NCBI RefSeq assembly: GCF_001618145.1
Contig: NZ_KV392043.1
Location: 62,001 to 126,000, forward strand
From: Oceanobacillus damuensis
GTDB taxonomy: Bacteria; Bacillota; Bacilli; Bacillales; Amphibacillaceae
Reading direction: 5' to 3'
Length of the DNA: 64,000 nt
Shown: piece after piece, positions 1 through 64,000 of the stretch
Position numbering within the stretch: position 1 is the stretch's first letter
Layout of the letters: every line of letters starts with the position of its first letter
Translations under genes and position numbers: made by a program
Notes under the pieces: generated by a model
What the model was told of the DNA's origin: nothing
What the model saw: only the letters and a program-made list of their open reading frames with translations
Database searches by the model: none

Positions 1-1
1 T

Positions 2-100
2 ATGAGGGTGCCAAAATTGGATGCACGAGAAAAGATCCACATCGATGATAATGCTTATTCTGTTAGCCGGGATAGGAAAACTTGTCCACTATTTATATAG
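2..100 (+). CDS. Possible 3' end of an upstream gene
   Basis: An open frame enters at the left edge and stops with TAG at 98-100, giving about 32 residues that read like an ordinary charged protein tail (ends CPLFI). No ribosome site can be judged because the 5' part lies outside the window. It could be chance; no family is recognised. A palindromic REP-like element starts 8 bp after the stop. Confidence 0.25.
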   Translation: MRVPKLDAREKIHIDDNAYSVSRDRKTCPLFI

Positions 101-107
101 AACAATT

Positions 108-200
108 GGACCAGGGTTCCTGTCCCTGTGGTCCCTCTCCCTGTGGTCCCCGCGCTATTTAAATAGAATAATTGGACCGACGTTCCTGTCCCCGTGGTCC
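108..200. repeat. REP-like palindromic repeats, two copies
   Basis: Two copies (108-134 and 174-200) share the pattern GGACC-n-GTTCCTGTCCC-n-GTGGTCC. Between them a partial copy and an AT-rich linker (atttaaatagaataatt) occur. The same family returns at 11748-11848 and 19609-19829. They resemble the REP-type palindromes that accompany Y1 REP-associated transposases in Bacillaceae; no transposase is present here. Not coding. Confidence 0.7.
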
Positions 201-348
201 GATTGTTTTCTTTGTGCGCATTAAAAAATTAATGATATTATGCTTTATATATGTTCGTCATGGGATTTACACTGAAGAAACTTATTATAAAATATTTCTT
301 CCCTATATATCTCATTTCTATAATTAAATATTACTGGGGGAAATTAGT

Positions 349-1620
349 GTGGGGTTCTTTCGAAATTTTTATTATGGATGGGTAATCGTTTTAATTGCTG
401 GGCTGGGAGTATTCTTTTCGGGTCCCGGCCAAACCTATTCCAATTCGGCATTTATAGATCAATATATAAATGAATTTGGCTGGTCCCGTTCTCAGGTATC
501 CGGATTATATTCCACCGCAACATTAATTGCAGGGATAGCAATGATTTTTGTTGGGAAATTTATTGACAGATTCGGTCAGCGGGCCATGATGGTATCAATA
601 GGTACACTTTTTGGGCTTGCCTGCTTTTTTAATAGCATGGTTTCCAGCATGTGGATGCTGATGATCGGTTTCTTTTTAATCCGCCTGTTGGGGCAAGGCA
701 GCATGACGCTTATTCCAAATACATTGGTGGCACAATGGTTTGTCAAAAACAGAGGTGTTGCCTTCAGCATTATGACATTAGGGAGCTTTGCGAGTGCCAT
801 GTCCCTTCCAATCATTAATACGTGGCTGATTAACACCTGGGATTGGCGGTTTGCTTGGCAATTTTGGGGGATTTTATTACTCTTTGTATTTGTGCCGATC
901 GCTCTTTTCGGTGTGCGTAATAAACCGGAGGACATGGGAATGGAACCAGATGGATGGCCAGCTGATGAGAAAACAGTGAAAAGGCCAGTAACAGGGTTGA
1001 AGGTTAAAGAGGCCGAGCAGGACTGGACATTGCAGGAAGCAAAGAAAACAAAAGCATTTTGGGCGATTCTTGTATGTGTTGGTATACCTGCAATGGTCAA
1101 TACAGGCATTACATTCCATATCATCTCCATATTCGGTACAAATGGTTTATCCCCGGAAATAGCCGCAATGGTCTTAAGTTTAATGGCTGTTGTGGGAATT
1201 CCAATGTCTTTTGTATCAGGTTATATAACGGATAAGATACAGACCAACTATCTGCTGGTGGTTATTTTCCTGATAGAGATTATTTTACTATTGATGTTAC
1301 TGGTGACAAACCGTTTTTGGCTGGCTATATTATTTGGAATTATATGGGGGCTTGCAAACGGTCTGGAACGGATAAGTTTGAATGTCATATGGCCAAACTA
1401 TTTTGGGAGGAAGCATATAGGAAGTATTAATGGTGTTGGTGTAACGATTACTGTAATAGGTTCGTCACTGGGACCACTTCCTTTTGGGATAGGATATGAC
1501 CTATTCCAAAATTATACACCCGTATTGCTCGCTACATTAATATTTCCAATCATTGGGGTGGTTTGTTCCTTGATTGCTAAAAAACCTGAAAAATCCCAGA
1601 TTGCCGAAACGCATAGCTGA
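349..1620 (+). CDS. MFS transporter, OFA/monocarboxylate-like
   Basis: 423-residue integral membrane protein with about 12 hydrophobic segments, split by a charged central loop near residues 200-235, the usual major facilitator layout. The N-terminus (FYYGWVIV) and the GKFIDRFGQR loop after TM2 resemble the oxalate/formate and monocarboxylate carriers of the superfamily, so a small organic acid is a reasonable but unproved substrate. GTG start with a GGGGG ribosome site six bases upstream. Monocistronic: 5' REP repeats, 3' terminator at 1629-1655. No neighbouring enzyme suggests the substrate. Confidence 0.85.
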   Translation: MGFFRNFYYGWVIVLIAGLGVFFSGPGQTYSNSAFIDQYINEFGWSRSQVSGLYSTATLIAGIAMIFVGKFIDRFGQRAMMVSIGTLFGLACFFNSMVSSMWMLMIGFFLIRLLGQGSMTLIPNTLVAQWFVKNRGVAFSIMTLGSFASAMSLPIINTWLINTWDWRFAWQFWGILLLFVFVPIALFGVRNKPEDMGMEPDGWPADEKTVKRPVTGLKVKEAEQDWTLQEAKKTKAFWAILVCVGIPAMVNTGITFHIISIFGTNGLSPEIAAMVLSLMAVVGIPMSFVSGYITDKIQTNYLLVVIFLIEIILLLMLLVTNRFWLAILFGIIWGLANGLERISLNVIWPNYFGRKHIGSINGVGVTITVIGSSLGPLPFGIGYDLFQNYTPVLLATLIFPIIGVVCSLIAKKPEKSQIAETHS

Positions 1621-1628
1621 ACAAATAA

Positions 1629-1655
1629 GACCCTTCATTAGATTGAGGGTCTTTT
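1629..1655 (+). terminator. Intrinsic terminator after MFS gene
   Basis: GACCCT/AGGGTC stem with an 11-base loop followed by CTTTT. A dispersed two-hairpin repeat begins 4 bp later. Confidence 0.8.
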
Positions 1656-1659
1656 GCTT

Positions 1660-1748
1660 GGCAGACAGGAAAGTATAAAACTTTCCTATCTGCATAAGTG
1701 CAACTAAGGCTGTCACCGAAAGGCTTGGTGACAACCAAGTTTTCTAAT
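1660..1748 (+). repeat. Terminator-following repeat, copy 1 (reference copy)
   Basis: About 89 bp. Hairpin A: GCAGACAGGAAAG / CTTTCCTATCTGC around TATAAAA, one mismatch. Then a linker TAAGTGCAACTAAGGCT, hairpin B GTCACC / GGTGAC with loop GAAAGGCTT, and a tail AACCAAGTTTTCTAAT. It directly follows the MFS terminator in the same orientation and ends at the 3' end of the convergent HTH gene. Other copies: 6793, 22327 (minus), 26186, 33698, 45082, 46620, 51103. Confidence 0.85.
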
Positions 1749-1750
1749 GT

Positions 1751-1933
1751 TTAGATTCGTTCTGCCTTTTTCAGTTTTTCGATGAACTCATTTAGATCTT
1801 CTTTTTTTACTCTCCAATGCCTTCCGATTTTAAATCCGGGAAGCTTTCCTTCTTGTACTAATTTATATGTCGTCATTTCACTTAACTGCAGATATTCCGC
1901 AACCTGTGAGATGGTCATTATTTCGTGCGTCAT
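1751..1933 (-). CDS. Excisionase-family HTH DNA-binding protein
   Basis: 60-residue protein that is almost entirely one MerR/excisionase-type helix-turn-helix: TISQVAEYLQLSEMTTYKLV followed by the wing GFKIGRHWRVKKEDLNEFI. Start ATG at 1933 is chosen because GGAGG lies 11 bases before it; the longer frame beginning TTG at 1948 would start inside that ribosome site. No integrase, phage gene or attachment site is nearby, so it is more likely a stand-alone small regulator than an excisionase. Targets unknown. Confidence 0.8.
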   Translation of the reverse strand: MTHEIMTISQVAEYLQLSEMTTYKLVQEGKLPGFKIGRHWRVKKEDLNEFIEKLKKAERI

Positions 1934-2083
1934 AAAGGATGCCTCCAAACTGTTAACTTACGCTAATCATATCATAATTGTTAAGTTTTTTATGAAATTT
2001 TATAGCGAAATACATTCAAATATAATTGATTATATTCAAATATAGTATTTTATACCTTTTGTTGAAAAAGGTAGGTAATTGAT

Positions 2084-2107
2084 GTTTAAACGAGTAATGA
2101 AGAGTAT
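2084..2107 (+). promoter_or_regulatory. Candidate sigma-B promoter before SulP/Usp operon
   Basis: GTTTAA (2084-2089), a 12-bp spacer, then GAGTAT (2102-2107), against the sigma-B consensus GTTTAA-N12-14-GGGWAW. A universal stress protein in the operon makes general-stress control plausible. This is the only signal seen in the otherwise AT-rich 1934-2238 gap. Confidence 0.35.
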
Positions 2108-2238
2108 TAATACAATGGTTGCGTTTTCTTCAGGTTTTGTAATTGTGAATTTCTGTGATATGATTCGTTTTGTTGAAAACGGAACTTAACTTTTGTGAGA
2201 GTCAAAAGTTACTATAAAACTATAAAAGAGGTGCTGAA

Positions 2239-3699
2239 TTGAAAGTACAAGAATTAAAACAGGAATGGTTTGGAAATGTGCGAGGCGATGTATTAGCGGG
2301 AATTGTTGTTGCTCTGGCCCTTATACCAGAAGCGATTGCTTTCTCAATTATTGCAGGTGTTGACCCGATGGTGGGCCTATACGCTTCATTCTGTATTGCG
2401 GTAGTTATTGCCTTTGTGGGTGGACGACCGGGAATGATCTCTGCTGCAACAGGGGCAATGGCGTTACTCATGATAGATTTAATTGCCGATCATGGACTGC
2501 AGTATCTATTGGCTGCAACCATCTTAACAGGAGTTATACAAATAATATTTGGAATATCTAAAATGGCAAAAGTGATGAAATTCGTCCCACGTTCCGTGAT
2601 GGTTGGATTTGTGAACGCACTTGCCATTATGATTTTCACATCACAGCTACAGCATTTTGTTAATGAAACATGGGTAATGTATGCACTTGTCGCGTTGACA
2701 TTGGCAATTATTTACCTTTTACCTCGAATTACAAAGGCGGTACCATCGACACTTGTAGCGATTGTAGTTGTAACAGTAGTTGCTGTTTTCGGTAATATAA
2801 ATGTGGGAACAGTTGGAGATATGGGAGCCCTGACACAACAGTTGCCTGTATTTCTGTTTCCAAGCATCCCATTTACATTTGAAACATTAATGATTATTCT
2901 ACCTTATTCTTTATCATTGGCAATTGTCGGATTGCTAGAATCCTTGTTAACAGCTAATATCGTTGATGATATGACAGATACAGAGAGTAATAAGAATAAA
3001 GAGAGCCGTGGACAAGGAATTGCGAACATCGTATCCGGATTTTTTGGCGGAATGGCCGGTTGTGCAATGATTGGACAGTCAGTTATTAATGTGAAATCCG
3101 GTGGAAATGGTCGTCTGTCTTCATTGGTAGCAGGTATATTTTTAATGTTTCTTATTATTGTACTAGGTGGAGTGGTTGTTCAGATTCCAATGGCAGCATT
3201 GGCAGGCGTCATGATTATGGTCGCCATCAGTACATTTGACTGGTCATCGGTTAAAAACCTGGCAAAGCTTCCAAAAACAGATGCGATCGTCATGGTTGCT
3301 ACCGTCATCATTGTTCTTGTGACGCATAATTTAGCTATCGGTGTATTAGCCGGTGTATTATTGAGCGCCATTTTCTTCGCAGCGAAAATTTCCAAAGTTA
3401 AAGTAACCGAGGAGCTGGTATTACGGGATCAGAAGAAAATCTATCGTGTTGAAGGGCAACTGTTCTTCGCATCTGTGAGTGATTTTCCGGCTAAGTTTAA
3501 CTTTGAAGACTCGGTAAAAGAAGTAGAGATCGACTTAACAAATGCACATCTTTGGGATGATTCTGCAATAGGGGCATTGGATAAAATAGAAATGAAGTTT
3601 GGGCAGAATCATGTTAAAGTTATTTACACGGGGGTCAATGCAGAGAGTAAGCAATTGAAAAACAAAATCGGCGGCCTCTCAAACGCTTCCGGACATTAA
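2239..3699 (+). CDS. SulP family anion transporter with STAS domain (copy 1)
   Basis: 486 residues. Residues ~10-390 form the SulP membrane domain (about 12-14 hydrophobic segments) with the N-terminal signature [17 protein letters not shown] and the [14 protein letters not shown] motif; residues ~400-486 are a cytoplasmic STAS domain ([19 protein letters not shown]). SulP proteins carry sulfate, bicarbonate or other anions; the substrate is not readable here. TTG start after AAGAGGTG. Followed 42 bp later by a universal stress protein. A close paralogue with its own Usp partner lies at 4866, so this is one half of a duplicated module. Confidence 0.9.
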
Positions 3700-3741
3700 T
3701 CTAATTAAAAAAATAATAATAATAGCTAATGGGGTGGGTAT

Positions 3742-4158
3742 TTGTTTAATCGAATATTATTGGCGGTAGACGGATCTGAGAATTCTTTACGATCAGCCCG
3801 GTATGCAACAGAGCTTGCTGAAAAGTTTAATGGAACGATTGATGTCATTTATGTGGTCGATAGCAGTACAGCGAAAGAAGATGTTCTGCATGCAACGAAT
3901 AAATTTGAAATTGAAAAAAAGCGAAAAGAGAAATTAAAACCGATGAGGGAGTTATTGGAGAAATCAGGTACAGATTTCTATACTCATGTACTGCACGGAG
4001 AACCAGGTCCGGAAATTGTTGAATTTGCAAATGAAAACGCAATTGACTGTATCGTGATCGGTAGTCGTGGGTTGAATGAATTACAGTCCTTTATACTTGG
4101 AAGTGTCAGCCATAAGGTGGCCAAAAGGGCGGATTGTCCGGTTCTTATTGTGAAATAA
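3742..4158 (+). CDS. Universal stress protein UspA family (copy 1)
   Basis: 138-residue single Usp domain. N-terminal ILLAVDGSENS strand-loop and C-terminal ATP-binding signature G-x2-G-x9-G-S (GSRGLNELQSFILGSVS) with VAKRADCPVLIVK at the end, so it belongs to the ATP-binding class. TTG start preceded by GGGGTGGG. It is the second gene of a SulP-Usp pair, which suggests that it senses ATP or stress and modulates the transporter, or is simply co-expressed with it. A strong terminator follows at 4182-4218. Confidence 0.9.
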   Translation: MFNRILLAVDGSENSLRSARYATELAEKFNGTIDVIYVVDSSTAKEDVLHATNKFEIEKKRKEKLKPMRELLEKSGTDFYTHVLHGEPGPEIVEFANENAIDCIVIGSRGLNELQSFILGSVSHKVAKRADCPVLIVK

Positions 4159-4181
4159 GACAGTAATCAGATATGCTAAAC

Positions 4182-4218
4182 AAAAAACCTGAGTTCACCT
4201 ATCGAACTCAGGTTTTTT
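4182..4218 (+). terminator. Intrinsic terminator of SulP-Usp operon 1
   Basis: AAAAAACCTGAGTTC / GAACTCAGGTTTTTT, a long perfect stem with 7-base loop. The A-tract on the other arm makes it bidirectional, so it can also end the small minus-strand gene at 4289. Confidence 0.9.
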
Positions 4219-4288
4219 AGTGTGTAGAGGGTTTCCAATATTCACCTTCCGGAAAAAGCAGCAAATCGCCGTAAATTAGCGTATCCGG

Positions 4289-4530
4289 TTAACCTGATAA
4301 TTTTTCAAACTGTTCCTGTAAGGGATTTTCTGGATGATTTTGCTCTTCACTCAACGTTCCTGGGACTTTCTCTTTTTCTCCACTGCAATTTTCCCTCGTT
4401 CTTCCAGGATAATTAATTTCGGTATATATTTCTTCATCTTATCGATATTATCTGTTTCCTTTAGTTCCTTCGATAGCCGTTTATACCTGATCTGGTCTTC
4501 TTTCGATAAGCCTTCAAAAAATTCCTCCAT
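4289..4530 (-). pseudogene. Small hydrophilic protein gene with probable -1 frameshift
   Basis: ATG at 4530 follows AAGGGGA and opens a 59-codon frame (MEEFFEGLSKEDQIRYKRL...) that stops at 4351. The last ten residues look random, while the alternative frame continues smoothly from the same point to TAA at 4289 (...VPGTLSEEQNHPENPLQEQF). One extra A in the five-A run (GAGAAAAAGAG) would join both parts into an 80-residue charged helical protein. Causes could be a genuine frameshift, a sequencing error in the homopolymer, or slippage. No family recognised. It sits between the two SulP-Usp modules, in opposite orientation. Confidence 0.6.
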
Positions 4531-4563
4531 GGCAGTCCCCTTAAAGTAATTGTTTTGATTACT

Positions 4564-4583
4564 AATTATAATATATTATAATT
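4564..4583. promoter_or_regulatory. Perfect 20-bp AT palindrome
   Basis: AATTATAATA followed by its exact reverse complement, 33 bp upstream of the small minus-strand gene and probably overlapping its promoter. The remaining gap to 4865 holds no convincing ORF; a GGGGGGATG at 4734-4742 opens only a few codons. Confidence 0.4.
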
Positions 4584-4865
4584 GAAGATAATTTGCATGT
4601 ATATGGTATAATTATTCAAAACAAAATATACTGTTTAAGGACAAGTAATGGCTGAGCGGTGATAAGGGATGGGAAAAAGGTACTTATAAATGATAGCGCA
4701 TTCATTAATTGAATAAGCAACAATTGACGTTTTGGGGGGATGCTTTATTTCACAAAAATCCAGTCTTAAGTAATAAAAAGTAGCCGGATTACCAAAAACT
4801 TACAGATATTCCGCCGATTTCTCTACACATACTATTATTGGTACTTGTGGAGGGATTAATATAAA

Positions 4866-6317
4866 ATGACTAAGATTACTTATGCACACACTTGGCTTGG
4901 AAATATGAAAGGGGATATACTATCCGGTCTGGTCGTCGCTCTTGCTTTAATACCGGAAGCGATTGCCTTTTCCATCATCGCGGGTGTTGACCCTATGGTT
5001 GGCCTATATGCTACTTTTACTATTTGTATCGTGATTGCGTTTGTTGGTGGAAGGCCGGGGATGATTTCAGGTGCCACTGGTGCGATGGCTTTATTGTTTA
5101 TTGACTTAGTTGCAGGGCATGGACTTCAATATTTATTGGCGGCAACGATATTAACTGGTATAATTCAGATCCTATTCGGTATATTTAAGTTAGCTAGGTA
5201 TATGAAGTTTATTCCTCGTTCGGTTATGGTAGGTTTTGTAAACGCTTTAGCCATCATGATTTTTATGCCCCAACTGCAGCACTTTGTTGGAGAATCTTGG
5301 GTAATGTATGTTCTGGCAGCAGTTACTTTGTTGATTATATATCTGTTTCCATATATCTCTAAAACGATACCCTCAACCTTGGTTGCATTGGTGGTGGTAA
5401 CATCGATTGCGATTTTTATGAACGTTAATGTTCGCAGTGTAGGCGATATAGGGTCTATCTCACAGACCTTACCAATATTCCTGATTCCACAAATTCCGAT
5501 TAATTTGGAAACGCTATCAATCATCTTCCCTTATGCCCTTGCTCTAGCTATCGTAGGTTTGTTGGAATCTTTGTTGACGGCTTCCATTGTGGATGATTCT
5601 ACCGGAACAGAAAGTGATAAGAACGTTGAAAGCAGGGGGCAGGGGATAGCAAATATCATAACTGGATTTTTTGGCGGAATGGCGGGTTGTGCCATGATCG
5701 GACAATCTGTAATTAATATAAAGTCTGGTGGAAGAGGTAGAACTTCTTCATTATTAGCTGGAATTTTCCTTATGCTATTGATTGTAATACTCGGAGATAT
5801 TGTAGTTCAAATCCCCATGGCTGCCTTGGCAGGAATTATGATCATGGTTGCGATCAGTACATTTGATTGGAATTCCATTCGAACGATCCACTTGGTCCCA
5901 AGAAGTGATGCAGCTGTAATGATTGTGACGGTATTAACAGTGGTTCTTACACATAATTTAGCGATAGGTGTTTTTACGGGGATCATATTAAGTTCGATCT
6001 TCTTTGTTTCCAAAATATCTCGTGTACATGTGGAAAGTGCATTGGAAGGAAATAAGAGAATATATAGCATTCGGGGTGAACTGTTTTTTGCATCTGTTAC
6101 CGAATTGCTGCCAAAATTTAATTATGAGGAGGCCAGTATTACAGAGGTGGAAATAAACTTGAGCCGTTCCCACATCTGGGATGACTCAGCGGTTGTTGCG
6201 ATAGAGAAAATTGCAGCCAGGTTCAGAGAAAACGGGAAAAATGTGGAAGTCACAGGCATGAATGAGGCCAGTACCGAATTGGTAGGTAGGTTGCACAATA
6301 AACTGGGATCACATTAA
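4866..6317 (+). CDS. SulP family anion transporter with STAS domain (copy 2)
   Basis: 483 residues, same layout as the copy at 2239: SulP membrane domain to about residue 390, then STAS ([19 protein letters not shown]). Long stretches of the membrane part are identical, for example [18 protein letters not shown], while the STAS domain and loops differ more. ATG start after GGAGGG. The gene is followed after 15 bp by a second universal stress protein, repeating the arrangement of copy 1. The DNA has diverged at many synonymous sites, so the duplication is not recent. Confidence 0.9.
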
Positions 6318-6332
6318 TAAGGGGGAATACAG

Positions 6333-6752
6333 ATGTATAAAAATATTTTACTTGCCACAGACGGATCGGAACATTCAAAACGGGCATTGGAGAATGCAAT
6401 CAATATCGCCAAATGTACTGAAGGATCCAAAGTTGATGTTGTTTATGTGATAGACGCCAGTAAAGCAAAATCAGATGTACTGAACAATTGGAATTCTGTC
6501 GATGTAAATGATTCACGGATGAAACAACTCAAAAATGCAGAAAAGCTTGCCAAGGAATCAGGAGTATCTTATGAAATTAAAATACTGCATGGAGAACCAG
6601 GCCCTACCATCGTAGATTATGCGGATAAAAGCGGATCGGATATCGTAATTATCGGAAGCAGAGGACTAAATGGATTACAGGAATTTATGCTTGGCAGTGT
6701 AAGTCATAAGGTAGCTAAACGAGCAAATTGCCCTGTGCTGATTGTGAAATAA
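6333..6752 (+). CDS. Universal stress protein UspA family (copy 2)
   Basis: 139 residues, one Usp domain with ILLATDGSEHS at the N-terminus and the ATP-binding signature GSRGLNGLQEFMLGSVS near the C-terminus; ends VAKRANCPVLIVK like copy 1. The middle (residues ~45-90) is much less conserved between the two copies. ATG start with AAGGGGG. Translationally close to the second SulP gene (15-bp gap), so probably one transcript. Terminator at 6762-6793. Confidence 0.9.
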   Translation: MYKNILLATDGSEHSKRALENAINIAKCTEGSKVDVVYVIDASKAKSDVLNNWNSVDVNDSRMKQLKNAEKLAKESGVSYEIKILHGEPGPTIVDYADKSGSDIVIIGSRGLNGLQEFMLGSVSHKVAKRANCPVLIVK

Positions 6753-6761
6753 ATTTGAAGG

Positions 6762-6793
6762 AAAGCTAACTGATAAAAGCTGGTTAGCATTTT
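6762..6793 (+). terminator. Terminator of SulP-Usp operon 2
   Basis: GCTAAC / GTTAGC stem with 12-base loop, preceded by AAA and followed by ATTTT. A degenerate copy of the dispersed repeat starts immediately after it. Confidence 0.65.
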
Positions 6794-6864
6794 GGCAGGT
6801 AGTATAAACTTACCAACCTGCATAAGTGAAGCATTTATAAGAAGTGGGATTGCTTTTTCTAATG
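6793..6864 (+). repeat. Terminator-following repeat, copy 2 (degenerate)
   Basis: GGCAGGTAGTATAAACTTACC-AACCTGCATAAGTG matches hairpin A and the linker of copy 1; hairpin B is degraded, but the TTTTTCTAATG tail remains. Same orientation as the terminator just upstream. Confidence 0.65.
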
Positions 6865-7473
6865 TTGGCTTTGATGTGATGGGGGTGGTTTTGAACAGTA
6901 GGTTTTCCTTCACATCATCGAGAGGAAATGATAAAACCTTTTCCAAGTAACAATTACAAAAAAGAAATTATTCCTGATTTAACGAGGGGTTCAGGCATAA
7001 GCCGGAAACGACTTTTGGGAATATGAAAATAAGAATCTCTGCAGTTGTATAATAAATTCGCCATGGCCAAAATAGGAACAACATCCCATGATCATAGATT
7101 GAATCGTTGCAGAGATTGGTACTAAAATTCCTGCACATTAGAGATAAATTTATAGAATAAGTAATTGCAAAAGCCGGATTCAAATTATCGGTTTTTTTCT
7201 TGGTTTAAAAGGGCCAGTCTCCTAATGTGAAACCACAAAATCAAAAAGAATCAATTGGCAGGTTGAGCGGTCCCTGAAACAGGGAAGCGACACGTGATAA
7301 ATAGCAGCATTACCGCCAGCATTTATATTTATGATGAATGTTTTAAGAAATATAACAGATGGTATACATAGAATGATTTCATTTTATTGCAATTTGATAA
7401 AAAGAAGTGGTACTCTGATTAAATATCAAATACAAAAGAGACTAATTTATTTATCTTGAGATGGAGGAAAAAC
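6865..7473. other. Long non-coding gap before the flavin oxidoreductase
   Basis: No credible ORF on either strand. A 10-bp perfect inverted repeat AATCTCTGCA (7034-7043) / TGCAGAGATT (7108-7117) encloses 64 bp. A weak terminator-like hairpin (AAGCCGG...TATCGGTTTTTTT) lies near 7174-7199. The promoter of the next gene is probably in the last 100 bp, but no clear -35/-10 pair was found. Confidence 0.5.
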
Positions 7474-8601
7474 ATGAACCCTAAATATGCTGCGCTATTT
7501 GAGCCGTATCAATTACCAAATGGAATTGAACTAAAAAATAGAATTATGATGGCGCCAATGACCAATTATTCTTCCAATCCGGATGGCTCGGTTACAGAAG
7601 ATGAGGTAGCCTATTATGCCCGTCGTTCAAAAGGAGTGGGGACCGTCATCACGGCTGTTGCCAACGTGACTGCCAGCGGAAAGGGATTTCCTGGAGAAAT
7701 AGGTTGTGACCGGGATGAATTGATTCCAAGTTTGGCAAAGTTAGCAAAGGCAATTAAAGGAGAAGGCGCGAAAGCTGTTTTGCAGATTTTCCATGCAGGA
7801 CGAATGAGCCCGCCGGAACTTGTTCCAAACAACGATGTAGTTGCACCAGGATCTATCCCTGCTGAGCAGGGGGGAAATCCGACAGTGCCCAGAGAATTAA
7901 CTGTTTCTGAAATTGAGGAAATTATTGAAGCATTTGGCGAAGCGACTCGTCGTGCGATTGAAGCAGGATTTGATGGCGTGGAAATTCATGGGGCAAATGG
8001 ATATCTCATTCAACAATTTTTCTCCCCACATTCCAATCGTCGGGGCGATCAATTTGGTGGCAGTGTAGAAAAACGAATGTCGTTTCCGCTGGCAGTAATT
8101 GAGAAAGTTCAGCATACCGTAAAAGAATATGCGAAAGGACCATTCATGATTGGTTATCGTTTTTCACCGGAAGAGCCGGAGACACCAGGGATTACTATGG
8201 GTGATACACTCCAGCTGGTAGATGTACTGTCTGATAAGGGGCTTGATTATCTGCATGTCTCATTAATGGACTTCTGGTCGAAAGCAAGGAGAGAAGCTGA
8301 TACGTCGAAAACACGTATAAACTTACTTCAGGAAACCATCAACAATCGTGTTCCACTTGTCGGTGTCGGGTCACTCTATACAGCAGACGATGCGGCCAAA
8401 GCAATGGAGACAGGAATAGAATTTATTGCGCTTGGAAGAGAACTCCTAATCGACCCGGAATGGGTTCAGAAGATTGAGCAAGGAAATGAAGCACAAATTA
8501 ATACGGTTTTAGATTTGAACGGGAAGGAAGCACTGGATTTTCCAGAAGCATTGTGGAAAGTCATCACCTCTGTTCCAGGCTGGGTTCCTGGAGTGAAATA
8601 A
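7474..8601 (+). CDS. NADH:flavin oxidoreductase, old yellow enzyme family
   Basis: 375-residue TIM-barrel FMN enzyme. It has the OYE signatures: RIMMAPMT near the N-terminus, VEIHGANGYLIQQFFSPHSN with the substrate-binding His/Asn region, and RRGDQFGGSVEKR; phosphate-binding GVGSLYTADDA and FIALGRELL lie toward the C-terminus. Such enzymes reduce activated C=C or nitro groups with NAD(P)H. ATG at 7474 is chosen because AGGAGGAAA precedes it; the longer frame from 7456 starts upstream of that site. Single gene with a strong terminator at 8623. Confidence 0.9.
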   Translation: MNPKYAALFEPYQLPNGIELKNRIMMAPMTNYSSNPDGSVTEDEVAYYARRSKGVGTVITAVANVTASGKGFPGEIGCDRDELIPSLAKLAKAIKGEGAKAVLQIFHAGRMSPPELVPNNDVVAPGSIPAEQGGNPTVPRELTVSEIEEIIEAFGEATRRAIEAGFDGVEIHGANGYLIQQFFSPHSNRRGDQFGGSVEKRMSFPLAVIEKVQHTVKEYAKGPFMIGYRFSPEEPETPGITMGDTLQLVDVLSDKGLDYLHVSLMDFWSKARREADTSKTRINLLQETINNRVPLVGVGSLYTADDAAKAMETGIEFIALGRELLIDPEWVQKIEQGNEAQINTVLDLNGKEALDFPEALWKVITSVPGWVPGVK

Positions 8602-8622
8602 ACTAAATTAAATATAATGGGG

Positions 8623-8658
8623 AGACAGCCTTTTCTTTTTAGGAAAGGCTGTCTTTTT
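8623..8658 (+). terminator. Intrinsic terminator after OYE gene
   Basis: AGACAGCCTTT / AAAGGCTGTCT stem followed by TTTTT. The remaining 320 bp to the next start (8979) carries no gene; TTGTTAAAATAATGG-type AT-rich promoter sequence is likely but not assigned. Confidence 0.9.
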
Positions 8659-8978
8659 GCTCTTTCCAACTGGCAGAGATTGCTTTATAGTAGCTGAACA
8701 AGTATCAAGACAAGGGTTGAGCGAAAATTTTTATTTCTCCTAAGTAGAGACTGGAGTTATTAAAACTGGATTGTTCCTAAATTTTTATATCTGATTCTCA
8801 GCTTTATAAACGAAACCCTTGTAACAATACCGCAATCCCGAATGACTTACAGTTGTATTATTGTTAAAATAATGGAATAGATATTAATATATAAATCTCG
8901 GTCCCTTGTTTCTTTTTGCCTGAAGACTTAAGAAGAAGCCAGAAGTCTATTAGAATGGAACCGATAAAAGGAGGATAT

Positions 8979-11747
8979 ATGGAATTTAAAAGAAACATAA
9001 ATCGTAATCAAATGAAAAAGTTACAAAAGCTCGGCAGTTGGTCTGGGGTAATTATTGTAGTTCTGTTTCTTCTTTTCATTTTAGGTACTGTCGCTTTCCA
9101 GTGGGTCACAGAGTATATTTGGATGGATTCCATTGGTTTTAGCACTGTTTTCATGACTGTTTTGGGCAGCAAACTTATGCTTGGTGCTGCTGGTTTTGTC
9201 ATCTTTGGTATCGTAACCTGGCTGACCGTGTTTTGGGTGCGCAGATCGTATTTAAGCCATTTTGACCCGAATCAGCTTCCGGCATTTTTCTATCAGAAGA
9301 AAATGGTCATGAATGGGATTATAATCGTAATTGCTGTTTTCGCAGGCCTTATTGGCAGTGTGATTGTCCAGGGTGTAGGCTGGGAACCACTTTTAAAAGT
9401 CTTAAACTATGAAACATTCGGGGAAAGCGATCCTATTTTCAACAGAGATATTTCTTTCTATATGTTTGTTTTGCCATTTTTAGAAATGATCATTAATATT
9501 TTACTTGGATTAGGTTTCTTCATGTTATTAGTTGTGGCTGGAGCGTATTCGGTGTTTCATATTTACCGGATGAACCGTTCGGCACAAATTCACCTAGGGC
9601 TGACGATTGCCGTTATCGGTGTGCTGTTAGCTGGCTCTCATTTGCTGACACCATTTCAAACGCTGCTGTCCAATCAGGTGAATATTTTTCAGGGAAGTGT
9701 GGTCCACGGCCTGAGTTACACCGACCGCATCATTAATATTCCTGTTTCCTATATCTTAGCTGCCGTATCGATTATCGGTGCTGTTTGGGTCATTCTTGCA
9801 TTAAGAAAAGGCAATTTCAATTCCATGCTGATTCCGATTGTTGCTTATATTGCCCTCGTTGTTCTTGGGCAAGGGGCGTCCGTGCTGGTGCAAAACTATC
9901 TTGTAGAGCCAAATGAATTTCAGCGTGAAGAGCCTTATTTACAGCATAATTTGGATTACACAAGGCAAGCCTATGATCTCGAAAATATCGATGTTTCGGA
10001 ACATCCGGGAAATCAGGATACACTGGATGAAGATATGATTGAGAATAATGAGTTAACAATTAATAATGTACGGATCAATGATGCACGACCATTGCTTGAT
10101 ATTTACAACCAATTACAGACGTTCCGTACCTATTATCAATTTAATGATATTGATGTTGACCGGTACGAAATTGACGGAGAGTATCAGCAGGTGTTTCTTG
10201 GTGCTAGGGAACTAAACACAGCTGACCTGCCGGAACAAGCCCAAACCTGGGTGAACCGTACATTACGTTATACGCATGGATACGGGATAGCGATGAGTCA
10301 AGTCAATGAGATCACTTCCCAAGGACAGCCAGAGTATATTGTAAAGAATCTCCCGCCAGAAGGGACTGTGGACGTTGAGCTTCCACAAATTTACTTTGGT
10401 GAAATGGATTATCCAAATGTCATCGTAAATTCAGAAGTCAATGAATTTGACTATCCGTCTGGTGATGAAAATATGACCAATCGCTATGAAGCGGATAAGG
10501 GGATTCCGCTTAGCGGCTGGAACCGTCTGTTATTTTCTATAAATGAAGGATCATTCCGTATGCTCGTCTCAGACCAGATTTCGGGTGACAGTCAACTGCT
10601 CGATACCCGAAATATTGTGGATCGGATCAATCGAATTGCACCATTTTTCGACTATGATGAGGATCCGTATATCATTGTACGTGATGATGGCACATTAGCC
10701 TGGATTATTGACGCTTATTTAATAGATCAAGGCTATCCGTACGCGGAAAACTACGAAGGCAACAAAAACTATATTAAAAACGCAGCGAAAGTTCTGGTTG
10801 ATGCGTACACCGGAGAAGTCAATTTCTTTGTTACCGAACCGGATGATCCACTGCTTCAGACATATCAAAATATATTCCCTGATTTGTTTACAACAGAAAT
10901 TCCGGAAGATGTGGAAAGCCATTTCCGTTATCCAGAAGGGTTATTTAAGATTCAAGCAGACAAATATGGTACGTACCATATGACCAATCTGGAGATATTC
11001 TATAATCGGGAAGACCGGTGGGAATTCCCAACAGAGCATTATTTTAATGAAGATATTGAAATGGAACCATATTATGTAACCATGAAACTTCCAGAATATG
11101 AGGAAGAAGAATTTATCCTCATGATGCCATACACACCTAGAAACCGTCAGAATATGATCGGGTGGATTGGTGTACGGAATGATGGCGAACATTACGGGGA
11201 AAAATTTGTCTACCGTTTTCCAAAACAGGAAAACGTCTATGGTCCTCAGCAAATCGAAAATCGTATTAACCAGGACAGCGTTATTTCTCAAGAGTTAAAC
11301 CTCTGGTCGCAAGGTGGTTCCCAAGTCATTCGCGGAAACCTGCTGTCCATCCCGATTAACGATACAATGCTATATGTGGAACCAATCTATATTGAATCCT
11401 CCAATGAAACATCATTGCCGGAAGTAAAACAAGTGGTCGTTGCTTATCAGGATTATATCGTCATGGAAGCAACGTTCGATGAAGCATTGGATCGCATACT
11501 TGAATTAGCCGGCGGGGAAATCGATCAGAGTGACCTAGAGCCTGAAGGACCATCAACAGAAGATATCGAAGGAGAACCGGAAGAAGAGGAAACACCTTCA
11601 CAAGTACCATCCGGAGATTCAGATCAAATACTGCAGGAATTCTCTGAGCTATTTGGTGACTATCAGGATGCTCTTTCAAATGGGAACTGGGAAGAAGCAG
11701 CCGAAATTATGTCAGAAATTGAAAGACGACTGGAACAAGTGAAGTGA
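8979..11747 (+). CDS. UPF0182 family large membrane protein
   Basis: 922 residues. Seven or so hydrophobic segments occupy residues ~15-310, followed by a large extracytoplasmic part (~320-850) with the family's conserved stretches (YLQHNLDYTRQAYDLENI; GDSQLLDTRNIVDRINRIAPF; NYIKNAAKVLVDAYTGEVNFF) and an acidic low-complexity tail (EGEPEEEETPSQ) before a final helix. The function of UPF0182 (COG1615) is unknown; size and layout are typical. ATG at 8979 is preceded by AAAGGAGG; the in-frame ATG at 8916 lacks such a site. Stands alone; a REP cluster follows the stop. Confidence 0.9.
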   Translation: MEFKRNINRNQMKKLQKLGSWSGVIIVVLFLLFILGTVAFQWVTEYIWMDSIGFSTVFMTVLGSKLMLGAAGFVIFGIVTWLTVFWVRRSYLSHFDPNQLPAFFYQKKMVMNGIIIVIAVFAGLIGSVIVQGVGWEPLLKVLNYETFGESDPIFNRDISFYMFVLPFLEMIINILLGLGFFMLLVVAGAYSVFHIYRMNRSAQIHLGLTIAVIGVLLAGSHLLTPFQTLLSNQVNIFQGSVVHGLSYTDRIINIPVSYILAAVSIIGAVWVILALRKGNFNSMLIPIVAYIALVVLGQGASVLVQNYLVEPNEFQREEPYLQHNLDYTRQAYDLENIDVSEHPGNQDTLDEDMIENNELTINNVRINDARPLLDIYNQLQTFRTYYQFNDIDVDRYEIDGEYQQVFLGARELNTADLPEQAQTWVNRTLRYTHGYGIAMSQVNEITSQGQPEYIVKNLPPEGTVDVELPQIYFGEMDYPNVIVNSEVNEFDYPSGDENMTNRYEADKGIPLSGWNRLLFSINEGSFRMLVSDQISGDSQLLDTRNIVDRINRIAPFFDYDEDPYIIVRDDGTLAWIIDAYLIDQGYPYAENYEGNKNYIKNAAKVLVDAYTGEVNFFVTEPDDPLLQTYQNIFPDLFTTEIPEDVESHFRYPEGLFKIQADKYGTYHMTNLEIFYNREDRWEFPTEHYFNEDIEMEPYYVTMKLPEYEEEEFILMMPYTPRNRQNMIGWIGVRNDGEHYGEKFVYRFPKQENVYGPQQIENRINQDSVISQELNLWSQGGSQVIRGNLLSIPINDTMLYVEPIYIESSNETSLPEVKQVVVAYQDYIVMEATFDEALDRILELAGGEIDQSDLEPEGPSTEDIEGEPEEEETPSQVPSGDSDQILQEFSELFGDYQDALSNGNWEEAAEIMSEIERRLEQVK

Positions 11748-11848
11748 ACCATGGGGACAGTGAACCATGGGGACTGAACCACGGGGACAGGAACCTCGGT
11801 CCATTTTTGAGTAGATTAAATGGACCAGTGTTCCTGTCCCTGTGGGCC
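11748..11848. repeat. REP-like palindrome cluster
   Basis: Three GAACCAYGGGGACAG-type half units, then a large hairpin (11779-11848): CCACGGGGACAGGAACCTCG and GGTCCATTT pair with AAATGGACC and TTCCTGTCCCTGTGG across TTGAGTAGATT. Same family as 108-200 and 19609-19829. The open frame across it (11744-11944) is a by-product. Confidence 0.75.
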
Positions 11849-11902
11849 TCAGCGTGTAGTGGACTTACACCACCTAGTTATAGCCCATGCCGGGCACATC
11901 AA

Positions 11903-11938
11903 AAAGGCTTTGTAGAGATTCTTCTCTACAAAGCCTTT
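11903..11938. terminator. Bidirectional terminator between convergent genes
   Basis: Perfect 16-bp stem AAAGGCTTTGTAGAGA / TCTCTACAAAGCCTTT with a 4-base loop. It lies between the plus-strand UPF0182 gene and the minus-strand metallophosphoesterase; on the minus strand the stem runs into a five-T tract. Confidence 0.9.
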
Positions 11939-11993
11939 CAATGAAAATCCGTGTTTCTTCTCGTTAGATTCTACAAATTCCCTGTTTTACTTT

Positions 11994-13661
11994 TTATTCT
12001 TCTGTAACCCGTACATCGTCAAAGTGACTACTCGCATTTCCCCAAGAATATAAAGCTATCGTACCAGTCGAATGTGAATCATCTATAATGGGCTCTCCAA
12101 ATATGTCGATTCCGTCCTGGAACGCCTGAATCTCATTGCCAACGACCTTAATTTCTAGTTCAAAATTGGCGCCTACAACATATCCTCGTCTTTCTACATG
12201 AGCCAGTGTAGTTTCCACTCCATCGACGACTTTGAAAAGCTTGATGAATGAACGCTGATGGTCTAAATCTAATTTATAGTAGTTATCGGGATCCTGATAG
12301 CGGAACATTAAGCCAATTCCGTCATCATCGGTGGAGCGTACATTAGCTTTAAATGAGTAATCCTCCCAAGCATTGAGCGCGCGACCATGATCGTAATATG
12401 CAAAGGTACCCTTACGATTGTCAACAGCAGGAACATTCGGACCATAGATATTAGAAGACTGTACTAATTCGCCTCTCACTATCGACCAATTGGATGGTGC
12501 ATCAATCGTTCCTTCATCTACTGTAGTCCATCTTTCCAAATTCCCATTACAGTTAAATTTCTTATGTTCACTTTTACAGTATGACGCTTCTTCAATATCG
12601 AAGTCTTCCTTCAACATATAATTTGGAGCTTTAACATCTGAATCAGGTGTACCAAGATCAACGTTTGTAAATTCAAATTGATTTTGCCAGTCGGTTTTGT
12701 ACTCATCAAGATGAGGAGAGTAACTAGTTGCATTTATAGTCCCTGCTTCTGGATCAATTTCCAGTAGACGTAGAAAACCTTCTCCTCCATTTGGTAGCAT
12801 CTGGTAGTTAGAAAGCATTTGATAGACTTGATTACCATAGTCTCCTTCAGATACAAGACGACCTTGGCCATCATTCAACACGTGCCCACTCAATACCATT
12901 GAGATATTCGGATGTTTTTTAACGAATTTATCCCACATTTCACCCCCGTCATTAACCCCAGCTGGGTCTGAACCTACACCATAATTATGCGGATTCCAGG
13001 CATGTCCTTCACCATAACGAGTCTCATCAGAAAACATATAAGCGTGCGTTACTACAATAACACGGTGTTCGGGATGAGAAGAAACTACCTCATTAGCCCA
13101 ATCTAATACAGAATCTCTAGGTCCGAATTCTAGCGAAAGCACTAACCAATCAGTTCCTCCAGCATGGAAGGTATGAAAATTGTTATCATAGTTATCTGGT
13201 TCTGCTGGATAAACCCCACCAAAAGTCTCTGTTCCAGAATAATCGCTTACCGGAAAATACGTATTATATAAAGTGGTATCTCGTGTATTTGCTGAGCCGT
13301 TATCACCCATATCATGATTTCCAGGTGTAACAGAATAAGGAACAACTCCATCTAAAGCTCGCATTGCATTATATGCGAACTCCCACTGGGGTACATTATT
13401 ATTGTTAACAATATCTCCCAAGTGAGCGACAAATTCGATATTCTCTTCCTCATGATTGTCAACAATCCACTGCGTTTGAGTGTTAAAGATTTCTAATTCC
13501 CTTGATGCATAGTTTTGAGTGTCTGGCAGGATAGCAATTTTAAAAGCTGAAGAGCTAGCCTCTGCCTTTGCCTCTGCATTGTTTAATCCTGGAAGATAAG
13601 GAATTACCAATAAACTGAAAATCATCGTCATAACAAAAACGAAATTAATTGTTTTCTTCAT
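11994..13661 (-). CDS. Secreted metallophosphoesterase with C-terminal LamG-like domain
   Basis: 555 residues. Signal peptide at residues 1-~32 (KK, hydrophobic core, NAEAKA cleavage region). Calcineurin-like phosphoesterase domain to ~360: PDTQNY (D-x-Q variant of motif I), GDIV, GNHD, VTHAY and SGHVLNDG. Residues ~400-555 look like a concanavalin/LamG fold (YKLDLDHQRSFIKLF; GTIALYSWGNASSHFDDVRV). Start at 13661 is set by AAAGGA nine bases upstream; the ATG at 13670 touches that site. Last gene of the phn-type cluster, so probably an extracellular phosphate-ester or diester hydrolase feeding the importer; the exact substrate is unknown. Confidence 0.85.
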   Translation of the reverse strand: MKKTINFVFVMTMIFSLLVIPYLPGLNNAEAKAEASSSAFKIAILPDTQNYASRELEIFNTQTQWIVDNHEEENIEFVAHLGDIVNNNNVPQWEFAYNAMRALDGVVPYSVTPGNHDMGDNGSANTRDTTLYNTYFPVSDYSGTETFGGVYPAEPDNYDNNFHTFHAGGTDWLVLSLEFGPRDSVLDWANEVVSSHPEHRVIVVTHAYMFSDETRYGEGHAWNPHNYGVGSDPAGVNDGGEMWDKFVKKHPNISMVLSGHVLNDGQGRLVSEGDYGNQVYQMLSNYQMLPNGGEGFLRLLEIDPEAGTINATSYSPHLDEYKTDWQNQFEFTNVDLGTPDSDVKAPNYMLKEDFDIEEASYCKSEHKKFNCNGNLERWTTVDEGTIDAPSNWSIVRGELVQSSNIYGPNVPAVDNRKGTFAYYDHGRALNAWEDYSFKANVRSTDDDGIGLMFRYQDPDNYYKLDLDHQRSFIKLFKVVDGVETTLAHVERRGYVVGANFELEIKVVGNEIQAFQDGIDIFGEPIIDDSHSTGTIALYSWGNASSHFDDVRVTEE

Positions 13662-13862
13662 GTACACCATTCCTTTTTAATTTTTTGGATTAAATTCACC
13701 TGATTATCTTACCATGTCAATAAATTCGCAGGAGCTATAATAGAGTTATTTATTATAGGTCTTCTATCCCAGCCAATCACCTCCTTAAAAATACACTTGG
13801 TTATTATTTACGTTTATAGCATTTTAGTAATTTTTCCTGATTTCGTTTTTCAACGAAAGTTA
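13662..13862 (-). other. Gap with an orphan perfect Shine-Dalgarno
   Basis: Between phnE and the phosphoesterase. The minus strand carries AAGGAGGTGAT (13786-13776), a full complement of the 16S tail, yet no frame of useful length begins at proper spacing. A TTTCGTTGAAAAACGAAA hairpin lies at about 13841-13858. This could be a remnant of a lost small gene or a leader for the phosphoesterase. Confidence 0.4.
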
Positions 13863-14648
13863 TTAAATACTCTCTAATTGACGTTTAATAAATCTAGTAA
13901 AATACTCTATGGAAATAATCATTAGAAAGATTACAAAAGTAACTCCTAGAGCAAGATCATATCGAGAAGACTGTGTTGCAGCCATTAATTCCCACCCGAT
14001 TCCTCCTGCACCAACAACACCAAGAATTGATGAATACCGGACATTAATATCAAATCTAAAAACAGACCATGAGATTAATATACTTACAATTGATGCAAAC
14101 ACCCCTTGGAAAATAACTTGAAGGGGAGAAGCACCCGTGGAACGAATCGCCTCGATGATTTCGACGTCCATTTCCTCAATCGATTCAGCATAAACTTTTA
14201 CAAGCATCCCTATACTATTAACAGCTATCGCTAAAATACCAGGTGTAGGTCCGAAACCGACAGCAATAATGAATAACATTGCCCAAATCAGAGCAGGTAC
14301 AGAACGCACAAATGCAGCAAAGGCTTTAATGACATAGCTTACCAAAGGATAAGGTGATAGATTTGATGCGGCAAATATAGCTAGAATCAAAGAAATAATA
14401 ATTCCAAGAACAGTCCCAACCACCGCAACCTGGAGCGATTGAATGACAGCCTCAAATAAAATCATAGGTTCAGATATTTGTGGCGGGAACATTCGATCTA
14501 ACATATATTTCCCTCGCTCAAAGGATTCGAAAAACTGTGTAAATGTTATATTCAATTGTGAAAAACTAAATACGAAAAGGATTGCAATGATGATTAAAGC
14601 ATTGGGATGTCTAATATGTTTTATCCAACTGTTATTTTTCGCCGTCAT
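13863..14648 (-). CDS. phnE: PhnE-type ABC transporter permease (second)
   Basis: 261 residues with about six membrane segments and the permease cytoplasmic loop EIIEAIRSTGASPLQVIFQG (EAA-type) that contacts the ATPase. It overlaps the upstream permease gene by 4 bp (ATGA), so the pair is translationally coupled and probably forms a heterodimeric channel. PhnE proteins serve phosphonate, phosphite or other phosphorus-ester uptake. No C-P lyase genes accompany it here, so import of phosphonates as such is only one option. Confidence 0.85.
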   Translation of the reverse strand: MTAKNNSWIKHIRHPNALIIIAILFVFSFSQLNITFTQFFESFERGKYMLDRMFPPQISEPMILFEAVIQSLQVAVVGTVLGIIISLILAIFAASNLSPYPLVSYVIKAFAAFVRSVPALIWAMLFIIAVGFGPTPGILAIAVNSIGMLVKVYAESIEEMDVEIIEAIRSTGASPLQVIFQGVFASIVSILISWSVFRFDINVRYSSILGVVGAGGIGWELMAATQSSRYDLALGVTFVIFLMIISIEYFTRFIKRQLESI

Positions 14649-15502
14649 AACATGTGTCTCCTTAATTTCAGGGTAATGTATTCAACAATAACAATCAGAA
14701 GGAATATCATTAGAATTGCAGTAGCTGCTTGCTCATAGTTAAATAGGTTAATACTAAGTTGCAGAGAATAACCAATCCCTCCTGCACCAATCATACCCAG
14801 GATTGCTGCTTCACGAATATTAAGATCCATTTTGTAAAAAGACCAACTCACAAACCCAGGTTTAAATTGAGGCCAGATTGCTTGACCGGCAATCTGTAAC
14901 CAATCGGCACCTGTTGCTTTCAAAGCTTCTACCTGTCTCATGTCAATTTCTTCAAGTATTTCCTTATAAGATTTGCCTAAAATCCCTATACCAGAGATCC
15001 CAAGAGCAATAGCTCCAGCAAAGCTCCCTAGACCGAATGACCCTACTAAAAACATGGCTAGAACTATTGCTGGTATAGAACGTAAAAAACTAATAATAGA
15101 AGTAAATATATGAGCTACGACGGGATGTACGGATGTTGTTGTTGCTGCTAAATATCCGAATATAATAGAGAAAAAAATTGAAATAACAACGCCAACTATA
15201 CTCATATAAATAGTTTCCATTACAGGGATTATTAATGTTCCTAGTACTGAAAAGTCTGGAGGAGACATATCAAAAGCAATGAAATTCACAATATTGCCTA
15301 TCCCTGTAATAAAGCTCAACATTGTAAATTCTGTTCCATACCAAGCCCATATGACAACAGCAATTAAAAACGAATAAATAACAGCTTTCTTTGTTGTTCT
15401 TATTCTTTTTCGCTGTTTATAATCCTCAAATGGAGATGATTTTGATTGATAAAAAGTCTTAACATCATTTTTTGAGGAAAGTATTTTTTCTGAATTCCCC
15501 AT
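14645..15502 (-). CDS. phnE: PhnE-type ABC transporter permease (first)
   Basis: 285 residues: a charged cytoplasmic N-terminus of ~40 residues, then about six membrane segments with the loop RQVEALKATGADWLQIAGQA and GAGGIGYSLQLSI near the C-terminus, typical of PhnE. ATG start follows AGGAGGA. 25 bp downstream of phnC and overlapping the second permease. Together PhnC, PhnD and two PhnE proteins make a complete importer. Confidence 0.85.
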   Translation of the reverse strand: MGNSEKILSSKNDVKTFYQSKSSPFEDYKQRKRIRTTKKAVIYSFLIAVVIWAWYGTEFTMLSFITGIGNIVNFIAFDMSPPDFSVLGTLIIPVMETIYMSIVGVVISIFFSIIFGYLAATTTSVHPVVAHIFTSIISFLRSIPAIVLAMFLVGSFGLGSFAGAIALGISGIGILGKSYKEILEEIDMRQVEALKATGADWLQIAGQAIWPQFKPGFVSWSFYKMDLNIREAAILGMIGAGGIGYSLQLSINLFNYEQAATAILMIFLLIVIVEYITLKLRRHML

Positions 15503-15527
15503 AAGAATCCTCCTCTTCTTTTATCAT

Positions 15528-16274
15528 CTAATTGTAGATTTGAAATATTTTTGCTTCCATTAATTCATCAGGGGTACCATCAAAAACAATTTCACCGGAT
15601 TTTACCGCCACAATTCGATCAGAAAACTCTTTAGCAAATTCAACCTGGTGCAGGTTAATAATTGCTGTAATACCGTCCTCTTTACATATGTTTCGTAAAT
15701 ACTCCATTACTGTACGTGATGCAGATGGATCCAAACTTGCGATAGGCTCATCTGCCATAATAATGGACGGTTTTTGACAAATAGCACGAGCAATCCCAAC
15801 ACGTTGCTGTTGTCCACCACTTAATTCATCTGCTCTTTTGTATGCAAACTCTTCTATACCAACTCGATTCAAAATCGAAAGTGCCACTTCAACATCTCTT
15901 TTTTCAAACATACCTAAACTGCCTTTGATGCTTCCCGTATAGCCAAGACGACCATGTAGCACATTTTGTATCGTGTGAGCCCGTTTTATTAAGTTATGGC
16001 TTTGAAATACCATTCCAATTTTACTTCTAACTTTTCTCAAACTCTTTCCACGTAATTTCATAATTTCTTTTCCTTCAAATTCTATCGCCCCAGATGTTGG
16101 CTCGACTAAACGATTGATACAACGAATTAAGGTGCTCTTCCCTGATCCACTAGGGCCAATAATAGATACAACCTGGCCTTTCGTAATAGATAAGTTAATT
16201 TTTTTTAATGCTGCTGTTCCGTCTTTATAAGTCTTTTGTATATTTTTAAGGACGAGTATCGATTCATTTTCCAT
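15528..16274 (-). CDS. phnC: PhnC-type ABC transporter ATP-binding protein
   Basis: 248 residues. Walker A GPSGSGKST at ~40-48, Q-loop GMVFQSHNL, signature LSGGQQQRVGIARA, Walker B IIMADEPIASLDP and switch His in INLHQVEFA. The sequence around the signature is that of phosphonate importers. It energises uptake through the two PhnE permeases downstream. A 147-bp gap without clear terminator separates it from phnD upstream. Confidence 0.9.
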   Translation of the reverse strand: MENESILVLKNIQKTYKDGTAALKKINLSITKGQVVSIIGPSGSGKSTLIRCINRLVEPTSGAIEFEGKEIMKLRGKSLRKVRSKIGMVFQSHNLIKRAHTIQNVLHGRLGYTGSIKGSLGMFEKRDVEVALSILNRVGIEEFAYKRADELSGGQQQRVGIARAICQKPSIIMADEPIASLDPSASRTVMEYLRNICKEDGITAIINLHQVEFAKEFSDRIVAVKSGEIVFDGTPDELMEAKIFQIYN

Positions 16275-16421
16275 TTTTTCGATCCCCCATTACGAATTAA
16301 AAAGCTATCCAAATCAATTTTGTGAATCAGAAGGATTATAAAATTAATTCAACTATATAGATCGAGCTGCTGAATAACTCCTGCAGACTCAATCTACTAT
16401 CTAATCACATGTTTTCAATCA

Positions 16422-17393
16422 TTAATCTAACAATTCCTCTGGCGACATTCCAAGTCCATCGGCTGTCATACGAACGACTTCAAAGTCTTCATCACTTACT
16501 TCTACATATCCTCCACCGTGTCCAGTATCCTCCAGAAACTCTTGTAACTCAGGTACATTAATCGCATCATAAAATGCATCTTTTATGGTTTCCTTTAAGT
16601 CTTCAGGTAGGTCACCACGCACTGTGAATGGAGGCAAAGGAATCGGGTCGGTTTTTTCGATAATAACTAAATTATCAATATTTGGATGATCTGCGTTCTC
16701 TCTAAGAATCATATTGTAAGTAACATCATACACAGCAGCTGCACTAACATTTCCATTTAATACAGAAAGCATAGATGCTTCATGATTACCTGAGAAAGCA
16801 ACTTCACCAAACATATCATCAACTTTGTCTACTTCAATCCCCAACTCATTCACTAAATGTGCTTTTGGAAATAGATGTCCAGATGCTGAAGTCGGATCTG
16901 CCCACAAAAACGATGCTCCTTCTAAGTCTTCGATGGACTCAATACCCGAATCTTCAAGGGTAATAAAGTATGATTCATAAGTTGGTTCTTCATCAGGTTC
17001 TGTAATTCCACCTGCAAATGCTTCAGCGTTAGCTCTCGATTCTGCATGAATATAAGCAAAAGGACCAAAGTAACCAAGATCGGTGTGGCCATTACGCATA
17101 GCTTCTACAGTCGCTGCATAGTTTGTAGCTGGATAGATTTCAACCGGAATATCTAACACTTCCTCTAAATATTCAGCAAAAGGTTCATATCGATTGGTTA
17201 ATTCTTGTTGATCTTCTAATGGGATAGGTGTAAAAACTAACTTTTCAGGCCAATTTCCGCTAGCAGCTTCTTCGTCACTTTCCTCATTTGAAGTTGCTTC
17301 TGCCCCACAAGCAACTAACACCAAAATCATTACGAGCATTGCAGCAAAAAAAACAAGATTTTTGACAAACATCGATTTCATTTTCATTTTCAT
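16422..17393 (-). CDS. phnD: PhnD-family substrate-binding lipoprotein
   Basis: 323 residues. Signal peptide with lipobox LVAC (Cys ~29) followed by a Ser/Glu-rich linker, then the periplasmic-binding fold of the phosphate/phosphite/phosphonate family: YFGPFAYIHA and WADPTSASGHLFPKA, where the PhnD family places its ligand phosphoryl group. ATG at 17393 has AAGGAGG eight bases upstream. The leader contains an intrinsic terminator and a box nearly identical to that before glpP, suggesting antitermination control. Confidence 0.88.
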   Translation of the reverse strand: MKMKMKSMFVKNLVFFAAMLVMILVLVACGAEATSNEESDEEAASGNWPEKLVFTPIPLEDQQELTNRYEPFAEYLEEVLDIPVEIYPATNYAATVEAMRNGHTDLGYFGPFAYIHAESRANAEAFAGGITEPDEEPTYESYFITLEDSGIESIEDLEGASFLWADPTSASGHLFPKAHLVNELGIEVDKVDDMFGEVAFSGNHEASMLSVLNGNVSAAAVYDVTYNMILRENADHPNIDNLVIIEKTDPIPLPPFTVRGDLPEDLKETIKDAFYDAINVPELQEFLEDTGHGGGYVEVSDEDFEVVRMTADGLGMSPEELLD

Positions 17394-17463
17394 TTCTATT
17401 TCCTCCTTTTTAATTAAAAATTATTCACGCTAGTTGTGAAATAAAGAGATGTTGTTTTCCTTA

Positions 17464-17526
17464 CAATAAAAAGAGCACCAAATAAAAAGATAGGACTACA
17501 AGTGCCTAATCTTTTTATTTAGTGCT
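17464..17526 (-). terminator. Leader terminator upstream of phnD (antitermination target)
   Basis: Read on the minus strand: AGCACTAAATAAAAAGAT-TAGG pairs with TCCTA-TCTTTTTATTTGGTGCT around a short loop, then CTTTTTATT. A near-perfect stem of about 20 bp with T-tract, placed between the probable promoter and the phnD start 70 bp further on. Confidence 0.85.
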
Positions 17527-17553
17527 TACTCTAGGTCATCACGCTAAACAAAA
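17521..17553 (-). promoter_or_regulatory. Conserved leader box, copy 1 (putative GlpP-type antiterminator target)
   Basis: On the minus strand the segment begins TTTTGTTTAGCGTGATGACC and runs as CTAGAGTAAGCACT into the terminator's 5' arm. It differs from the glpP leader box (19127-19160) at only three of about 43 positions. GlpP binds leader RNA and prevents termination in the B. subtilis glp genes; here the same role is inferred. Confidence 0.65.
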
Positions 17554-17636
17554 ATTGAATATTTCAATTTCGTATTTACTTATATTTTAATTATAACGTC
17601 ACAATGTTAATCCTCTATTAAGATAATATCAAATAA

Positions 17637-18455
17637 TTATAAAAGTTTTGATGAATGATATATTTCTATAAATTCTCGAATTTCATTGATAATGATTGTC
17701 GGTTTTACATTAAAAGCAACAGATGATTTAGGGCCTCGAGGTATACCACTTACATTAATCCATGCTGTCTTCATGCCTGCAAAATATCCTCCTGTAATAT
17801 CCGTATTGTAATTGTCACCAATCATGATGCTCTGTTCTGCGTTTGAAGAAAATTTTTTCATCGCATAATTAAATATGAAAGGTCGCGGCTTTGCAATATG
17901 TTGTATTTCCATTCCGAAAATGTATTCAATAGCAGCAGTTATTGATCCTGTTTCCGGGATAATCTCGCCCTTAGTGCCTGGGTGATGCGTATCTACATTG
18001 GTACTAATAACCTTTACCCCTGACTTTATTGCATTGACAATATATTTTAGACTGTCATAGTTAAAGGTAGTATCCCTTGCGATGACAATCATATCTGGAT
18101 TTTGTTTGCTTAATACAGGTAAAACCGTATGCCCTTTTGATTCTATTGAGTCTTGAAGTGCTTTAGTTCCAAACACTTTTAGCGTTAATGAACCGAAATT
18201 ATCAGCTAGATATATTCCCATATAATCTGTAGCTGAAATAATCTCTTCCTCGAATGCAATAATATTCATCTTGTTTAATTTTTCCTTTATTTCTCTTGCT
18301 GTATGCGTGGAGTTATTCGTTATAAATCCAATTGTTTTATGATACTTTCTAAGCTGATTAAGCAAGGGGATAACACCTTGAAAGGGTTCTGCTCCACGAT
18401 ATATGGAACCATCTAAATCAAAGAAAAATGCTTTTAGTTCCGAAAGTGATATCAT
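17637..18455 (-). CDS. HAD-IIA family phosphatase (NagD/AraL-like)
   Basis: 272 residues. HAD motif I FFDLDGSIYRG (nucleophile and acid Asp), motif II TNNSTH, Lys of motif III in IAKPRP and motif IV GDNYNTDI; the cap between ~75 and 180 is the C2a type of NagD, AraL and glycerol-phosphate phosphatases. It should dephosphorylate a small sugar- or polyol-phosphate. It is 12 bp downstream of glpP and probably co-transcribed, so a product of the imported phosphate ester is the likely substrate. Confidence 0.85.
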   Translation of the reverse strand: MISLSELKAFFFDLDGSIYRGAEPFQGVIPLLNQLRKYHKTIGFITNNSTHTAREIKEKLNKMNIIAFEEEIISATDYMGIYLADNFGSLTLKVFGTKALQDSIESKGHTVLPVLSKQNPDMIVIARDTTFNYDSLKYIVNAIKSGVKVISTNVDTHHPGTKGEIIPETGSITAAIEYIFGMEIQHIAKPRPFIFNYAMKKFSSNAEQSIMIGDNYNTDITGGYFAGMKTAWINVSGIPRGPKSSVAFNVKPTIIINEIREFIEIYHSSKLL

Positions 18456-18467
18456 TTATTGACTCCT

Positions 18468-19052
18468 TTAAATTAGTTCATCAAAAGTTAAATTCCATAA
18501 ATCACCATTACTCACTGCGAGTGCAGTAGCCCCAGCATCCAAACTAATCTTTGCTTCTTCAACAGTTTGTATTAATCCACTAGAAATAATAGGGATATCT
18601 ATAAAATCGGTTGCAAATTTATTAATTATTTTTGGAATAACCCCAGGCATAAGATCGATTGCATCTGGTTGAACAGATTCAACAACACTCGTCCCATTCA
18701 TCATTGAAAGCGAGTCAAGAATAAACAAGTGAAATATAGCATATAGTTCATGTTTGTTTGCCTCTCGGATTAAGTGCTTTTTAGGTGTAACAATACCATC
18801 CGCTTGTATATAGTGTTTAATAAATGAAATGGTTTCTTTATCCGTATTGGATATGCCTTTTATTAAATCGATGTGTATAAATGAACGTTTGTTGTGCTCT
18901 TTCGCAAGTCTAACACCTTCAATAACCTGTTGGACGTCTCCTCCCATGTAAAAGATATTATCCACATTACTATCTATTGCTTTCTGAAAATCATCGATAT
19001 CTCTTAATGCTGCAATAATAGGTTTTTTTCCGATTAAATGTAAGAGACTCAT
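18468..19052 (-). CDS. glpP: GlpP-family antiterminator protein
   Basis: 194 residues, about the family's usual size. It is a TIM-barrel-like RNA-binding protein of the GlpP family: KKPIIAALRDIDDF at the start, IFYMGGDVQQVIEGV, HIDLIKGI, QPDAIDLMPGVIP and IISSGLIQTVEEA. B. subtilis GlpP, with glycerol 3-phosphate bound, suppresses terminators in glp leaders. No glpF, glpK or glpD is nearby; instead it heads a phosphatase and phn-type importer cluster, so this may be a paralogue with its own regulon. ATG after AGGGGGAAATA. Its own leader has a matching terminator. Confidence 0.85.
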   Translation of the reverse strand: MSLLHLIGKKPIIAALRDIDDFQKAIDSNVDNIFYMGGDVQQVIEGVRLAKEHNKRSFIHIDLIKGISNTDKETISFIKHYIQADGIVTPKKHLIREANKHELYAIFHLFILDSLSMMNGTSVVESVQPDAIDLMPGVIPKIINKFATDFIDIPIISSGLIQTVEEAKISLDAGATALAVSNGDLWNLTFDELI

Positions 19053-19069
19053 TTATTTCCCCCTTCTAA

Positions 19070-19132
19070 ATAAGAAAAACACTACATAAAAAGTTGGCAC
19101 TTCACACTTCAAGTGTCACTTTTTATTTAGTG
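19070..19132 (-). terminator. Leader terminator upstream of glpP
   Basis: On the minus strand AGCACTAAATAAAAAGT pairs with ACTTTTTATGTAGTGT across a loop that contains the palindrome ACACTTGAAGTGT; TTTTTC follows. Its 5' arm is the same as in the phnD leader. Confidence 0.8.
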
Positions 19133-19160
19133 CTTTCTCTAGTTCATCGCGCTAAACAAA
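19127..19160 (-). promoter_or_regulatory. Conserved leader box, copy 2
   Basis: Minus strand TTTTGTTTAGCGCGATGAAC then TAGAGAAAGCACT, the partner of the box at 17521-17553. The conservation extends through the 5' arm of the terminator, as expected for an RNA that folds either with a protein or into the terminator. Confidence 0.65.
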
Positions 19161-19608
19161 ATATGAATTACTTTTATATAATTAAACTAATTATTTTTCT
19201 TTCCTTAATTTTAACTGTATATTGTGAACTCGGTATTAACTCAAGATTAATAGGTTGTAAATGTTTTTTTGACTTGGTTATCGACAAAAAATAAGACCGA
19301 ATAAGCGCACTTTACCTAGGTTTTAATACAATAGAATTTAGTTCAAATACTAAGTTGTAACCGTATCAGCATAGCGATCCTCCATAATAAAGATAACTAA
19401 AATTTTATATCCTTACACGTAGGTCATCCGATATATCAAATAATATGTAAATGAACGTCTAAAAATGGGATAGATTAAATCAATTAAACAAGACGTCGAC
19501 CCTGACTTAGCATGTGTTTCAAATCCACCGAAATTACAGAGGAATTTTGGGTTTCAATTACTTGTTTAGATGTTCCGAAAAAAGCCCGGGTTAACCAAAT
19601 TACCAAGT
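19161..19608. other. Non-coding gap upstream of glpP
   Basis: AT-rich, with no ORF of credible composition and ribosome site. The glpP promoter should lie here on the minus strand; TATATAAAAG near 19170-19182 could be its -10 region. Nothing else recognised. Confidence 0.4.
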
Positions 19609-19829
19609 GAACCACGGGGACAGGGAAAAAGAAGCAGAGGGACGGTTCTAGTGCTTCCATTGTGTAGGTATTTTAAAATAATTTTTCACTGTATGGTATC
19701 TACTCATTAGATGCAGAACCACGGGGACTATGTACCTCGGTCCACTTTTAAGTAGATTAATTAGGACCGATGTTCCTGTCCCCCTGGTTCTGGACTAAAA
19801 GTGGACCAGTGTTCCTGTCCCCCTGGTCC
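19609..19829. repeat. REP-like palindrome cluster next to queE
   Basis: Contains a GAACCACGGGGACAG unit, a second REP type (GAAGCAGAGGGACGGTTCT, 19631-19649), a large hairpin at 19716-19790 with GAACCACGGGGAC pairing to GTCCCCCTGGTTC, and a final GGACC...CCTGGTCC copy ending one base before the queE stop. The density suggests repeated capture of these elements. Confidence 0.75.
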
Positions 19830-19830
19830 A

Positions 19831-20559
19831 CTACACTCCGCGTTTGTTCCCCCAGATAAGGGCATGTACTTGCGGGAGGACACGAACATGATTCAACTTA
19901 GTTGATGCAACAACCTTGTCGATCAGCCATTCGTACTTGGTTAAAAGTTTGTTGGCAAGGTTGGGTGCTTCATTTTCTGTCAGGTCATCATTTCCAACCT
20001 GTAGGAAAAAGGAAAGCTCTGGATATCGTTCATGCACCATTTCTGCATAGGATATATCCTCATCATTAAAAATGACAACTTTTAAACTAGTATTTTTAAG
20101 GCGATTATTGATTTTTAATTTTTCAATAATAAAATCAAGCGTTTCAAAATTTGTGTTCATTTTGGAGCTTGGCGGTTTAGGAGAAATGGTGAGATCATCA
20201 ATTGAAAGAAACCAGTTCTGCCAGCGGCTGCCCTGTGTTTCAAGGGCGACTTCCATGTCTAACTTGTGTAATGCTTCCACTAGTTCATTTAAATTGGCCA
20301 GAAGTGCCGGGTTTCCACCTGAAATGGTTACGTGATCAAAATGCTCTCCCCCCGTTTGTTTAAGGCGGGTAATAATTTCGTCGGCGGTCAATCTTTCAAT
20401 TTCTTCTTTTGCACTGCCGTCCCATGTGAAAGCGGAGTCACACCAAGAACAACGATAATCACAGCCGGCCGTTCTTACAAACATTGTTTTTCGACCGACG
20501 ACCATTCCTTCCCCTTGAATGGTTGGTCCGAAGATTTCAAGTATCGGAAACTTATTCAT
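19831..20559 (-). CDS. queE: 7-carboxy-7-deazaguanine synthase
   Basis: 242 residues. Radical SAM enzyme with CDYRCSWC cluster-binding motif near the N-terminus (preceded by EIFGPTIQGEGMVVG) and TISGGNPALL. It converts 6-carboxytetrahydropterin to 7-carboxy-7-deazaguanine in preQ0/queuosine synthesis. Overlaps queD by 8 bp, so translation is coupled. The gene ends in a REP cluster. Confidence 0.95.
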   Translation of the reverse strand: MNKFPILEIFGPTIQGEGMVVGRKTMFVRTAGCDYRCSWCDSAFTWDGSAKEEIERLTADEIITRLKQTGGEHFDHVTISGGNPALLANLNELVEALHKLDMEVALETQGSRWQNWFLSIDDLTISPKPPSSKMNTNFETLDFIIEKLKINNRLKNTSLKVVIFNDEDISYAEMVHERYPELSFFLQVGNDDLTENEAPNLANKLLTKYEWLIDKVVASTKLNHVRVLPQVHALIWGNKRGV

Positions 20560-21019
20560 TTATCATCCACTCCCGTCTTGCTTCGGCATAGCTTGTCGGT
20601 GTTTCATAGAGTTTAACGAATTCTACTCGGCATTCATTTGAATTATTGATGAGTGCTTTCTCCATCTCTTCATAAATCCAGACGACCATATTTTCGGCCG
20701 TAGTATTCATGTTTGGAAGAGTATCATTTAAATAGCGATGGTCAAGGTGAATTTCAATTTGTTCTTTCCAAATTCTCTTAATTTCGCTAAAATCGATGAC
20801 AATGCCAATCTCGTCGGGAACCCCGCTAAGTCCAAAAATAACCTTGTACGTGTGTCCGTGTAAGTTCTTACATTTGCCTTCATAGCAGTGCAGGTGGTGG
20901 GCTGCATCGAACGTGAATTCCTTACTTACCAGGACACGTTTCTTATGATATTTTAGCTCATGCTGTTTAATGTCTTTGTCCATCTTCTGCAAGTTCTCCA
21001 CAATGGTAAATCCGTACAT
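20552..21019 (-). CDS. queD: 6-carboxytetrahydropterin synthase
   Basis: 155 residues of the PTPS/QueD fold: zinc ligands in FDAAHHLHCYEGKCKNLHGHTYKV and catalytic Cys of that loop; HLDHRYLND and TAENMVVWIYEEM complete the family pattern. Makes 6-carboxytetrahydropterin from dihydroneopterin triphosphate. The ATG (21019) overlaps the queC stop in TGATG. The N-terminal ~25 residues before KKRVLVSKEFTFDAAHH are longer than in many homologues. Confidence 0.95.
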   Translation of the reverse strand: MYGFTIVENLQKMDKDIKQHELKYHKKRVLVSKEFTFDAAHHLHCYEGKCKNLHGHTYKVIFGLSGVPDEIGIVIDFSEIKRIWKEQIEIHLDHRYLNDTLPNMNTTAENMVVWIYEEMEKALINNSNECRVEFVKLYETPTSYAEARREWMINE

Positions 21020-21678
21020 CAGGAATTCTCCTTCTTTTGCAGATAGCTATCCAGTCCATTTTTCCGCAGCTTACATGAAGGACACTCCCCACATCCCTCG
21101 CCACGAATACCATGGTAACAGGTAAGTGTTTTTTCCCGGACATAGTTAAAGGCACCAAGCTCGTCGGCAAGTTCCCAGGTTTCTGCCTTATCCAGCCACA
21201 TTAATGGTGTATGGATTACAAACTGATCATCCATTGATAAATTCAGTGTTACGTTTAGTGATTTAACAAAAACATCACGGCAGTCAGGGTAACCGCTAAA
21301 GTCTGTTTCACAAACCCCGGTAATAATATGCTTTGCCCCAATCTGTTTTGCCAAAATGGTGGCAAAAGAAAGAAAGAGCAGGTTACGGCCTGGAACAAAA
21401 GTAGAAGGCAGGTCTCCATTCTCCCCATCTTTTACTTCGATTTCATCACGTGTTAACGCATTTGGAGCCAATTGACTTAAAAGCGACATATCCAAAACAT
21501 GATGCCGTACGTTCAGGTCAGCAGCGATCTCCTTTGCTACTTCGATTTCTTCTTTATGCCGTTGATTGTAATCAAATGTCACCACTTCTACTTGATCATA
21601 TTTTTTCAAGGCCCAAAATAAGCAGGTGGTACTATCCTGACCACCACTGAATACGACGACAGCTTTATTTTTTCCCAT
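21019..21678 (-). CDS. queC: 7-cyano-7-deazaguanine synthase
   Basis: 219 residues. PP-loop ATPase motif [11 protein letters not shown] at the N-terminus, and a C-terminal zinc site [19 protein letters not shown]. Converts 7-carboxy-7-deazaguanine to preQ0 with ATP and ammonia. First gene of queC-queD-queE; ATG preceded by AAAGGGG. A preQ1-I riboswitch and terminator lie 60-120 bp upstream. Confidence 0.95.
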
Positions 21679-21726
21679 AAAAAAATTCCCCTTTCATATA
21701 GAAAAAGAGAATCTGCTCACCCAAAT

Positions 21727-21759
21727 AAAAAAAACCATACCTATAAGGGAGGTACAGTT
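21727..21759 (-). terminator. Expression-platform terminator of preQ1 riboswitch
   Basis: Minus strand AAC-TG-TACCT / AGGTA-TG-GTT hairpin followed by eight Ts. It lies directly 3' of the aptamer, so ligand binding probably favours termination before queC. Confidence 0.8.
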
Positions 21760-21765
21760 CCAACC

Positions 21766-21799
21766 TTAGTTTTTTATAGAGGGTGTAGCTAGAACCTCT
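21766..21799 (-). ncRNA. preQ1-I riboswitch aptamer
   Basis: Minus strand begins AGAGGTTCTAGCTACACCCT and ends TATAAAAAACTAA: P1 AGAGG/CCTCT, the CTAGCTACACCC loop with the ligand-pairing C, and the A-rich tail that forms the pseudoknot. It fits the class I preQ1 consensus along its whole length. Confidence 0.95.
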
Positions 21800-21894
21800 C
21801 CTGCAATTATTGCAGACTTTTTATTATGTTTCCCTTTTGATTGTAACAGATATTCCTACCTCATGCACAATCATTCATTTTTCCATACGGCCAA

Positions 21895-22113
21895 TTAAAA
21901 TATCCTCTTAATCTTGTACTTCTGCTCTTCCTTCTCAATAAAATCTTTTTGGATTAATTCATTGACGTTCTTTCTGACTTTCCAATAAACCTTTTCGTCG
22001 TTTGTTATTTCTTCAATTGCTACTGCCTGTGGGTATCTTTGTTCTAGCTGAATAAGTATACTTACCTCAATTAGATTAAGGTTATGTTTTTGTGCGATTT
22101 CCAAGTAGTTCAT
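21895..22113 (-). CDS. Small winged-helix-like protein
   Basis: 72 residues with a regular helix pattern (LNLIEVSILIQLEQRYPQAV; KVRKNVNELIQKDFIEKEEQ) that resembles a MarR- or replication-type winged helix with its wing at EEQKYKIKRIF. ATG at 22113 has AAGGGGA seven bases upstream, which supports a real gene. No family name can be given. It stands alone upstream of nothing obvious; it could be a small transcription regulator. Confidence 0.6.
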   Translation of the reverse strand: MNYLEIAQKHNLNLIEVSILIQLEQRYPQAVAIEEITNDEKVYWKVRKNVNELIQKDFIEKEEQKYKIKRIF

Positions 22114-22326
22114 CTATTCGTCCCCTTAACCAAATTACTATTGTGAATAAGCATAATTGTAACAAATTAAATTAAGACGCAAAAATGTATAAATTACTAT
22201 CTTACACTTTTTATATATAACTTTTTCCCCAGGTTCTCTATAGATTTACCCGCGTCTAAAACTGGTAGCAGCCTTGTATACAGCCAGAAGAACAGGGGTA
22301 TATACCCTCCCAAAGTGGAATAAACA

Positions 22327-22413
22327 TAGAAAACTTAGCTGTCACCAAGCCTTTCGGTGACAGCCTTAGTTGCACTTGGATGCAGGATGGAAAGTTTTAT
22401 TATCCTATCAGCC
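22327..22413 (-). repeat. Terminator-following repeat, copy 3 (minus)
   Basis: On the minus strand it reads GGATAATAAAACTTTCCATCC (hairpin A), linker AAGTGCAACTAAGGCT, hairpin B GTCACCGAAAGGCTTGGTGAC, then TAAGTTTTCTATG. It begins directly after the gltS-type terminator and in the same sense as that gene. The remaining gap 22114-22326 shows nothing. Confidence 0.8.
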
Positions 22414-22414
22414 C

Positions 22415-22446
22415 AAAAAAACCCCCAACCTTAATTGGCTGGGGTT
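22415..22446 (-). terminator. Terminator of glutamate symporter gene
   Basis: Minus strand AACCCCAGCC / GGTTGGGGGTT stem followed by seven Ts. Confidence 0.9.
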
Positions 22447-22451
22447 AGATT

Positions 22452-23855
22452 TTAGCTTTTCTTTTTACCGAAATAAAATAGTCCTGCCAGTAAGCCGGTA
22501 AGGCACATGATGCTTGCGAGAATGAGAAATGGCCATGGTCCAAACTGGAAAATAAGTGGAATAGACAGGGCGGTTACAAGTCCGCCACCAAGAAATGGTT
22601 CAAAAACAAGCTGCTTATAACCAAACCCTTCGAAAGCAGGGGTTTCTGCCTTCGGATCGGCAACACGCATTAAAAGCAGACCGGTTGCTGTAATTCCCAT
22701 TGATTGTCCAAAATCTCCAATCCCTCTCTCAAGCCAATAGGTTGGTATAATTCTTGGTGCAAGCACAAAGAATGCAATTACATTCCATGCAATGCCGGCG
22801 ATGGCAAGTAGAAGGAACGGAATGAAGTGGCTTCCAATAACATCCAGTGATACAGTTCCAATTGCCGCCAAGATCAGTACGTCCAGAGAAAACCCTTGAA
22901 TCCGACTGACCATTTGTCGATCTAATACATCGGTATTATCAATCTTATTAAAAAATAACTGTACGAGTATTCCACCAATCATTGCAAGGGGGAATAACGG
23001 TACATATGTCATGAAGTCCGAACCAAATACAGTTGCTTCAACCCATACGAGCGTTTGGAGCAGCACATAACCTACTATAATTGCGACACCAATTACAGCG
23101 AAATGTAAGGAAAGCGGTTCAATCGATTCGGGACGCACGGTCATTTTTGCTGCGGGTTCTCTATTTTCAAATTCAACGATTCCAGCCTTTTTTAAAGCGG
23201 AAAAGCCTTCTACATCTTTTATGACAGCTGTCTTGTTTCTTCGGACAGCCCAGTTTATAATGATAATTCCTATGATGACACCTGATAAAATACCTACCGT
23301 TGCGAGTCCGATTGCAAGATCATAGGCTTCCGGAAAACCCATTTCTTCAAACGTTCCCTGAAGACCTGCAGCTGTACCGTGACCACCTTCAAAAGATACT
23401 TCAATGAGGGCTCCAACCATTGGTGGCATCCCGAAAAACGGGGTCAGCACCAATAATGTCAACAGAATCCCAACGACATATTGTCCCCAGCCCAATGTCC
23501 ATCCAAAAGCAAGCTGAGGTCCACCGACTCTCCATATTTTTGATAGACCGGGGAGTACGGTTCCTAAAAATAGACTAGCAAATACGACATTGATCATCAG
23601 ACCCGGCAGTTCGCCCCACACATCCATGATTTCCGGGGTAATCATGCCTGTGGCCCAAAATGACTGCTCTCCCAAATAAGGCTCCAATACTCTGCCAAGA
23701 ACCTGTGGGCCTAGTATTAAAGCTATAAATCCACCAATGACAGAGGATGGCAGAAATAGATTTTGCAGCCATTTTACCCGAACTCTCACCCATTTTCCGA
23801 TTAGAAGAAACAACCCAAGATACAGCAGCGCGAATCCAATCTCATTCGGGTTCAT
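22452..23855 (-). CDS. Sodium/glutamate symporter family protein
   Basis: 467 residues, about 12 hydrophobic segments in two repeats, each with a Gly-rich re-entrant stretch (FLPSSVIGGFIALILGP; FEGGHGTAAGL and GDFGQSMGITATGLLLMR). These are hallmarks of the GltS family (PF03616), Na+-coupled carriers of glutamate or related acids. It is longer than E. coli GltS (~400), with an extra hydrophilic loop at ~205-240. ATG after AAAGGAG. Single gene with terminator; substrate not proven. Confidence 0.8.
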   Translation of the reverse strand: MNPNEIGFALLYLGLFLLIGKWVRVRVKWLQNLFLPSSVIGGFIALILGPQVLGRVLEPYLGEQSFWATGMITPEIMDVWGELPGLMINVVFASLFLGTVLPGLSKIWRVGGPQLAFGWTLGWGQYVVGILLTLLVLTPFFGMPPMVGALIEVSFEGGHGTAAGLQGTFEEMGFPEAYDLAIGLATVGILSGVIIGIIIINWAVRRNKTAVIKDVEGFSALKKAGIVEFENREPAAKMTVRPESIEPLSLHFAVIGVAIIVGYVLLQTLVWVEATVFGSDFMTYVPLFPLAMIGGILVQLFFNKIDNTDVLDRQMVSRIQGFSLDVLILAAIGTVSLDVIGSHFIPFLLLAIAGIAWNVIAFFVLAPRIIPTYWLERGIGDFGQSMGITATGLLLMRVADPKAETPAFEGFGYKQLVFEPFLGGGLVTALSIPLIFQFGPWPFLILASIMCLTGLLAGLFYFGKKKS

Positions 23856-24006
23856 TTTACTACTCCTTTTCTAAAAGGTTTATATGGTTTTACCCCAGAT
23901 TCCTGTCACTCAAACTAAAGCAATAGATAAATAGTTTTATTCCTTTCAATAATGGTTTACTATTTATTGTATAAGGGTGACTATAAAAAAAGAGAGTGAG
24001 GTCAGA

Positions 24007-24531
24007 ATGTTGAAAAGCGATGTGCAGGAAGAAGTTTATTATGGGCGAATAGTTGCGGATGACTGGTCTATTTATATTGCGGCAACAGAAAAAGGGCTTT
24101 GCTTTGTTGGTTCCTATAATGAAGGTTACGAGGAAATGAAAAGCTGGTTTGCGAGACGCAGGCCCGACGCGAGATTAATTGAAGATGCGAATAGATTATC
24201 AGATTATAAGGAACAGCTGCTGGAGTACCTGAAAGGCGAGAGGGAGCATTTCAATTTGCCGATTGATTTAATCGGAACTGCTTTTCAAACTGCTGTTTGG
24301 GAAGAGCTGCAAAAAATCCCATTTGGAAAAACAACGACATACTCCACTATTGCAGAACAAATCAAAAGGCCTGCTTCAGTCAGGGCTGTAGGAACGGCAA
24401 TCGGATCTAATCCTGTGCTGATTGTTGTACCTTGCCATCGGGTAATCGCCAAAAGTGGAAAAATGGCCGGTTATCGTGGAGGTATCCCGATGAAGGAGAG
24501 ACTGCTTGAACTGGAAAGGTCGCTCGATTAG
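24007..24531 (+). CDS. ogt: Methylated-DNA--protein-cysteine methyltransferase
   Basis: 174 residues. C-terminal alkyltransferase domain with the acceptor-cysteine motif VPCHRVI, the helix-turn-helix FGKTTTYSTIAEQIKRP and Asn/Arg finger region RAVGTAIGSNPVL. It removes O6-alkyl groups from guanine by self-alkylation. ATG at 24007 follows GTGAGGTC; the longer GTG start at 23977 has no ribosome site. Symbol by similarity to Ogt rather than the Ada fusion, since there is no AraC domain. Confidence 0.92.
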   Translation: MLKSDVQEEVYYGRIVADDWSIYIAATEKGLCFVGSYNEGYEEMKSWFARRRPDARLIEDANRLSDYKEQLLEYLKGEREHFNLPIDLIGTAFQTAVWEELQKIPFGKTTTYSTIAEQIKRPASVRAVGTAIGSNPVLIVVPCHRVIAKSGKMAGYRGGIPMKERLLELERSLD

Positions 24532-24561
24532 CGGAATCCCAATCTGACTTGGCGATAAATA

Positions 24562-24598
24562 AAAAAGCTTCTCGCTGCATTGGTGCCGGAAGCTTTTT
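24562..24598. terminator. Bidirectional terminator between ogt and DUF2071 gene
   Basis: AAAAAGCTTC / GAAGCTTTTT with 17-base loop. It overlaps the ancestral stop codon of the minus-strand DUF2071 frame (24597-24599). Confidence 0.8.
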
Positions 24599-25334
24599 AT
24601 TCTACTTTCTTTATAGGCCAGAACAACACTTTTATCGATGGGGCATAATGAAAGAGTGGATTTCCGATATCAGTATCATCCGGTAAAAATGGCTTCATAT
24701 TTTCTTCCTCGATATAAGTCTCAACGTCCTGTATTTTCCATTGCTTATGGTGTATGTCCACCCTAAACAGTGAGTTATTGCGATAGGACTACATATAATA
24801 CCTTTCAAGCAGCCAGCTGCTCAGGCTTTCCTTATCCGGATAATAGGGTTCGGAAATTGGCCGGTAAGCCCCTTTAAAATTGGCCTTTGTTTTTCCTTTG
24901 CGTATCGATTCGTAATGAAAAAATCCTTTCTTTTTGTTCATCTTCATCTTCGCATAATGATAAGGTATCGTTGCTATTCTGGCTCCAATTACCGCAAGCA
25001 GCTGATTTGCGTCCAGACTGAAAAAGTAAATTCCCTTCACACCATTACGTTTTACATATGTGCGAACGTTAAGCTCGAGATAAGAATGCAGGAAAGGAAT
25101 CGGTGGCATTGAACGGAGCCGCATATGATTAACTTGAAAAGGGATAATGGAAATCCATGCTTTATCATGATACGTATCCAACTCCAAACCGTCGGGAATA
25201 AATTCTTTGATTACTTCCCTTGAAACAGGAAGATGCATGAATAATAAGTGTTCCCATTTTTGAGTCATTAACCATGCTCCTTTTGGCAACCGATCGTCAC
25301 GATGTTCAGTGGTGTTCAGAATATCGTTGGACAT
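24597..25334 (-). pseudogene. DUF2071 (YqjF-like) gene interrupted by an in-frame TAG
   Basis: The 246-codon frame encodes a YqjF/DUF2071 protein: WLMTQKWEHLLFMHLPV near the start, EFIPDGLELDTYHDKAWISI and LNVRTYVKRNGVKGIYFFSLD. After SSWLLERYYM a TAG (24789-24791) interrupts, but the same frame continues with normal family-like sequence (NSLFRVDIHHKQWKI ... FWPIKKVE) to TAA at 24597. Full length would be ~245 residues, the family's usual size. Either a recent nonsense mutation, a sequencing error, or read-through. ATG preceded by AAAGGAGAGG. Family function unknown. Confidence 0.85.
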
Positions 25335-25365
25335 TTTCCCTCTCCTTTAAAAACAATCTTTTCTG

Positions 25366-25395
25366 AAAAGCCCTGGTATTTCTGCCAGGGCTTTT
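25366..25395 (-). terminator. Terminator after small minus-strand gene
   Basis: AAAAGCCCTGG / CCAGGGCTTTT with an 8-base loop. Confidence 0.85.
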
Positions 25396-25435
25396 GATCA
25401 GTAATTACAGTTATCATTTCCTTAAGGCAAGCAAT

Positions 25436-25561
25436 CTATTTTTGCTTGGGTCTGGAATTATCCTCCCGTTGTGGACTGATATCACGCTCAGGATCCTTTT
25501 CCTTTATTTTCTGTTCTTTTGAATCGTCATTATGCTTGTTGTTTTTAGTTTCGTCAGCCAT
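25436..25561 (-). CDS. Small hydrophilic protein (41 aa)
   Basis: 41 codons, very polar and probably disordered (MADETKNNKHNDDSKEQK ... SPQREDNSRPKQK). A textbook GGAGGTGAAATA ribosome site precedes ATG at 25561 and a terminator follows, which argues for a real gene despite its size. No family recognised; such Lys/Asp/Glu-rich mini-proteins are common among Bacillaceae stress or spore proteins. Confidence 0.65.
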   Translation of the reverse strand: MADETKNNKHNDDSKEQKIKEKDPERDISPQREDNSRPKQK

Positions 25562-25757
25562 TATTTCACCTCCAGTTTAACGAATATTGACTATGTAATT
25601 TAATTAACCTATTTCTTTCGCTTGCAAACATGACCTTTCTTGCAGGTTTCATTTTACTGATTATCCAGGTAAAAAATTCCACATAGAGGAGTAAATTTAT
25701 GTGAAGCGGGAATGAGTATGATGTAAGAAGATTCCAATATAAAGGAGGAAATACACG

Positions 25758-26141
25758 GTGAATCATGGAAAAGCAATTGCAGTTAAAGGGATTATGACAC
25801 TTGTCGTTCTGTATTTGGTATTGGGACTTGGCTTCGGAATATCCTTTTGGAATGTTTTGTTGCTCACAGTTATTCTAGGTGTCATTTCCTACGCACTTGG
25901 GGATCTATATATTCTGCCGAAAACATCTAATATGACGGCTACAGGAGCCGATCTGGGGATGGCTTTTCTGGTCCTTTGGCTGTTGGGAATACCCCTTACA
26001 GGTCTTGATGCAGGGACAATGGCTGGAGCGGCAATTATCTCAGCTCTGATTATGGCAATCGGTGAATATTTCTTCCATGAGTATATTAGGAAGAAAGATT
26101 ACGGTACGAACCGAAGATATGAAACTTCATCCGATTTTTAA
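25758..26141 (+). CDS. DUF2512 (YndM-like) membrane protein
   Basis: 127 residues with four hydrophobic segments (~8-30, 32-52, 67-83, 90-108) and a charged C-terminal tail. VISYALGDLYILPK after TM2 matches the DUF2512/YndM family of Bacillaceae, whose function is unknown. GTG start directly behind AAAGGAGGAAATACACG. Single gene; terminator at 26153. Confidence 0.8.
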   Translation: MNHGKAIAVKGIMTLVVLYLVLGLGFGISFWNVLLLTVILGVISYALGDLYILPKTSNMTATGADLGMAFLVLWLLGIPLTGLDAGTMAGAAIISALIMAIGEYFFHEYIRKKDYGTNRRYETSSDF

Positions 26142-26152
26142 TAAGTATTAGC

Positions 26153-26185
26153 AAGGACTGTCCTTACCAGTTGGACAGTCCTTTT
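26153..26185 (+). terminator. Intrinsic terminator after DUF2512 gene
   Basis: AAGGACTGTCC / GGACAGTCCTT with 9-base loop and TT tail; repeat copy 4 starts at its end. Confidence 0.9.
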
Positions 26186-26261
26186 AAGTATAAACTACCA
26201 ACCTGCAAAAGTGCAGCTAAGGCCGTCACCGAAAGGCATGGTGACAACCAAGTTTTCTAAT
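26186..26261 (+). repeat. Terminator-following repeat, copy 4
   Basis: Hairpin A is eroded (TATAAACTACCAACCTGC), but AAAGTGCAGCTAAGGC, hairpin B GTCACCGAAAGGCATGGTGAC and AACCAAGTTTTCTAAT are nearly identical to copy 1. Same sense as the terminator before it. Confidence 0.8.
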
Positions 26262-26324
26262 TTCAATCCAGAGGAGCAAGGGGTAGATATCAAATGAAAA
26301 ACAAGGATATGGAGGCGATTCAGT

Positions 26325-26684
26325 ATGTTTACATTTCTGCCGAGCAGGGATCCCCATACAATTCCAGTAGAGATTGAAGGGAATGCGACAAAAGAGGATG
26401 CACAGAGACTTGATCAATATGTGAAGAATGAGTTTGGGGATGATGCTCCTTTTAATATTTTGGCGGTAATTAAGGAAATAGATGGTACGACACTGAAAGG
26501 CTTTACGGAAGGCGTGAAATTTGATGCGAAACGGTGGAAGCAGTTCAGGAAATTCGCCATTATCAGTGATGAAAATTGGATAAAAACCTCAGTGAAAATA
26601 GGTGATTATTTACCTGGCGTCACTACAGAACATTTTGCTTCAAGTCAGCTGGAAGAAGCCTGGTCGTGGATGATGCAAAGATAG
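26325..26684 (+). CDS. SpoIIAA-like STAS protein (DUF3478)
   Basis: 119 residues. The pattern EIEGNATKEDAQRLDQYV, FNILAVIKEIDGTTLKGFTEG, FRKFAIISDENWI and a C-terminal helix LEEAWSWM is that of the SpoIIAA-like family (PF11964), a stand-alone STAS fold often linked to membrane or stress functions. It lacks the phosphorylatable Asp-Ser of true anti-anti-sigma factors as far as can be seen. Start ATG is preceded by GGAGGCGATTCAGT. Role unknown. Confidence 0.75.
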   Translation: MFTFLPSRDPHTIPVEIEGNATKEDAQRLDQYVKNEFGDDAPFNILAVIKEIDGTTLKGFTEGVKFDAKRWKQFRKFAIISDENWIKTSVKIGDYLPGVTTEHFASSQLEEAWSWMMQR

Positions 26685-26865
26685 TTTTATCCCGCATGCA
26701 GCACGAATAACCTCCAGTCAAAAATTTGGTTATTCAGGGAAATATCAGATGTGGGATGTAAAATTGTCTAATTGAAATTTCACTTTATTACAACCGGAAT
26801 ACAGTTTATTAAAACAGGTTTTCTTTTACAATATGAGGCTAATACATATTGTAGAGGTGAGTAAT

Positions 26866-27165
26866 ATGTATTCCCTGCAAAAATGTAAAACAATCAATAA
26901 TCATGGGTTAATTAATCTTCCAAAGAAATGGCGGGTTGAACTTGGATTCGACTGTGGAGAATTGGTTGAAATCCGTATGCGGAGAAGGCAAATATGGATA
27001 TGTCACTGTCAAAATGATACGACTGAAAATCAACGGTATATTTCACCATATGGAACAATTACGATTCCTGCCGAATTTAGAAGGTTACTCGATATTAGCG
27101 ATAAAACAGAGCTGTGCTTGTATGTGGAACCGGAGAAGAATGCTTTCGTGATCATGCCTGATTAA
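26866..27165 (+). CDS. AbrB-like protein with two swapped-hairpin domains
   Basis: 99 residues. Two similar halves: KTINNHGLINLPKKWRVEL and ISPYGTITIPAEFRRLLDI, each followed by a short strand pair, as in AbrB/SpoVT-type swapped-hairpin DNA-binding domains. Tandem copies in one chain suggest that one polypeptide forms what is usually a dimer. ATG at 26866 follows GAGGTGA; the earlier in-frame ATG at 26833 has no site. Could be a transition-state type regulator or antitoxin, but no toxin is adjacent. Confidence 0.7.
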   Translation: MYSLQKCKTINNHGLINLPKKWRVELGFDCGELVEIRMRRRQIWICHCQNDTTENQRYISPYGTITIPAEFRRLLDISDKTELCLYVEPEKNAFVIMPD

Positions 27166-27190
27166 AAATATTATAGTAAGATTGTTGAAA

Positions 27191-27223
27191 TCAAAAACCT
27201 CTCAAAGAATGAGAGGTTTTTGA
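27191..27223. terminator. Bidirectional terminator
   Basis: TCAAAAACCTCTC / GAGAGGTTTTTGA with 7-base loop between convergent AbrB-like and flavodoxin-like genes. Confidence 0.9.
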
Positions 27224-27226
27224 TTT

Positions 27227-27853
27227 CTATTCAGAAACATTGCCTTCAGCAGGGATAGGGTGCTCCTGTAAAATTTTTGCCAAATGAACAAGGTTGTGGC
27301 TCGCCATTTGAATGTTTGATTGGGTAAAGTCACTTTTATATCCTTCCGCTTCAATATAGGAAGGCCTCGGTCCGGCTTCTCCAACCCAATATGCAATGGG
27401 ATTTGGCGGGATGGCAAATCCAAGCTGTGCAAGGCCAAAAATAAGATCGCCAGCTGCATTTTTCGCTCCATCCTCATTACCGGTAACAACGGCTCCAGCC
27501 ACTTTATTATAAAAAATAGGCTGGCCTTGTTCATTTGTTTCACTGCTGGATCCGTTTAAACGTTCAAGAACTTTTTTTGAAATACTGCTTTTTTCACCGA
27601 GCCAGACTGGTGAAGCCAGTATTAAAATATCGGCCTGTTTGACTTTTTCGAGTAATTTCGGCCACTCGTCACCATTGCCCATGTCGGCCGCAATCCCATA
27701 AGCGACATTATAATCTGCTACACGAATTACCTCTGACTTCATATGTTTGCTGTCAAATACATTCGTAAAATCTTTCAGCATTACATCCGTATTTGACTGT
27801 TCCTCAGATTTCTTTAAAGAACAATTCAAAATTAAGGCTTTTAGCGTTTCCAA
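27227..27853 (-). CDS. NADPH-dependent FMN reductase / flavodoxin family
   Basis: 208 residues. Flavodoxin-like fold: ALILNCSLKKSEEQSNTD phosphate loop, ADILILASPVWLGEKSSISK with the flavin-binding segment, and GAVVTGNEDGAKNAAGDLI. Such proteins are quinone or flavin reductases. TTG at 27853 is chosen since AAAGGAG lies eight bases before it; the GTG at 27862 abuts the ribosome site. Monocistronic; substrate unknown. Confidence 0.85.
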   Translation of the reverse strand: METLKALILNCSLKKSEEQSNTDVMLKDFTNVFDSKHMKSEVIRVADYNVAYGIAADMGNGDEWPKLLEKVKQADILILASPVWLGEKSSISKKVLERLNGSSSETNEQGQPIFYNKVAGAVVTGNEDGAKNAAGDLIFGLAQLGFAIPPNPIAYWVGEAGPRPSYIEAEGYKSDFTQSNIQMASHNLVHLAKILQEHPIPAEGNVSE

Positions 27854-28041
27854 GAAGATCACTCCTTTTTTTAATTATGTAGGTTCTCTACCCCGAATCT
27901 CCTTCAAATATGCGTTTGCTCGGACAATCATCTGATCATATCCAGAGGGCAAAGCATGCTATCATCCTATTCCTGTATAAAAAAAGACCGTTATGGGAAA
28001 GAAAAGGGGTAGAATCTATCTTACTTAATCGAGGGGATTAC

Positions 28042-29583
28042 ATGGCGAGATCTTTTTTCAGCAGAAAGAAAAAGAATAAGCAAAGTAACCAGGACACACA
28101 GCAACCTAAGTTTAGTGCAAAACTAAAGAAAAGCCTTGACGATAATCTGGAAAATATGAAAACAATGCTTGGGAACCCAGGTGACCTCGTTGTTCGCGAG
28201 CTGATGATAGGTGGTTTGGAAACAAGAGCAGCAATCATGTACATAAATGGATTAACAGATAAAAATCTAATTAACAATAATATTTTAAAGACCATACAGC
28301 TTAATCTTAAGCAATTTGAATCAAATGTACTGGATAAGATTTTTGAGGAAGTAATAGCGATTACAGACACTAAAAAAGCAAACTCGATGGACGAGGTATC
28401 TTTAGCTCTTTTAAACGGAGGCACAGCTTTTTATATAGATGGAATGGAAACCGTTTTACTAATGGGCACTTCAGGTGGTGAAACCCGTTCCATTGAAGAG
28501 CCTGACTCAGAAACATTGATTCGGGGACCAAGGGATGGATTTGTTGAAAGTATCGAAACGAATCTTGCGTTGATCCGCCGTGATATTAAGGATCCAAATC
28601 TGCGCTTTAAACAACATGAAGTCGGAAGAAGGTCAAAGCAAAAATTAGTTGTCAGTTATGTGGAGGGAATCGTAAACCCTGAAATTGTAGAAGAAATAGA
28701 GCGCAGACTGAAGACGATTGATGTCGATATTGCTTCCGATTCAGCATATGTAGAACAATGGATAGAGGATAGTTTTTTATCGATATTCCCGCAATTCTTG
28801 AACACAGAGCGACCAGACAAAGTTTCAGCTGTATTGCTGCAGGGGAAGGTTGCGATTTTAGTGGAGGGAACTCCTTTTGTCCTCCTTGCTCCAATCTCAC
28901 TGGGAGAAGCATTATTCTCGATGGAGGACTATAATCAACGTTGGTTATCGGCAACATTGCTGAGAACGCTTCGCTATTTCTCGGCCTTTATTGCCATCTT
29001 CCTGCCTGCCATTTATATTGCGCTTGTTTCCTATCATCCGGGAATGCTTCCCAGTACACTTGTGTTTTCCATTGCAGCATCGCGTGAAGGTGTACCTTTT
29101 CCGGCAGCCATTGAAGCAATATTAATGGCGGTGACTTTTGAAATCCTGCATGAGGCTGGGATCAGACTGCCAAAGGTGATCGGGCAGACAATCGGTATCG
29201 TCGGTGGACTGGTAATTGGGGAAGCGGCTGTCAGCGCTGGAATTGTTAGTACACTTATGGTTATTGTTACAGCTTTGACAGCAATCGCAACCTTTAGTGT
29301 TCCTTCCTATAGTGTTGCAATTACATTCCGGATGTTACGATTTGCTTTTATGATAGCAGCCTCCATATTAGGTCTGTATGGCATTGTCCTTATTTACATT
29401 ATGGTCAATATTCACCTTGTTAACTTGAAAAGTATTGGTGTCCCCTACGTTGCACCATTTGCTCCGATTTTTGTTACTGACTGGAAGGACTTGATTTTTC
29501 GTGCTCCTGTTACAAAATTGACACAGCGACCGGCTTTCCTTAAAACAACAGATGATCAGTCAAAAGAGACAAAATCGAATTAA
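28042..29583 (+). CDS. Spore germination receptor subunit A (GerA/GerKA family)
   Basis: 513 residues. Long hydrophilic N-terminus (to ~300), then four or five membrane segments and a conserved C-terminus (YVAPFAPIFVTDWKDLIFRAP). Family signatures VREL-x-GGLETRAAIMYINGL and SIFPQFLNTERPDKVSAVLLQGKVAIL-region are present. A subunits of inner spore-membrane nutrient receptors sense germinants with B and C subunits. ATG at 28042 follows GAGGGGATT; the upstream ATG at 27910 has no site. First gene of an A-B-C-small operon; the germinant is not readable. Confidence 0.93.
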   Translation: MARSFFSRKKKNKQSNQDTQQPKFSAKLKKSLDDNLENMKTMLGNPGDLVVRELMIGGLETRAAIMYINGLTDKNLINNNILKTIQLNLKQFESNVLDKIFEEVIAITDTKKANSMDEVSLALLNGGTAFYIDGMETVLLMGTSGGETRSIEEPDSETLIRGPRDGFVESIETNLALIRRDIKDPNLRFKQHEVGRRSKQKLVVSYVEGIVNPEIVEEIERRLKTIDVDIASDSAYVEQWIEDSFLSIFPQFLNTERPDKVSAVLLQGKVAILVEGTPFVLLAPISLGEALFSMEDYNQRWLSATLLRTLRYFSAFIAIFLPAIYIALVSYHPGMLPSTLVFSIAASREGVPFPAAIEAILMAVTFEILHEAGIRLPKVIGQTIGIVGGLVIGEAAVSAGIVSTLMVIVTALTAIATFSVPSYSVAITFRMLRFAFMIAASILGLYGIVLIYIMVNIHLVNLKSIGVPYVAPFAPIFVTDWKDLIFRAPVTKLTQRPAFLKTTDDQSKETKSN

Positions 29584-29598
29584 AGGAAGGAATAGGGT

Positions 29599-30708
29599 AT
29601 GAGTACTTTTAAATACGGCGATGAGAAAATTAAATCACGTGATATTATGATCGCCGTTCCTTCTATGGTGATTGCAATAGGAATTATTGTTTTCCCAAGA
29701 GAGCTTGCTGATAAAACGATAGCAGCGGATGGATGGGTTTCTATCGTAATTGGGGGAGGAATAGCAATTCTGTTAGTTTGGCTTGTCGCAAAATTGGCTG
29801 CAAACTTTCCCAACCAATCCTTTCTTTCTTATGCATCCTATCTGGTGACAAAACCAGTAGCAATCGTCTTAACTTTTATGTTCGCTATTCAAGGAATCAT
29901 CGTTTCAGCTTTTGAAGTCCGTGCTATTTCAGATATTTCGCATCAGTACTTATTTGATCAGACACCGCAAGAAGTCGTCTCATTGTGTTTTTTACTTGTC
30001 GTCGTGTATGCTGTTTCGGGTTCCCGAGCAGGACTGTTCCGTCTCAATGCCATGTTTTTGCCGATCATTTTTGCTGCAACCATATTGCTGATTTTTTTTT
30101 CCTTAGGGTTTATACATACAGAACATTTATTGCCTGTCTTTAAGACAGATGCTCGAGGATATTTACAAGGAACGTTGGCCAGTACAACATCGTTTACCGG
30201 GATTGGGATCTTGTTTTTCTATATTTCATTAGTAAAGAAGCCTGAAAAAGCACCTGCCATGGCCGCATTCGGCATGTCATGGGCAGTCGGTCTATATATA
30301 TTAATTTATGTAACCTGTATAGTTGTATTTGGGGAAACGGCAACCGCGAATATTCGCTTCCCGCTTATCGAGTTAGCCAAAACGGTAGAAGTTCCAGGTG
30401 GCTTTTTCGAACGGATAGAATCGTTATTTTTTATCATCTGGATTATGGCAATTTTCAACACTGCTGCGATGGCGTTTGATGTTTCTGTAATAGCCTTGAA
30501 TTCTATTTTTTCTAAAGTAGTTAAAATAAAAATAATATTAGTGTTATCGCCCTTCATATACTTTATTGCATCACTTCCAAATGATTTCCTGGATATTGGG
30601 AAGGTCGGGGATTTCGCGAGTTATTATGGCTGGGGATTAACAGGAATGGTGGCACTTGTGTTTTGGATAATAGTTAAAGTAAAAGGAGTCAAACAAAGTG
30701 GTAAATAA
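29599..30708 (+). CDS. Spore germination receptor subunit B (GerB/GerKB family)
   Basis: 369 residues with ten membrane segments, an APC-superfamily-like permease fold (PF03845). Starts FKYGDEKIKSRDIMIAVPSM and contains GWVSIVIGGGIAILLVWLV. B subunits hold the germinant-binding pocket. ATG preceded by AAGGAAGG, 15 bp after subunit A. Overlaps subunit C by 11 bp. Confidence 0.93.
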   Translation: MSTFKYGDEKIKSRDIMIAVPSMVIAIGIIVFPRELADKTIAADGWVSIVIGGGIAILLVWLVAKLAANFPNQSFLSYASYLVTKPVAIVLTFMFAIQGIIVSAFEVRAISDISHQYLFDQTPQEVVSLCFLLVVVYAVSGSRAGLFRLNAMFLPIIFAATILLIFFSLGFIHTEHLLPVFKTDARGYLQGTLASTTSFTGIGILFFYISLVKKPEKAPAMAAFGMSWAVGLYILIYVTCIVVFGETATANIRFPLIELAKTVEVPGGFFERIESLFFIIWIMAIFNTAAMAFDVSVIALNSIFSKVVKIKIILVLSPFIYFIASLPNDFLDIGKVGDFASYYGWGLTGMVALVFWIIVKVKGVKQSGK

Positions 30709-31894
30709 AAAGTACATCCTGATACTTATACACGTTTTACTGGCTATGCTTATTTCTGGATGCTGGGACGAAATAGAAGTGGAGGACCGGGCGTTGCTGT
30801 CCGGAGTTGCAATTGATTTTGCAGATGAAAAAGGAGAAGGGGATAGACCTGTATATGAAATGACACTTCAATTTGCTGTACCTAGTGCAATAGGTACAGC
30901 ATCAGAAGGCGGGGGAGGGAAGGCGTTTCGTAATTTAAGCCAAACCGGAGAGAGCATATTTGGGATTAACTCAGATATCTCCAGGCAGGAAAATCGTCGG
31001 ATAAATACAGAGCATTTGGACGTGGTACTTGTCTCCGGGCAGATTTCAGAAAAAGAGGGTTTATTTGTTGATATTATGGATGTTTTCCTTCGACAACCGG
31101 GCATGAGAAGAGGGATATTGCTCGCGATTGCGGATGGCAATGATCAAAAGGCTAAAGGACTGCTTGACATCGAACCAGAACATGAGAAAATACCCGCAAG
31201 ATATATAAGTGAATTGATGGAAAATCCTGCAACACCAGAAACAATTGAACCGTTTCGAGTTGGGGACATACAAGAGAAGCTGTTGAATAACAGAAGTTTT
31301 ACAATACCCCAACTTGCCATTTTTTCGGATAACAGTATCAATTATGATGGAGTTGCAGTCTTTGATGGCCATACAAGTAAGATAGTAGATACACTTAAAG
31401 GTGATGAAGTCAAGGGACTGAACTATATTACTGGTAAGGAGCAATTAGGAAGTGTCACGGCAGAGCTGGAAGGAGAATTGGTGGGATTTATAGTGCTGGA
31501 AGGCAGCAGCAAAATTAAGCTTACAAATAAAGATAAACAAAATTTACAATTTCAGGTGGATGTCGAAGTAGAAGCCCAATTGACTGAATACCGAGGGAAC
31601 AAGGATTTTTACAAAAAAGGAAATCTCGAAAAGTTTGAGAAGGCGTTAAAGGATAAAATTGAACAAACAGCTACAGATACGGTTAAAAAGGTGAAGGATG
31701 ATTTGCAGGTTGATGTTTTAACTTTCGCTGACCACCTTCGAGGCCATCACTATGAATTATGGGAAAAAGTGAAAGATAATTGGGATCATGGAGAAAACTA
31801 TTTTTCAAAAAGTGATGTCACCTTTAATGTCACTGCAACTCTGAGAGAACCGGGGAATACCATTCAGTTAAAAAAAGAGGGGGATAAGGAATAA
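30698..31894 (+). CDS. Spore germination receptor subunit C, lipoprotein (GerC family)
   Basis: 398 residues. Lipoprotein signal with lipobox LISGC (Cys 22) followed by WDEIEVEDRALLSGVAID, a GerC hallmark. The rest is the soluble GerAC domain on the outer face of the inner spore membrane. GTG start inside the end of subunit B with AAAGGAG. Immediately followed, one base after its stop, by a 59-codon gene. Confidence 0.93.
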   Translation: MVNKKYILILIHVLLAMLISGCWDEIEVEDRALLSGVAIDFADEKGEGDRPVYEMTLQFAVPSAIGTASEGGGGKAFRNLSQTGESIFGINSDISRQENRRINTEHLDVVLVSGQISEKEGLFVDIMDVFLRQPGMRRGILLAIADGNDQKAKGLLDIEPEHEKIPARYISELMENPATPETIEPFRVGDIQEKLLNNRSFTIPQLAIFSDNSINYDGVAVFDGHTSKIVDTLKGDEVKGLNYITGKEQLGSVTAELEGELVGFIVLEGSSKIKLTNKDKQNLQFQVDVEVEAQLTEYRGNKDFYKKGNLEKFEKALKDKIEQTATDTVKKVKDDLQVDVLTFADHLRGHHYELWEKVKDNWDHGENYFSKSDVTFNVTATLREPGNTIQLKKEGDKE

Positions 31895-31895
31895 C

Positions 31896-32075
31896 ATGTG
31901 GAACTGGCTGATGGAGAGATTGCCGGGTACAATTGGATTTATTTTCGTATTCCTGGCTTTTTTTATACCATATATAACATACAAAATAAATACGATGCTG
32001 CACAAGGATGGGGATCCCCCTTGGAAAAAAGAGGAAATGGACAAGCAAGCCAAGGATCAGCAGCCACTAAATTAA
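31896..32075 (+). CDS. Small membrane protein of the ger operon (D-like)
   Basis: 59 residues: MWNWLMERLPG, one hydrophobic segment (~12-30), then a charged tail (KDGDPPWKKEEMDKQAKDQQ). Start ATG is one base after the subunit C stop, with GAGGGGGATAAGG as ribosome site, so it is clearly translated with the receptor. Small membrane proteins encoded in or beside ger operons (D genes, such as yfkS-like ones) modulate germination in Bacillus; this one has only one evident segment, where many have two. Function by position. Confidence 0.75.
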   Translation: MWNWLMERLPGTIGFIFVFLAFFIPYITYKINTMLHKDGDPPWKKEEMDKQAKDQQPLN

Positions 32076-32194
32076 TGCTTACATGCTAAAGCTATCAATC
32101 ATTGCACTTGGGTTTTTGCAAGCAGGTAAAATACTGAAACTATTTTTGCTTCGTGATAGACTGAATGGTAAAGACCATGTGGAGTGATGTACAT

Positions 32195-33697
32195 ATGAAT
32201 TTAGAAACATATTTAAAATTAGATGCGACCGAAATGGCAAATTTGGTGCGGAAAAAAGAAGTAAACTCAAGAGAATTACTGGAAATCGCCTTCAAGCAAC
32301 TGGAAAAAGCTGATCCACTCTTAAACATTGCCACACATACAAGAATGGATCAAGCCCTTGAAGAAGCGGAGCGAATATCGATAGAGAATGCGCCGTTTAA
32401 TGGTGTCCCTATATTGATGAAAAATATTTCCCAAAGTGTTGAAGGGAAACCATTGACTTCCGGTTCGAGGCTTCTTAAAGAAAGTCGATCCAAACATGAT
32501 TCCTATTTTGTGAAGAAATTTCGTGATGCCGGTTTCCATTTTATGGGGCACACGAATGCACCGGAATTTGGCTTAAAGAATATTACAGAACCAAAGCTGT
32601 ACGGACCAACCAGAAATCCGTGGAATGCAGAGTATTCACCGGGAGGATCAAGTGGCGGAGCAGCCGCTGCAATTGCAGCAGGAATTGTCCCGATGGCAGG
32701 GGCGAGCGATGGTGGTGGATCCATACGCATTCCAGCTTCGTTCACAAGTCTTTTCGGTTTGAAACCGACAAGGGGACGTACACCCGTTGGTCCTGGAGTC
32801 GGTCGGCAGTGGCAAGGTGCCTCCATTAATTTTGTATTAAGCCGGACGGTGCGTGACAGTGCTGCAATGCTGGATATCCTTCAAGTTGTCCAGCCGGAAG
32901 CGGCCTTTCAGGTCCCATTATTTGCAGGTAGTTATAAAGATGCCATGCAGCAAGACTTTGACAGACCACTACGTGTCGCTTTTTCCACCAAGTCACCGGT
33001 CGGTACGCCTGTGTCTGAAGAAGCGAAAATGGCTGTGGAGAAAACTGTCCAGTGGTTGGAAGGACAAGGCCATCATATAGAGGAAAAAGAAAATGATGTG
33101 GACGGAATCCAACTGATGAGGGATTACTACATCATGAATAGCGGGGAAATGAATGCAACGATCTTAGGTTTGGAGCAAATGATTGGCCGTGAAATTACTG
33201 CCGAGGATGTAGAAATTGAAACATGGTTGCTGCACGAAGCAGGAAAATCAATTTCTGCAGCTGCGTTTTCGGCAAGTCTCGCATCATGGGACATTGCGGC
33301 GGCACAGATGGCTCACCTCCATCGCACATATGATTTTTATATTACACCTGCCACAGCAAATACAGCACCGAAAGTAGGGGAGCTGACGTTTTCTGAAAAG
33401 GAACAGGAGCAATTGCTGTCATATATGGAAAAAGCAAATAGGAGTGGCAAGCAGGAACTGATTTATGACATGTTTTTGCCAAGCTTAACGTATACACCGT
33501 TTACCCAGCTTGCGAATCTGACCGGACAACCAGCAATGTCTGTACCACTGCACCTGTCTCGGAATGGTCTTCCTTTAGGGGTGCAAATTTTGGCGCAGAA
33601 AGGGGAAGAACATCGGCTGCTTCAGTTGGCCGATAAATTGGAGCAATCAGGTTTATGGATCGGGATGAAAGGGAATCCGTATTTTGATAGACAGTAA
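32195..33697 (+). CDS. Amidase signature family protein
   Basis: 500 residues. Ser-cisSer-Lys triad visible: Lys in VPILMKNISQ (~79), cis-Ser in GGSSGGAAAAIAAG and nucleophile Ser in GASDGGGSIRIPAS. Such enzymes hydrolyse amides, including aryl and amino-acid amides. ATG at 32195 follows GGAGTGATGTACAT; the longer frame from 32165 has no site. An AbgT-family transporter lies downstream, separated by a repeat and a cre-like site, so both may serve amide or acyl-amino-acid use. Confidence 0.9.
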   Translation: MNLETYLKLDATEMANLVRKKEVNSRELLEIAFKQLEKADPLLNIATHTRMDQALEEAERISIENAPFNGVPILMKNISQSVEGKPLTSGSRLLKESRSKHDSYFVKKFRDAGFHFMGHTNAPEFGLKNITEPKLYGPTRNPWNAEYSPGGSSGGAAAAIAAGIVPMAGASDGGGSIRIPASFTSLFGLKPTRGRTPVGPGVGRQWQGASINFVLSRTVRDSAAMLDILQVVQPEAAFQVPLFAGSYKDAMQQDFDRPLRVAFSTKSPVGTPVSEEAKMAVEKTVQWLEGQGHHIEEKENDVDGIQLMRDYYIMNSGEMNATILGLEQMIGREITAEDVEIETWLLHEAGKSISAAAFSASLASWDIAAAQMAHLHRTYDFYITPATANTAPKVGELTFSEKEQEQLLSYMEKANRSGKQELIYDMFLPSLTYTPFTQLANLTGQPAMSVPLHLSRNGLPLGVQILAQKGEEHRLLQLADKLEQSGLWIGMKGNPYFDRQ

Positions 33698-33772
33698 AAC
33701 TACAAACCTACCAAACACATAAATGCAACCGAGGCTGTCGCCCGAAAGTCCTGGACAGCCAGGATTTCTAAT
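33698..33772 (+). repeat. Terminator-following repeat, copy 5 (divergent)
   Basis: AACTACAAACCTACCAAACAC-ATAAATGCAACCGAGGCTGTC...GACAGCCAGGATTTCTAAT: linker, hairpin B and tail are recognisable with several changes. It follows the amidase stop directly; no separate terminator is seen, so it may act as one. Confidence 0.65.
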
Positions 33773-33942
33773 AGGATTGGAAATACATATAGTTTTTTTG
33801 ATGGATGGCCCTGTCTATATAAGCCCTTCTTTTTCAGTTTTTCCTGATTTTCAAAGAAACGCTCCCAGCCCTGATCTTGGAGAAACTTTCATTGATATAT
33901 CCCTTTTGGGAAATTTAGTCTTTAGGATTAGGAATGCATAAT

Positions 33943-33954
33943 GGAAACGTTTCC
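33943..33954. promoter_or_regulatory. Candidate cre (CcpA) site
   Basis: ATGGAAACGTTTCCG contains the perfect palindrome GGAAACGTTTCC and fits the cre consensus WTGNAANCGNWNNCW. It lies 60 bp before the AbgT-like gene, so carbon catabolite control is plausible. No other element was found in 33773-34013. Confidence 0.55.
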
Positions 33955-34013
33955 GATTACGGATAATTTTATCAGAATATTATATCTTCAAAGGTGAGAA
34001 AGGAGTTATTGAA

Positions 34014-35546
34014 ATGGCAAACGGTAGAAAGGGAATATTTCAACGTTCATTGGATGGTGTTGAGCTCGTCGGGAATAGGCTGCCTCATCCGGTTACATTA
34101 TTTGCGATTTTAGCGTTGTTTGTCCTCTTGCTTTCAGCTGCATTGCAGCCGCTTGGGATAAGTGTTGAACACCCAGGTGAAGAAGGAACGATGGTGGAAA
34201 TAAAAAATCTGCTGAATGCAGAGGGGATCCAATATATATTCGGAAGCATGACAGATAACTTCATTGGCTTCGCACCTCTTGGTGTTGTTCTGGTAACAAT
34301 GCTTGGGATTGGGGTAGCTGAACGTACAGGGTTAATTAGTGCTTTACTGAGAGGTTTTGTTTTATCAATACCTAATCGTTTTATAACAATAGGTTTGGTT
34401 TTCGCCGGTATCATGTCCAGTGTGGCATCTGACGCAGGTTATGTGGTATTGCCGCCGCTTGGTGCATTGATATTCGCCGCACTTGGACGCCATCCATTAG
34501 CAGGACTTGCAGCCGCATTTGCTGGTGTGTCAGCAGGTTTCAGTGCGAACTTGCTCCTATCCGGTACAGACGCAATGCTTGGGGAAATGACGATTGCCGC
34601 AGCGGCTATCATAGACCCGGCTTATGCTGAAACAATGAATATTGCAATGAACTGGTTCTTTATTGCTGCTTCTGTATTTGTGCTTACCTTTATAGGTGCA
34701 TGGGTTACGGAGAGAGTCGTGGAACCTCGCCTTGGTTCATATGACGGTGATCAGAAGGAAAGCTTGGAAGGTATTCAGCCACTTGAGAAGAAGGGGCTGA
34801 CTTGGTCGGGTATTGCACTTGCAATAGGATTGATTTTAACGGCATTGCTCATTGTCCCTGAAGGTGCCCCGTTACGTGGGACAGAGGGTGACACGATGGC
34901 GCAAATTGTTCAGTCTCCGTTTATGAGCTCATTAGTGCCGATTATTGCTATTCTGTTCTTAATCCCAGGACTTGTGTATGGTATTGTCACGAAAGTAATT
35001 AGAAATGACAAAGATGTTGCCGGGCAAATGTCGGATACGATGGCATCTATGGGAATGTTTATTGTTCTTGCATTTACGGCAGGTCAATTTGTAGCTTACT
35101 TTAATGAATCAAATATGGGGATTGTTCTTGGAGTATATGGTGCAGAGTTCCTTGACAGCGTGAACTTGACAGGTATTCCGCTGATATTATTATTCATTTT
35201 AATCACTGCATTCATAAATATCTTTATTGGAAGTGCATCTGCAAAATGGGCAATGATGGCACCGATATTTGTGCCGATTATGATGCAGCTGGGCTATTCA
35301 CCGGAGCTTACTCAAATGGCTTACCGTATTGCAGATTCAACAACCAACATTATCACACCATTAATGACATATTTTGCAATCATTATCGCTTTTGCGCAAA
35401 AGTATGATAAGAAAATGGGAATTGGAACATTAATTTCTGTTATGCTTCCATATACCATTTACTTCCTGATAGGTTGGACAATTATGCTGATCATTTGGAT
35501 GCTGGCTGGAGTACCACTTGGACCAGGCGGACCACTCACATATTAA
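34014..35546 (+). CDS. AbgT family transporter
   Basis: 510 residues, about 12 membrane segments. Family motifs: VGNRLPHPVTLFAILA at the N-terminus, GFSANLLLSGTDAMLGEMT (inner repeat) and FIGSASAKWAMMAPIFVPIM (second repeat). AbgT proteins carry p-aminobenzoyl-glutamate or export sulfonamide-like compounds. ATG after AAAGGAGTTATTGAA. The upstream amidase could act on its substrate, but no abgA/abgB peptidase is nearby. Confidence 0.9.
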   Translation: MANGRKGIFQRSLDGVELVGNRLPHPVTLFAILALFVLLLSAALQPLGISVEHPGEEGTMVEIKNLLNAEGIQYIFGSMTDNFIGFAPLGVVLVTMLGIGVAERTGLISALLRGFVLSIPNRFITIGLVFAGIMSSVASDAGYVVLPPLGALIFAALGRHPLAGLAAAFAGVSAGFSANLLLSGTDAMLGEMTIAAAAIIDPAYAETMNIAMNWFFIAASVFVLTFIGAWVTERVVEPRLGSYDGDQKESLEGIQPLEKKGLTWSGIALAIGLILTALLIVPEGAPLRGTEGDTMAQIVQSPFMSSLVPIIAILFLIPGLVYGIVTKVIRNDKDVAGQMSDTMASMGMFIVLAFTAGQFVAYFNESNMGIVLGVYGAEFLDSVNLTGIPLILLFILITAFINIFIGSASAKWAMMAPIFVPIMMQLGYSPELTQMAYRIADSTTNIITPLMTYFAIIIAFAQKYDKKMGIGTLISVMLPYTIYFLIGWTIMLIIWMLAGVPLGPGGPLTY

Positions 35547-35572
35547 ACAAATCTATAAACGGAAATGGCATT

Positions 35573-35601
35573 ACTCAGCAATTGGGTAATGCCATTTTTT
35601 T
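35573..35601 (+). terminator. Intrinsic terminator after AbgT gene
   Basis: AAATGGCATTAC ... GTAATGCCATTT followed by TTT. A short REP-type repeat begins just after it. Confidence 0.9.
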
Positions 35602-35610
35602 CGACAAAAT

Positions 35611-35639
35611 TCGGGGAGTGACAGGCACCTGATCGGGGA
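35611..35639 (+). repeat. Short dispersed repeat, GTGACAGGCACC type
   Basis: TCGGGGAGTGACAGGCACCT then GATCG, shared with 46763-46784 (CGGGAAGTGACAGGCACCT-AATCG). Both copies are preceded by TCGACAAA and sit a short distance after a terminator. Probably a REP-type remnant. Confidence 0.6.
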
Positions 35640-35668
35640 ATAGGTTGGTGAGGGGAGGGTGGTTAGTA

Positions 35669-36931
35669 ATGACTGCAGAAGTTGCGATAATGAATAAGCT
35701 TGGGATGTCATTGGCTGCAGATAGTGCAATTACTAGTGGTCGTGATGGTGTACAGAAGGTTTATAATTCAGCAAATAAACTGTTTTCCTTATCGAGCGAT
35801 CATCCAGTCGGGATAATGGTATATGGTGCCGCATCCTTTATGGAAGTACCATGGGATGTCATCATCAAGTCCTATCGAGATTATGTTGGGGATCGTAAAT
35901 TTTCCGATCTTACATTATATTTGGAGGATCTTCTCAATTTTCTTCGTCAGGATGATAGATTCAAGAACACTGCATTGGAAGAGATTATTGTTTACCGCTC
36001 ATTCTCGGATATTTTGAAGCGTATCGTAAGAGAAGTTGAGGATGATATGGAGAATGAGAAGAACAGTGGTAGTGAAATGACCAATGACGAAGTAACCGAA
36101 ATGCTTTCAGGTTATATCGGCAGAACTTTGGCCGTGTACAGGGAGAAAGAGGAAGTATTTCTAACCGTGGAATATAGCCGTTTCAAGGAAGAATTCGGAG
36201 CGGTTGTTAAAGAAATTAAAGAGGAATTAATATCCTTCGAGCTTCCTGATGAACTTATGGAGAACCTTCATGAGCTGGCATATGAAGTTACGAGAAAAGA
36301 TTATTTCAGTCTTGGCAGTACGGGAATTGTCATTGCCGGTTATGGGGAAAAAGAAATATTTCCACACCTGTTGAATTACCGGTTGGAAGGGTTTGTTTTC
36401 GGTCAGTTGAAGTATAAGAAGCTAAAGGAAAAGAAAATCAGCTATACGAGTGATTGCAAGGATGGAACGGCTGCCATTACCGCTTTTGCACAAAGGGAAA
36501 TGGTAGATTCGTTTATTGGCGGGATAGAACCGAATATGGAAGATACCATATTTAATATAATAAAAAAGGTGTTAACAGGTTACCATGTACAAGTTCAAAA
36601 GTACTTAAATATTAAATTTACAGACGAGCAGGTTAAGGGAATGGAAAATATGGGTAATGACTTATATCGGTCCATTGAAGATGCTGTAGAGGAATACCAG
36701 GAAAAGAACTATATTGAACCGTTAATGGGCATTGTCCGTTCATTGCCTAAAGAGGATCTAGCAGAAATGGCCGAAGCGCTTGTTAATTTGACTTCCTTCA
36801 AACGCAGAGTTACAAGGGCGACCGAATCTGTTGGCCCTCCGATTGATGTTGCGGTGATTACAAAAGGGGACGGATTTGTTTGGATGAAACGGAAAAATTA
36901 CGTTGACCCGGTGATCAATGCCAGATTTTAA
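35669..36931 (+). CDS. Proteasome-beta-like Ntn hydrolase, uncharacterised
   Basis: 420 residues. After Met removal the chain begins Thr-Ala-Glu-Val and runs in register with proteasome beta subunits: GMSLAADSAITS puts Asp at position 17 and Thr at 21, and SANKLFSL puts Lys at ~36, near the family's Lys33; VGIMVYGAASF matches the following strand. Thus T1/D17/K look intact. A second core strand pair appears around STGIVIAGYGEKEIFPHL, after a helical insertion (~115-210). It is about twice the size of HslV. ATG at 35669 is chosen behind GAGGGGAGGGTGG. A 50-codon gene follows 21 bp later. Substrate and partners unknown. Confidence 0.65.
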   Translation: MTAEVAIMNKLGMSLAADSAITSGRDGVQKVYNSANKLFSLSSDHPVGIMVYGAASFMEVPWDVIIKSYRDYVGDRKFSDLTLYLEDLLNFLRQDDRFKNTALEEIIVYRSFSDILKRIVREVEDDMENEKNSGSEMTNDEVTEMLSGYIGRTLAVYREKEEVFLTVEYSRFKEEFGAVVKEIKEELISFELPDELMENLHELAYEVTRKDYFSLGSTGIVIAGYGEKEIFPHLLNYRLEGFVFGQLKYKKLKEKKISYTSDCKDGTAAITAFAQREMVDSFIGGIEPNMEDTIFNIIKKVLTGYHVQVQKYLNIKFTDEQVKGMENMGNDLYRSIEDAVEEYQEKNYIEPLMGIVRSLPKEDLAEMAEALVNLTSFKRRVTRATESVGPPIDVAVITKGDGFVWMKRKNYVDPVINARF

Positions 36932-36952
36932 ATTCAGGAAGGGATGAAGGGT

Positions 36953-37105
36953 ATGCCTCTAAAAGAAGATAAGCCAAAGAAGGAGTACTTTAATCTGCCA
37001 AAGAATGACAAGTTGGATTTTGATTTGGAGGAAGAAGAGAAAGCCGAAAAAGACCAGGTTGCAGAGAAGGTATTTGAAAAGTTAAATGAAAAATACGGTA
37101 AATAA
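36953..37105 (+). CDS. Small acidic coiled-coil protein (50 aa)
   Basis: 50 residues: MPLKEDKPKKEYFNLPKNDK, then an acidic helix (EEEEKAEKDQVAEKVFEKL) ending NEKYGK. Start at 36953 places AGGAAGGG at good spacing; the ATG at 36944 touches the ribosome site. It lies 21 bp after the Ntn-hydrolase gene and is probably co-expressed. It recalls Pup in size and charge but lacks the C-terminal Gly-Gly-Glu/Gln, so no such role is claimed. Confidence 0.65.
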   Translation: MPLKEDKPKKEYFNLPKNDKLDFDLEEEEKAEKDQVAEKVFEKLNEKYGK

Positions 37106-37161
37106 AAAACACTTCATGGAAGTTACTCAATATTACAAAAAGATTAAAAGACGTTCTACAT

Positions 37162-37187
37162 GTTTATTTAAATGTACACGTGGAAAA
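37162..37187 (+). promoter_or_regulatory. Candidate sigma-B promoter before KGG genes
   Basis: GTTTAT (37162-37167), 14-bp spacer, GGAAAA (37182-37187), close to the sigma-B pattern GTTTAA-N12-14-GGGWAW. The product is a GsiB-like protein, and gsiB is a sigma-B gene in B. subtilis. Confidence 0.5.
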
Positions 37188-37239
37188 CAATAACTGTAAG
37201 CGAAGACGCTTAACACTATTGAAAAGGAGCTGTTTTAAA

Positions 37240-37455
37240 ATGGCAAAAAACAATAATAATAAGATGTCTCGTGAAGAAGCAGGTCAAAAAGGCGGTAACA
37301 AAACTGCACGAAACCATGACCAGGAATTCTATGAAGAAATCGGTCAAAAAGGCGGAAAAGCTACTTCCAGAAACCATGATCAGGATTTCTATGAAGAAAT
37401 TGGCCGCAAAGGCGGCAAGCGAAGCAATGGTGGACATGGAAGCAACAATTCCTAA
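37240..37455 (+). CDS. KGG-repeat stress protein (GsiB-like), short
   Basis: 71 residues with three KGG motifs at ~20-residue spacing: MSREEAGQKGGNKTARNHDQ, EFYEEIGQKGGKATS and EIGRKGGKRS, ending in a Gly/Asn/Ser-rich tail. This is the bacterial stress-induced hydrophilin type (GsiB, YciG). ATG at 37240 follows AAAAGGAGCTGTTTTAAA; the longer frame from 37180 overlaps the promoter. A longer paralogue follows at 37550. Confidence 0.85.
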   Translation: MAKNNNNKMSREEAGQKGGNKTARNHDQEFYEEIGQKGGKATSRNHDQDFYEEIGRKGGKRSNGGHGSNNS

Positions 37456-37549
37456 TTGAAAAAATGTGAAATCAGTATAGCGCAGCAAACGTGAAAGATC
37501 TTAAATCGAAGTGCAAGATGCTAACTAATTCCGAAAGGAGAGGTTAAGA

Positions 37550-37933
37550 ATGGCTAGAAACAATAACAGCAAAATGTCTCGTGAAGAAGCAGGTCAAAAA
37601 GGTGGCAATCAAACAGCACGCAACCATGATCAGGAATTTTTTGAGGAAATAGGACAAAAAGGCGGAAACGCCACATCCGACAATCATGATAAAGACTTTT
37701 ACGAAGAAATCGGTCAAAAAGGTGGAGAAACCACTTCCAATAAATATGACAAGGATTTCTATGAAGAAATCGGTCAAAAGGGCGGAGAAACTACTTCCGA
37801 TAAATATGACCAAGATTTCTATGAAGAAATTGGTCAAAAGGGTGGAAACGCAACTTCCGATAACCACGACAAAGATTTCTACCGCGAAATCGGTCAAAAA
37901 GGCGGAAATCAGCGTAACAATAATAACTCTTAA
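37550..37933 (+). CDS. KGG-repeat stress protein (GsiB-like), long
   Basis: 127 residues built from six 20-residue units with the core EEIGQKGG (first unit EEAGQKGG), separated by TS-x2-(H/Y)D(K/Q)DFY. The DNA repeats are also similar at 60-bp spacing, which shows recent unit duplication. Very hydrophilic and probably disordered until desiccation or stress. ATG after AAAGGAGAGG. The gap to the shorter paralogue (94 bp) has no terminator, so both may share the upstream promoter. Terminator at 37961. Confidence 0.9.
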   Translation: MARNNNSKMSREEAGQKGGNQTARNHDQEFFEEIGQKGGNATSDNHDKDFYEEIGQKGGETTSNKYDKDFYEEIGQKGGETTSDKYDQDFYEEIGQKGGNATSDNHDKDFYREIGQKGGNQRNNNNS

Positions 37934-37960
37934 GAAAAAAACTATTAAATATAGATTCGT

Positions 37961-37995
37961 AAAAGGAGAGGGGTGTAAACATCCCTCTCCTTTTT
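37961..37995 (+). terminator. Intrinsic terminator after KGG genes
   Basis: AAAAGGAGAGGG / CCCTCTCCTTTT around GTGTAAACAT, followed by T. Confidence 0.9.
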
Positions 37996-38166
37996 GGGTG
38001 TATGAAATCTGGCGCTCTCATAAAGTTAAGGGATCCACCTCCATCGCCCCTCAGCCTCTTTGGAATTCTGAGGTGGGGGTAATATTGCCCGTTGGATATG
38101 TAGTAAAAAGGTTCGTATAAGAAGGCGGCTATATGTTTATAATAGTTCTAAATGTCTTGCAATTAT

Positions 38167-38201
38167 CTTTAACTTAACTGTTTTTTCTTGTATAGTTAAA
38201 G
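38167..38201 (+). promoter_or_regulatory. Promoter with overlapping inverted repeat before MoxR operon
   Basis: TTAACT (38169-38174), 16-bp spacer, TATAGT (38191-38196) forms a reasonable sigma-A promoter. The inverted repeat CTTTAACT (38167-38174) / AGTTAAAG (38194-38201) covers both elements, so a repressor could bind it. Confidence 0.4.
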
Positions 38202-38246
38202 TAGACAGAGAACGTATTAGAGGTTCTGAGGGAGAGGGCGATGTAA

Positions 38247-39209
38247 TTGATACATGGTACAAAAGTCTATAACGAAAAGATAGAAAGAGTATTGAATAAT
38301 ATTAATAAAGTAATGATAGGCAAAGAGGATGTAGCGACCCTGAGCCTTGTAGCTTTACTGGCCGAGGGACATGTGCTGCTCGAAGACGTGCCAGGTGTCG
38401 GAAAGACAATGCTCGTTCGAACACTAGCAAAATCACTTGGCTGTGATTTCAAACGAATTCAGTTCACACCAGATTTACTTCCTTCCGACGTCACCGGGGT
38501 TTCCATTTACAATCCAAAAGAAATGGAATTTGAATTCCGTGGCGGCCCAATCTTTGGAAATATTATACTTGCAGATGAAATCAATAGAACTTCCCCTAAG
38601 ACACAGTCATCACTCCTTGAATCAATGGAAGAGAAAAACGTAACTATTGACGGGACAACAAAACCTCTAGAAAAGCCTTTTTTTGTTATGGCTACCCAAA
38701 ATCCTATTGAATATGAAGGAACATATCCATTGCCAGAAGCACAGCTCGACCGCTTTATTTTAAAATTGAGAATGGGGTATCCATCCTTTGCAGATGAACT
38801 TAAGATGCTTGAGAGGACTACAGGAAACCATCCTATCGAAACAATAGAAGCAGTTACAAGCAGAGATGAATTGGTGGAAATGCAAGAAGAAGTAAAGGAA
38901 ATATACATTGATAGAAATGTACAGCAATATATCATTAATTTGGTTACGAGAACGAGAGAGAACAGTGCAATTTATCTTGGAGTCAGCCCAAGGGGTTCCA
39001 TCTCTCTGATGAAGGCATCCAAGGCATATGCATACATATACGGCAGGGATTATGTTTTGCCTGATGATGTGAAATTTCTTGCGCCATTCGTACTTTCCCA
39101 CAGAATCATTTTAACTTCTGAAGCAAGATATGAAGGAGTAACACCTGAAGACACAATAGCGTCCATTGTAAAATCGACACATGTTCCAATACGAAGGGAT
39201 TTTAGTTGA
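38247..39209 (+). CDS. MoxR-type AAA+ ATPase (YeaC-like)
   Basis: 320 residues. Walker A EDVPGVGKT, Walker B NIILADEINRTSPKTQ, sensor MATQNPIEYEGTYPLPEAQLDRF, and the C-terminal lid RGSISLMKASKAYAY. MoxR ATPases act as chaperones that assemble or activate partner complexes; operons with DUF58 and transglutaminase proteins are the rule. TTG start after GGAGAGGGCG. Stop overlaps the DUF58 start (TGATG). Gene order to pbuG equals B. subtilis yeaC-yeaD-yebA-guaA-pbuG. Confidence 0.92.
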   Translation: MIHGTKVYNEKIERVLNNINKVMIGKEDVATLSLVALLAEGHVLLEDVPGVGKTMLVRTLAKSLGCDFKRIQFTPDLLPSDVTGVSIYNPKEMEFEFRGGPIFGNIILADEINRTSPKTQSSLLESMEEKNVTIDGTTKPLEKPFFVMATQNPIEYEGTYPLPEAQLDRFILKLRMGYPSFADELKMLERTTGNHPIETIEAVTSRDELVEMQEEVKEIYIDRNVQQYIINLVTRTRENSAIYLGVSPRGSISLMKASKAYAYIYGRDYVLPDDVKFLAPFVLSHRIILTSEARYEGVTPEDTIASIVKSTHVPIRRDFS

Positions 39210-40477
39210 TGAGAGATTCACTCCGGAAGATATGGAATGTTGTGTTCGTTTTAACACTCTTTGCTATACTGTTTTCCTATGCAATGTTTCAGGGGGGATT
39301 TGTCAGCTGGTTTCTGTTTTTCAGCTTTTCGCCAATTTTTCTCTACCAAATAGGATTCCTGATGTATTCATTGAAAAAATGGAATGTATCAAGGGATATC
39401 TCACATCCTATCATCGAAGCAGGGGGTAGTGTCTCCGCAACTATCAAACTGGAAAGGTCGTTTCCATTTCCACTATACTACTGCATTATTGAAGAGGTTT
39501 TTCCTGGATCATTAATGAAGGTCGACAGTGGCAAAGAAAAATACCAATATATAAATCAACCTAATAAGATAAATGTAGAACGTTCGATCAAAAAGATGAT
39601 TTTTCCTCTTTTCAGGCGCAGTATGAATTTCACCTATTCCATCCAGCAGGTGCCGCGGGGTGAACATCGTTTGCAGGCAGTCCGGATCAGAGCCGGAGAT
39701 ATTTTCGGCTTTGTAATAAAAGAGCATTTATTTGAAGTATCCGATGAAATCATTGCCTATCCAAATAAACGTATACTGAAAATCGCGGAGAAATTCAATA
39801 GCTTTGAACAGGGTTCTGTTGCTTCAAATTCTCTTAGCCCGAACAATACAAATGTGACTGCAGGAATTCGTGAATATGCACCAGGGGACCGTTTTTCTTG
39901 GATTGATTGGAAACAGACAGCCAGAAAAAATGAAGTGATGATAAAGGAGTTCGAAAAGGAAAAAAGTACGGACGTTCTGCTGGTTCATGATAGTTGTCAC
40001 GTTGAAGGCATGAATCCTCTTGCTTTTGAAGCCACCATCGAAGTTTGTGTTGCGCTTATGGAGGAATTTCGGAAACAGGATCTTCAGGCGGGTTTGCTTT
40101 CCATTGGAGAAAAGACAGCATATTTTAAACCCCACCATCGTATTGGGAACAGCTCCCCAGTAAACCAGCATTTGACTCGACTGCAGCCTGGAGGCACCAT
40201 GCCATTTTCCGTAAAAGTGAAAGAAGAGATCATGCGAATGGATAAAGGGGATTTGGTTGTTTTCATTATTACGCAACTTGATGAATATTTAAAGCAGACG
40301 ATCCAACAGTTCAGACTTCGAACAAAACATGTTGTCATTGTTTTAGTAAAGTCCAGTGACTCACTTTCCGTGGAAGAACGACATTTGATCCAACAGCTTC
40401 ATTATGTCAATGTGGGGATTCAATTGCTGAATGAGACAAAATTAAGTAAGGATCCAATAGAGGTGAAAATAGGATGA
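39209..40477 (+). CDS. DUF58 domain protein (YeaD-like)
   Basis: 422 residues. Two membrane segments at ~8-52, then a beta-rich stretch and the DUF58/von Willebrand-like domain with the signature SWIDWKQTARKNEVMIKEFE (~230-250). Probably binds the MoxR ATPase at the membrane. Starts at the ATG overlapping the upstream stop and overlaps the next gene by 4 bp, so translation of all three is coupled. Confidence 0.9.
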   Translation: MRDSLRKIWNVVFVLTLFAILFSYAMFQGGFVSWFLFFSFSPIFLYQIGFLMYSLKKWNVSRDISHPIIEAGGSVSATIKLERSFPFPLYYCIIEEVFPGSLMKVDSGKEKYQYINQPNKINVERSIKKMIFPLFRRSMNFTYSIQQVPRGEHRLQAVRIRAGDIFGFVIKEHLFEVSDEIIAYPNKRILKIAEKFNSFEQGSVASNSLSPNNTNVTAGIREYAPGDRFSWIDWKQTARKNEVMIKEFEKEKSTDVLLVHDSCHVEGMNPLAFEATIEVCVALMEEFRKQDLQAGLLSIGEKTAYFKPHHRIGNSSPVNQHLTRLQPGGTMPFSVKVKEEIMRMDKGDLVVFIITQLDEYLKQTIQQFRLRTKHVVIVLVKSSDSLSVEERHLIQQLHYVNVGIQLLNETKLSKDPIEVKIG

Positions 40478-42669
40478 ATGAGCAAAAAAATATATCGATA
40501 TTCTTTTACACTACTATTCTATACCTTTGCGGATTCTTCCTGTTTCTTGAATGGCTGTATCCCCTGGAACAGGTTTCAGACACGACTAACAGCATAATTT
40601 TTGTCATCTATACATTTTTTTGTTTTTTCATTTCCCTTTTTAAATTACGATGGTGGATTGGTTTGGTTCTTAAAGGATTTGCATTGCTGTTTATCTTAAA
40701 TGGCTTATATTTTACGGAAGCAATGCTAAGTCCCTTATGGATGGAACAACTATTAATGGAAGTATCATTCAATCTGCAGGTATTATTTTCTGCAGAATGG
40801 TATTATCTGACTCCCATGTTTCGCAGCTTCTTGTTCCTGCTGTTGATTTGGCTCATGAGTTACTTATTGTACTATTGGTTTGTCCAAATGAAGCGTGTAT
40901 TCCTTTTTATCCTGCTGACCTTTATTTATTTGGCTATCCTTGATACATTTACGGTGTATGATGCCTCCATTTCCATCATCAGGGTGTTTGTCATTTCCTT
41001 TACAGCCCTTGGAATAGCTAATTTGATTAAGGAAATGGACAGGGAATTTATGCGCTTTGGCTGGCTTAAAAATTCATTCGTATGGTTAATGCCGCTCCTT
41101 GCGATTGTTTTTTTCTCTGCCATGATTGGTTTAGCTGCACCAAAGGCTGAGCCGCAGTGGCCCGATCCGGTTCCGTTTATACAAAGCACCGCTGAAAATG
41201 CTGGAGGTGGCAATTCAGCTGTTCAGAAGGTTGGTTATGGTGAAGACGATTCCAGACTTGGAGGCTCCTTTATCCAGGATGACAGCCCGGTATTTAATGC
41301 GTATACCTCAGAGAACCACTACTGGAGGATAGAAACGAAAGATGTGTATACGGGTAAAGGATGGATTTCTTCTTCAGAACCAAATTATGTCGAACAAAAT
41401 AATGGTTCCATCGATTTAGATACCTTTGGTGAAGGTGTGGGTGTGGAAGCAGAGAGTGTAGATTCTTATGTAGAGTTTTACGATAATGAAGCGCTTAATA
41501 AGCTGGTTTATCCTTATGGAATCAATGAAGTGACTACTGGGGATGAAGCGCAATTTTTCCTTGATACAAATACGGAAGCTATAGAGGCACGGATCAATGG
41601 AGCGGTGGCCCATTTGGCAGGATATCATTTGGAATATGATCATCCGTCCTATGAAATGAATACGCTGCGTAACAGCACCAAGGGTGATCCAGAAGAAATT
41701 ATGGAGCAATATACACAGGTCCCGGATACACTTCCTGGACGTGTCGGTGATCTGGCAGAGGAGATTACTTCAGTCCATGAAACCAGATATGATAAAACAA
41801 AAGCAATTGAGCGTTATTTCGCAAGCAATGATTATGTTTACCAAACAACCGATGTCCCCGTTCCATCAGCGAATGAGGATTATGTCGATCAATTTCTTTT
41901 CGATTCACAAATTGGATACTGTGATAACTTTTCGACATCGATGGTTATTATGCTTCGCACTCTCGATATACCTGCAAGATGGGCCAAAGGCTTTACCAGC
42001 GGAGTTGTAGTTGATGAAGACGGCTCAAACACTATTTATCAGGTAACAAATGCAAATGCTCATTCTTGGGTGGAAGTATACTTTCCTGAGACAGGGTGGG
42101 TGCCATTCGAGCCTACGAAGGGATTTTCCAATCTATCTGATTTCCATGTAGATGTGGATAGCAATCCGGAAGAAGGTGAGGGTGATCTCCTGGAAGCGCC
42201 CGAAATAGAAACACCCGAACAGCCTGAGACTGATTTACCGGAAGAGGCTGAAGCGGATACTGCCGCGTCAGAGGAAACAGCTGCAAATACTGCAGGCAAC
42301 ATTAATTGGTGGCTGATATTACTGATATTGTCTGTGATCACTGTACCGTCCATATTTATTTATAAAACCAGGTACCGTTGGCAGACGAAGGTGCTTACAG
42401 CAAAACTTCATAAAAATAAAGATGCAGAAACGTTCCAGGATGCCTATCATTATCTTATTAAGATACTTGGCGATCATGGATATACAAGGGATCCGGATCA
42501 GACGTTACGAGAGTTTGCAGAGCTGGTTGATACAGGGTATTCCACAGATGAAATGGGGCAGCTGACGGGGTATTATGAACAGATGCTTTATAAAAATGGT
42601 GCAAATCAACCAAAAATAAATGAAGTTACTCAATTATGGAAAAATTTAATTTACCGTATAATGGGTTGA
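40474..42669 (+). CDS. Transglutaminase-like membrane protein (YebA-like)
   Basis: 731 residues. Six N-terminal membrane segments (to ~215), extracytoplasmic transglutaminase-core domain (~420-560) with Cys in GYCDNFSTSMV, His in ANAHSWVEVYF and acidic residue in WVPFEPTKGF (Glu in place of the common Asp), acidic linker, a membrane segment at ~605-625, and a C-terminal DUF4129-type helical domain. Cys-His-acid layout suggests a peptidase or cross-linking activity outside the membrane. Last gene of the MoxR operon. Confidence 0.9.
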   Translation: MNEQKNISIFFYTTILYLCGFFLFLEWLYPLEQVSDTTNSIIFVIYTFFCFFISLFKLRWWIGLVLKGFALLFILNGLYFTEAMLSPLWMEQLLMEVSFNLQVLFSAEWYYLTPMFRSFLFLLLIWLMSYLLYYWFVQMKRVFLFILLTFIYLAILDTFTVYDASISIIRVFVISFTALGIANLIKEMDREFMRFGWLKNSFVWLMPLLAIVFFSAMIGLAAPKAEPQWPDPVPFIQSTAENAGGGNSAVQKVGYGEDDSRLGGSFIQDDSPVFNAYTSENHYWRIETKDVYTGKGWISSSEPNYVEQNNGSIDLDTFGEGVGVEAESVDSYVEFYDNEALNKLVYPYGINEVTTGDEAQFFLDTNTEAIEARINGAVAHLAGYHLEYDHPSYEMNTLRNSTKGDPEEIMEQYTQVPDTLPGRVGDLAEEITSVHETRYDKTKAIERYFASNDYVYQTTDVPVPSANEDYVDQFLFDSQIGYCDNFSTSMVIMLRTLDIPARWAKGFTSGVVVDEDGSNTIYQVTNANAHSWVEVYFPETGWVPFEPTKGFSNLSDFHVDVDSNPEEGEGDLLEAPEIETPEQPETDLPEEAEADTAASEETAANTAGNINWWLILLILSVITVPSIFIYKTRYRWQTKVLTAKLHKNKDAETFQDAYHYLIKILGDHGYTRDPDQTLREFAELVDTGYSTDEMGQLTGYYEQMLYKNGANQPKINEVTQLWKNLIYRIMG

Positions 42670-42783
42670 CCTGCCGGAGCTTGGTTAGTAGAATAAGACT
42701 TGTGAAAAAAGTAATGTACTAAAACATACAGTATGCTAACAGATGCTTTATGTAGTTTAAATATGCAAATAATAATTATGCCG

Positions 42784-42850
42784 TTCGTATATCCTCGACA
42801 ATATGGGTCGAAAGTTTCTACCGGGGCACCGTAAATGCTCTGACTATGAA
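42784..42850 (+). ncRNA. Guanine riboswitch upstream of guaA
   Basis: P1 TTCGTA/TATGAA, then CTCGACAATATGGGTCGA (P2), AGTTTCTACC core, GGGGCACCGTAAATGCTC (P3) and GACTA. The base after GA in the P3-P1 junction is C, the residue that pairs with guanine (U in adenine types). Followed directly by a terminator. Confidence 0.92.
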
Positions 42851-42888
42851 GGCAGAATCTGGTTTGAATACCTGGATTTCTGCCTTTT
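42851..42888 (+). terminator. Terminator of the guaA riboswitch
   Basis: GGCAGAATCTGG / CCTGGATTTCTGCC with a TTTTT tract; its 5' arm begins right after P1, so ligand-dependent termination is expected. Confidence 0.85.
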
Positions 42889-43229
42889 TGCAGCTATCTA
42901 TATGTTATTTTATATAGAATGCAAGAAGGGAAACCAGGTTTTTTTAATAAGCACTTTTCGTGAGTTTTGTTGCATTTAGTTTTTTGCAGTGGATATAAAG
43001 TGCGACGCAGGTGTTTTTCCAAGAGCGGTTCATTAGAACTGCTTATCCCGCGTCGCACGTTACATATATTGTTTTTAAGAACAGTTTTTTCTCTGGGACG
43101 AGTAAGCGCAGTCCCAAACTTTTAGAAACACCCTTTAATAAAGATAGCACGATGTGGGGAATACTGTACATGAAGCTAATTGCCCGGTACAGCTAAACGA
43201 ACATCACAAAGCAGATAGGAGATCAATCC
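42889..43229 (+). other. Structured leader between riboswitch and guaA
   Basis: 340 bp with no credible ORF but three inverted repeats: GTGCGACGC (43000-43008) / GCGTCGCAC (43050-43058) with AGCGGTTC/GAACTGCT nested inside; TGGGAC / GTCCCA (about 43096-43118); and CTGTAC / GTACAG (about 43165-43193). GATAGGAGATC just before the start is the guaA ribosome site. Unusually long and structured for a guaA leader. Confidence 0.55.
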
Positions 43230-44765
43230 ATGGAAAATAATGAATTAATCCTCGTACTAGATTTTGGCAGCCAATATAATCAGCTGATCACAAGACGTAT
43301 CAGAGAGTTTGGCGTATACAGTGAATTGCACTCGCATAAACTGACCGCTGAGGAAATTAAGGAAATGAATCCTAAAGGAATCATTTTATCCGGTGGTCCG
43401 CATAGCGTGTACGACGAAAATAGTTTCAGATGTGACCCGGCAATTTTTGATCTCGGTATTCCTATCCTGGGAATATGTTACGGAATGCAGCTCATGGCAT
43501 TGCATTACAGTGGAACTGTGGAAAAGTCAAAAATTCGGGAATATGGAAAAGCACTTATTGAATTAAATCTTGACCCAACATTATTCAAGGATACTCCAAC
43601 GAAGCAATCCGTTTGGATGAGCCATGGAGATAAAGTGACTGCAGCACCTCCTTCATTCAAAGTTGATGCAACAAGCGCTTCAACACCGATTGCGGCTATG
43701 AGTGATACAGAAAGAGATTTGTATGGGGTGCAATTTCATCCGGAAGTACGACATTCCGAATATGGAAATGATGTATTGAATAACTTTGTCTTTGATGTCT
43801 GCCATTGCAAAGGGGACTGGAGTATCGAAAACTTTATCGATATGGAAGTGGAAAACATCCAAAATAAAGTTGGAGACCGTAAAGTGCTTTGTGCATTAAG
43901 CGGTGGAGTTGATTCTTCTGTAGTAGCGGCACTTATCCATAAAGCGATTGGTGATCAGCTCACATGTATTTTTGTTGACCATGGTCTGCTTCGGAAAAAT
44001 GAAGCAGATGATGTAATGAAGGTATTTGCTGAAGATTTCCAGATTAATATTATCAAGGTGGATGCGAAAGATCGTTTCCTTTCCAAACTTGCAGGAGTAA
44101 CTGATCCGGAGAAAAAACGTAAAATCATTGGTAATGAATTCATCTATGTGTTTGACGATGAAGCTGCGAAATTAAAGGAAATTGATTTCCTTGCACAAGG
44201 TACACTGTATACCGATGTGATTGAAAGTGGAACAGAGACAGCGCAGACGATCAAATCACATCATAATGTTGGTGGATTACCGGAAGATATGCAGTTTGAA
44301 CTGATTGAGCCATTGAATACATTATTTAAAGATGAAGTCCGTGAACTGGGATCACAGCTTGGTATTCCAGACCGGATTGTATGGCGTCAACCATTTCCAG
44401 GTCCTGGACTTGCAATCCGGATATTGGGTGAAGTAACTGAAGAAAGACTTAAAATCGTGCGTGAGTCGGATGCTGTGTTACGTGAAGAAATCGCAAAAGC
44501 AGGTCTTGACCGTGACATTTGGCAGTATTTCACTGTTTTACCAAATATAAAAAGTGTCGGTGTAATGGGTGATGCCAGAACGTATGATCATACAATCGGA
44601 ATCCGTGCAGTCACATCCATTGATGGGATGACCTCTGATTGGGCCCGTATACCGTGGGATGTACTCGAAAAAATATCAACTAGATTGGTTAATGATGTCG
44701 AGCATATCAATCGTGTTGTGTATGATGTTACGAGTAAGCCGCCAGCGACGATTGAATGGGAGTAG
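43230..44765 (+). CDS. guaA: GMP synthase (glutamine-hydrolysing)
   Basis: 511 residues. Class I glutamine amidotransferase domain (Cys in ILGICYGMQ, His/Glu in VQFHPEVRH), ATP-pyrophosphatase PP-loop [14 protein letters not shown], and the C-terminal dimer domain ([12 protein letters not shown] ... KPPATIEWE). Converts XMP to GMP. Its leader holds a guanine riboswitch, so it is repressed when guanine is available. Terminator at 44774. Same neighbour order as in B. subtilis. Confidence 0.98.
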
Positions 44766-44773
44766 GGGAAGTG

Positions 44774-44806
44774 CCTTCAGCCTTAGGTTGAAGGTATTTT
44801 CTTTTT
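44774..44806 (+). terminator. Terminator after guaA
   Basis: CCTTCAGCC / GGTTGAAGG with a 3-base loop, then TATTTTCTTTTT. Confidence 0.85.
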
Positions 44807-44927
44807 GATTAAATTCTAGAAAAGTCCCATAAAACGAACAAATCACACGTTATTTCCGTTTATTGTTCGTATTTTATTGACATGGATTAAAATGGTTAGT
44901 AATATAGTATTGTAATTTAATAAAAAA

Positions 44928-44991
44928 GCGTATAATTTCGGGGATATGGCCCAGAGTTTCTACCAGACTGCCGTAAATGGTCTGACTACGC
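44928..44991 (+). ncRNA. Guanine riboswitch upstream of pbuG
   Basis: P1 GCGTA / TACGC, ATTTCGGGGATATGGCCC (P2), AGTTTCTACC, AGACTGCCGTAAATGGTCT (P3) and GACTACGC with C at the ligand-pairing position. Matches the purine riboswitch consensus throughout. Confidence 0.93.
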
Positions 44992-45049
44992 GGAATAAAG
45001 TGATTGGCCATTCGGTTAAGCACTGCTTGTTCTGTATAGTAAAAGTAGC

Positions 45050-45080
45050 ACTCCTGGGGGAAATCCAAGGGTGTTTTTTT
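45050..45080 (+). terminator. Terminator of the pbuG riboswitch
   Basis: CACTCCTTGG-type stem: CACTCCTGG...CCAAGGGTG followed by seven Ts. The following repeat copy begins 2 bp after the T-tract. Confidence 0.65.
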
Positions 45081-45081
45081 A

Positions 45082-45205
45082 GGCAGGTAGGAAAGGATAA
45101 ACTTGCAAACCTACATAAACTAATGTATAGGAAACATTTCTATTGCGTGAATGCAATGAAGACTCGCCCTTCAGCAGGCATGGGCATTTGCCAAGTTTTC
45201 CGTGG
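45082..45205 (+). repeat. Terminator-following repeat, copy 8 (divergent, expanded)
   Basis: GGCAGGTAGGAAAGGATAAA then CTTGCAAACCTACATAA matches hairpin A and linker start; hairpin B is replaced by GACTCGCCCTTCAGCAGGC-type sequence and the tail CCAAGTTTTC remains. It lies inside the pbuG leader, after the riboswitch terminator and before the gene. Confidence 0.5.
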
Positions 45206-45270
45206 ATTTATCCCGTATGTTACAGGAAGTTATTTAAAGTGCACTTTATATTAATTAGGAGGAGTTTCGA

Positions 45271-46575
45271 ATGAAGGAGTATTTTCAGTTTGAAAAACTT
45301 GGTACAAGCTATAAAACGGAATTTATGGCTGGTTTGACAACATTTCTAGCTATGGCTTACATTCTTTTTGTCAATCCATCCATTTTAAGTGAAGCGGGAA
45401 TGGATGATGGGGCAGTATTTGCAGCAACTGCGATTGCAGCAGCAGTCGGTTCTATCCTGATGGGACTTATAGCTAAATACCCTATCGTTCTTGCACCGGG
45501 TATGGGACTGAATGCATTTTTTGCCTACACGGTTGTACTAGGCTATGGAATCCCTTGGGAAACAGCATTGGCTGGTGTTTTGGCATCTGGACTTATTTTT
45601 ATTGTATTAACATTAACTGGAATTCGGGAAAAAGTTATTAATGCCATTCCAGCTAGCTTGAAAATGGCTGTTGGAGCAGGGATTGGACTATTTATTGCAT
45701 TTATTGGCTTACAGAATTCAGGTATCGTCGTATCAGATCCGGCAACAATGCTTGCTTTGGGTGACCTTACTTCTCCAACGGTACTATTGGCTGTTTTTGG
45801 TGTAGTTGTCTCTGTTATCTTACTTACTTTTGGTTTTAAAGCAGGGATTTTCTACGGAATGATCATTACTGCTATTACAGGGATGATTGTTGGATTGATT
45901 GGTGTTCCATCTGGAATTGGTGGCATTGTAAGTGGTGTTCCAAGTGTGGCACCAACTTTCGGTCAGGCTTTCCTGCATTTTGGTGATATTTTCACGATAG
46001 AAATGTTGGTTGTCATTTTAACATTCTTGTTCGTAGACTTTTTTGACACCGCAGGGACACTTGTTGCAGTAACATCTCAGGCTGGTTTGACGAAGGATAA
46101 CAAACTGCCGCGTGCCGGAAAAGCGTTATTTGCAGATTCAGCTGCAACTGTAGTCGGTGCAACTGTCGGTACATCTACTACAACCTCTTATGTAGAATCG
46201 ACAGCAGGTGTCGGTGTAGGTGGTCGTACTGGATTCACAGCAATCGTTGCTGCAGGATTTTTCCTGCTTGCACTATTCTTCTCACCTTTACTGAGTGTTG
46301 TCACGTCAGAAGTAACTGCACCAGCATTGATTATCGTCGGTGTCATGATGGCATCCTCGTTGAAACATATCGAATGGGACGAGTTTGAAACTGCAGTGCC
46401 AGCGTTCTTGACGGTATTGATGATGCCATTAACATATAGCATCGCTACAGGGATTGCAATCGGATTTATTTTCTATCCAATTACAATGATTGTAAAAGGT
46501 CGAGCAAAAGAAATACATCCGATCATGTATGGCTTGTTCGTAGTCTTTGTTCTGTATTTTATATTCTTGAGCTAG
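45271..46575 (+). CDS. pbuG: Guanine/hypoxanthine permease
   Basis: 434 residues, about 13 membrane segments, AzgA/PbuG branch of the NCS2 family: TEFMAGLTTFLAMAYILFVN, VLAPGMGLNAFFAYTV and FVDFFDTAGTLVAVT signatures. Imports guanine and hypoxanthine. ATG after AGGAGGAG. Leader has a guanine riboswitch, so guanine limits its own import. Terminator at 46586. Confidence 0.95.
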   Translation: MKEYFQFEKLGTSYKTEFMAGLTTFLAMAYILFVNPSILSEAGMDDGAVFAATAIAAAVGSILMGLIAKYPIVLAPGMGLNAFFAYTVVLGYGIPWETALAGVLASGLIFIVLTLTGIREKVINAIPASLKMAVGAGIGLFIAFIGLQNSGIVVSDPATMLALGDLTSPTVLLAVFGVVVSVILLTFGFKAGIFYGMIITAITGMIVGLIGVPSGIGGIVSGVPSVAPTFGQAFLHFGDIFTIEMLVVILTFLFVDFFDTAGTLVAVTSQAGLTKDNKLPRAGKALFADSAATVVGATVGTSTTTSYVESTAGVGVGGRTGFTAIVAAGFFLLALFFSPLLSVVTSEVTAPALIIVGVMMASSLKHIEWDEFETAVPAFLTVLMMPLTYSIATGIAIGFIFYPITMIVKGRAKEIHPIMYGLFVVFVLYFIFLS

Positions 46576-46585
46576 AAATATTATT

Positions 46586-46619
46586 AGGGGCTGAATCCAT
46601 GTGGGTTCAGCCCTTTTTT
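46586..46619 (+). terminator. Terminator after pbuG
   Basis: AGGGGCTGAATCC / GGTTCAGCCCTTTTTT. Confidence 0.9.
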
Positions 46620-46672
46620 GGCAAGTAAGAAAGTACAAACATTCTTTCTTGGATAAGTGCAACTAAAGCAAT
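46620..46672 (+). repeat. Terminator-following repeat, copy 6 (truncated)
   Basis: GGCAAGTAAGAAAGTACAAA and CATTCTTTCTTGGATAAG form hairpin A; GTGCAACTAAAGC is the linker; hairpin B is missing. Starts on the last base of the pbuG terminator. Confidence 0.75.
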
Positions 46673-46762
46673 TTATCGTTATCATACGATAACTTCAAGA
46701 GAGAATAAAATAATTCCCCTTGGATACGGGCCATTCGACAAATTCCAACAAAAACCGGGAAG

Positions 46763-46784
46763 TGACAGGCACCTAATCGAGTTC
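46763..46784 (+). repeat. Short dispersed repeat, GTGACAGGCACC type (copy 2)
   Basis: Partner of 35611-35639, with TCGACAAATTCC just upstream. Overlaps the 3' end of the minus-strand MFS gene. Confidence 0.55.
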
Positions 46785-47930
46785 TTTGCCGTAAGGGAGG
46801 AGGTGGTAGGTTAGGAGTAGGGCTGTTCCTGCAGCTGCTATCCATCCCATATAGATGTACATGGTGTCTCCGCCAAAGTTTTCAATGATTGGACCACCGG
46901 CAAGGGAACCAATGATTCCAGATAAACCGAAATATACGGAGAAAAATACAAGATGTCCGGTTGATTGCAATAACTTTGGAATCAACCTAGTCACATAATC
47001 GAACGCCGCTGTGTAGAATACACCAAAGGTTAATCCGTGCATGAATTGGAGTGCGACGATATACATCGGATCGCTTACAGTGGCATAAAGGAACCAGCGT
47101 ACCGTATACAGGAAGGCAGCCCCAATGATAAATATCATGGCATGGTACTTTCTAAACCATAAACCAGCCAATGCAAATACTGCTGCTTCTGCAATAACCC
47201 CGGCAAACCAAGCTATTCCTACCATGCCCTCCGTTCCGCCGAGCTCTGTTATATAAATTGCCATATAGTAATCATTCATCCGGTGTGTAACGGTGATGAA
47301 CACGATAACTGCCAAAAAGATAAGGAAAGGTTTATTTTTGACAATTCTGCTCAAATCTTTTAATTTAATCGGTTGAGCATCAACCTTTACATCTTTTAAA
47401 GGCAACAATGTAATTAAAGCAAAAGATCCAAATAACAAATAGACCCAGACCATATATTCAATACCGAACTTGGCAAATATTTCTCCGACAAGCAGGGATG
47501 ACAGGGCAAAACCGACCGATCCCCACATCCGGATGGAACCAAAAGATACGCCTAGTTCGGTGGACCTGCGTTGTGCCAGACTGTCTGTAAGTGCACCAAC
47601 TGGTGTGGCGAAAAAGTAGAATAGCGCACCCATAAAAAGAATGGTTGGCAATGTGTCCATTTGAAAGAAAAGCGTACCTCCAATGAGCAATCCGATTATG
47701 CAAACAAGCAATATTTTTTTAACTGTTTTATATTTATCACTTAAATATCCCCAAAATGGCTGTGCAAGTATCGATGCAAGTGATTCAACAGCAAGTACCC
47801 AGCCGATCTGTGTACCATTTAAGCCGCGAAACTGCAGATATAAAGGTAAAAAACTAATGAGAATCGTATTTGATGCATGATAGCTAATAAATAAGGTTTT
47901 TAACGGTATTAATGATTCCTTTTTTGACAA
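46773..47930 (-). CDS. MFS transporter (sugar/phenylpropionate-like)
   Basis: 385 residues with 12 hydrophobic segments. Features: SLASILAQPFWGYLSDKYKTVKK loop after TM2, FFATPVGALTDSLAQRR, GSIRMWGSVGFALSSLL, as in the LacY/HcaT/nucleoside-type MFS_1 branch. Substrate unknown. TTG start with AGGAGA eleven bases upstream. The C-terminal codons overlap a short dispersed repeat. In B. subtilis the site after pbuG is occupied by yebC-yebD instead. Confidence 0.8.
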   Translation of the reverse strand: MSKKESLIPLKTLFISYHASNTILISFLPLYLQFRGLNGTQIGWVLAVESLASILAQPFWGYLSDKYKTVKKILLVCIIGLLIGGTLFFQMDTLPTILFMGALFYFFATPVGALTDSLAQRRSTELGVSFGSIRMWGSVGFALSSLLVGEIFAKFGIEYMVWVYLLFGSFALITLLPLKDVKVDAQPIKLKDLSRIVKNKPFLIFLAVIVFITVTHRMNDYYMAIYITELGGTEGMVGIAWFAGVIAEAAVFALAGLWFRKYHAMIFIIGAAFLYTVRWFLYATVSDPMYIVALQFMHGLTFGVFYTAAFDYVTRLIPKLLQSTGHLVFFSVYFGLSGIIGSLAGGPIIENFGGDTMYIYMGWIAAAGTALLLTYHLLPYGKELD

Positions 47931-48140
47931 ATTCGTTCAGCTCTCCTGACTTCTAAAAGCGGTGGCTTTCATCGGAATAGCACATCCGCACAAATTATTT
48001 TACTTACTAACTATATCACGATTGTTTGCAGTTAAATAGAATAGATAAGTAAAACATTTAAAGATTAAGCCAATCGAACTGGTTATCGATTGAAAAATAA
48101 ATTAAACTGATGGAAGATGATATGGAAAGAGGGAAGTGTG

Positions 48141-48857
48141 ATGAAACCGATTATTGGTGTTACAGCATCCATGGAAACGGATAGAGCCTATTATGCAGTT
48201 GCAAACAGGAATATGAAAGCTATTATGACAACGGGAGGAATCCCGATGATTTTGCCTTATTTTAGAGATGAGGCTGATGCAGACCACATAGTAGATCGAA
48301 TTGACGGGTTGTATGCTACAGGAGGATATGACATCGATCCAATTCTTTTTGATGAAGAGCCCCACCCTAAACTTGGGACAATTATTCCTGAGCGGGATCA
48401 GACGGAACTAATCTTAATGAAAAAAATGCTTGAAAAGAACAAACCGATCCTCGGAGTATGCAGAGGAAGTCAGGTTTTGAATATCGCTGCCGGCGGTGAT
48501 ATGTATCAGGATATCTATTCTCAAATTAACGCCGATCTATTGCAGCATTCACAAAAAGCCCCTTTTGATTATTGTTCCCATTTTGTGGAAGTCCAAGAAG
48601 GCTCATTACTGCATCGTTTGACAGAGCGAGACAAATTTCGAATAAACAGCTTTCACCATCAGGCGAACAGATCTGTTCCAGAAGATTTTCAGATTAGCGG
48701 AAAAGCAAGTGATGGCATTATTGAAGCAATTGAAAGTAAGTCCCACTCATTTGTGCTTGGCCTGCAGTGGCACCCGGAAGCTTTAATTCATGATGAAAGT
48801 GATCCATCCCTTAAAATCTATCAAGGTTTTATTGAAGCGTGCAGGAAGCCATCATAA
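48141..48857 (+). CDS. Peptidase C26 family gamma-glutamyl hydrolase
   Basis: 238 residues. Class I glutamine-amidotransferase fold with Cys in ILGVCRGSQVLNIAAGG and His-Glu in LGLQWHPEAL, the layout of PuuD-like gamma-glutamyl-GABA hydrolases. ATG at 48141 follows AGAGGGAAGTG; the frame from 48117 starts before that site. No other polyamine genes are nearby, so the natural substrate is open. Strong bidirectional terminator after it. Confidence 0.88.
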   Translation: MKPIIGVTASMETDRAYYAVANRNMKAIMTTGGIPMILPYFRDEADADHIVDRIDGLYATGGYDIDPILFDEEPHPKLGTIIPERDQTELILMKKMLEKNKPILGVCRGSQVLNIAAGGDMYQDIYSQINADLLQHSQKAPFDYCSHFVEVQEGSLLHRLTERDKFRINSFHHQANRSVPEDFQISGKASDGIIEAIESKSHSFVLGLQWHPEALIHDESDPSLKIYQGFIEACRKPS

Positions 48858-48903
48858 AGAAACGGGACTGGGGCATCACTAAAAACAACCTAAGCAATCT
48901 TTT

Positions 48904-48955
48904 AAAAAACCCGAATCAATTCGAATTCTGACATTCGAATTGGTTCGGATTTTTC
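48904..48955. terminator. Bidirectional terminator
   Basis: AAAAACCCGAATCAATTCGA plus AT pairs with ATTCGAATTGGTTCGGATTTT; serves the C26 peptidase gene and the convergent msrA. Confidence 0.9.
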
Positions 48956-49004
48956 TATTATTAAACCACTCTTATCCTAGCTCCGTTCCAACCTGAATGG
49001 TGGA

Positions 49005-49526
49005 TTATTTCCAAACGGTATCAATAAATTCATCTCTTCCGGACTCTGCGCGATCCTCTTCGTATTCCTTCTTATTTTTCTTGTAGAAGTCCTGATGGTA
49101 ATCCTCTGCTGAATAAAATACTTCTGCCGGGATCACTTGTGTTACAATCGGTTTCGAAAATTTGCCACTTGCAGCAAGCTCCTGTTTGGAAGCCTCGGCT
49201 AGATTTTTTTGTTCTTCATCTTGATAAAAAATTGCAGTTCTGTACTGGTCTCCTCTGTCGGCAAATTGCCCACCATCATCAGTCGGGTCGATTTGTTTCC
49301 AAAAAAGATCAAGCATTGTCTCGTAGGAAATAATTTGCGGATCATAGGTGATCTCCACTGCTTCCAAATGTCCTGTATTCCCCTGTTTTACTTCTTCGTA
49401 GGAAGGATTTTCTACATGGCCGCCAGTATATCCTGAAATTACACTGTGGACACCATCCCACTGATCAAATGGTTTAACCATACACCAAAAGCAGCCGCCA
49501 GCGAATGTCGCTTTTTTTATTGTCAT
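49005..49526 (-). CDS. msrA: Peptide methionine-S-sulfoxide reductase
   Basis: 173 residues. Catalytic Cys in FAGGCFWCM near the N-terminus, then [28 protein letters not shown] and YHQDFYKKN. Reduces the S-form of methionine sulfoxide in proteins. Not fused to MsrB. Monocistronic, between convergent and divergent neighbours; start ATG after GGGGGAAAACA. Confidence 0.96.
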
Positions 49527-49619
49527 AATTGTTTTCCCCCAAAGTGTATTTAGTATGTTTCGTATATTTTTTTTAGTAGAATAAAATTAATATAACATAT
49601 ATGTAAAGCAGGTGACATA

Positions 49620-50183
49620 GTGGAAGAGCCATATGTACATAAAATTTTTCTTGTAAAACAGGAACTCAAAGGTCCTTTCCTTTTAAGAAAGCATGGATTC
49701 TTGAACGAAATTGATATTCATAAATCGAAAAGCCTTGGAATGGACAAGGCTGTGTTCACGTATCCAATTAAACATTATTCAGAGGACCATACAGAAGGAA
49801 GAAACTCCGAGGACAGCATGGGGACCATTGGAGAAAATTTTGCAGTGCTTGAAATGGATGAGTTCACCGTTTTTATTGGTGATACATTCCGAATGGGTGA
49901 AGCAATTATTCAAGTATCACAGCCTGGGCCTGTTACGGCCAAACATCTGCAGAACGGGTTGAACACAGGTTGGTACTTCCGGGTTGTCCAGGAGGGGGAG
50001 ATTCGTGGAGGAACAGATTTGGAACTGATTGACCGCCCATACCCGCAATGGTCGATTGCCGCATGTACGGAAGTCATTTTTTTGGATAAGCATAATTTAC
50101 GGGCAGCAGACGAGTTATATTCCTGTGAACTCCTCGGTGGAATTTGGAGAAATTCCCTACGGAAAAGACTGAGAGGTTTTTAA
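49620..50183 (+). CDS. MOSC domain protein
   Basis: 187 residues resembling YiiM/YuaD-type MOSC proteins: GFLNEIDIHKSK, TYPIKHYSEDH, a Gly-Glu-Asn segment GENFAVLEMDEFTVFIGDTF and VSQPGPVTAKHL. It lacks an obvious conserved Cys in the central position, which some MOSC molybdenum-sulfur carriers need. GTG start with GCAGGTGACATA. Possible role in molybdenum-cofactor handling or base-analogue detoxification. The following 250 bp holds no gene. Confidence 0.75.
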   Translation: MEEPYVHKIFLVKQELKGPFLLRKHGFLNEIDIHKSKSLGMDKAVFTYPIKHYSEDHTEGRNSEDSMGTIGENFAVLEMDEFTVFIGDTFRMGEAIIQVSQPGPVTAKHLQNGLNTGWYFRVVQEGEIRGGTDLELIDRPYPQWSIAACTEVIFLDKHNLRAADELYSCELLGGIWRNSLRKRLRGF

Positions 50184-50435
50184 GACGATTTGTTCACATA
50201 CATAAACTGCCACATCCATTTTCATAGTAAAGAACTCGTGACGATGTTCCATCAGAATAAGTTCGGCAAAAAACATCCCATGCCACAGAAAGAACTGATT
50301 GTAAAAATGAATAAAGGGTATATAAACATTAAATATGTGAAAATAACCATTATATAATAGAGGGCAGTGGAATATTTCCAACCTATTTCAAATTCATGTA
50401 TGCTTATAGAATAGACACTAGGAGGGATGACGTTG

Positions 50436-51059
50436 TTGGAAAATGCATTCATAATGGTAGCAATCATCTTTGTCATCAATGTCGTATATGTATCATTATC
50501 GACGGTACGTATGATTCTTACATTGAAGGGACGCCGGTATATAGCTGCATTGGTAAGTATGTTTGAAGTTGTGATCTATGTTGTCGGGCTTGGCTTGGTG
50601 CTCGATAACTTAAATGAAATTCAGAATCTGATTGCCTACGCTGTCGGTTTTGGAACTGGTGTAATTGCAGGTACAAAAATTGAAGAAAAACTGGCACTGG
50701 GTTATATAACGGTTAATGTTGTTTCAACAAATCCAGATCTTAATTTCACTCGGAAAATAAGGGAAAAGGGGTATGGTGTAACGAGCTGGTCCTCCTATGG
50801 GATGGATGGAGATCGGCTGTCCATGCAAATCCTGACGCCGAGAAAATATGAACTCAAACTATATGAATTTATTCAGGAGATTGATCCAAAGGCTTTCATC
50901 ATATCCTACGAACCAAAACAAATACATGGCGGTTTCTGGGTGAAGCAGGTGCGTAAAGGCAGATTGATGAATCCAAAGAAAAAACCTGCCGGGAAAAGTA
51001 ATCCAATAAAACCGGAAACGGAAGTTCAACCCGAAACAATGCCAGGCAAAAAAGAATAA
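50436..51059 (+). CDS. UPF0316 (YebE-like) DUF2179 membrane protein
   Basis: 207 residues. Three hydrophobic segments (~5-22, 38-58, 65-83) with [19 protein letters not shown], then a cytoplasmic DUF2179 domain ([12 protein letters not shown] ... [10 protein letters not shown]) and a Lys/Pro-rich tail. The ATG at 50427 touches the GGAGGG site, so TTG at 50436 (or 50433) is preferred. In B. subtilis yebE lies after pbuG and before yebG and purE; here no purE follows. Confidence 0.8.
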
Positions 51060-51066
51060 CAATGAG

Positions 51067-51104
51067 AATGAGCATATCTGAATTAAAGGTATGCTCATTT
51101 GTTT
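51067..51104 (+). terminator. Terminator after UPF0316 gene
   Basis: AATGAGCATA / TATGCTCATT with 13-base loop, then TGTTT. Confidence 0.8.
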
Positions 51105-51164
51105 GCAGACAGGAAAGTATAAAACCTTTCTTTCTGCATAAGTGCAACTAAGGCTGTTTTCTAA
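51103..51164 (+). repeat. Terminator-following repeat, copy 7 (hairpin B deleted)
   Basis: GCAGACAGGAAAGTATAAAA and CCTTTCTTTCTGC give hairpin A almost as in copy 1; AAGTGCAACTAAGGCTG continues into TTTTCTAA, so hairpin B has been removed cleanly. Confidence 0.8.
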
Positions 51165-51297
51165 GCAGGCCAATCATATTCTATTCGATCGGAAGTAGGA
51201 ATAATATTGAATATATTAGATAAAACCAATCAAATCAAGTGAATTTTGTGATAAAATAATAGAAGATTAAGACAAATCAAAAAGGGGGGTACAGCAT

Positions 51298-54200
51298 TTG
51301 AGGACGATACCAATCATTCAAAGTCAGCTTGCACCGCCACAGGTGAGAGAACGATTTGTACAGCGGAGCAAATTAAATAAAAAGCTGGTGAACATCCAGA
51401 AATATCCTTTGACACTGCTATATGCTGGTGCTGGTTATGGAAAAAGCACAGCATTATCCTTGTTTGTTCAAACGATAAATAAAGATGTCTGCTGGTATTC
51501 TGTTTCTCGAAATGATGCCGCTATCCTGCCATTTTTAAGCAAACTTGCCCAATCGGTCAGACAAAGCCATGTTGATTTTGGTGATTCGATTTTTCAAGAA
51601 CTGGAAAGCCTCGATAAATATGTTGAATTGGAACATATTTATTCACTGGCGACATCCTTTATCAATGAAATCATTAATTTGCAGGAAGAAGTCATTCTTG
51701 TTTTGGATGATTTTCATTATGCTGCAAATTCCAGCGAGATTGAAAACTGGATGCTGTATTTATTTGACCATATTCCTTCAAATCTCCATATTATACTGTC
51801 CAGCAGGAAAAAACCAAGGTGGGAAATACTTCCCAAATTGAAGGTGAAGGGGGATTTACTCGAAATAACGCAATTGGATCTAATCTTTTCCCCTGAAGAA
51901 ATGCATTACATTCTGGAAGATGTACACAACGTGAAAGTGACAGAACAAGAGGCAACTAAAATCTACCAGCTGACGGAAGGTTGGGCGATTGCATTTAATA
52001 TGCTTATCCAGCAAATCAATGCGGGTACATCGCTGGAAAAGATCTTTGCGAATCAAAAGAGATCATTGAGGGATCTCTTTGACTACCTCGCTGCGGAAGT
52101 ATTGACGAAGCAGTCCTTCATCATTCAGCAGTTTCTCATGCAGTCGAGCATATTCGACGTTCTCACTCCTGAAGTATGTGATGAAGTATTGCGTATAAAC
52201 GGTTCAGAAGATATATTGTCAGGCCTGGTAGAGCAGAACTTGTTCATTGTTGAAGGTGAGAGCGGTTATTACAGGTATCATGCACTTTTTAAAGCTTTTT
52301 TGGAAAATCTTTTAGTGAAGAAACATGAAAGCGAATACAGTGAATTGCATTTCCGTGCAGCCAGCTATTTTGAAAAAAACGATGATATGGAATCAGCACT
52401 CACCCATTACCAGAAAGTAAAGGAATATCCGGCGATTGCACATTTGCTGAAAGATAATGGAATGGACATGCTGCATTCGGGGAGGATTAAAACACTCTAT
52501 GATCTATTGGTGGATTTGCCGGAGGTTCATAAAGCCCAGCATCCGGTCCTTTACTTTTATCAGGGGGAAATTGAACGCTACCACTCATTATATGAATTGG
52601 CGGTGAATCATTATGAACAGATTCTTCATTTACTGCCTCAGCAATCAAAGGAGAACCATTATCTCCGCAGTCTGGCGTTAGAAGGGATGGCACGTATTTA
52701 CCTTGATACAATCCAGCCAGATAAAGCAGAACGATTTGTGAATCAAGCAATCCAGTACCGTGAGAAAGCCGAGGCACTGCCGGAGGATATGGCACAATTG
52801 TATTTGCTGATGGCAGAAAATTTGCTGAACGCCGGTAAAGCGTCCAAAGCAGAAGCATGGTTTGAACGGGCAAAGCGGCTTAATCTGCCGATAGAGGAAA
52901 ATAATTTACAATCAAGAATTTACCTCCGCACCGGGCGGTTGGATAAGGCAAGAGCGAATTTACTGGAGAGAAAAAAGGGAGCAAATCACAATGAGCAGAA
53001 GCATTTGCCTCAATCCCATCGTGAGACGGATATAATTTTAAGCATTATTGAAGCTTTTATGGGCAATGCCGAGATAAGCAAGCAGCTTGCTTCCGAGGGG
53101 ATTCAATTAGGTCTCTCCATACAGGCACCTTTTGTGGAGGCTTGCGGCTGGATGCGAATGGGTCATGCGGTTCAATTGACAGATCATTATGATCCGGATT
53201 TGGCAATTCAATGTTATGAAACGGCACTTGAGATTATGGGTAAAATAAATATTTCGAGAGGGAAAGCTGAACCGTATATGGGACTTTCCATTCTGTATGG
53301 CAAAAGACAGGAATATAACAGGGCAAGGGATCATGCCGTTAAAGGGTTGAAAGAAACCGAAAAAGTAAATGATCGCTGGCTAAGTGCACTGATCAAGCTT
53401 GGGATGACGATAACCGAGGTTTATAATCATAATTTTGAACAGGCCTGGTTAATAAATGAACAAGTACGGTCTGATATGAAATCCTGTGGAGATCGCTATG
53501 GAATGATGGTAACCGCTTTTTGGGGTGCTTACATCGCTTTTGAAAGAGATGAGGAAAAACATTTCAAGAAAGAAATGGAACGTTTTCTCCATGACGTACA
53601 GACCGAGGATTATGAGTTTTTCTTAAAGCGAAAAACAATCTTTGGGCCGGCAGATATGCAAAATATTGCACCGATGCTATTGAAGGCAAACGAGCTTGGT
53701 ATTGCACAGCAATATGTTTCCAGGTTATTGTACGAGCTTAATTTAAGTGAATCCGTTAAAAATCACCCAGGTTTTACATTAAGGATCAGTACACTTGGAC
53801 AATTTAGAATATGGCTTGGCACGAAACAAATAGAACCACAGGATTGGCAGAGAGGAAAAGCGAAGGAATTATTGGAACTGCTTATAACGAACCGCGATAA
53901 ATTGCTGCAAAAAGAAGAGATTTTCCAATTCCTATGGCCTGATCAGGATGAAGCAAATGTAAATAAAAGCTTTAAAGTAGCTCTGAATGCTTTGTTGAAA
54001 GTATTGGAGCCTCACAGGAAGGCAAGGGAGGAATCATTCTTTATAACGAGGGAAGGCAGTGCCTACGGATTAAATCCGGATTCGGGATATGAGTTGGATT
54101 GCATGAAATTTGAGGGCTGGATGCTGAAAGGTCTGAATGAAAAGGACCCAAAACATGCAATGGAATTACTTGAGAAGGGACTGAAGCTATATCAGGGGGA

Positions 54201-54549
54201 TTTCTTGTCAGACCTCCGCTTTACAACCTGGTGTCAGGCAGAGAGGGAACGTCTTCAGCAGCTGTTTTTGAGAGGTGCGGAGAAAATGGCTCAGCATGCA
54301 GTGAGGCTATCGCAATTTAATGTTAGTATGGCTTGGAGTGAGAGAATATTGGTCATCGATCGCACATGGGAAGAGGCCTATCGTCTGATGATGTATAGCT
54401 ATTATCAGAACAATAACCGCCCACAGGCAATTAAGTGGTATGAAAAATGCTGTGAGGCACTTTATGCAGAGCTTGGTGTCGAGCCGATGGAATCTACAGA
54501 AGACATGTATCAGCTGATTATGGAATCGGAAGCATTGGATGCTTACTGA
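51298..54549 (+). CDS. STAND-ATPase transcriptional activator with TPR and BTAD domains
   Basis: 1083 residues. MalT-like P-loop ATPase (Walker A GAGYGKST at 44-51; Walker B ILVLDDFHY ~136), a helical region and TPR-like repeats (~340-800), then an OmpR-type winged helix (~825-920, LRISTLGQFRIWLGTKQIEP) and a C-terminal BTAD domain (DCMKFEGWMLKGLNE ... RPQAIKWYEKC). Such SARP/MalT hybrids activate catabolic or secondary pathways when a small ligand binds the sensor part. TTG start after AAGGGGGGT. Its neighbour, the acyl-CoA operon downstream, is the likely target. Confidence 0.88.
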   Translation: MRTIPIIQSQLAPPQVRERFVQRSKLNKKLVNIQKYPLTLLYAGAGYGKSTALSLFVQTINKDVCWYSVSRNDAAILPFLSKLAQSVRQSHVDFGDSIFQELESLDKYVELEHIYSLATSFINEIINLQEEVILVLDDFHYAANSSEIENWMLYLFDHIPSNLHIILSSRKKPRWEILPKLKVKGDLLEITQLDLIFSPEEMHYILEDVHNVKVTEQEATKIYQLTEGWAIAFNMLIQQINAGTSLEKIFANQKRSLRDLFDYLAAEVLTKQSFIIQQFLMQSSIFDVLTPEVCDEVLRINGSEDILSGLVEQNLFIVEGESGYYRYHALFKAFLENLLVKKHESEYSELHFRAASYFEKNDDMESALTHYQKVKEYPAIAHLLKDNGMDMLHSGRIKTLYDLLVDLPEVHKAQHPVLYFYQGEIERYHSLYELAVNHYEQILHLLPQQSKENHYLRSLALEGMARIYLDTIQPDKAERFVNQAIQYREKAEALPEDMAQLYLLMAENLLNAGKASKAEAWFERAKRLNLPIEENNLQSRIYLRTGRLDKARANLLERKKGANHNEQKHLPQSHRETDIILSIIEAFMGNAEISKQLASEGIQLGLSIQAPFVEACGWMRMGHAVQLTDHYDPDLAIQCYETALEIMGKINISRGKAEPYMGLSILYGKRQEYNRARDHAVKGLKETEKVNDRWLSALIKLGMTITEVYNHNFEQAWLINEQVRSDMKSCGDRYGMMVTAFWGAYIAFERDEEKHFKKEMERFLHDVQTEDYEFFLKRKTIFGPADMQNIAPMLLKANELGIAQQYVSRLLYELNLSESVKNHPGFTLRISTLGQFRIWLGTKQIEPQDWQRGKAKELLELLITNRDKLLQKEEIFQFLWPDQDEANVNKSFKVALNALLKVLEPHRKAREESFFITREGSAYGLNPDSGYELDCMKFEGWMLKGLNEKDPKHAMELLEKGLKLYQGDFLSDLRFTTWCQAERERLQQLFLRGAEKMAQHAVRLSQFNVSMAWSERILVIDRTWEEAYRLMMYSYYQNNNRPQAIKWYEKCCEALYAELGVEPMESTEDMYQLIMESEALDAY

Positions 54550-54550
54550 A

Positions 54551-54609
54551 AATGCCTTAATTTGAAGAAGGTGTCCCGAGAACAGGGGGACTATTCAAAT
54601 TAAGGCATT
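54551..54609 (+). terminator. Long hairpin after activator gene
   Basis: Perfect 16-bp arms AATGCCTTAATTTGAA / TTCAAATTAAGGCATT enclose 27 bases with an inner GTCCC/GGGAC stem. It begins one base after the stop codon. There is no T-tract, so it may be a REP-type element that stabilises the 3' end rather than a classic terminator. Confidence 0.7.
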
Positions 54610-54756
54610 ATGGGTTAACACTCCTCATGCTGGAAAAAGCAATTTTCTATTTAAAACAGTTTAAAAGAGGAGTTATGCTTCTAAGAAAAAAATTTTTAAT
54701 AACGCTTGTTATTTATCTGAAAGTTTTGTATAATCTAAAACTGAGAGGTGATTCAT

Positions 54757-55362
54757 ATGTCAGAAATAAAAGAAAACCAGTTAACATCAAAAGGTATGAA
54801 AACGAGGCAGAAGATTTTGGATACTGCCGAAGAGATTATCGGGGAAAAGGGATATTTTGAAACATCCATCGTTGAAATTACTGTAAAGGCTGGTGTTGCA
54901 CAAGGTACTTTTTATAATTATTTTCCTACGAAAAAATCAATTTATGATGAACTCGTCTATCAAATGAGTTCAAGCCTGCGCTATCAGATCAAATTAGCAA
55001 TGGAAGAAAAATCATCATTCGAAGAGAAACAGAGAGCTGGATTTCTGGCGTTTTTTGATTGGGTAATTAATCATCGCAATTTGTACAGCATTATTCAACA
55101 ATCGGTATTGGTTGATAAGAATCTATATCGCTGGTATTACGAAAAGATTGCGAATGGCTTTATTAAATCGATTGAGGAAGCGATAGACATTCGGGAATGT
55201 AAACCTCTTAATCCTGAAACGATCGCATATTGCTTAATGGGGATTGGTCAATTTATCGGAATGCGCTGGGTTTACTGGGAACAGCAACCAGTCCCAGATA
55301 ATGTTTTGGATGAGGTTATGGAAGTAATCTTCAATGGACTGAATCGTGAGGGGGAAAATTAA
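54757..55362 (+). CDS. TetR family transcriptional regulator
   Basis: 201 residues. N-terminal TetR helix-turn-helix: TRQKILDTAEEIIGEKGYFE, then VEITVKAGVAQGTFYNYFPTKKSIYDEL. The C-terminal ligand domain is FadR/AcrR-like and unassigned. ATG at 54757 follows GAGAGGTG; the GTG at 54748 lies within that site. It is the first gene of the operon and its stop touches the ligase start, so it probably represses this operon until an acyl-CoA or acid is present. Confidence 0.9.
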   Translation: MSEIKENQLTSKGMKTRQKILDTAEEIIGEKGYFETSIVEITVKAGVAQGTFYNYFPTKKSIYDELVYQMSSSLRYQIKLAMEEKSSFEEKQRAGFLAFFDWVINHRNLYSIIQQSVLVDKNLYRWYYEKIANGFIKSIEEAIDIRECKPLNPETIAYCLMGIGQFIGMRWVYWEQQPVPDNVLDEVMEVIFNGLNREGEN

Positions 55363-56859
55363 GTGGAAGCCATTTCTTACTGGATTCATAAACGAGCATT
55401 TATAACACCAGATCGAATAGCATTAATTAGTGAGAAAGATAAGTATACCTACAAAGAACTTTCCAAAAGGATTAATCAGATGGCCGCAATGCTTCAGAAA
55501 AATTTTACCCTTCATAAAGGCGACCGAATAGCTATACTTTCCCAAAATCGTGAAGAATATATGATTTCCTATTTTGCCATTGCTCAGCTGGGATTGGTTG
55601 CTGTCCCGCTAAATATTCGTCTGACGGCAGCGGAATTAGCATTTCAACTAACGGACAGTGGGGCAAAAACAATCCTTTTCGAGGAGGAAACAGCTGAATT
55701 ATACAATGCCATCTGTGAACATGTTGTTTTCGAAAACGCTTACTGCTATGACGACGGAAATAACATTAGTAATGTAAAAGTAGAGGGTGTACATGTCGAT
55801 GCTGCAAACGATCCGTTTATTATATGTTATACCTCTGGAACAACCGGAAGACCTAAAGGAGCAGTATTGACACAAGAGAATATGTTTTGGAATGCGATCA
55901 ATTGCCAGTACGCCATAGACATCACCTCTGAGGATCAAGTAATTGTCCTTCTGCCTTTGTTCCATATCGGTGGGATTGGGTTATTTGCATTTCCCACATT
56001 ACTTACTGGAGGTACGGTGATTATACCTGGAAGATTTGACCCTGGTTATACGATCCAATTAATTGAAGAATTCAGTGTAACGATTGTGATGGGAGTCCCG
56101 ACAATACTCGATGCTATGCGCAAACATGCATTATTTGAAAAAGCAAACTTTGCATCTGTGAGGTGGTTTTACAGTGGTGGCGCACCTTGTCCGAAAGAAC
56201 TCATAGATGCCTATCTCGATAGTGGCTTGCCTTTTGGCCAGGGAATGGGGATGACCGAAGCAGCACCGACGATTTTTATGCTTTCCAAGGAGGACTATAA
56301 AACAAAAATAGGTTCGATCGGAAAGCCAGTCTTGTTTTGTGACATTTCTATCGTTGATGAAGACGGCAATCAAGTTAAGCGTGGGGAAATAGGAGAGCTT
56401 CTCATAAAAGGACCAAATATCATGAAGGAGTATTGGGGACTACCCGAAAAAACGAATGAAGCGATCCGAGACGGCTGGTTTCATTCGGGTGACTTAATGA
56501 AACAAGATGAGGAAGGGTTCATTTATGTAGCCGGCAGGAAAAAAGATATGATTATTTCTGGTGGAGAAAATATCTATCCATTAGAAATCGAACAGGTACT
56601 TAACGAAATGGCTCAAATTAATGAAGCTGCTGTCGTCGGAGCAGAGGATGATAAATGGGGAGAGGTTCCTATTGCTTTCGTCTCGTTAAATCACAGCGAA
56701 ACGATAGATGAACAAGAAATAAAGTCCTACTGCGGGATGAAACTAGCAAAGTACAAAGTACCTAAAGAAGTGGTATTTATCGATGAGATTCCTAAAAATG
56801 CCACAGGCAAAATCAACAAGAAAGCATTGAAAATGAAATGGAAGGGGGCAGAGAGATGA
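55363..56859 (+). CDS. Acyl-CoA ligase, AMP-binding family
   Basis: 498 residues. ANL-superfamily signatures: P-loop ICYTSGTTGRPKGAVLT, GQGMGMTEAAPT, DGWFHSGDLMKQDEEGFIYV and GRKKDMIISGGENIYPLEIE, plus catalytic Lys in PKNATGKINKKAL. It activates a carboxylic acid to its CoA ester; length and core resemble medium-chain or o-succinylbenzoate-type ligases. GTG start directly after the tetR stop. Overlaps the next gene by 4 bp. Confidence 0.9.
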   Translation: MEAISYWIHKRAFITPDRIALISEKDKYTYKELSKRINQMAAMLQKNFTLHKGDRIAILSQNREEYMISYFAIAQLGLVAVPLNIRLTAAELAFQLTDSGAKTILFEEETAELYNAICEHVVFENAYCYDDGNNISNVKVEGVHVDAANDPFIICYTSGTTGRPKGAVLTQENMFWNAINCQYAIDITSEDQVIVLLPLFHIGGIGLFAFPTLLTGGTVIIPGRFDPGYTIQLIEEFSVTIVMGVPTILDAMRKHALFEKANFASVRWFYSGGAPCPKELIDAYLDSGLPFGQGMGMTEAAPTIFMLSKEDYKTKIGSIGKPVLFCDISIVDEDGNQVKRGEIGELLIKGPNIMKEYWGLPEKTNEAIRDGWFHSGDLMKQDEEGFIYVAGRKKDMIISGGENIYPLEIEQVLNEMAQINEAAVVGAEDDKWGEVPIAFVSLNHSETIDEQEIKSYCGMKLAKYKVPKEVVFIDEIPKNATGKINKKALKMKWKGAER

Positions 56860-57854
56860 TTGGTATTCAAGCAACTAGTATTTATGAACCTGAACAGAAA
56901 GAAAATGCAGCAGTGCTGGCACGCAAAACAGGCATCCCGGAACAGGTAATTATAGATAAGTTCGGCCTCTATGAGAAAAGGATTGCACCTGATCATATGC
57001 ATGCGTCCGATCTGGCGATTGCTGCAGGGAAGAAGATTTTAACGGAAGTAGATCCGAAAACAATTGATGTTGTCATTTACTTTGGAAGCCCTTTCAAAGA
57101 TTATCAGATCTGGACGGCTTCATCGAAAATCCAATATGAGCTACAGACCACCAATGCCTATTCGTTTGAAATGATGAATGTAAGTTCATGCTTTCCAATA
57201 GCCGTCAAGATCGCAAAAGATATGCTTCATTCTGATGAAAATGTAAGCAATATTTTACTTGTCGGAGGATCGAAGGAATCGATGATCGTCAATTATGACA
57301 ATCCTCGTTCAAGGTTCATGTTTAACTTTGCCGATGGTGGAGCAGCAGCCTTGATAACAAAGAATGCGACAAAGAGCGAAATACTTGCTTCGTCAATTAT
57401 AACCGATGGCTCATTTAGTGAAGATGTACTTGCCCTTGGGGGTGGATCAGTACATCCAATAAGCTCAGAAGTAGTTCAACAAAAAATGCAATATATTGAT
57501 GTTCCTGACCCAGCAAGTATGAAAGAACGCTTAGACCTTGTGTCCATGGAGAATTTTACAAAGGTCATCAAACAATCACTAGAGAGAAGTGGATTAACGC
57601 TTGATGAATTAAAGGTGCTCCTGCCGCTCCATACGAAAAAATCAATGTTTACGGAAATGCTTGAGAGAGTAGGTTTAAAAGAAGAGCAGGCTATCTATCT
57701 AACACATCATGGGCATATGTCGGCTCTTGACCCTTGTTATGGATTATATCTGGCTGAGGAAAGTGGGATGCTGAAAAGAGGTGATATTGCGGTCATCGTC
57801 TCTGCTGGAACTGGTTATACATGGGCAGCAACAGCAATACGTTGGTTTGGTTGA
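56856..57854 (+). CDS. KAS III-like (thiolase superfamily) enzyme 1
   Basis: 332 residues in the FabH/HMG-CoA-synthase branch. Active Cys 112 lies in MNVSSCFPIAVKIA; the first catalytic His is in LLPLHTKKSM; where FabH has Asn (GNTS) this protein has His (HHGHMS). RFMFNFADGGAAALI and ITDGSFSEDVLALGGG are shared with the second copy at 62616. Start ATG overlaps the ligase stop. It likely condenses or cleaves an acyl-CoA rather than initiating fatty-acid synthesis, because it sits in a CoA-ligase/importer operon. Confidence 0.85.
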   Translation: MIGIQATSIYEPEQKENAAVLARKTGIPEQVIIDKFGLYEKRIAPDHMHASDLAIAAGKKILTEVDPKTIDVVIYFGSPFKDYQIWTASSKIQYELQTTNAYSFEMMNVSSCFPIAVKIAKDMLHSDENVSNILLVGGSKESMIVNYDNPRSRFMFNFADGGAAALITKNATKSEILASSIITDGSFSEDVLALGGGSVHPISSEVVQQKMQYIDVPDPASMKERLDLVSMENFTKVIKQSLERSGLTLDELKVLLPLHTKKSMFTEMLERVGLKEEQAIYLTHHGHMSALDPCYGLYLAEESGMLKRGDIAVIVSAGTGYTWAATAIRWFG

Positions 57855-57936
57855 AGTACCTTTTGTAACTTTCCTGTAACTTGTTCTTTTTATGATAGCA
57901 GTATGAAAATGATTAATTTTATGAGGGGGAAAAGTA

Positions 57937-59181
57937 ATGAAGTTTAAACGGATATGGTCAATCTTGATAGTTATATTCTTTATTGGTATGTTGGCGGCCT
58001 GTAATGACAGTGAAGAGGCTTCGAGCAATTCAGAAGGTTCATCGGAAGAAGCAGAACCAGCAGGGGATACACAGGAAACGATTAAAATTGGTGTCCTGGC
58101 TTCATTGACAGGTGCATTGGAAGCATACGGAGATCAGACAAAAAAAGGTTTTGAATTAGGGCTGGAATATGCAACCGATGGAACGATGGAGGTTGCGGGG
58201 AAGGAAATCGAAGTTTTCTTTGAAGATACAGAAACAGACCCTACCGTTGCAAGACAGAAAGCAATCGAATTACTGGAGGATAAAGAAGTCGACTTTCTCG
58301 TTGGCTCATCCAGTTCAGGCGATACACTGGCTGTAACTCCTTTGGCGGAAGAATACGAGAAAATTATGGTTGTGGAACCAGCGGCGGCAGACAGTATTAC
58401 AGGGGCTGAATACAATGACTACATTTTCCGGACAGCAAGAAACTCAGCACAGGATGCAGTTGCAGCAGCAGCGGCAATTGCAGGTGAAGATGTCAAAATC
58501 GCAACCCTTGCACCGGATTATTCGTTTGGACATGATGGTGTAGCAGCATTTGTGTCAGCAGCGGAAGACTTGGGAGCAGATATTGTTCATGAGGAATATG
58601 CTGATCAGGCTGCAACCGATTTTACGGCAAATATCCAAAAAATAATCGAATCAGATCCAGATTACTTATTTGTCGTCTGGTCTGGTGCGAACTCACCTTG
58701 GAATCAGATTTCTGATATGAGGTTACAGGAACAAGGTATCCAAGTTACAACAGGTGCTCCAGATATCGCAGCACTTGCTACGATGAGCCAGTTAATAGGG
58801 ATGGAAGGATTTACGGTTTACTATCATACATTGCCAGATAATGAAGTGAATGATTGGCTGGTAGAGGAACATACGAAACGGTTTGATGGAGCGGTTCCTG
58901 ATTTATTTACACCGGGTGGGATGAGTGCAGCTATTGCCATTGTGGATGCGCTTGAACAAAATGATGGCGATGCAGATGCGAATGCCTTAATTGAGATTAT
59001 GGAAGGAATGAGCTTTGATACGCCTAAAGGGACGATGACATTCCGACCTGAAGACCATCAGGCATTGCAGGAAATGTACTCCATCACATTGGAGGAAAGT
59101 GATGACGTTGATTATCCGGTCCCAGTATTGAATCGCGTACTGACACCGGAAGAGACAGCACCACCAATAATGAATCAGTAA
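57937..59181 (+). CDS. ABC transporter substrate-binding lipoprotein (LivJ type)
   Basis: 414 residues. Lipobox MLAAC near residue 21, Ser/Glu-rich linker, then the Leu/Ile/Val-binding fold: IKIGVLASLTGALEAYGDQT, FLVGSSSSGDTLAV and DYNDYIF-like region. These proteins bind amino acids, aromatic acids, amides or other carboxylates. ATG after GAGGGGGAAAAGT. The 82-bp gap before it may hold a promoter (TTGTTC near 57882). Delivers substrate to the LivH/LivM permease encoded downstream. Confidence 0.88.
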   Translation: MKFKRIWSILIVIFFIGMLAACNDSEEASSNSEGSSEEAEPAGDTQETIKIGVLASLTGALEAYGDQTKKGFELGLEYATDGTMEVAGKEIEVFFEDTETDPTVARQKAIELLEDKEVDFLVGSSSSGDTLAVTPLAEEYEKIMVVEPAAADSITGAEYNDYIFRTARNSAQDAVAAAAAIAGEDVKIATLAPDYSFGHDGVAAFVSAAEDLGADIVHEEYADQAATDFTANIQKIIESDPDYLFVVWSGANSPWNQISDMRLQEQGIQVTTGAPDIAALATMSQLIGMEGFTVYYHTLPDNEVNDWLVEEHTKRFDGAVPDLFTPGGMSAAIAIVDALEQNDGDADANALIEIMEGMSFDTPKGTMTFRPEDHQALQEMYSITLEESDDVDYPVPVLNRVLTPEETAPPIMNQ

Positions 59182-59262
59182 CAATTGATTGGGAACATTG
59201 CCCTTACCTTCCTGTTCGTTGGTAAGGGCATGTTCTGCATCACGCATTGGAGGAGGAATACG

Positions 59263-60033
59263 ATGAATGCAATTCTGGAAACAAAAGACTTATCCATCGC
59301 TTTTGGCGGGCATGTGGCTGTTGATTCCGTGTCTGTACAAATAACGGAAAAGAAATTCACCTCGATTATCGGTCCGAACGGGGCTGGAAAAACCACTTTC
59401 TTCAATCTGCTGAGTGGGCAATTATCTCCAACAAAGGGTTCTGTGTATTTTAAAGGGCAGGATATTACAAAGCTTCGGGCAACAGAAAGAACACGAATTG
59501 GCATTGGAAGATCCTTTCAAATTACCAATGTTTTTCCTAATTTGACGGTACTGGAAAATGTGCGATTGGCAGTACAGTCACAAGCAAAGGTACGTTACCA
59601 GATGATTGCCCATTTTCTGCATTACAAGCAATTTGAACATAAGGCATATGAGCTGCTCGAACGAGTTTACCTGAAGGATAAGGCAAACTCAATTGCCGTA
59701 AATTTAGCACATGGTGAAAAGAGAAAGCTCGAGATCGCCATGCTGCTCGCACTGGAAACGGAACTGCTGCTGCTTGATGAACCTACAGCAGGGATGTCGC
59801 TTGAAGAGGTTCCGGCAATTATTGAGGTTATTAAGGAAATTAAAGAGCAGGAGGACCGCACGATAGTTCTGATCGAGCACAAAATGGATATGATTATGGG
59901 GATGTCTGATGAAGTGCTCGTTTTGTACCATGGTGAATTGATTGCTCAAGGTACTCCTGAAGAGATAGTTGAAAACGAGACGGTTCAGTCGGCATACCTA
60001 GGAGGTAGTTACAATGAGCAGCAGCTTACTTAA
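59263..60033 (+). CDS. ABC transporter ATP-binding protein (LivG type)
   Basis: 256 residues. Walker A GPNGAGKTT, signature LAHGEKRKLEIAMLLA and Walker B LLLLDEPTAGMS; LivG-type insert FQITNVFPNLTVLENVRLA. The frame opens at 59185, but ATG 59263 has GGAGGAGGAATACG and matches family length. Overlaps livF by 20 bp. Confidence 0.92.
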   Translation: MNAILETKDLSIAFGGHVAVDSVSVQITEKKFTSIIGPNGAGKTTFFNLLSGQLSPTKGSVYFKGQDITKLRATERTRIGIGRSFQITNVFPNLTVLENVRLAVQSQAKVRYQMIAHFLHYKQFEHKAYELLERVYLKDKANSIAVNLAHGEKRKLEIAMLLALETELLLLDEPTAGMSLEEVPAIIEVIKEIKEQEDRTIVLIEHKMDMIMGMSDEVLVLYHGELIAQGTPEEIVENETVQSAYLGGSYNEQQLT

Positions 60034-60724
60034 ATTAGACCAGGTCGAAGCATATATCCAGAAGTTTCATATTTTGCAAGGAGTCTCTTTTGAAGTGGAA
60101 AAAGGCGGAGTAACCGTATTGCTTGGACGGAATGGTGCCGGTAAGACAACGACATTGCGGACAATCATGGGGCTGAATCAAGTCGGTAAAGGTACGATAA
60201 CCTTTAACGGTGAAAATATTGGAGATTTGCAGACCCACCAGATAGCAAATAAAGGGATTGGGTATGTGCCTGAGGACCAAGGTGTCTTTGGAGATTTAAC
60301 AGTCGGTGAGAATATGAGAGTTGCAATGAAGAAAGAGGACGAAGAAACAACAAGGCGGATGGAATGGGTACTTGAATTATTCCCCGATCTGAAAAAGTTT
60401 TGGAAAAAGCCTGGAGGAGCATTGAGTGGCGGGCAAAAACAGATGCTCGCTATTGCACGTGCATATGTTAATGAAAATGAACTGCTGCTGATCGATGAAC
60501 CTAGTAAAGGACTGGCACCAATCATTGTAGATAAGGTAACCGAGTCCATCGAACAAATGAAAGAAAATACGACCATTCTGCTTGTGGAACAGAATTTTAT
60601 GATGGCAAGTAAAATAGGAAACCAATTTTTTATTATTGACGATGGAAAAACCGTGCATAAGGGACAAATGGAAGAATTGAAGCAAGACAAAGTCTTAATG
60701 AAAAAATACCTTGGCATTGCGTAG
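60014..60724 (+). CDS. ABC transporter ATP-binding protein (LivF type)
   Basis: 236 residues. Walker A GRNGAGKTTTLRTIMGL, GYVPEDQGVFGDLTVGENM, signature LSGGQKQMLAIARA and Walker B LLLIDEPSKGLAP, all LivF-like. ATG preceded by CTAGGAGGTAG inside the end of livG. Pairs with LivG as the ATPase dimer. Confidence 0.93.
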   Translation: MSSSLLKLDQVEAYIQKFHILQGVSFEVEKGGVTVLLGRNGAGKTTTLRTIMGLNQVGKGTITFNGENIGDLQTHQIANKGIGYVPEDQGVFGDLTVGENMRVAMKKEDEETTRRMEWVLELFPDLKKFWKKPGGALSGGQKQMLAIARAYVNENELLLIDEPSKGLAPIIVDKVTESIEQMKENTTILLVEQNFMMASKIGNQFFIIDDGKTVHKGQMEELKQDKVLMKKYLGIA

Positions 60725-60741
60725 GGAAGGAGGATGCATGG

Positions 60742-61599
60742 ATGGATTTGATCATTAGTTTAACAGTTAATGGACTTGCAACAGGTATGCTGATTTTCCT
60801 TCTTGCAGCAGGTTTGACATTAATATTCGGTTTAATGAGCGTATTGAACTTTGCGCATGGAGGCTTGTTTATATGGGGAGCTTATACTGGTGTATGGAGT
60901 TTTCAGATGACTGGCAGCTTCATCGTGGGGATAATTGTTGCCATCATTACCGGTTTATTGCTTGGTCTCGTGACGGAAAGATTGATCATACGACCTGTAT
61001 ATGGAAATCATATTCAGCAGATTTTGATTACGCTCGGTTTTATGCTCGTCCTGCAGGAATTTATAAAGGTTGTATTCGGACCTGATCAGAAGGCTGTTTT
61101 CCCTCCTGAAATTTTACAGGGAAGTTTCCTTGTCGGAGACATTGTACTTATCAAATACAGACTGTTTATTATTGCAGTAGGATTACTTATTTTTATCGTT
61201 TCCTCATTTATTTTAAAACGTACAAGAGTTGGATTGATTGTTCGGGCGGGAGTGATGAACAAAGAAATGGTTCAGTCTCTCGGCATTAATATAAAACTTG
61301 TATTCATGCTTGTGTTTATGGTTGGAGCTGGTCTGGCTGCATTAAGTGGAATCATGCATGCGGTGTATTCAGGTGTTATTTATGCCGAAATGGGGCTGGA
61401 ATTTTCCATACTTGCTTTTATCGTAGTGGTCATCGGTGGTATGGGCAGTTTCTCAGGTTCTCTTTTTGCAGCGATTTTGGTAGGCTTGGCACAGGCATTT
61501 ATGGCTTATTACGTCCCTGCGCTTTCACTGGCTGTAAACATGCTGTTAATGACAGTTGTTCTGATTTTCAGACCGCAAGGATTATTCGGAAAGGAGTGA
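60742..61599 (+). CDS. ABC transporter permease (LivH type)
   Basis: 285 residues, eight hydrophobic segments; GLTLIFGLMSVLNFAHGGLF and VVVIGGMGSFSGSLFAAILVG are LivH hallmarks. ATG at 60742 has GGAAGGAGG eight bases before; the two ATGs just upstream are out of frame. Eight bases separate it from livM. Confidence 0.92.
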   Translation: MDLIISLTVNGLATGMLIFLLAAGLTLIFGLMSVLNFAHGGLFIWGAYTGVWSFQMTGSFIVGIIVAIITGLLLGLVTERLIIRPVYGNHIQQILITLGFMLVLQEFIKVVFGPDQKAVFPPEILQGSFLVGDIVLIKYRLFIIAVGLLIFIVSSFILKRTRVGLIVRAGVMNKEMVQSLGINIKLVFMLVFMVGAGLAALSGIMHAVYSGVIYAEMGLEFSILAFIVVVIGGMGSFSGSLFAAILVGLAQAFMAYYVPALSLAVNMLLMTVVLIFRPQGLFGKE

Positions 61600-61606
61600 G
61601 GAGTAA

Positions 61607-62605
61607 ATGAACATTCGTCGTATGGAGAAGAGTACGTGGATTTTTATCATCATCAGCTTATTGTTATTTATCGTTCCGTTTATTGTAACAGGGCGCAGCA
61701 TGCAATTTACCATCATACAAATCTTCATCTTTGCGATTTTTGCTATGAGTTATGATATTTTGCTCGGTTTTACTGGAATAATTTCGTTTGGGCATGTGAT
61801 GTTTTTTGGAATTGGTGCATATTCGACAGCTGTTATTATGGACCGTATGGATGCTACGGTAATGTCTTTTTTCGTGGCAATATTGATAGCTGTTTTTATA
61901 GCTGTCATAGTAAGTTTCATTGTCGGGGTATTGACACTTCGGCTGAAGAGTCACTTCTATGCGATGCTGACGTTGGCACTTGCAGGACTCTTTCTGGTGG
62001 CAGCTGAAAAATGGCGCTCCCTTACAGGGGGGAATGATGGGTTTACGTTCCGGTTGCCGGAAATATTGCGTGATTCCCATAATCTATACATGCTCTGTCT
62101 GGTATCATTACTACTATTCTTTTTTGGATTGAGACGATTTACAAAGTCGCCCTTCGGTAGAGTATTGATGGCAATACGCGAAAATGAAGCACGGACAGAG
62201 TCATTGGGATATAAAGTATTGCATTATAAGGTTATTGCAAGTGTCGTAGCTGGTGTGGTGGCGAGCATTGCAGGTGTTCTATATGCGCTGTCCCTGCGCT
62301 TTGTCAATACAGGTGTATTTGCAACAGATCTTACAATCGATGTGCTGCTGATGACAATTATTGGTGGAGTCGGAACATTGGTTGGCCCGATCCTTGGTGC
62401 CGGTCTGGTAGAGTTCGCGCATCACTGGCTATCCGGCTTATCCGATGTTCATTGGATATTTGATCGTTGGATCATTCTCTATGGAACTGTTTATATATTG
62501 GTGGTTATATTCTTCCCATTAGGAATCGTTGGTACTATCCAGTCTAAGTTAACGAATCGTCCGGTCAAAGGATTGCAGGATAATCGTAAAGCTGTTGGGA
62601 AATAA
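61607..62605 (+). CDS. ABC transporter permease (LivM type)
   Basis: 332 residues, about ten hydrophobic segments; YDILLGFTGIISFGHVMFFG and IIGGVGTLVGPILGAGLVE are typical of LivM. ATG after AAAGGAGTGAGGAG. Together with LivH it forms the channel of the importer. Confidence 0.92.
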   Translation: MNIRRMEKSTWIFIIISLLLFIVPFIVTGRSMQFTIIQIFIFAIFAMSYDILLGFTGIISFGHVMFFGIGAYSTAVIMDRMDATVMSFFVAILIAVFIAVIVSFIVGVLTLRLKSHFYAMLTLALAGLFLVAAEKWRSLTGGNDGFTFRLPEILRDSHNLYMLCLVSLLLFFFGLRRFTKSPFGRVLMAIRENEARTESLGYKVLHYKVIASVVAGVVASIAGVLYALSLRFVNTGVFATDLTIDVLLMTIIGGVGTLVGPILGAGLVEFAHHWLSGLSDVHWIFDRWIILYGTVYILVVIFFPLGIVGTIQSKLTNRPVKGLQDNRKAVGK

Positions 62606-62615
62606 AAGGAAGTGA

Positions 62616-63632
62616 ATGAGCATGGATACTATTGGAATTGTCGGTACAGGAGTCTATCTGCCTGAAAAGCGAATGACTTCAAATGAATTGGCTCAGCTTG
62701 CAGGAATTCCGGTCGACGTTGTGGAACAAAAGCTAGGTATAAAGGAAAAACCGATACCAGGAAAAGATGATCATACTGCCTATATGGGGGTTCGTGCTGC
62801 AAGGAAAGTACTTGAAAAGACTGGAATCCAACCTGAAGAAATTGATCTCGTTATTTATATTGGCGAAGAACACAAAGAATATCCAGTCTGGACAGCAGGC
62901 ATAAAACTGCAGCATGATATTGGTGCAGTAAATGCATGGGCCTTTGATACAGCATTACGATGTGGTACGACAATCATGGCCTTGAAGTTGGCAAAAGATC
63001 TGATGATTGCCGATGAAGAAATTAAAACGGTGCTGTTAGCTGGAGGTTATCGTAATAGTGACTTGATCAATTACGAGAATGCCAACACAAGGTTTATGTT
63101 CAATCTGGGAGCGGGTGGAGCTGCCATTATTCTTCAAAAGGGACATCCTGAAAACCAGCTATTACAAACACATATGATTACAGACGGTTCCTTTTCTGAA
63201 GATGTTATTGTACCTTCTGGAGGCACGAAAAAACCGATTACAGCAGAAACATTGGCTGCCGGCCTTCATCAATTTGACGTGCCGGACCCTAAAGGTATGA
63301 AAAGTCGGCTGGATCAAAAGTCGATGGATAATTTTATTGCATGTGTTGAAAAAGCGTTGGAAAAAAGCGGGTACACGAAAGAAGATATCACTTATGTTGC
63401 CATGCTGCATATGAAGCGCTCTGCCCATACATATGTCCTTGATAAACTTGGTGTAGACCATGATAAGTCTATCTATCTTGAAAACTATGGGCATATCGGT
63501 CAGATGGATCAGGTTATTTCACTGGAGCTTGCCGAACAGCAAGGGAAATTGAAAGATGGAGATATTGTTGTGCTCGTTTCTGCCGGCATTGGTTATGCCT
63601 GGGGAGCAAATGTAATCAAGTGGGGTAAATAA
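62616..63632 (+). CDS. KAS III-like (thiolase superfamily) enzyme 2
   Basis: 338 residues, paralogue of the 56856 gene. Active Cys 116 in DTALRCGTTIMALKLAKDL, His in VAMLHMKRSAH, and NYGHIGQMD where FabH has NxGNTS, so the Asn position is again His. Shares NTRFMFNLGAGGAA and MITDGSFSEDV. Two diverged copies in one operon suggest a heteromer or two successive steps. ATG at 62616 (or 62622, six bases later) behind AAAGGAAGTGA. Confidence 0.85.
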   Translation: MSMDTIGIVGTGVYLPEKRMTSNELAQLAGIPVDVVEQKLGIKEKPIPGKDDHTAYMGVRAARKVLEKTGIQPEEIDLVIYIGEEHKEYPVWTAGIKLQHDIGAVNAWAFDTALRCGTTIMALKLAKDLMIADEEIKTVLLAGGYRNSDLINYENANTRFMFNLGAGGAAIILQKGHPENQLLQTHMITDGSFSEDVIVPSGGTKKPITAETLAAGLHQFDVPDPKGMKSRLDQKSMDNFIACVEKALEKSGYTKEDITYVAMLHMKRSAHTYVLDKLGVDHDKSIYLENYGHIGQMDQVISLELAEQQGKLKDGDIVVLVSAGIGYAWGANVIKWGK

Positions 63633-63647
63633 TAGGAGGTCTGCAGA

Positions 63648-64000
63648 ATGACAGAAGTAGCTTTAAAAAAAGTAACGTTATCCAATGGAGAATCAATCGC
63701 TTACAGGGAACGCGAAGGCGGCGAGGAGATCGTGGTACTCGTTCACGGGAATATGACATCCTCTGTTCACTGGGATTTAGTAATTGAAAACCTTCCAGCG
63801 AATTATAAAGTATATGCGGTAGATTTGCGCGGGTTTGGTGAATCCAGCTATGAAAGCCCAATCTCTGAGATTAAAGATTTCTCCGACGATTTGAAGCTCT
63901 TTGCTGATGAATTGCAATTGAAAAACTTCGCTTTGGTCGGCTGGTCTTTGGGAGGGACGGTCTGTCAGCAGTTTTGTGCTGATTATCCCTCTTACTGTAA
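63648..64000 (+). CDS. Alpha/beta hydrolase, 3' end outside window
   Basis: First 117 codons of an alpha/beta hydrolase: oxyanion-hole VVLVHGNMTSS, YAVDLRGFGES and nucleophile elbow ALVGWSLGGTVCQQ with Ser. ATG after ATAGGAGGTCTGCAGA, 15 bp behind the second KAS III-like gene, so part of the operon. Could be a thioesterase, lactonase or ester hydrolase; a GWSxGG elbow also occurs in an intracellular polyhydroxybutyrate depolymerase of Bacillus thuringiensis, but that is only a hint. Confidence 0.85.
   Translation, partial: MTEVALKKVTLSNGESIAYREREGGEEIVVLVHGNMTSSVHWDLVIENLPANYKVYAVDLRGFGESSYESPISEIKDFSDDLKLFADELQLKNFALVGWSLGGTVCQQFCADYPSYC

Follow-up and report, generated by a model that had tools for sequence, protein, structure and literature searches.

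Group IIC introns insert behind intrinsic terminators. Among mobile DNAs that carry no gene, the PATEs of Haloquadratum are described, in the sections of PMC3119063 available to us, as having no terminal inverted repeats, palindromes near both termini, no target duplication and a length insufficient to encode a transposase; forms shortened by deletion of the core also occur, and PATE ends match resident IS605-type transposons. Elements of the IS200/IS605 family (TnpA, Y1) carry one hairpin per end, are flanked by a target resembling the last bases of the right end and insert in a single orientation (PMC6006769, in the part at hand). We describe here a repeat from Oceanobacillus damuensis that is a short, non-coding, non-autonomous mobile DNA element of about 86–89 nt, with a hairpin (A) at its left end and two alternative hairpins (B and C) at its right end.

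As a kind, the element is PATE-like; its targeting of a hairpin plus T-run, its terminator-like end, a linker shared across classes and a missing partner are new. It shares with PATEs the lack of terminal inverted repeats, hairpins near both termini (A and B/C), the absence of duplication, the small size (~86–89 nt) and the occurrence of shortened forms. However, PATE ends match resident IS605-type transposons, whereas no such partner was found for the element, and PATEs are archaeal, with no terminator preference mentioned in the available sections of PMC3119063. It resembles IS200/IS605 elements in having a hairpin at each end, a target T-run that resembles its right end TTTTCT and a single orientation, but differs in having no tnpA inside or linked to it, a hairpin A that stands at the junction, apparently without a left guide, and a hairpin plus T-run as target. 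REP/BIME sequences with their RAYT proteins are likewise short intergenic hairpin repeats of high copy number and patchy distribution, probably moved in trans (PMC6006769 and PMC3733652, in part), although the present element lacks a GTAG or CGTC tag, has two unlike hairpins in direct order, and was found with no flanked RAYT gene. The bcr1 and other Gram-positive repeats, compared by description only, are also structured, intergenic and mobile in behaviour (PMC2267715 and PMC3733652, in part).

A preliminary description of the window, i.e. the whole 64,000-nucleotide stretch that was analysed, had listed eight copies of a two-hairpin repeat. We searched the window, unfiltered, with a covariance model (R2; 87 positions, 24 pairs) built from 39 copies of the O. 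damuensis genome, with the upstream T-run left out. RNAalifold yielded no consensus for the training alignment (A2), so that the first model (R1) was built without pairs; the structure of R2 was drawn by hand from one copy and then checked by covariation. All eight copies were recovered at E-values between 6e-19 and 0.019 and are real: 110 bits at 1660 (+), 77 at 22326 (–), 69 at 26184 (+), 48 at 51104 (+), 42 at 33693 (+), 37 at 46620 (+), 29 at 6794 (+) and 24 at 45082 (+; E = 0.019). The copies at 1660, 22326, 26184 and 33693 score by construction because they were part of A2, and those at 51104, 46620, 6794 and 45082 were outside it. Further matches appeared only at E ≥ 0.061 and were opposite-strand shadows of copies or chance-like. 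Allowing up to three mismatches, the linker matched seven times in the window (six copies and a non-copy at 14310), with a mean of 1.43 matches in shuffles and 0 of 100 shuffles reaching seven. Inspection bore out the placement first reported, in that a hairpin with a T-tract directly precedes seven of the eight copies and the copy at 33693 directly follows a stop codon; all eight lie on the strand of the upstream gene, as read from the ORF lists for those at 6794 and 45082.

Copy 1 is complete and occupies 1660–1747 (+), the element proper probably being 1661–1747 plus perhaps 1 nt. Its target, an intrinsic terminator with a T-rich tail, lies directly upstream at 1628–1659 (+). Hairpin A, the left end, spans 1661–1693 (+) and has a stem of 14 positions, GCAGACAGGAAAGT/ACTTTCCTATCTGC, of which one is mismatched here. 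The conserved linker, ATAAGTGCAACTAAGGC, follows at 1694–1710 (+); its last GGC opens stem B, and pairing is possible between its AACT and AGTT in the tail. Hairpin B (1708–1736, +) pairs GGCTGTCACC with GGTGACAACC, with a recurrent mismatch or bulge, and the alternative hairpin C (1724–1747, +), which excludes the top of B, consists of CTTGGT-GACA-ACCAAG followed by TTTTCTAA and gives the element a terminator-like right end.

The remaining window copies are preserved to different extents. Copy 2 (6794–6862, +) is behind a terminator and degenerate in its right half; copy 3 (22326–22413, –) is behind a terminator; copy 4 (26184–26260, +), also behind a terminator, misses the 5΄ part of hairpin A; and copy 5 (33693–33771, +) is the copy that follows a stop codon, without a terminator. 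Copy 7 (46620–46684, +) and copy 8 (51104–51164, +) both lie behind terminators, the former reduced to hairpin A and the linker, the latter with hairpin B deleted and the TTTTCTAA tail kept. Copy 6 (45082–45201, +; model match 45082–45143) begins with hairpin A, which some 30 foreign bases separate from a linker-like stretch and, finally, the right end GGCATTTGCCAAGTTTTCC. Loss of hairpin B had been proposed for the copies at 45082 and 46620; by inspection, that at 45082 retains its right end, and those at 46620 and 51104 lack B. Copy 6 is preceded by a purine riboswitch at 44908–45008 and then a terminator, which is therefore not a gene-end terminator. This copy lies in the leader of a permease-like gene (45271–46575) and may alter riboswitch output.

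Hairpins A and B covary between genera. In 79 distinct sequences from named records, both-side changes were found in 20 of the 24 pairs, 178 cells were double-changed (44.8 in shuffles), and the covariation score was 0.271 compared with 0.097 in shuffles and at most 0.043 in all slid controls, in an alignment that leans to the structure because it was fitted to the model. The 39 copies of the own genome scored 0.146 (shuffles, 0.101), and the number of pairs with double changes (11) was not above shuffles, 130 of 500 of which reached 11. By inspection, the two main subfamilies in this genome, GCAGGTAGG.../GTCACC and GCAAGTAAG.../TTCGCC, are distinct from each other in the two arms of each stem. 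DNA folding of three copies gave z-scores of –5.6, –7.0 and –11.4, and a single copy from Desulfosporosinus metallidurans, with a weak hairpin A, folded poorly (z = –2.0). At five D. metallidurans loci (L394, L396, L404, L406 and L408), hairpin A is replaced or interrupted by another, ACAGGGACACTTGGCCATCC-like repeat. The linker CATAAGTGCAACTAAGGC is common to Bacilli and Clostridia in a scan that was itself selected on the linker, and most linker columns are at least 90% conserved in the own genome.

Hairpin C is formed from the 3΄ arm and has the general form CTTGG(Y)-N4/5-(R)CCAAG, with TTTTCT directly after it. B and C are mutually exclusive, overlapping folds, and both are conserved. An intact hairpin C (6/6) was found in 38 of the 112 copies of the own genome, 17 of 20 copies from genome G100, 62 of 83 copies from named records and 12 of 12 D. 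metallidurans copies, compared with 63 of 2000 random placements. With TTTTCT it folds at –7 to –9 kcal/mol, and the combined pattern, with at most one mismatch, had 55, 29, 32 and 47 matches in four genomes, in which the reversed pattern had none. TTTTCT itself is present at the right end of 67 of the 112 own copies. Since the right end consists of hairpin C and TTTTCT(AA/TTT), the element's own end looks like its target. The consensus ends, GCAGGTAGG... and ...AAGTTTTCTAA, are by inspection not inverted copies of each other, i.e. there are no terminal inverted repeats. The AAGG before hairpin C could pair with TTTT, and the left end has no space for a guide; the hairpin feet, N/GCAG and CTAA/GGC, contain by inspection no GT[AG]G foot.

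In the own genome, a draft of 4.12 Mb in 73 contigs, the R2 search, in which the best 150 of 1268 candidates were scored, gave at least 139 matches at E ≤ 1, including shadows on the opposite strand. At E ≤ 0.02, there were 118 matches in the window together with the genomic stretches retrieved from around copies, and 112 once opposite-strand overlaps had been removed. They include a short form without hairpin A, for example at L027 (position 3241), L065, L076 and L100. Several copies (L012, L033, L050, L054, L057, L067, L092 and L099) end directly at an apparent ribosome-binding site of the following gene, whose start is not separated from it. A genome-wide tabulation of terminators and orientation had been proposed, with the expectation that copies always follow the sense of the upstream transcript; this is true of the window (8/8), but genome-wide 77 of 108 copies lie on the same strand as the upstream gene and 31 on the other (crude ORF caller, four copies within called ORFs left out), so that the orientation is not invariant. 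What the copies have in common is a T-run, with terminators favoured, 63 of the 112 copies having a hairpin and T-tract.

The element is inserted 3΄ of a T-run, with one base in between and a single orientation towards it, and has a strong preference for T-runs behind a terminator hairpin. Among the 65 best copies, T occurs at position –6 in 58, at –5 in 52, at –2 in 57 and at –1 in 55. At least four consecutive T within 8 nt were found at 67 of 112 copies, compared with 5.3% of 1000 random positions, and the 63 copies with a hairpin (ΔG ≤ –6) and T-tract compare with 1.6% of 1000 random positions, of which only those with four consecutive T were folded, so that the criterion was somewhat stricter than for the copies. 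As a fairer test, we compared T-runs of at least five: terminator-like hairpins (ΔG ≤ –8) were found at 37 of 57 copies behind such runs and at 22 of 103 intergenic runs, the latter taken from the window alone (odds ratio 6.8, P = 6e-8). T-run and hairpin both matter, and selection after insertion could add to the preference. Copies occur at terminator-free T-runs too, including the leaders of opposite-strand genes (L082, and L027 at 3241). The uniform sense orientation in the window arises because terminator T-runs lie on the coding strand, and is no rule of its own.

The same flank was seen in other genera, where we counted copies with at least four T in the 12 nt upstream and, of these, those with a terminator-like hairpin at ΔG ≤ –8. 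The two counts were 14 and 7 of 16 copies in Virgibacillus, 10 and 7 of 15 in Natribacillus, 5 and 4 of 7 in Lentibacillus, 5 and 2 of 7 in other Oceanobacillus, 5 and 1 of 7 in a Clostridiales bin, 5 and 5 of 9 in Desulfosporosinus from the scan, 12 and 8 of 18 in D. metallidurans, 7 and 3 of 8 in various others, and 2 and 0 of 14 in O. halotolerans. The T-run therefore recurs across classes, and the terminator share varies. In G100, the 20 copies fetched are nearly identical in appearance, with at least four T in 19 and a terminator-like hairpin in 15. In O. halotolerans (L157, 1930–2110, and other loci), several copies lie at one fixed place within another repeat and were apparently co-amplified. 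An orientation bias with respect to replication was also considered and rejected, as there was no excess over gene orientation alone at an assumed baseline of 75%: with the origin at base 1, and among the positions listed, the counts were 44/54 in G011, 14/17 in G055, 5/11 in G018 and 4/20 in G012 (16/20 with a fitted origin), out of 111, 27, 13 and 39 total matches, respectively.

Empty orthologous sites support the mobility of the repeat. We searched the joined flanks of 12 of 36 suitable copies in 28 genomes of the genus, own included. At L064, which lies between genes with dnaK- and dnaJ-like translations, the repeat is absent and the terminator hairpin with its T-run is kept in 13 sister genomes. 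Seven of these were aligned, with terminator and T-run unbroken (G003, G009, G011, G013, G020, G026 and G027), and further comparison with a model search added six of eight other genomes, namely G007, G008, G012, G014, G018 and G025. Of the remaining two, G022 has a different repeat at this site, and the element itself is found, in diverged form, in G005 (30 bits, E = 0.001), which reflects either common descent or independent insertion. The terminator before the dnaJ-like gene is thus followed by the element in the own genome, by another copy in G005 and by a different repeat in G022 (L064, L343 and L341), and from these three occupancies terminators look like shared hot spots. At L092, G013 has an exactly empty site (TTTTTTAG/AAGGAGAAC, compared with TTTTTTAG[element]AAGGAGAAC), with nothing lost or duplicated and at most 2 nt of ambiguity; six other genomes have no repeat here, four of them with an unrelated spacer. 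The repeat is therefore a mobile element and not a conserved 3΄ RNA, so that, of the two possibilities raised in the preliminary description, targeting of terminators is supported, also by the preference among T-runs and by the T-run flanks in other genera, Clostridia included, and an RNA made by read-through is not supported, because the orthologous sites that we compared have not kept the copies.

Copies also insert into and behind each other. In a Clostridiales genome, one copy is nested within hairpin B of another, GGCTTG/CACC...TTCTTTA/GCGCAAGCC, without duplication. Target duplication is thus absent at both readable junctions (L092/G013 and the nested copy). From these junctions and the tandems below, the element seems to extend from GCAG (or CACC, ACC) to TTTTCTAA (or TTTTCTTTA); the single base that separates it from the T-run seems to be part of the target. 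At L422 and L426, copies are nested in another copy's hairpin B loop, and L426 has a greatly lengthened hairpin A. The element further uses its own right end as a target, inserting head-to-tail behind itself: tandems with the left end right behind TTTTCT were found in D. metallidurans (four copies at L218/L363; pairs at L387, L409 and L383), in the own genome (L040 and L062) and in G100 (L131 and L137), from a tandem-junction search that listed nine, two of which (L055 and L236) were chance-like.

When the model was applied to 118 genomes, with at most 37 best candidates per genome scored, at least 35 were positive: the own genome, 22 of 27 others of the genus and 12 beyond it, in 13 of 90 genera. 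Among the matches listed for named genomes, the exact linker occurred in Virgibacillus, Oceanobacillus, Lentibacillus, Natribacillus, Geomicrobium, Ureibacillus, Brevibacillus, Bacillus and Desulfosporosinus, as well as in a Paenibacillaceae, a Bacillota and a Clostridiales bin. Phylum-wide, 5 of 398 genomes contained it, with 27 copies in the own genome and 40 in G233 (control, 0). This patchy, high-copy distribution across classes looks like horizontal spread and loss. The plasmid and phage collections gave no match; a viral-contig match of 19.7 bits, which overlaps an opposite-strand ORF of 127 aa, was taken as chance.

The repeat corresponds to no described family in the material searched. 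None of 4227 Rfam families reached its gathering score, so that the match to a known Rfam family that had been named as a possible refutation was not found; five sequence words of the element did not occur in the literature searched, nor was a description of the repeat recognised there, repeats such as Bhal-1 (PMC2267715, in part) being compared by description alone. Bacillaceae-1 RNA (RF01690) is likewise a dispersed, structured Bacillaceae repeat and adjoins some copies, but the element matches no Rfam family. Bacillaceae-1 RNA was seen at L139 (772–955), L141 (781–955) and L298 (1864–1930), twice paired, adjoining the element or a RAYT-like fragment. Four Natribacillus loci (L151, L175, L180 and L210) share a module of about 150 bp before their copies, which in L175 recurs about 290 bp upstream; it is a second short repeat with no gene inside.

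We searched for the mobilising enzyme by linkage and by co-occurrence. Protein clusters of the neighbours revealed no transposase gene within or consistently beside copies, and none of the nine clusters listed was transposase-like on our reading, nor was a recombinase family seen enriched beside copies. The single PF01797 match in the own genome is a RAYT-like gene of 196 aa (L044, 1450–2040), with no flanking repeat of the terminator-homing family. PF01797 (Y1) was present in 100 of the 118 genomes, own included, and in all six of G100 and five named-record genomes, but did not co-occur with the repeat (30/35 repeat-positive and 70/83 repeat-negative genomes, P = 1); nor did RAYT relatives, found in 68 of the 118 (20/35 and 48/83, P = 1). 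The one-contig genome G012 has 39 repeat matches and no PF01797 match, and the repeat, searched by the model and by right-end and linker motifs, lies near only 1 of 55 PF01797 loci. A linked or co-occurring Y1 or RAYT protein was therefore rejected as the mobiliser. The GIIM group II maturase domain had no match in the own genome; among the 12 highest-copy genomes it was found in four and not in eight, own among the eight. It was somewhat commoner in repeat-positive genomes (21/35, compared with 32/83; P = 0.04), an association that is weak overall, and a group II maturase was rejected as well. For an autonomous version, the right-end pattern was searched in four genomes and three own-genome places missed by the model were then read; these are right ends that lack hairpin A, and none of the stretches read contained an autonomous copy. 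An inverted pair of 1 kb in the Clostridiales genome was set aside, as its enclosed ORFs are ordinary-looking (one metal-binding-domain-like), with no transposase recognised.

The absence of duplication, the fixed orientation, the folded ends and the end-like flank are marks of IS200/IS605 elements and PATEs, and point to movement as a single strand, in trans. We lean towards a PATE-like, single-strand element moved in trans, possibly by an HUH enzyme, as the explanation that is probably correct; mobility and targeting are shown by the sites above, and the enzyme and the chemistry are proposed. The element would move as a single strand, as do IS200/IS605-family elements and their gene-less derivatives, the PATEs; an enzyme supplied in trans would recognise its folded ends and the conserved linker, and the recognition of hairpin plus T-run that serves the right end would pick out terminators as targets too. 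Insertion there would be tolerated because the upstream transcript stays intact and a second terminator-like hairpin is supplied. Against an HUH enzyme, hairpin A stands at the very junction, where a left guide tetranucleotide as in IS200/IS605 elements would have no space. The same element might instead be moved by other machinery, such as an integrase-kind recombinase of structured single-stranded DNA or an undescribed enzyme class, as folded ends, no duplication and a fixed orientation would also be expected of a recombinase acting on folded single strands and no HUH Y1 gene is linked or co-occurs; we consider this unlikely, since a flank matching the element's own right end (T-run, TTTTCT) is the IS200/IS605 arrangement (PMC6006769, in part), and no recombinase family was seen enriched beside copies. 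A domesticated role for the own genome's RAYT-like gene at L044 in spreading the repeat is in our view very unlikely: such genes also occur in D. metallidurans and G100, whose copies look alike, but L044 has no repeat, RAYT relatives do not co-occur with it, and its hairpins have no GT[AG]G foot.

Two further readings start from RNA. Spread by a reverse transcriptase of the group II (IIC-like) kind, with terminator hairpins as its recognition sites, would explain why the element, like IIC introns, inserts behind terminators, in its case as a preference and not a rule, and would fit the higher frequency of GIIM in repeat-positive genomes. However, GIIM was not found in the own genome nor in most of the highest-copy genomes, the element matches no ribozyme or other Rfam family and, with about 86 nt, is too small to be an intron, and the opposite-strand A-run is part of the element-free terminator and not a tail. 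We therefore judge this reading improbable, and the resemblance to group IIC introns that had been suggested is kept as an analogy only. It is similarly improbable that the repeat is an RNA device selected and kept by the host, a fail-safe terminator or 3΄-end stabiliser with B and C as alternative folds. The exclusive and conserved nature of the two folds, the folding energy of C with TTTTCT and the many copies behind terminators agree with such a device, but copies are not conserved between species at the compared sites, a number of them are without hairpin A or hairpin B, 31 of 108 run against the upstream gene, and the linker is strongly conserved without an obvious role in termination.

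Returning to the single-strand element moved in trans, we tentatively extend it to a whole family: the repeats may belong to a phylum-wide, terminator-homing family of single-strand DNA elements whose 3΄ end mimics a terminator, in which one hairpin plus T-run rule would both cut the element's own end and pick its target, host transcripts would stay intact, and spread in trans would depend on an enzyme outside the known linked transposases. Sites behind terminators are among the safest in a compact genome, and an own end that copies the address of the target would be a simple, testable principle of target choice for gene-less mobile DNA. The element could mislead the annotation of terminators and sRNAs, and its enzyme, once found, could reveal a new structure-guided single-strand recombinase.
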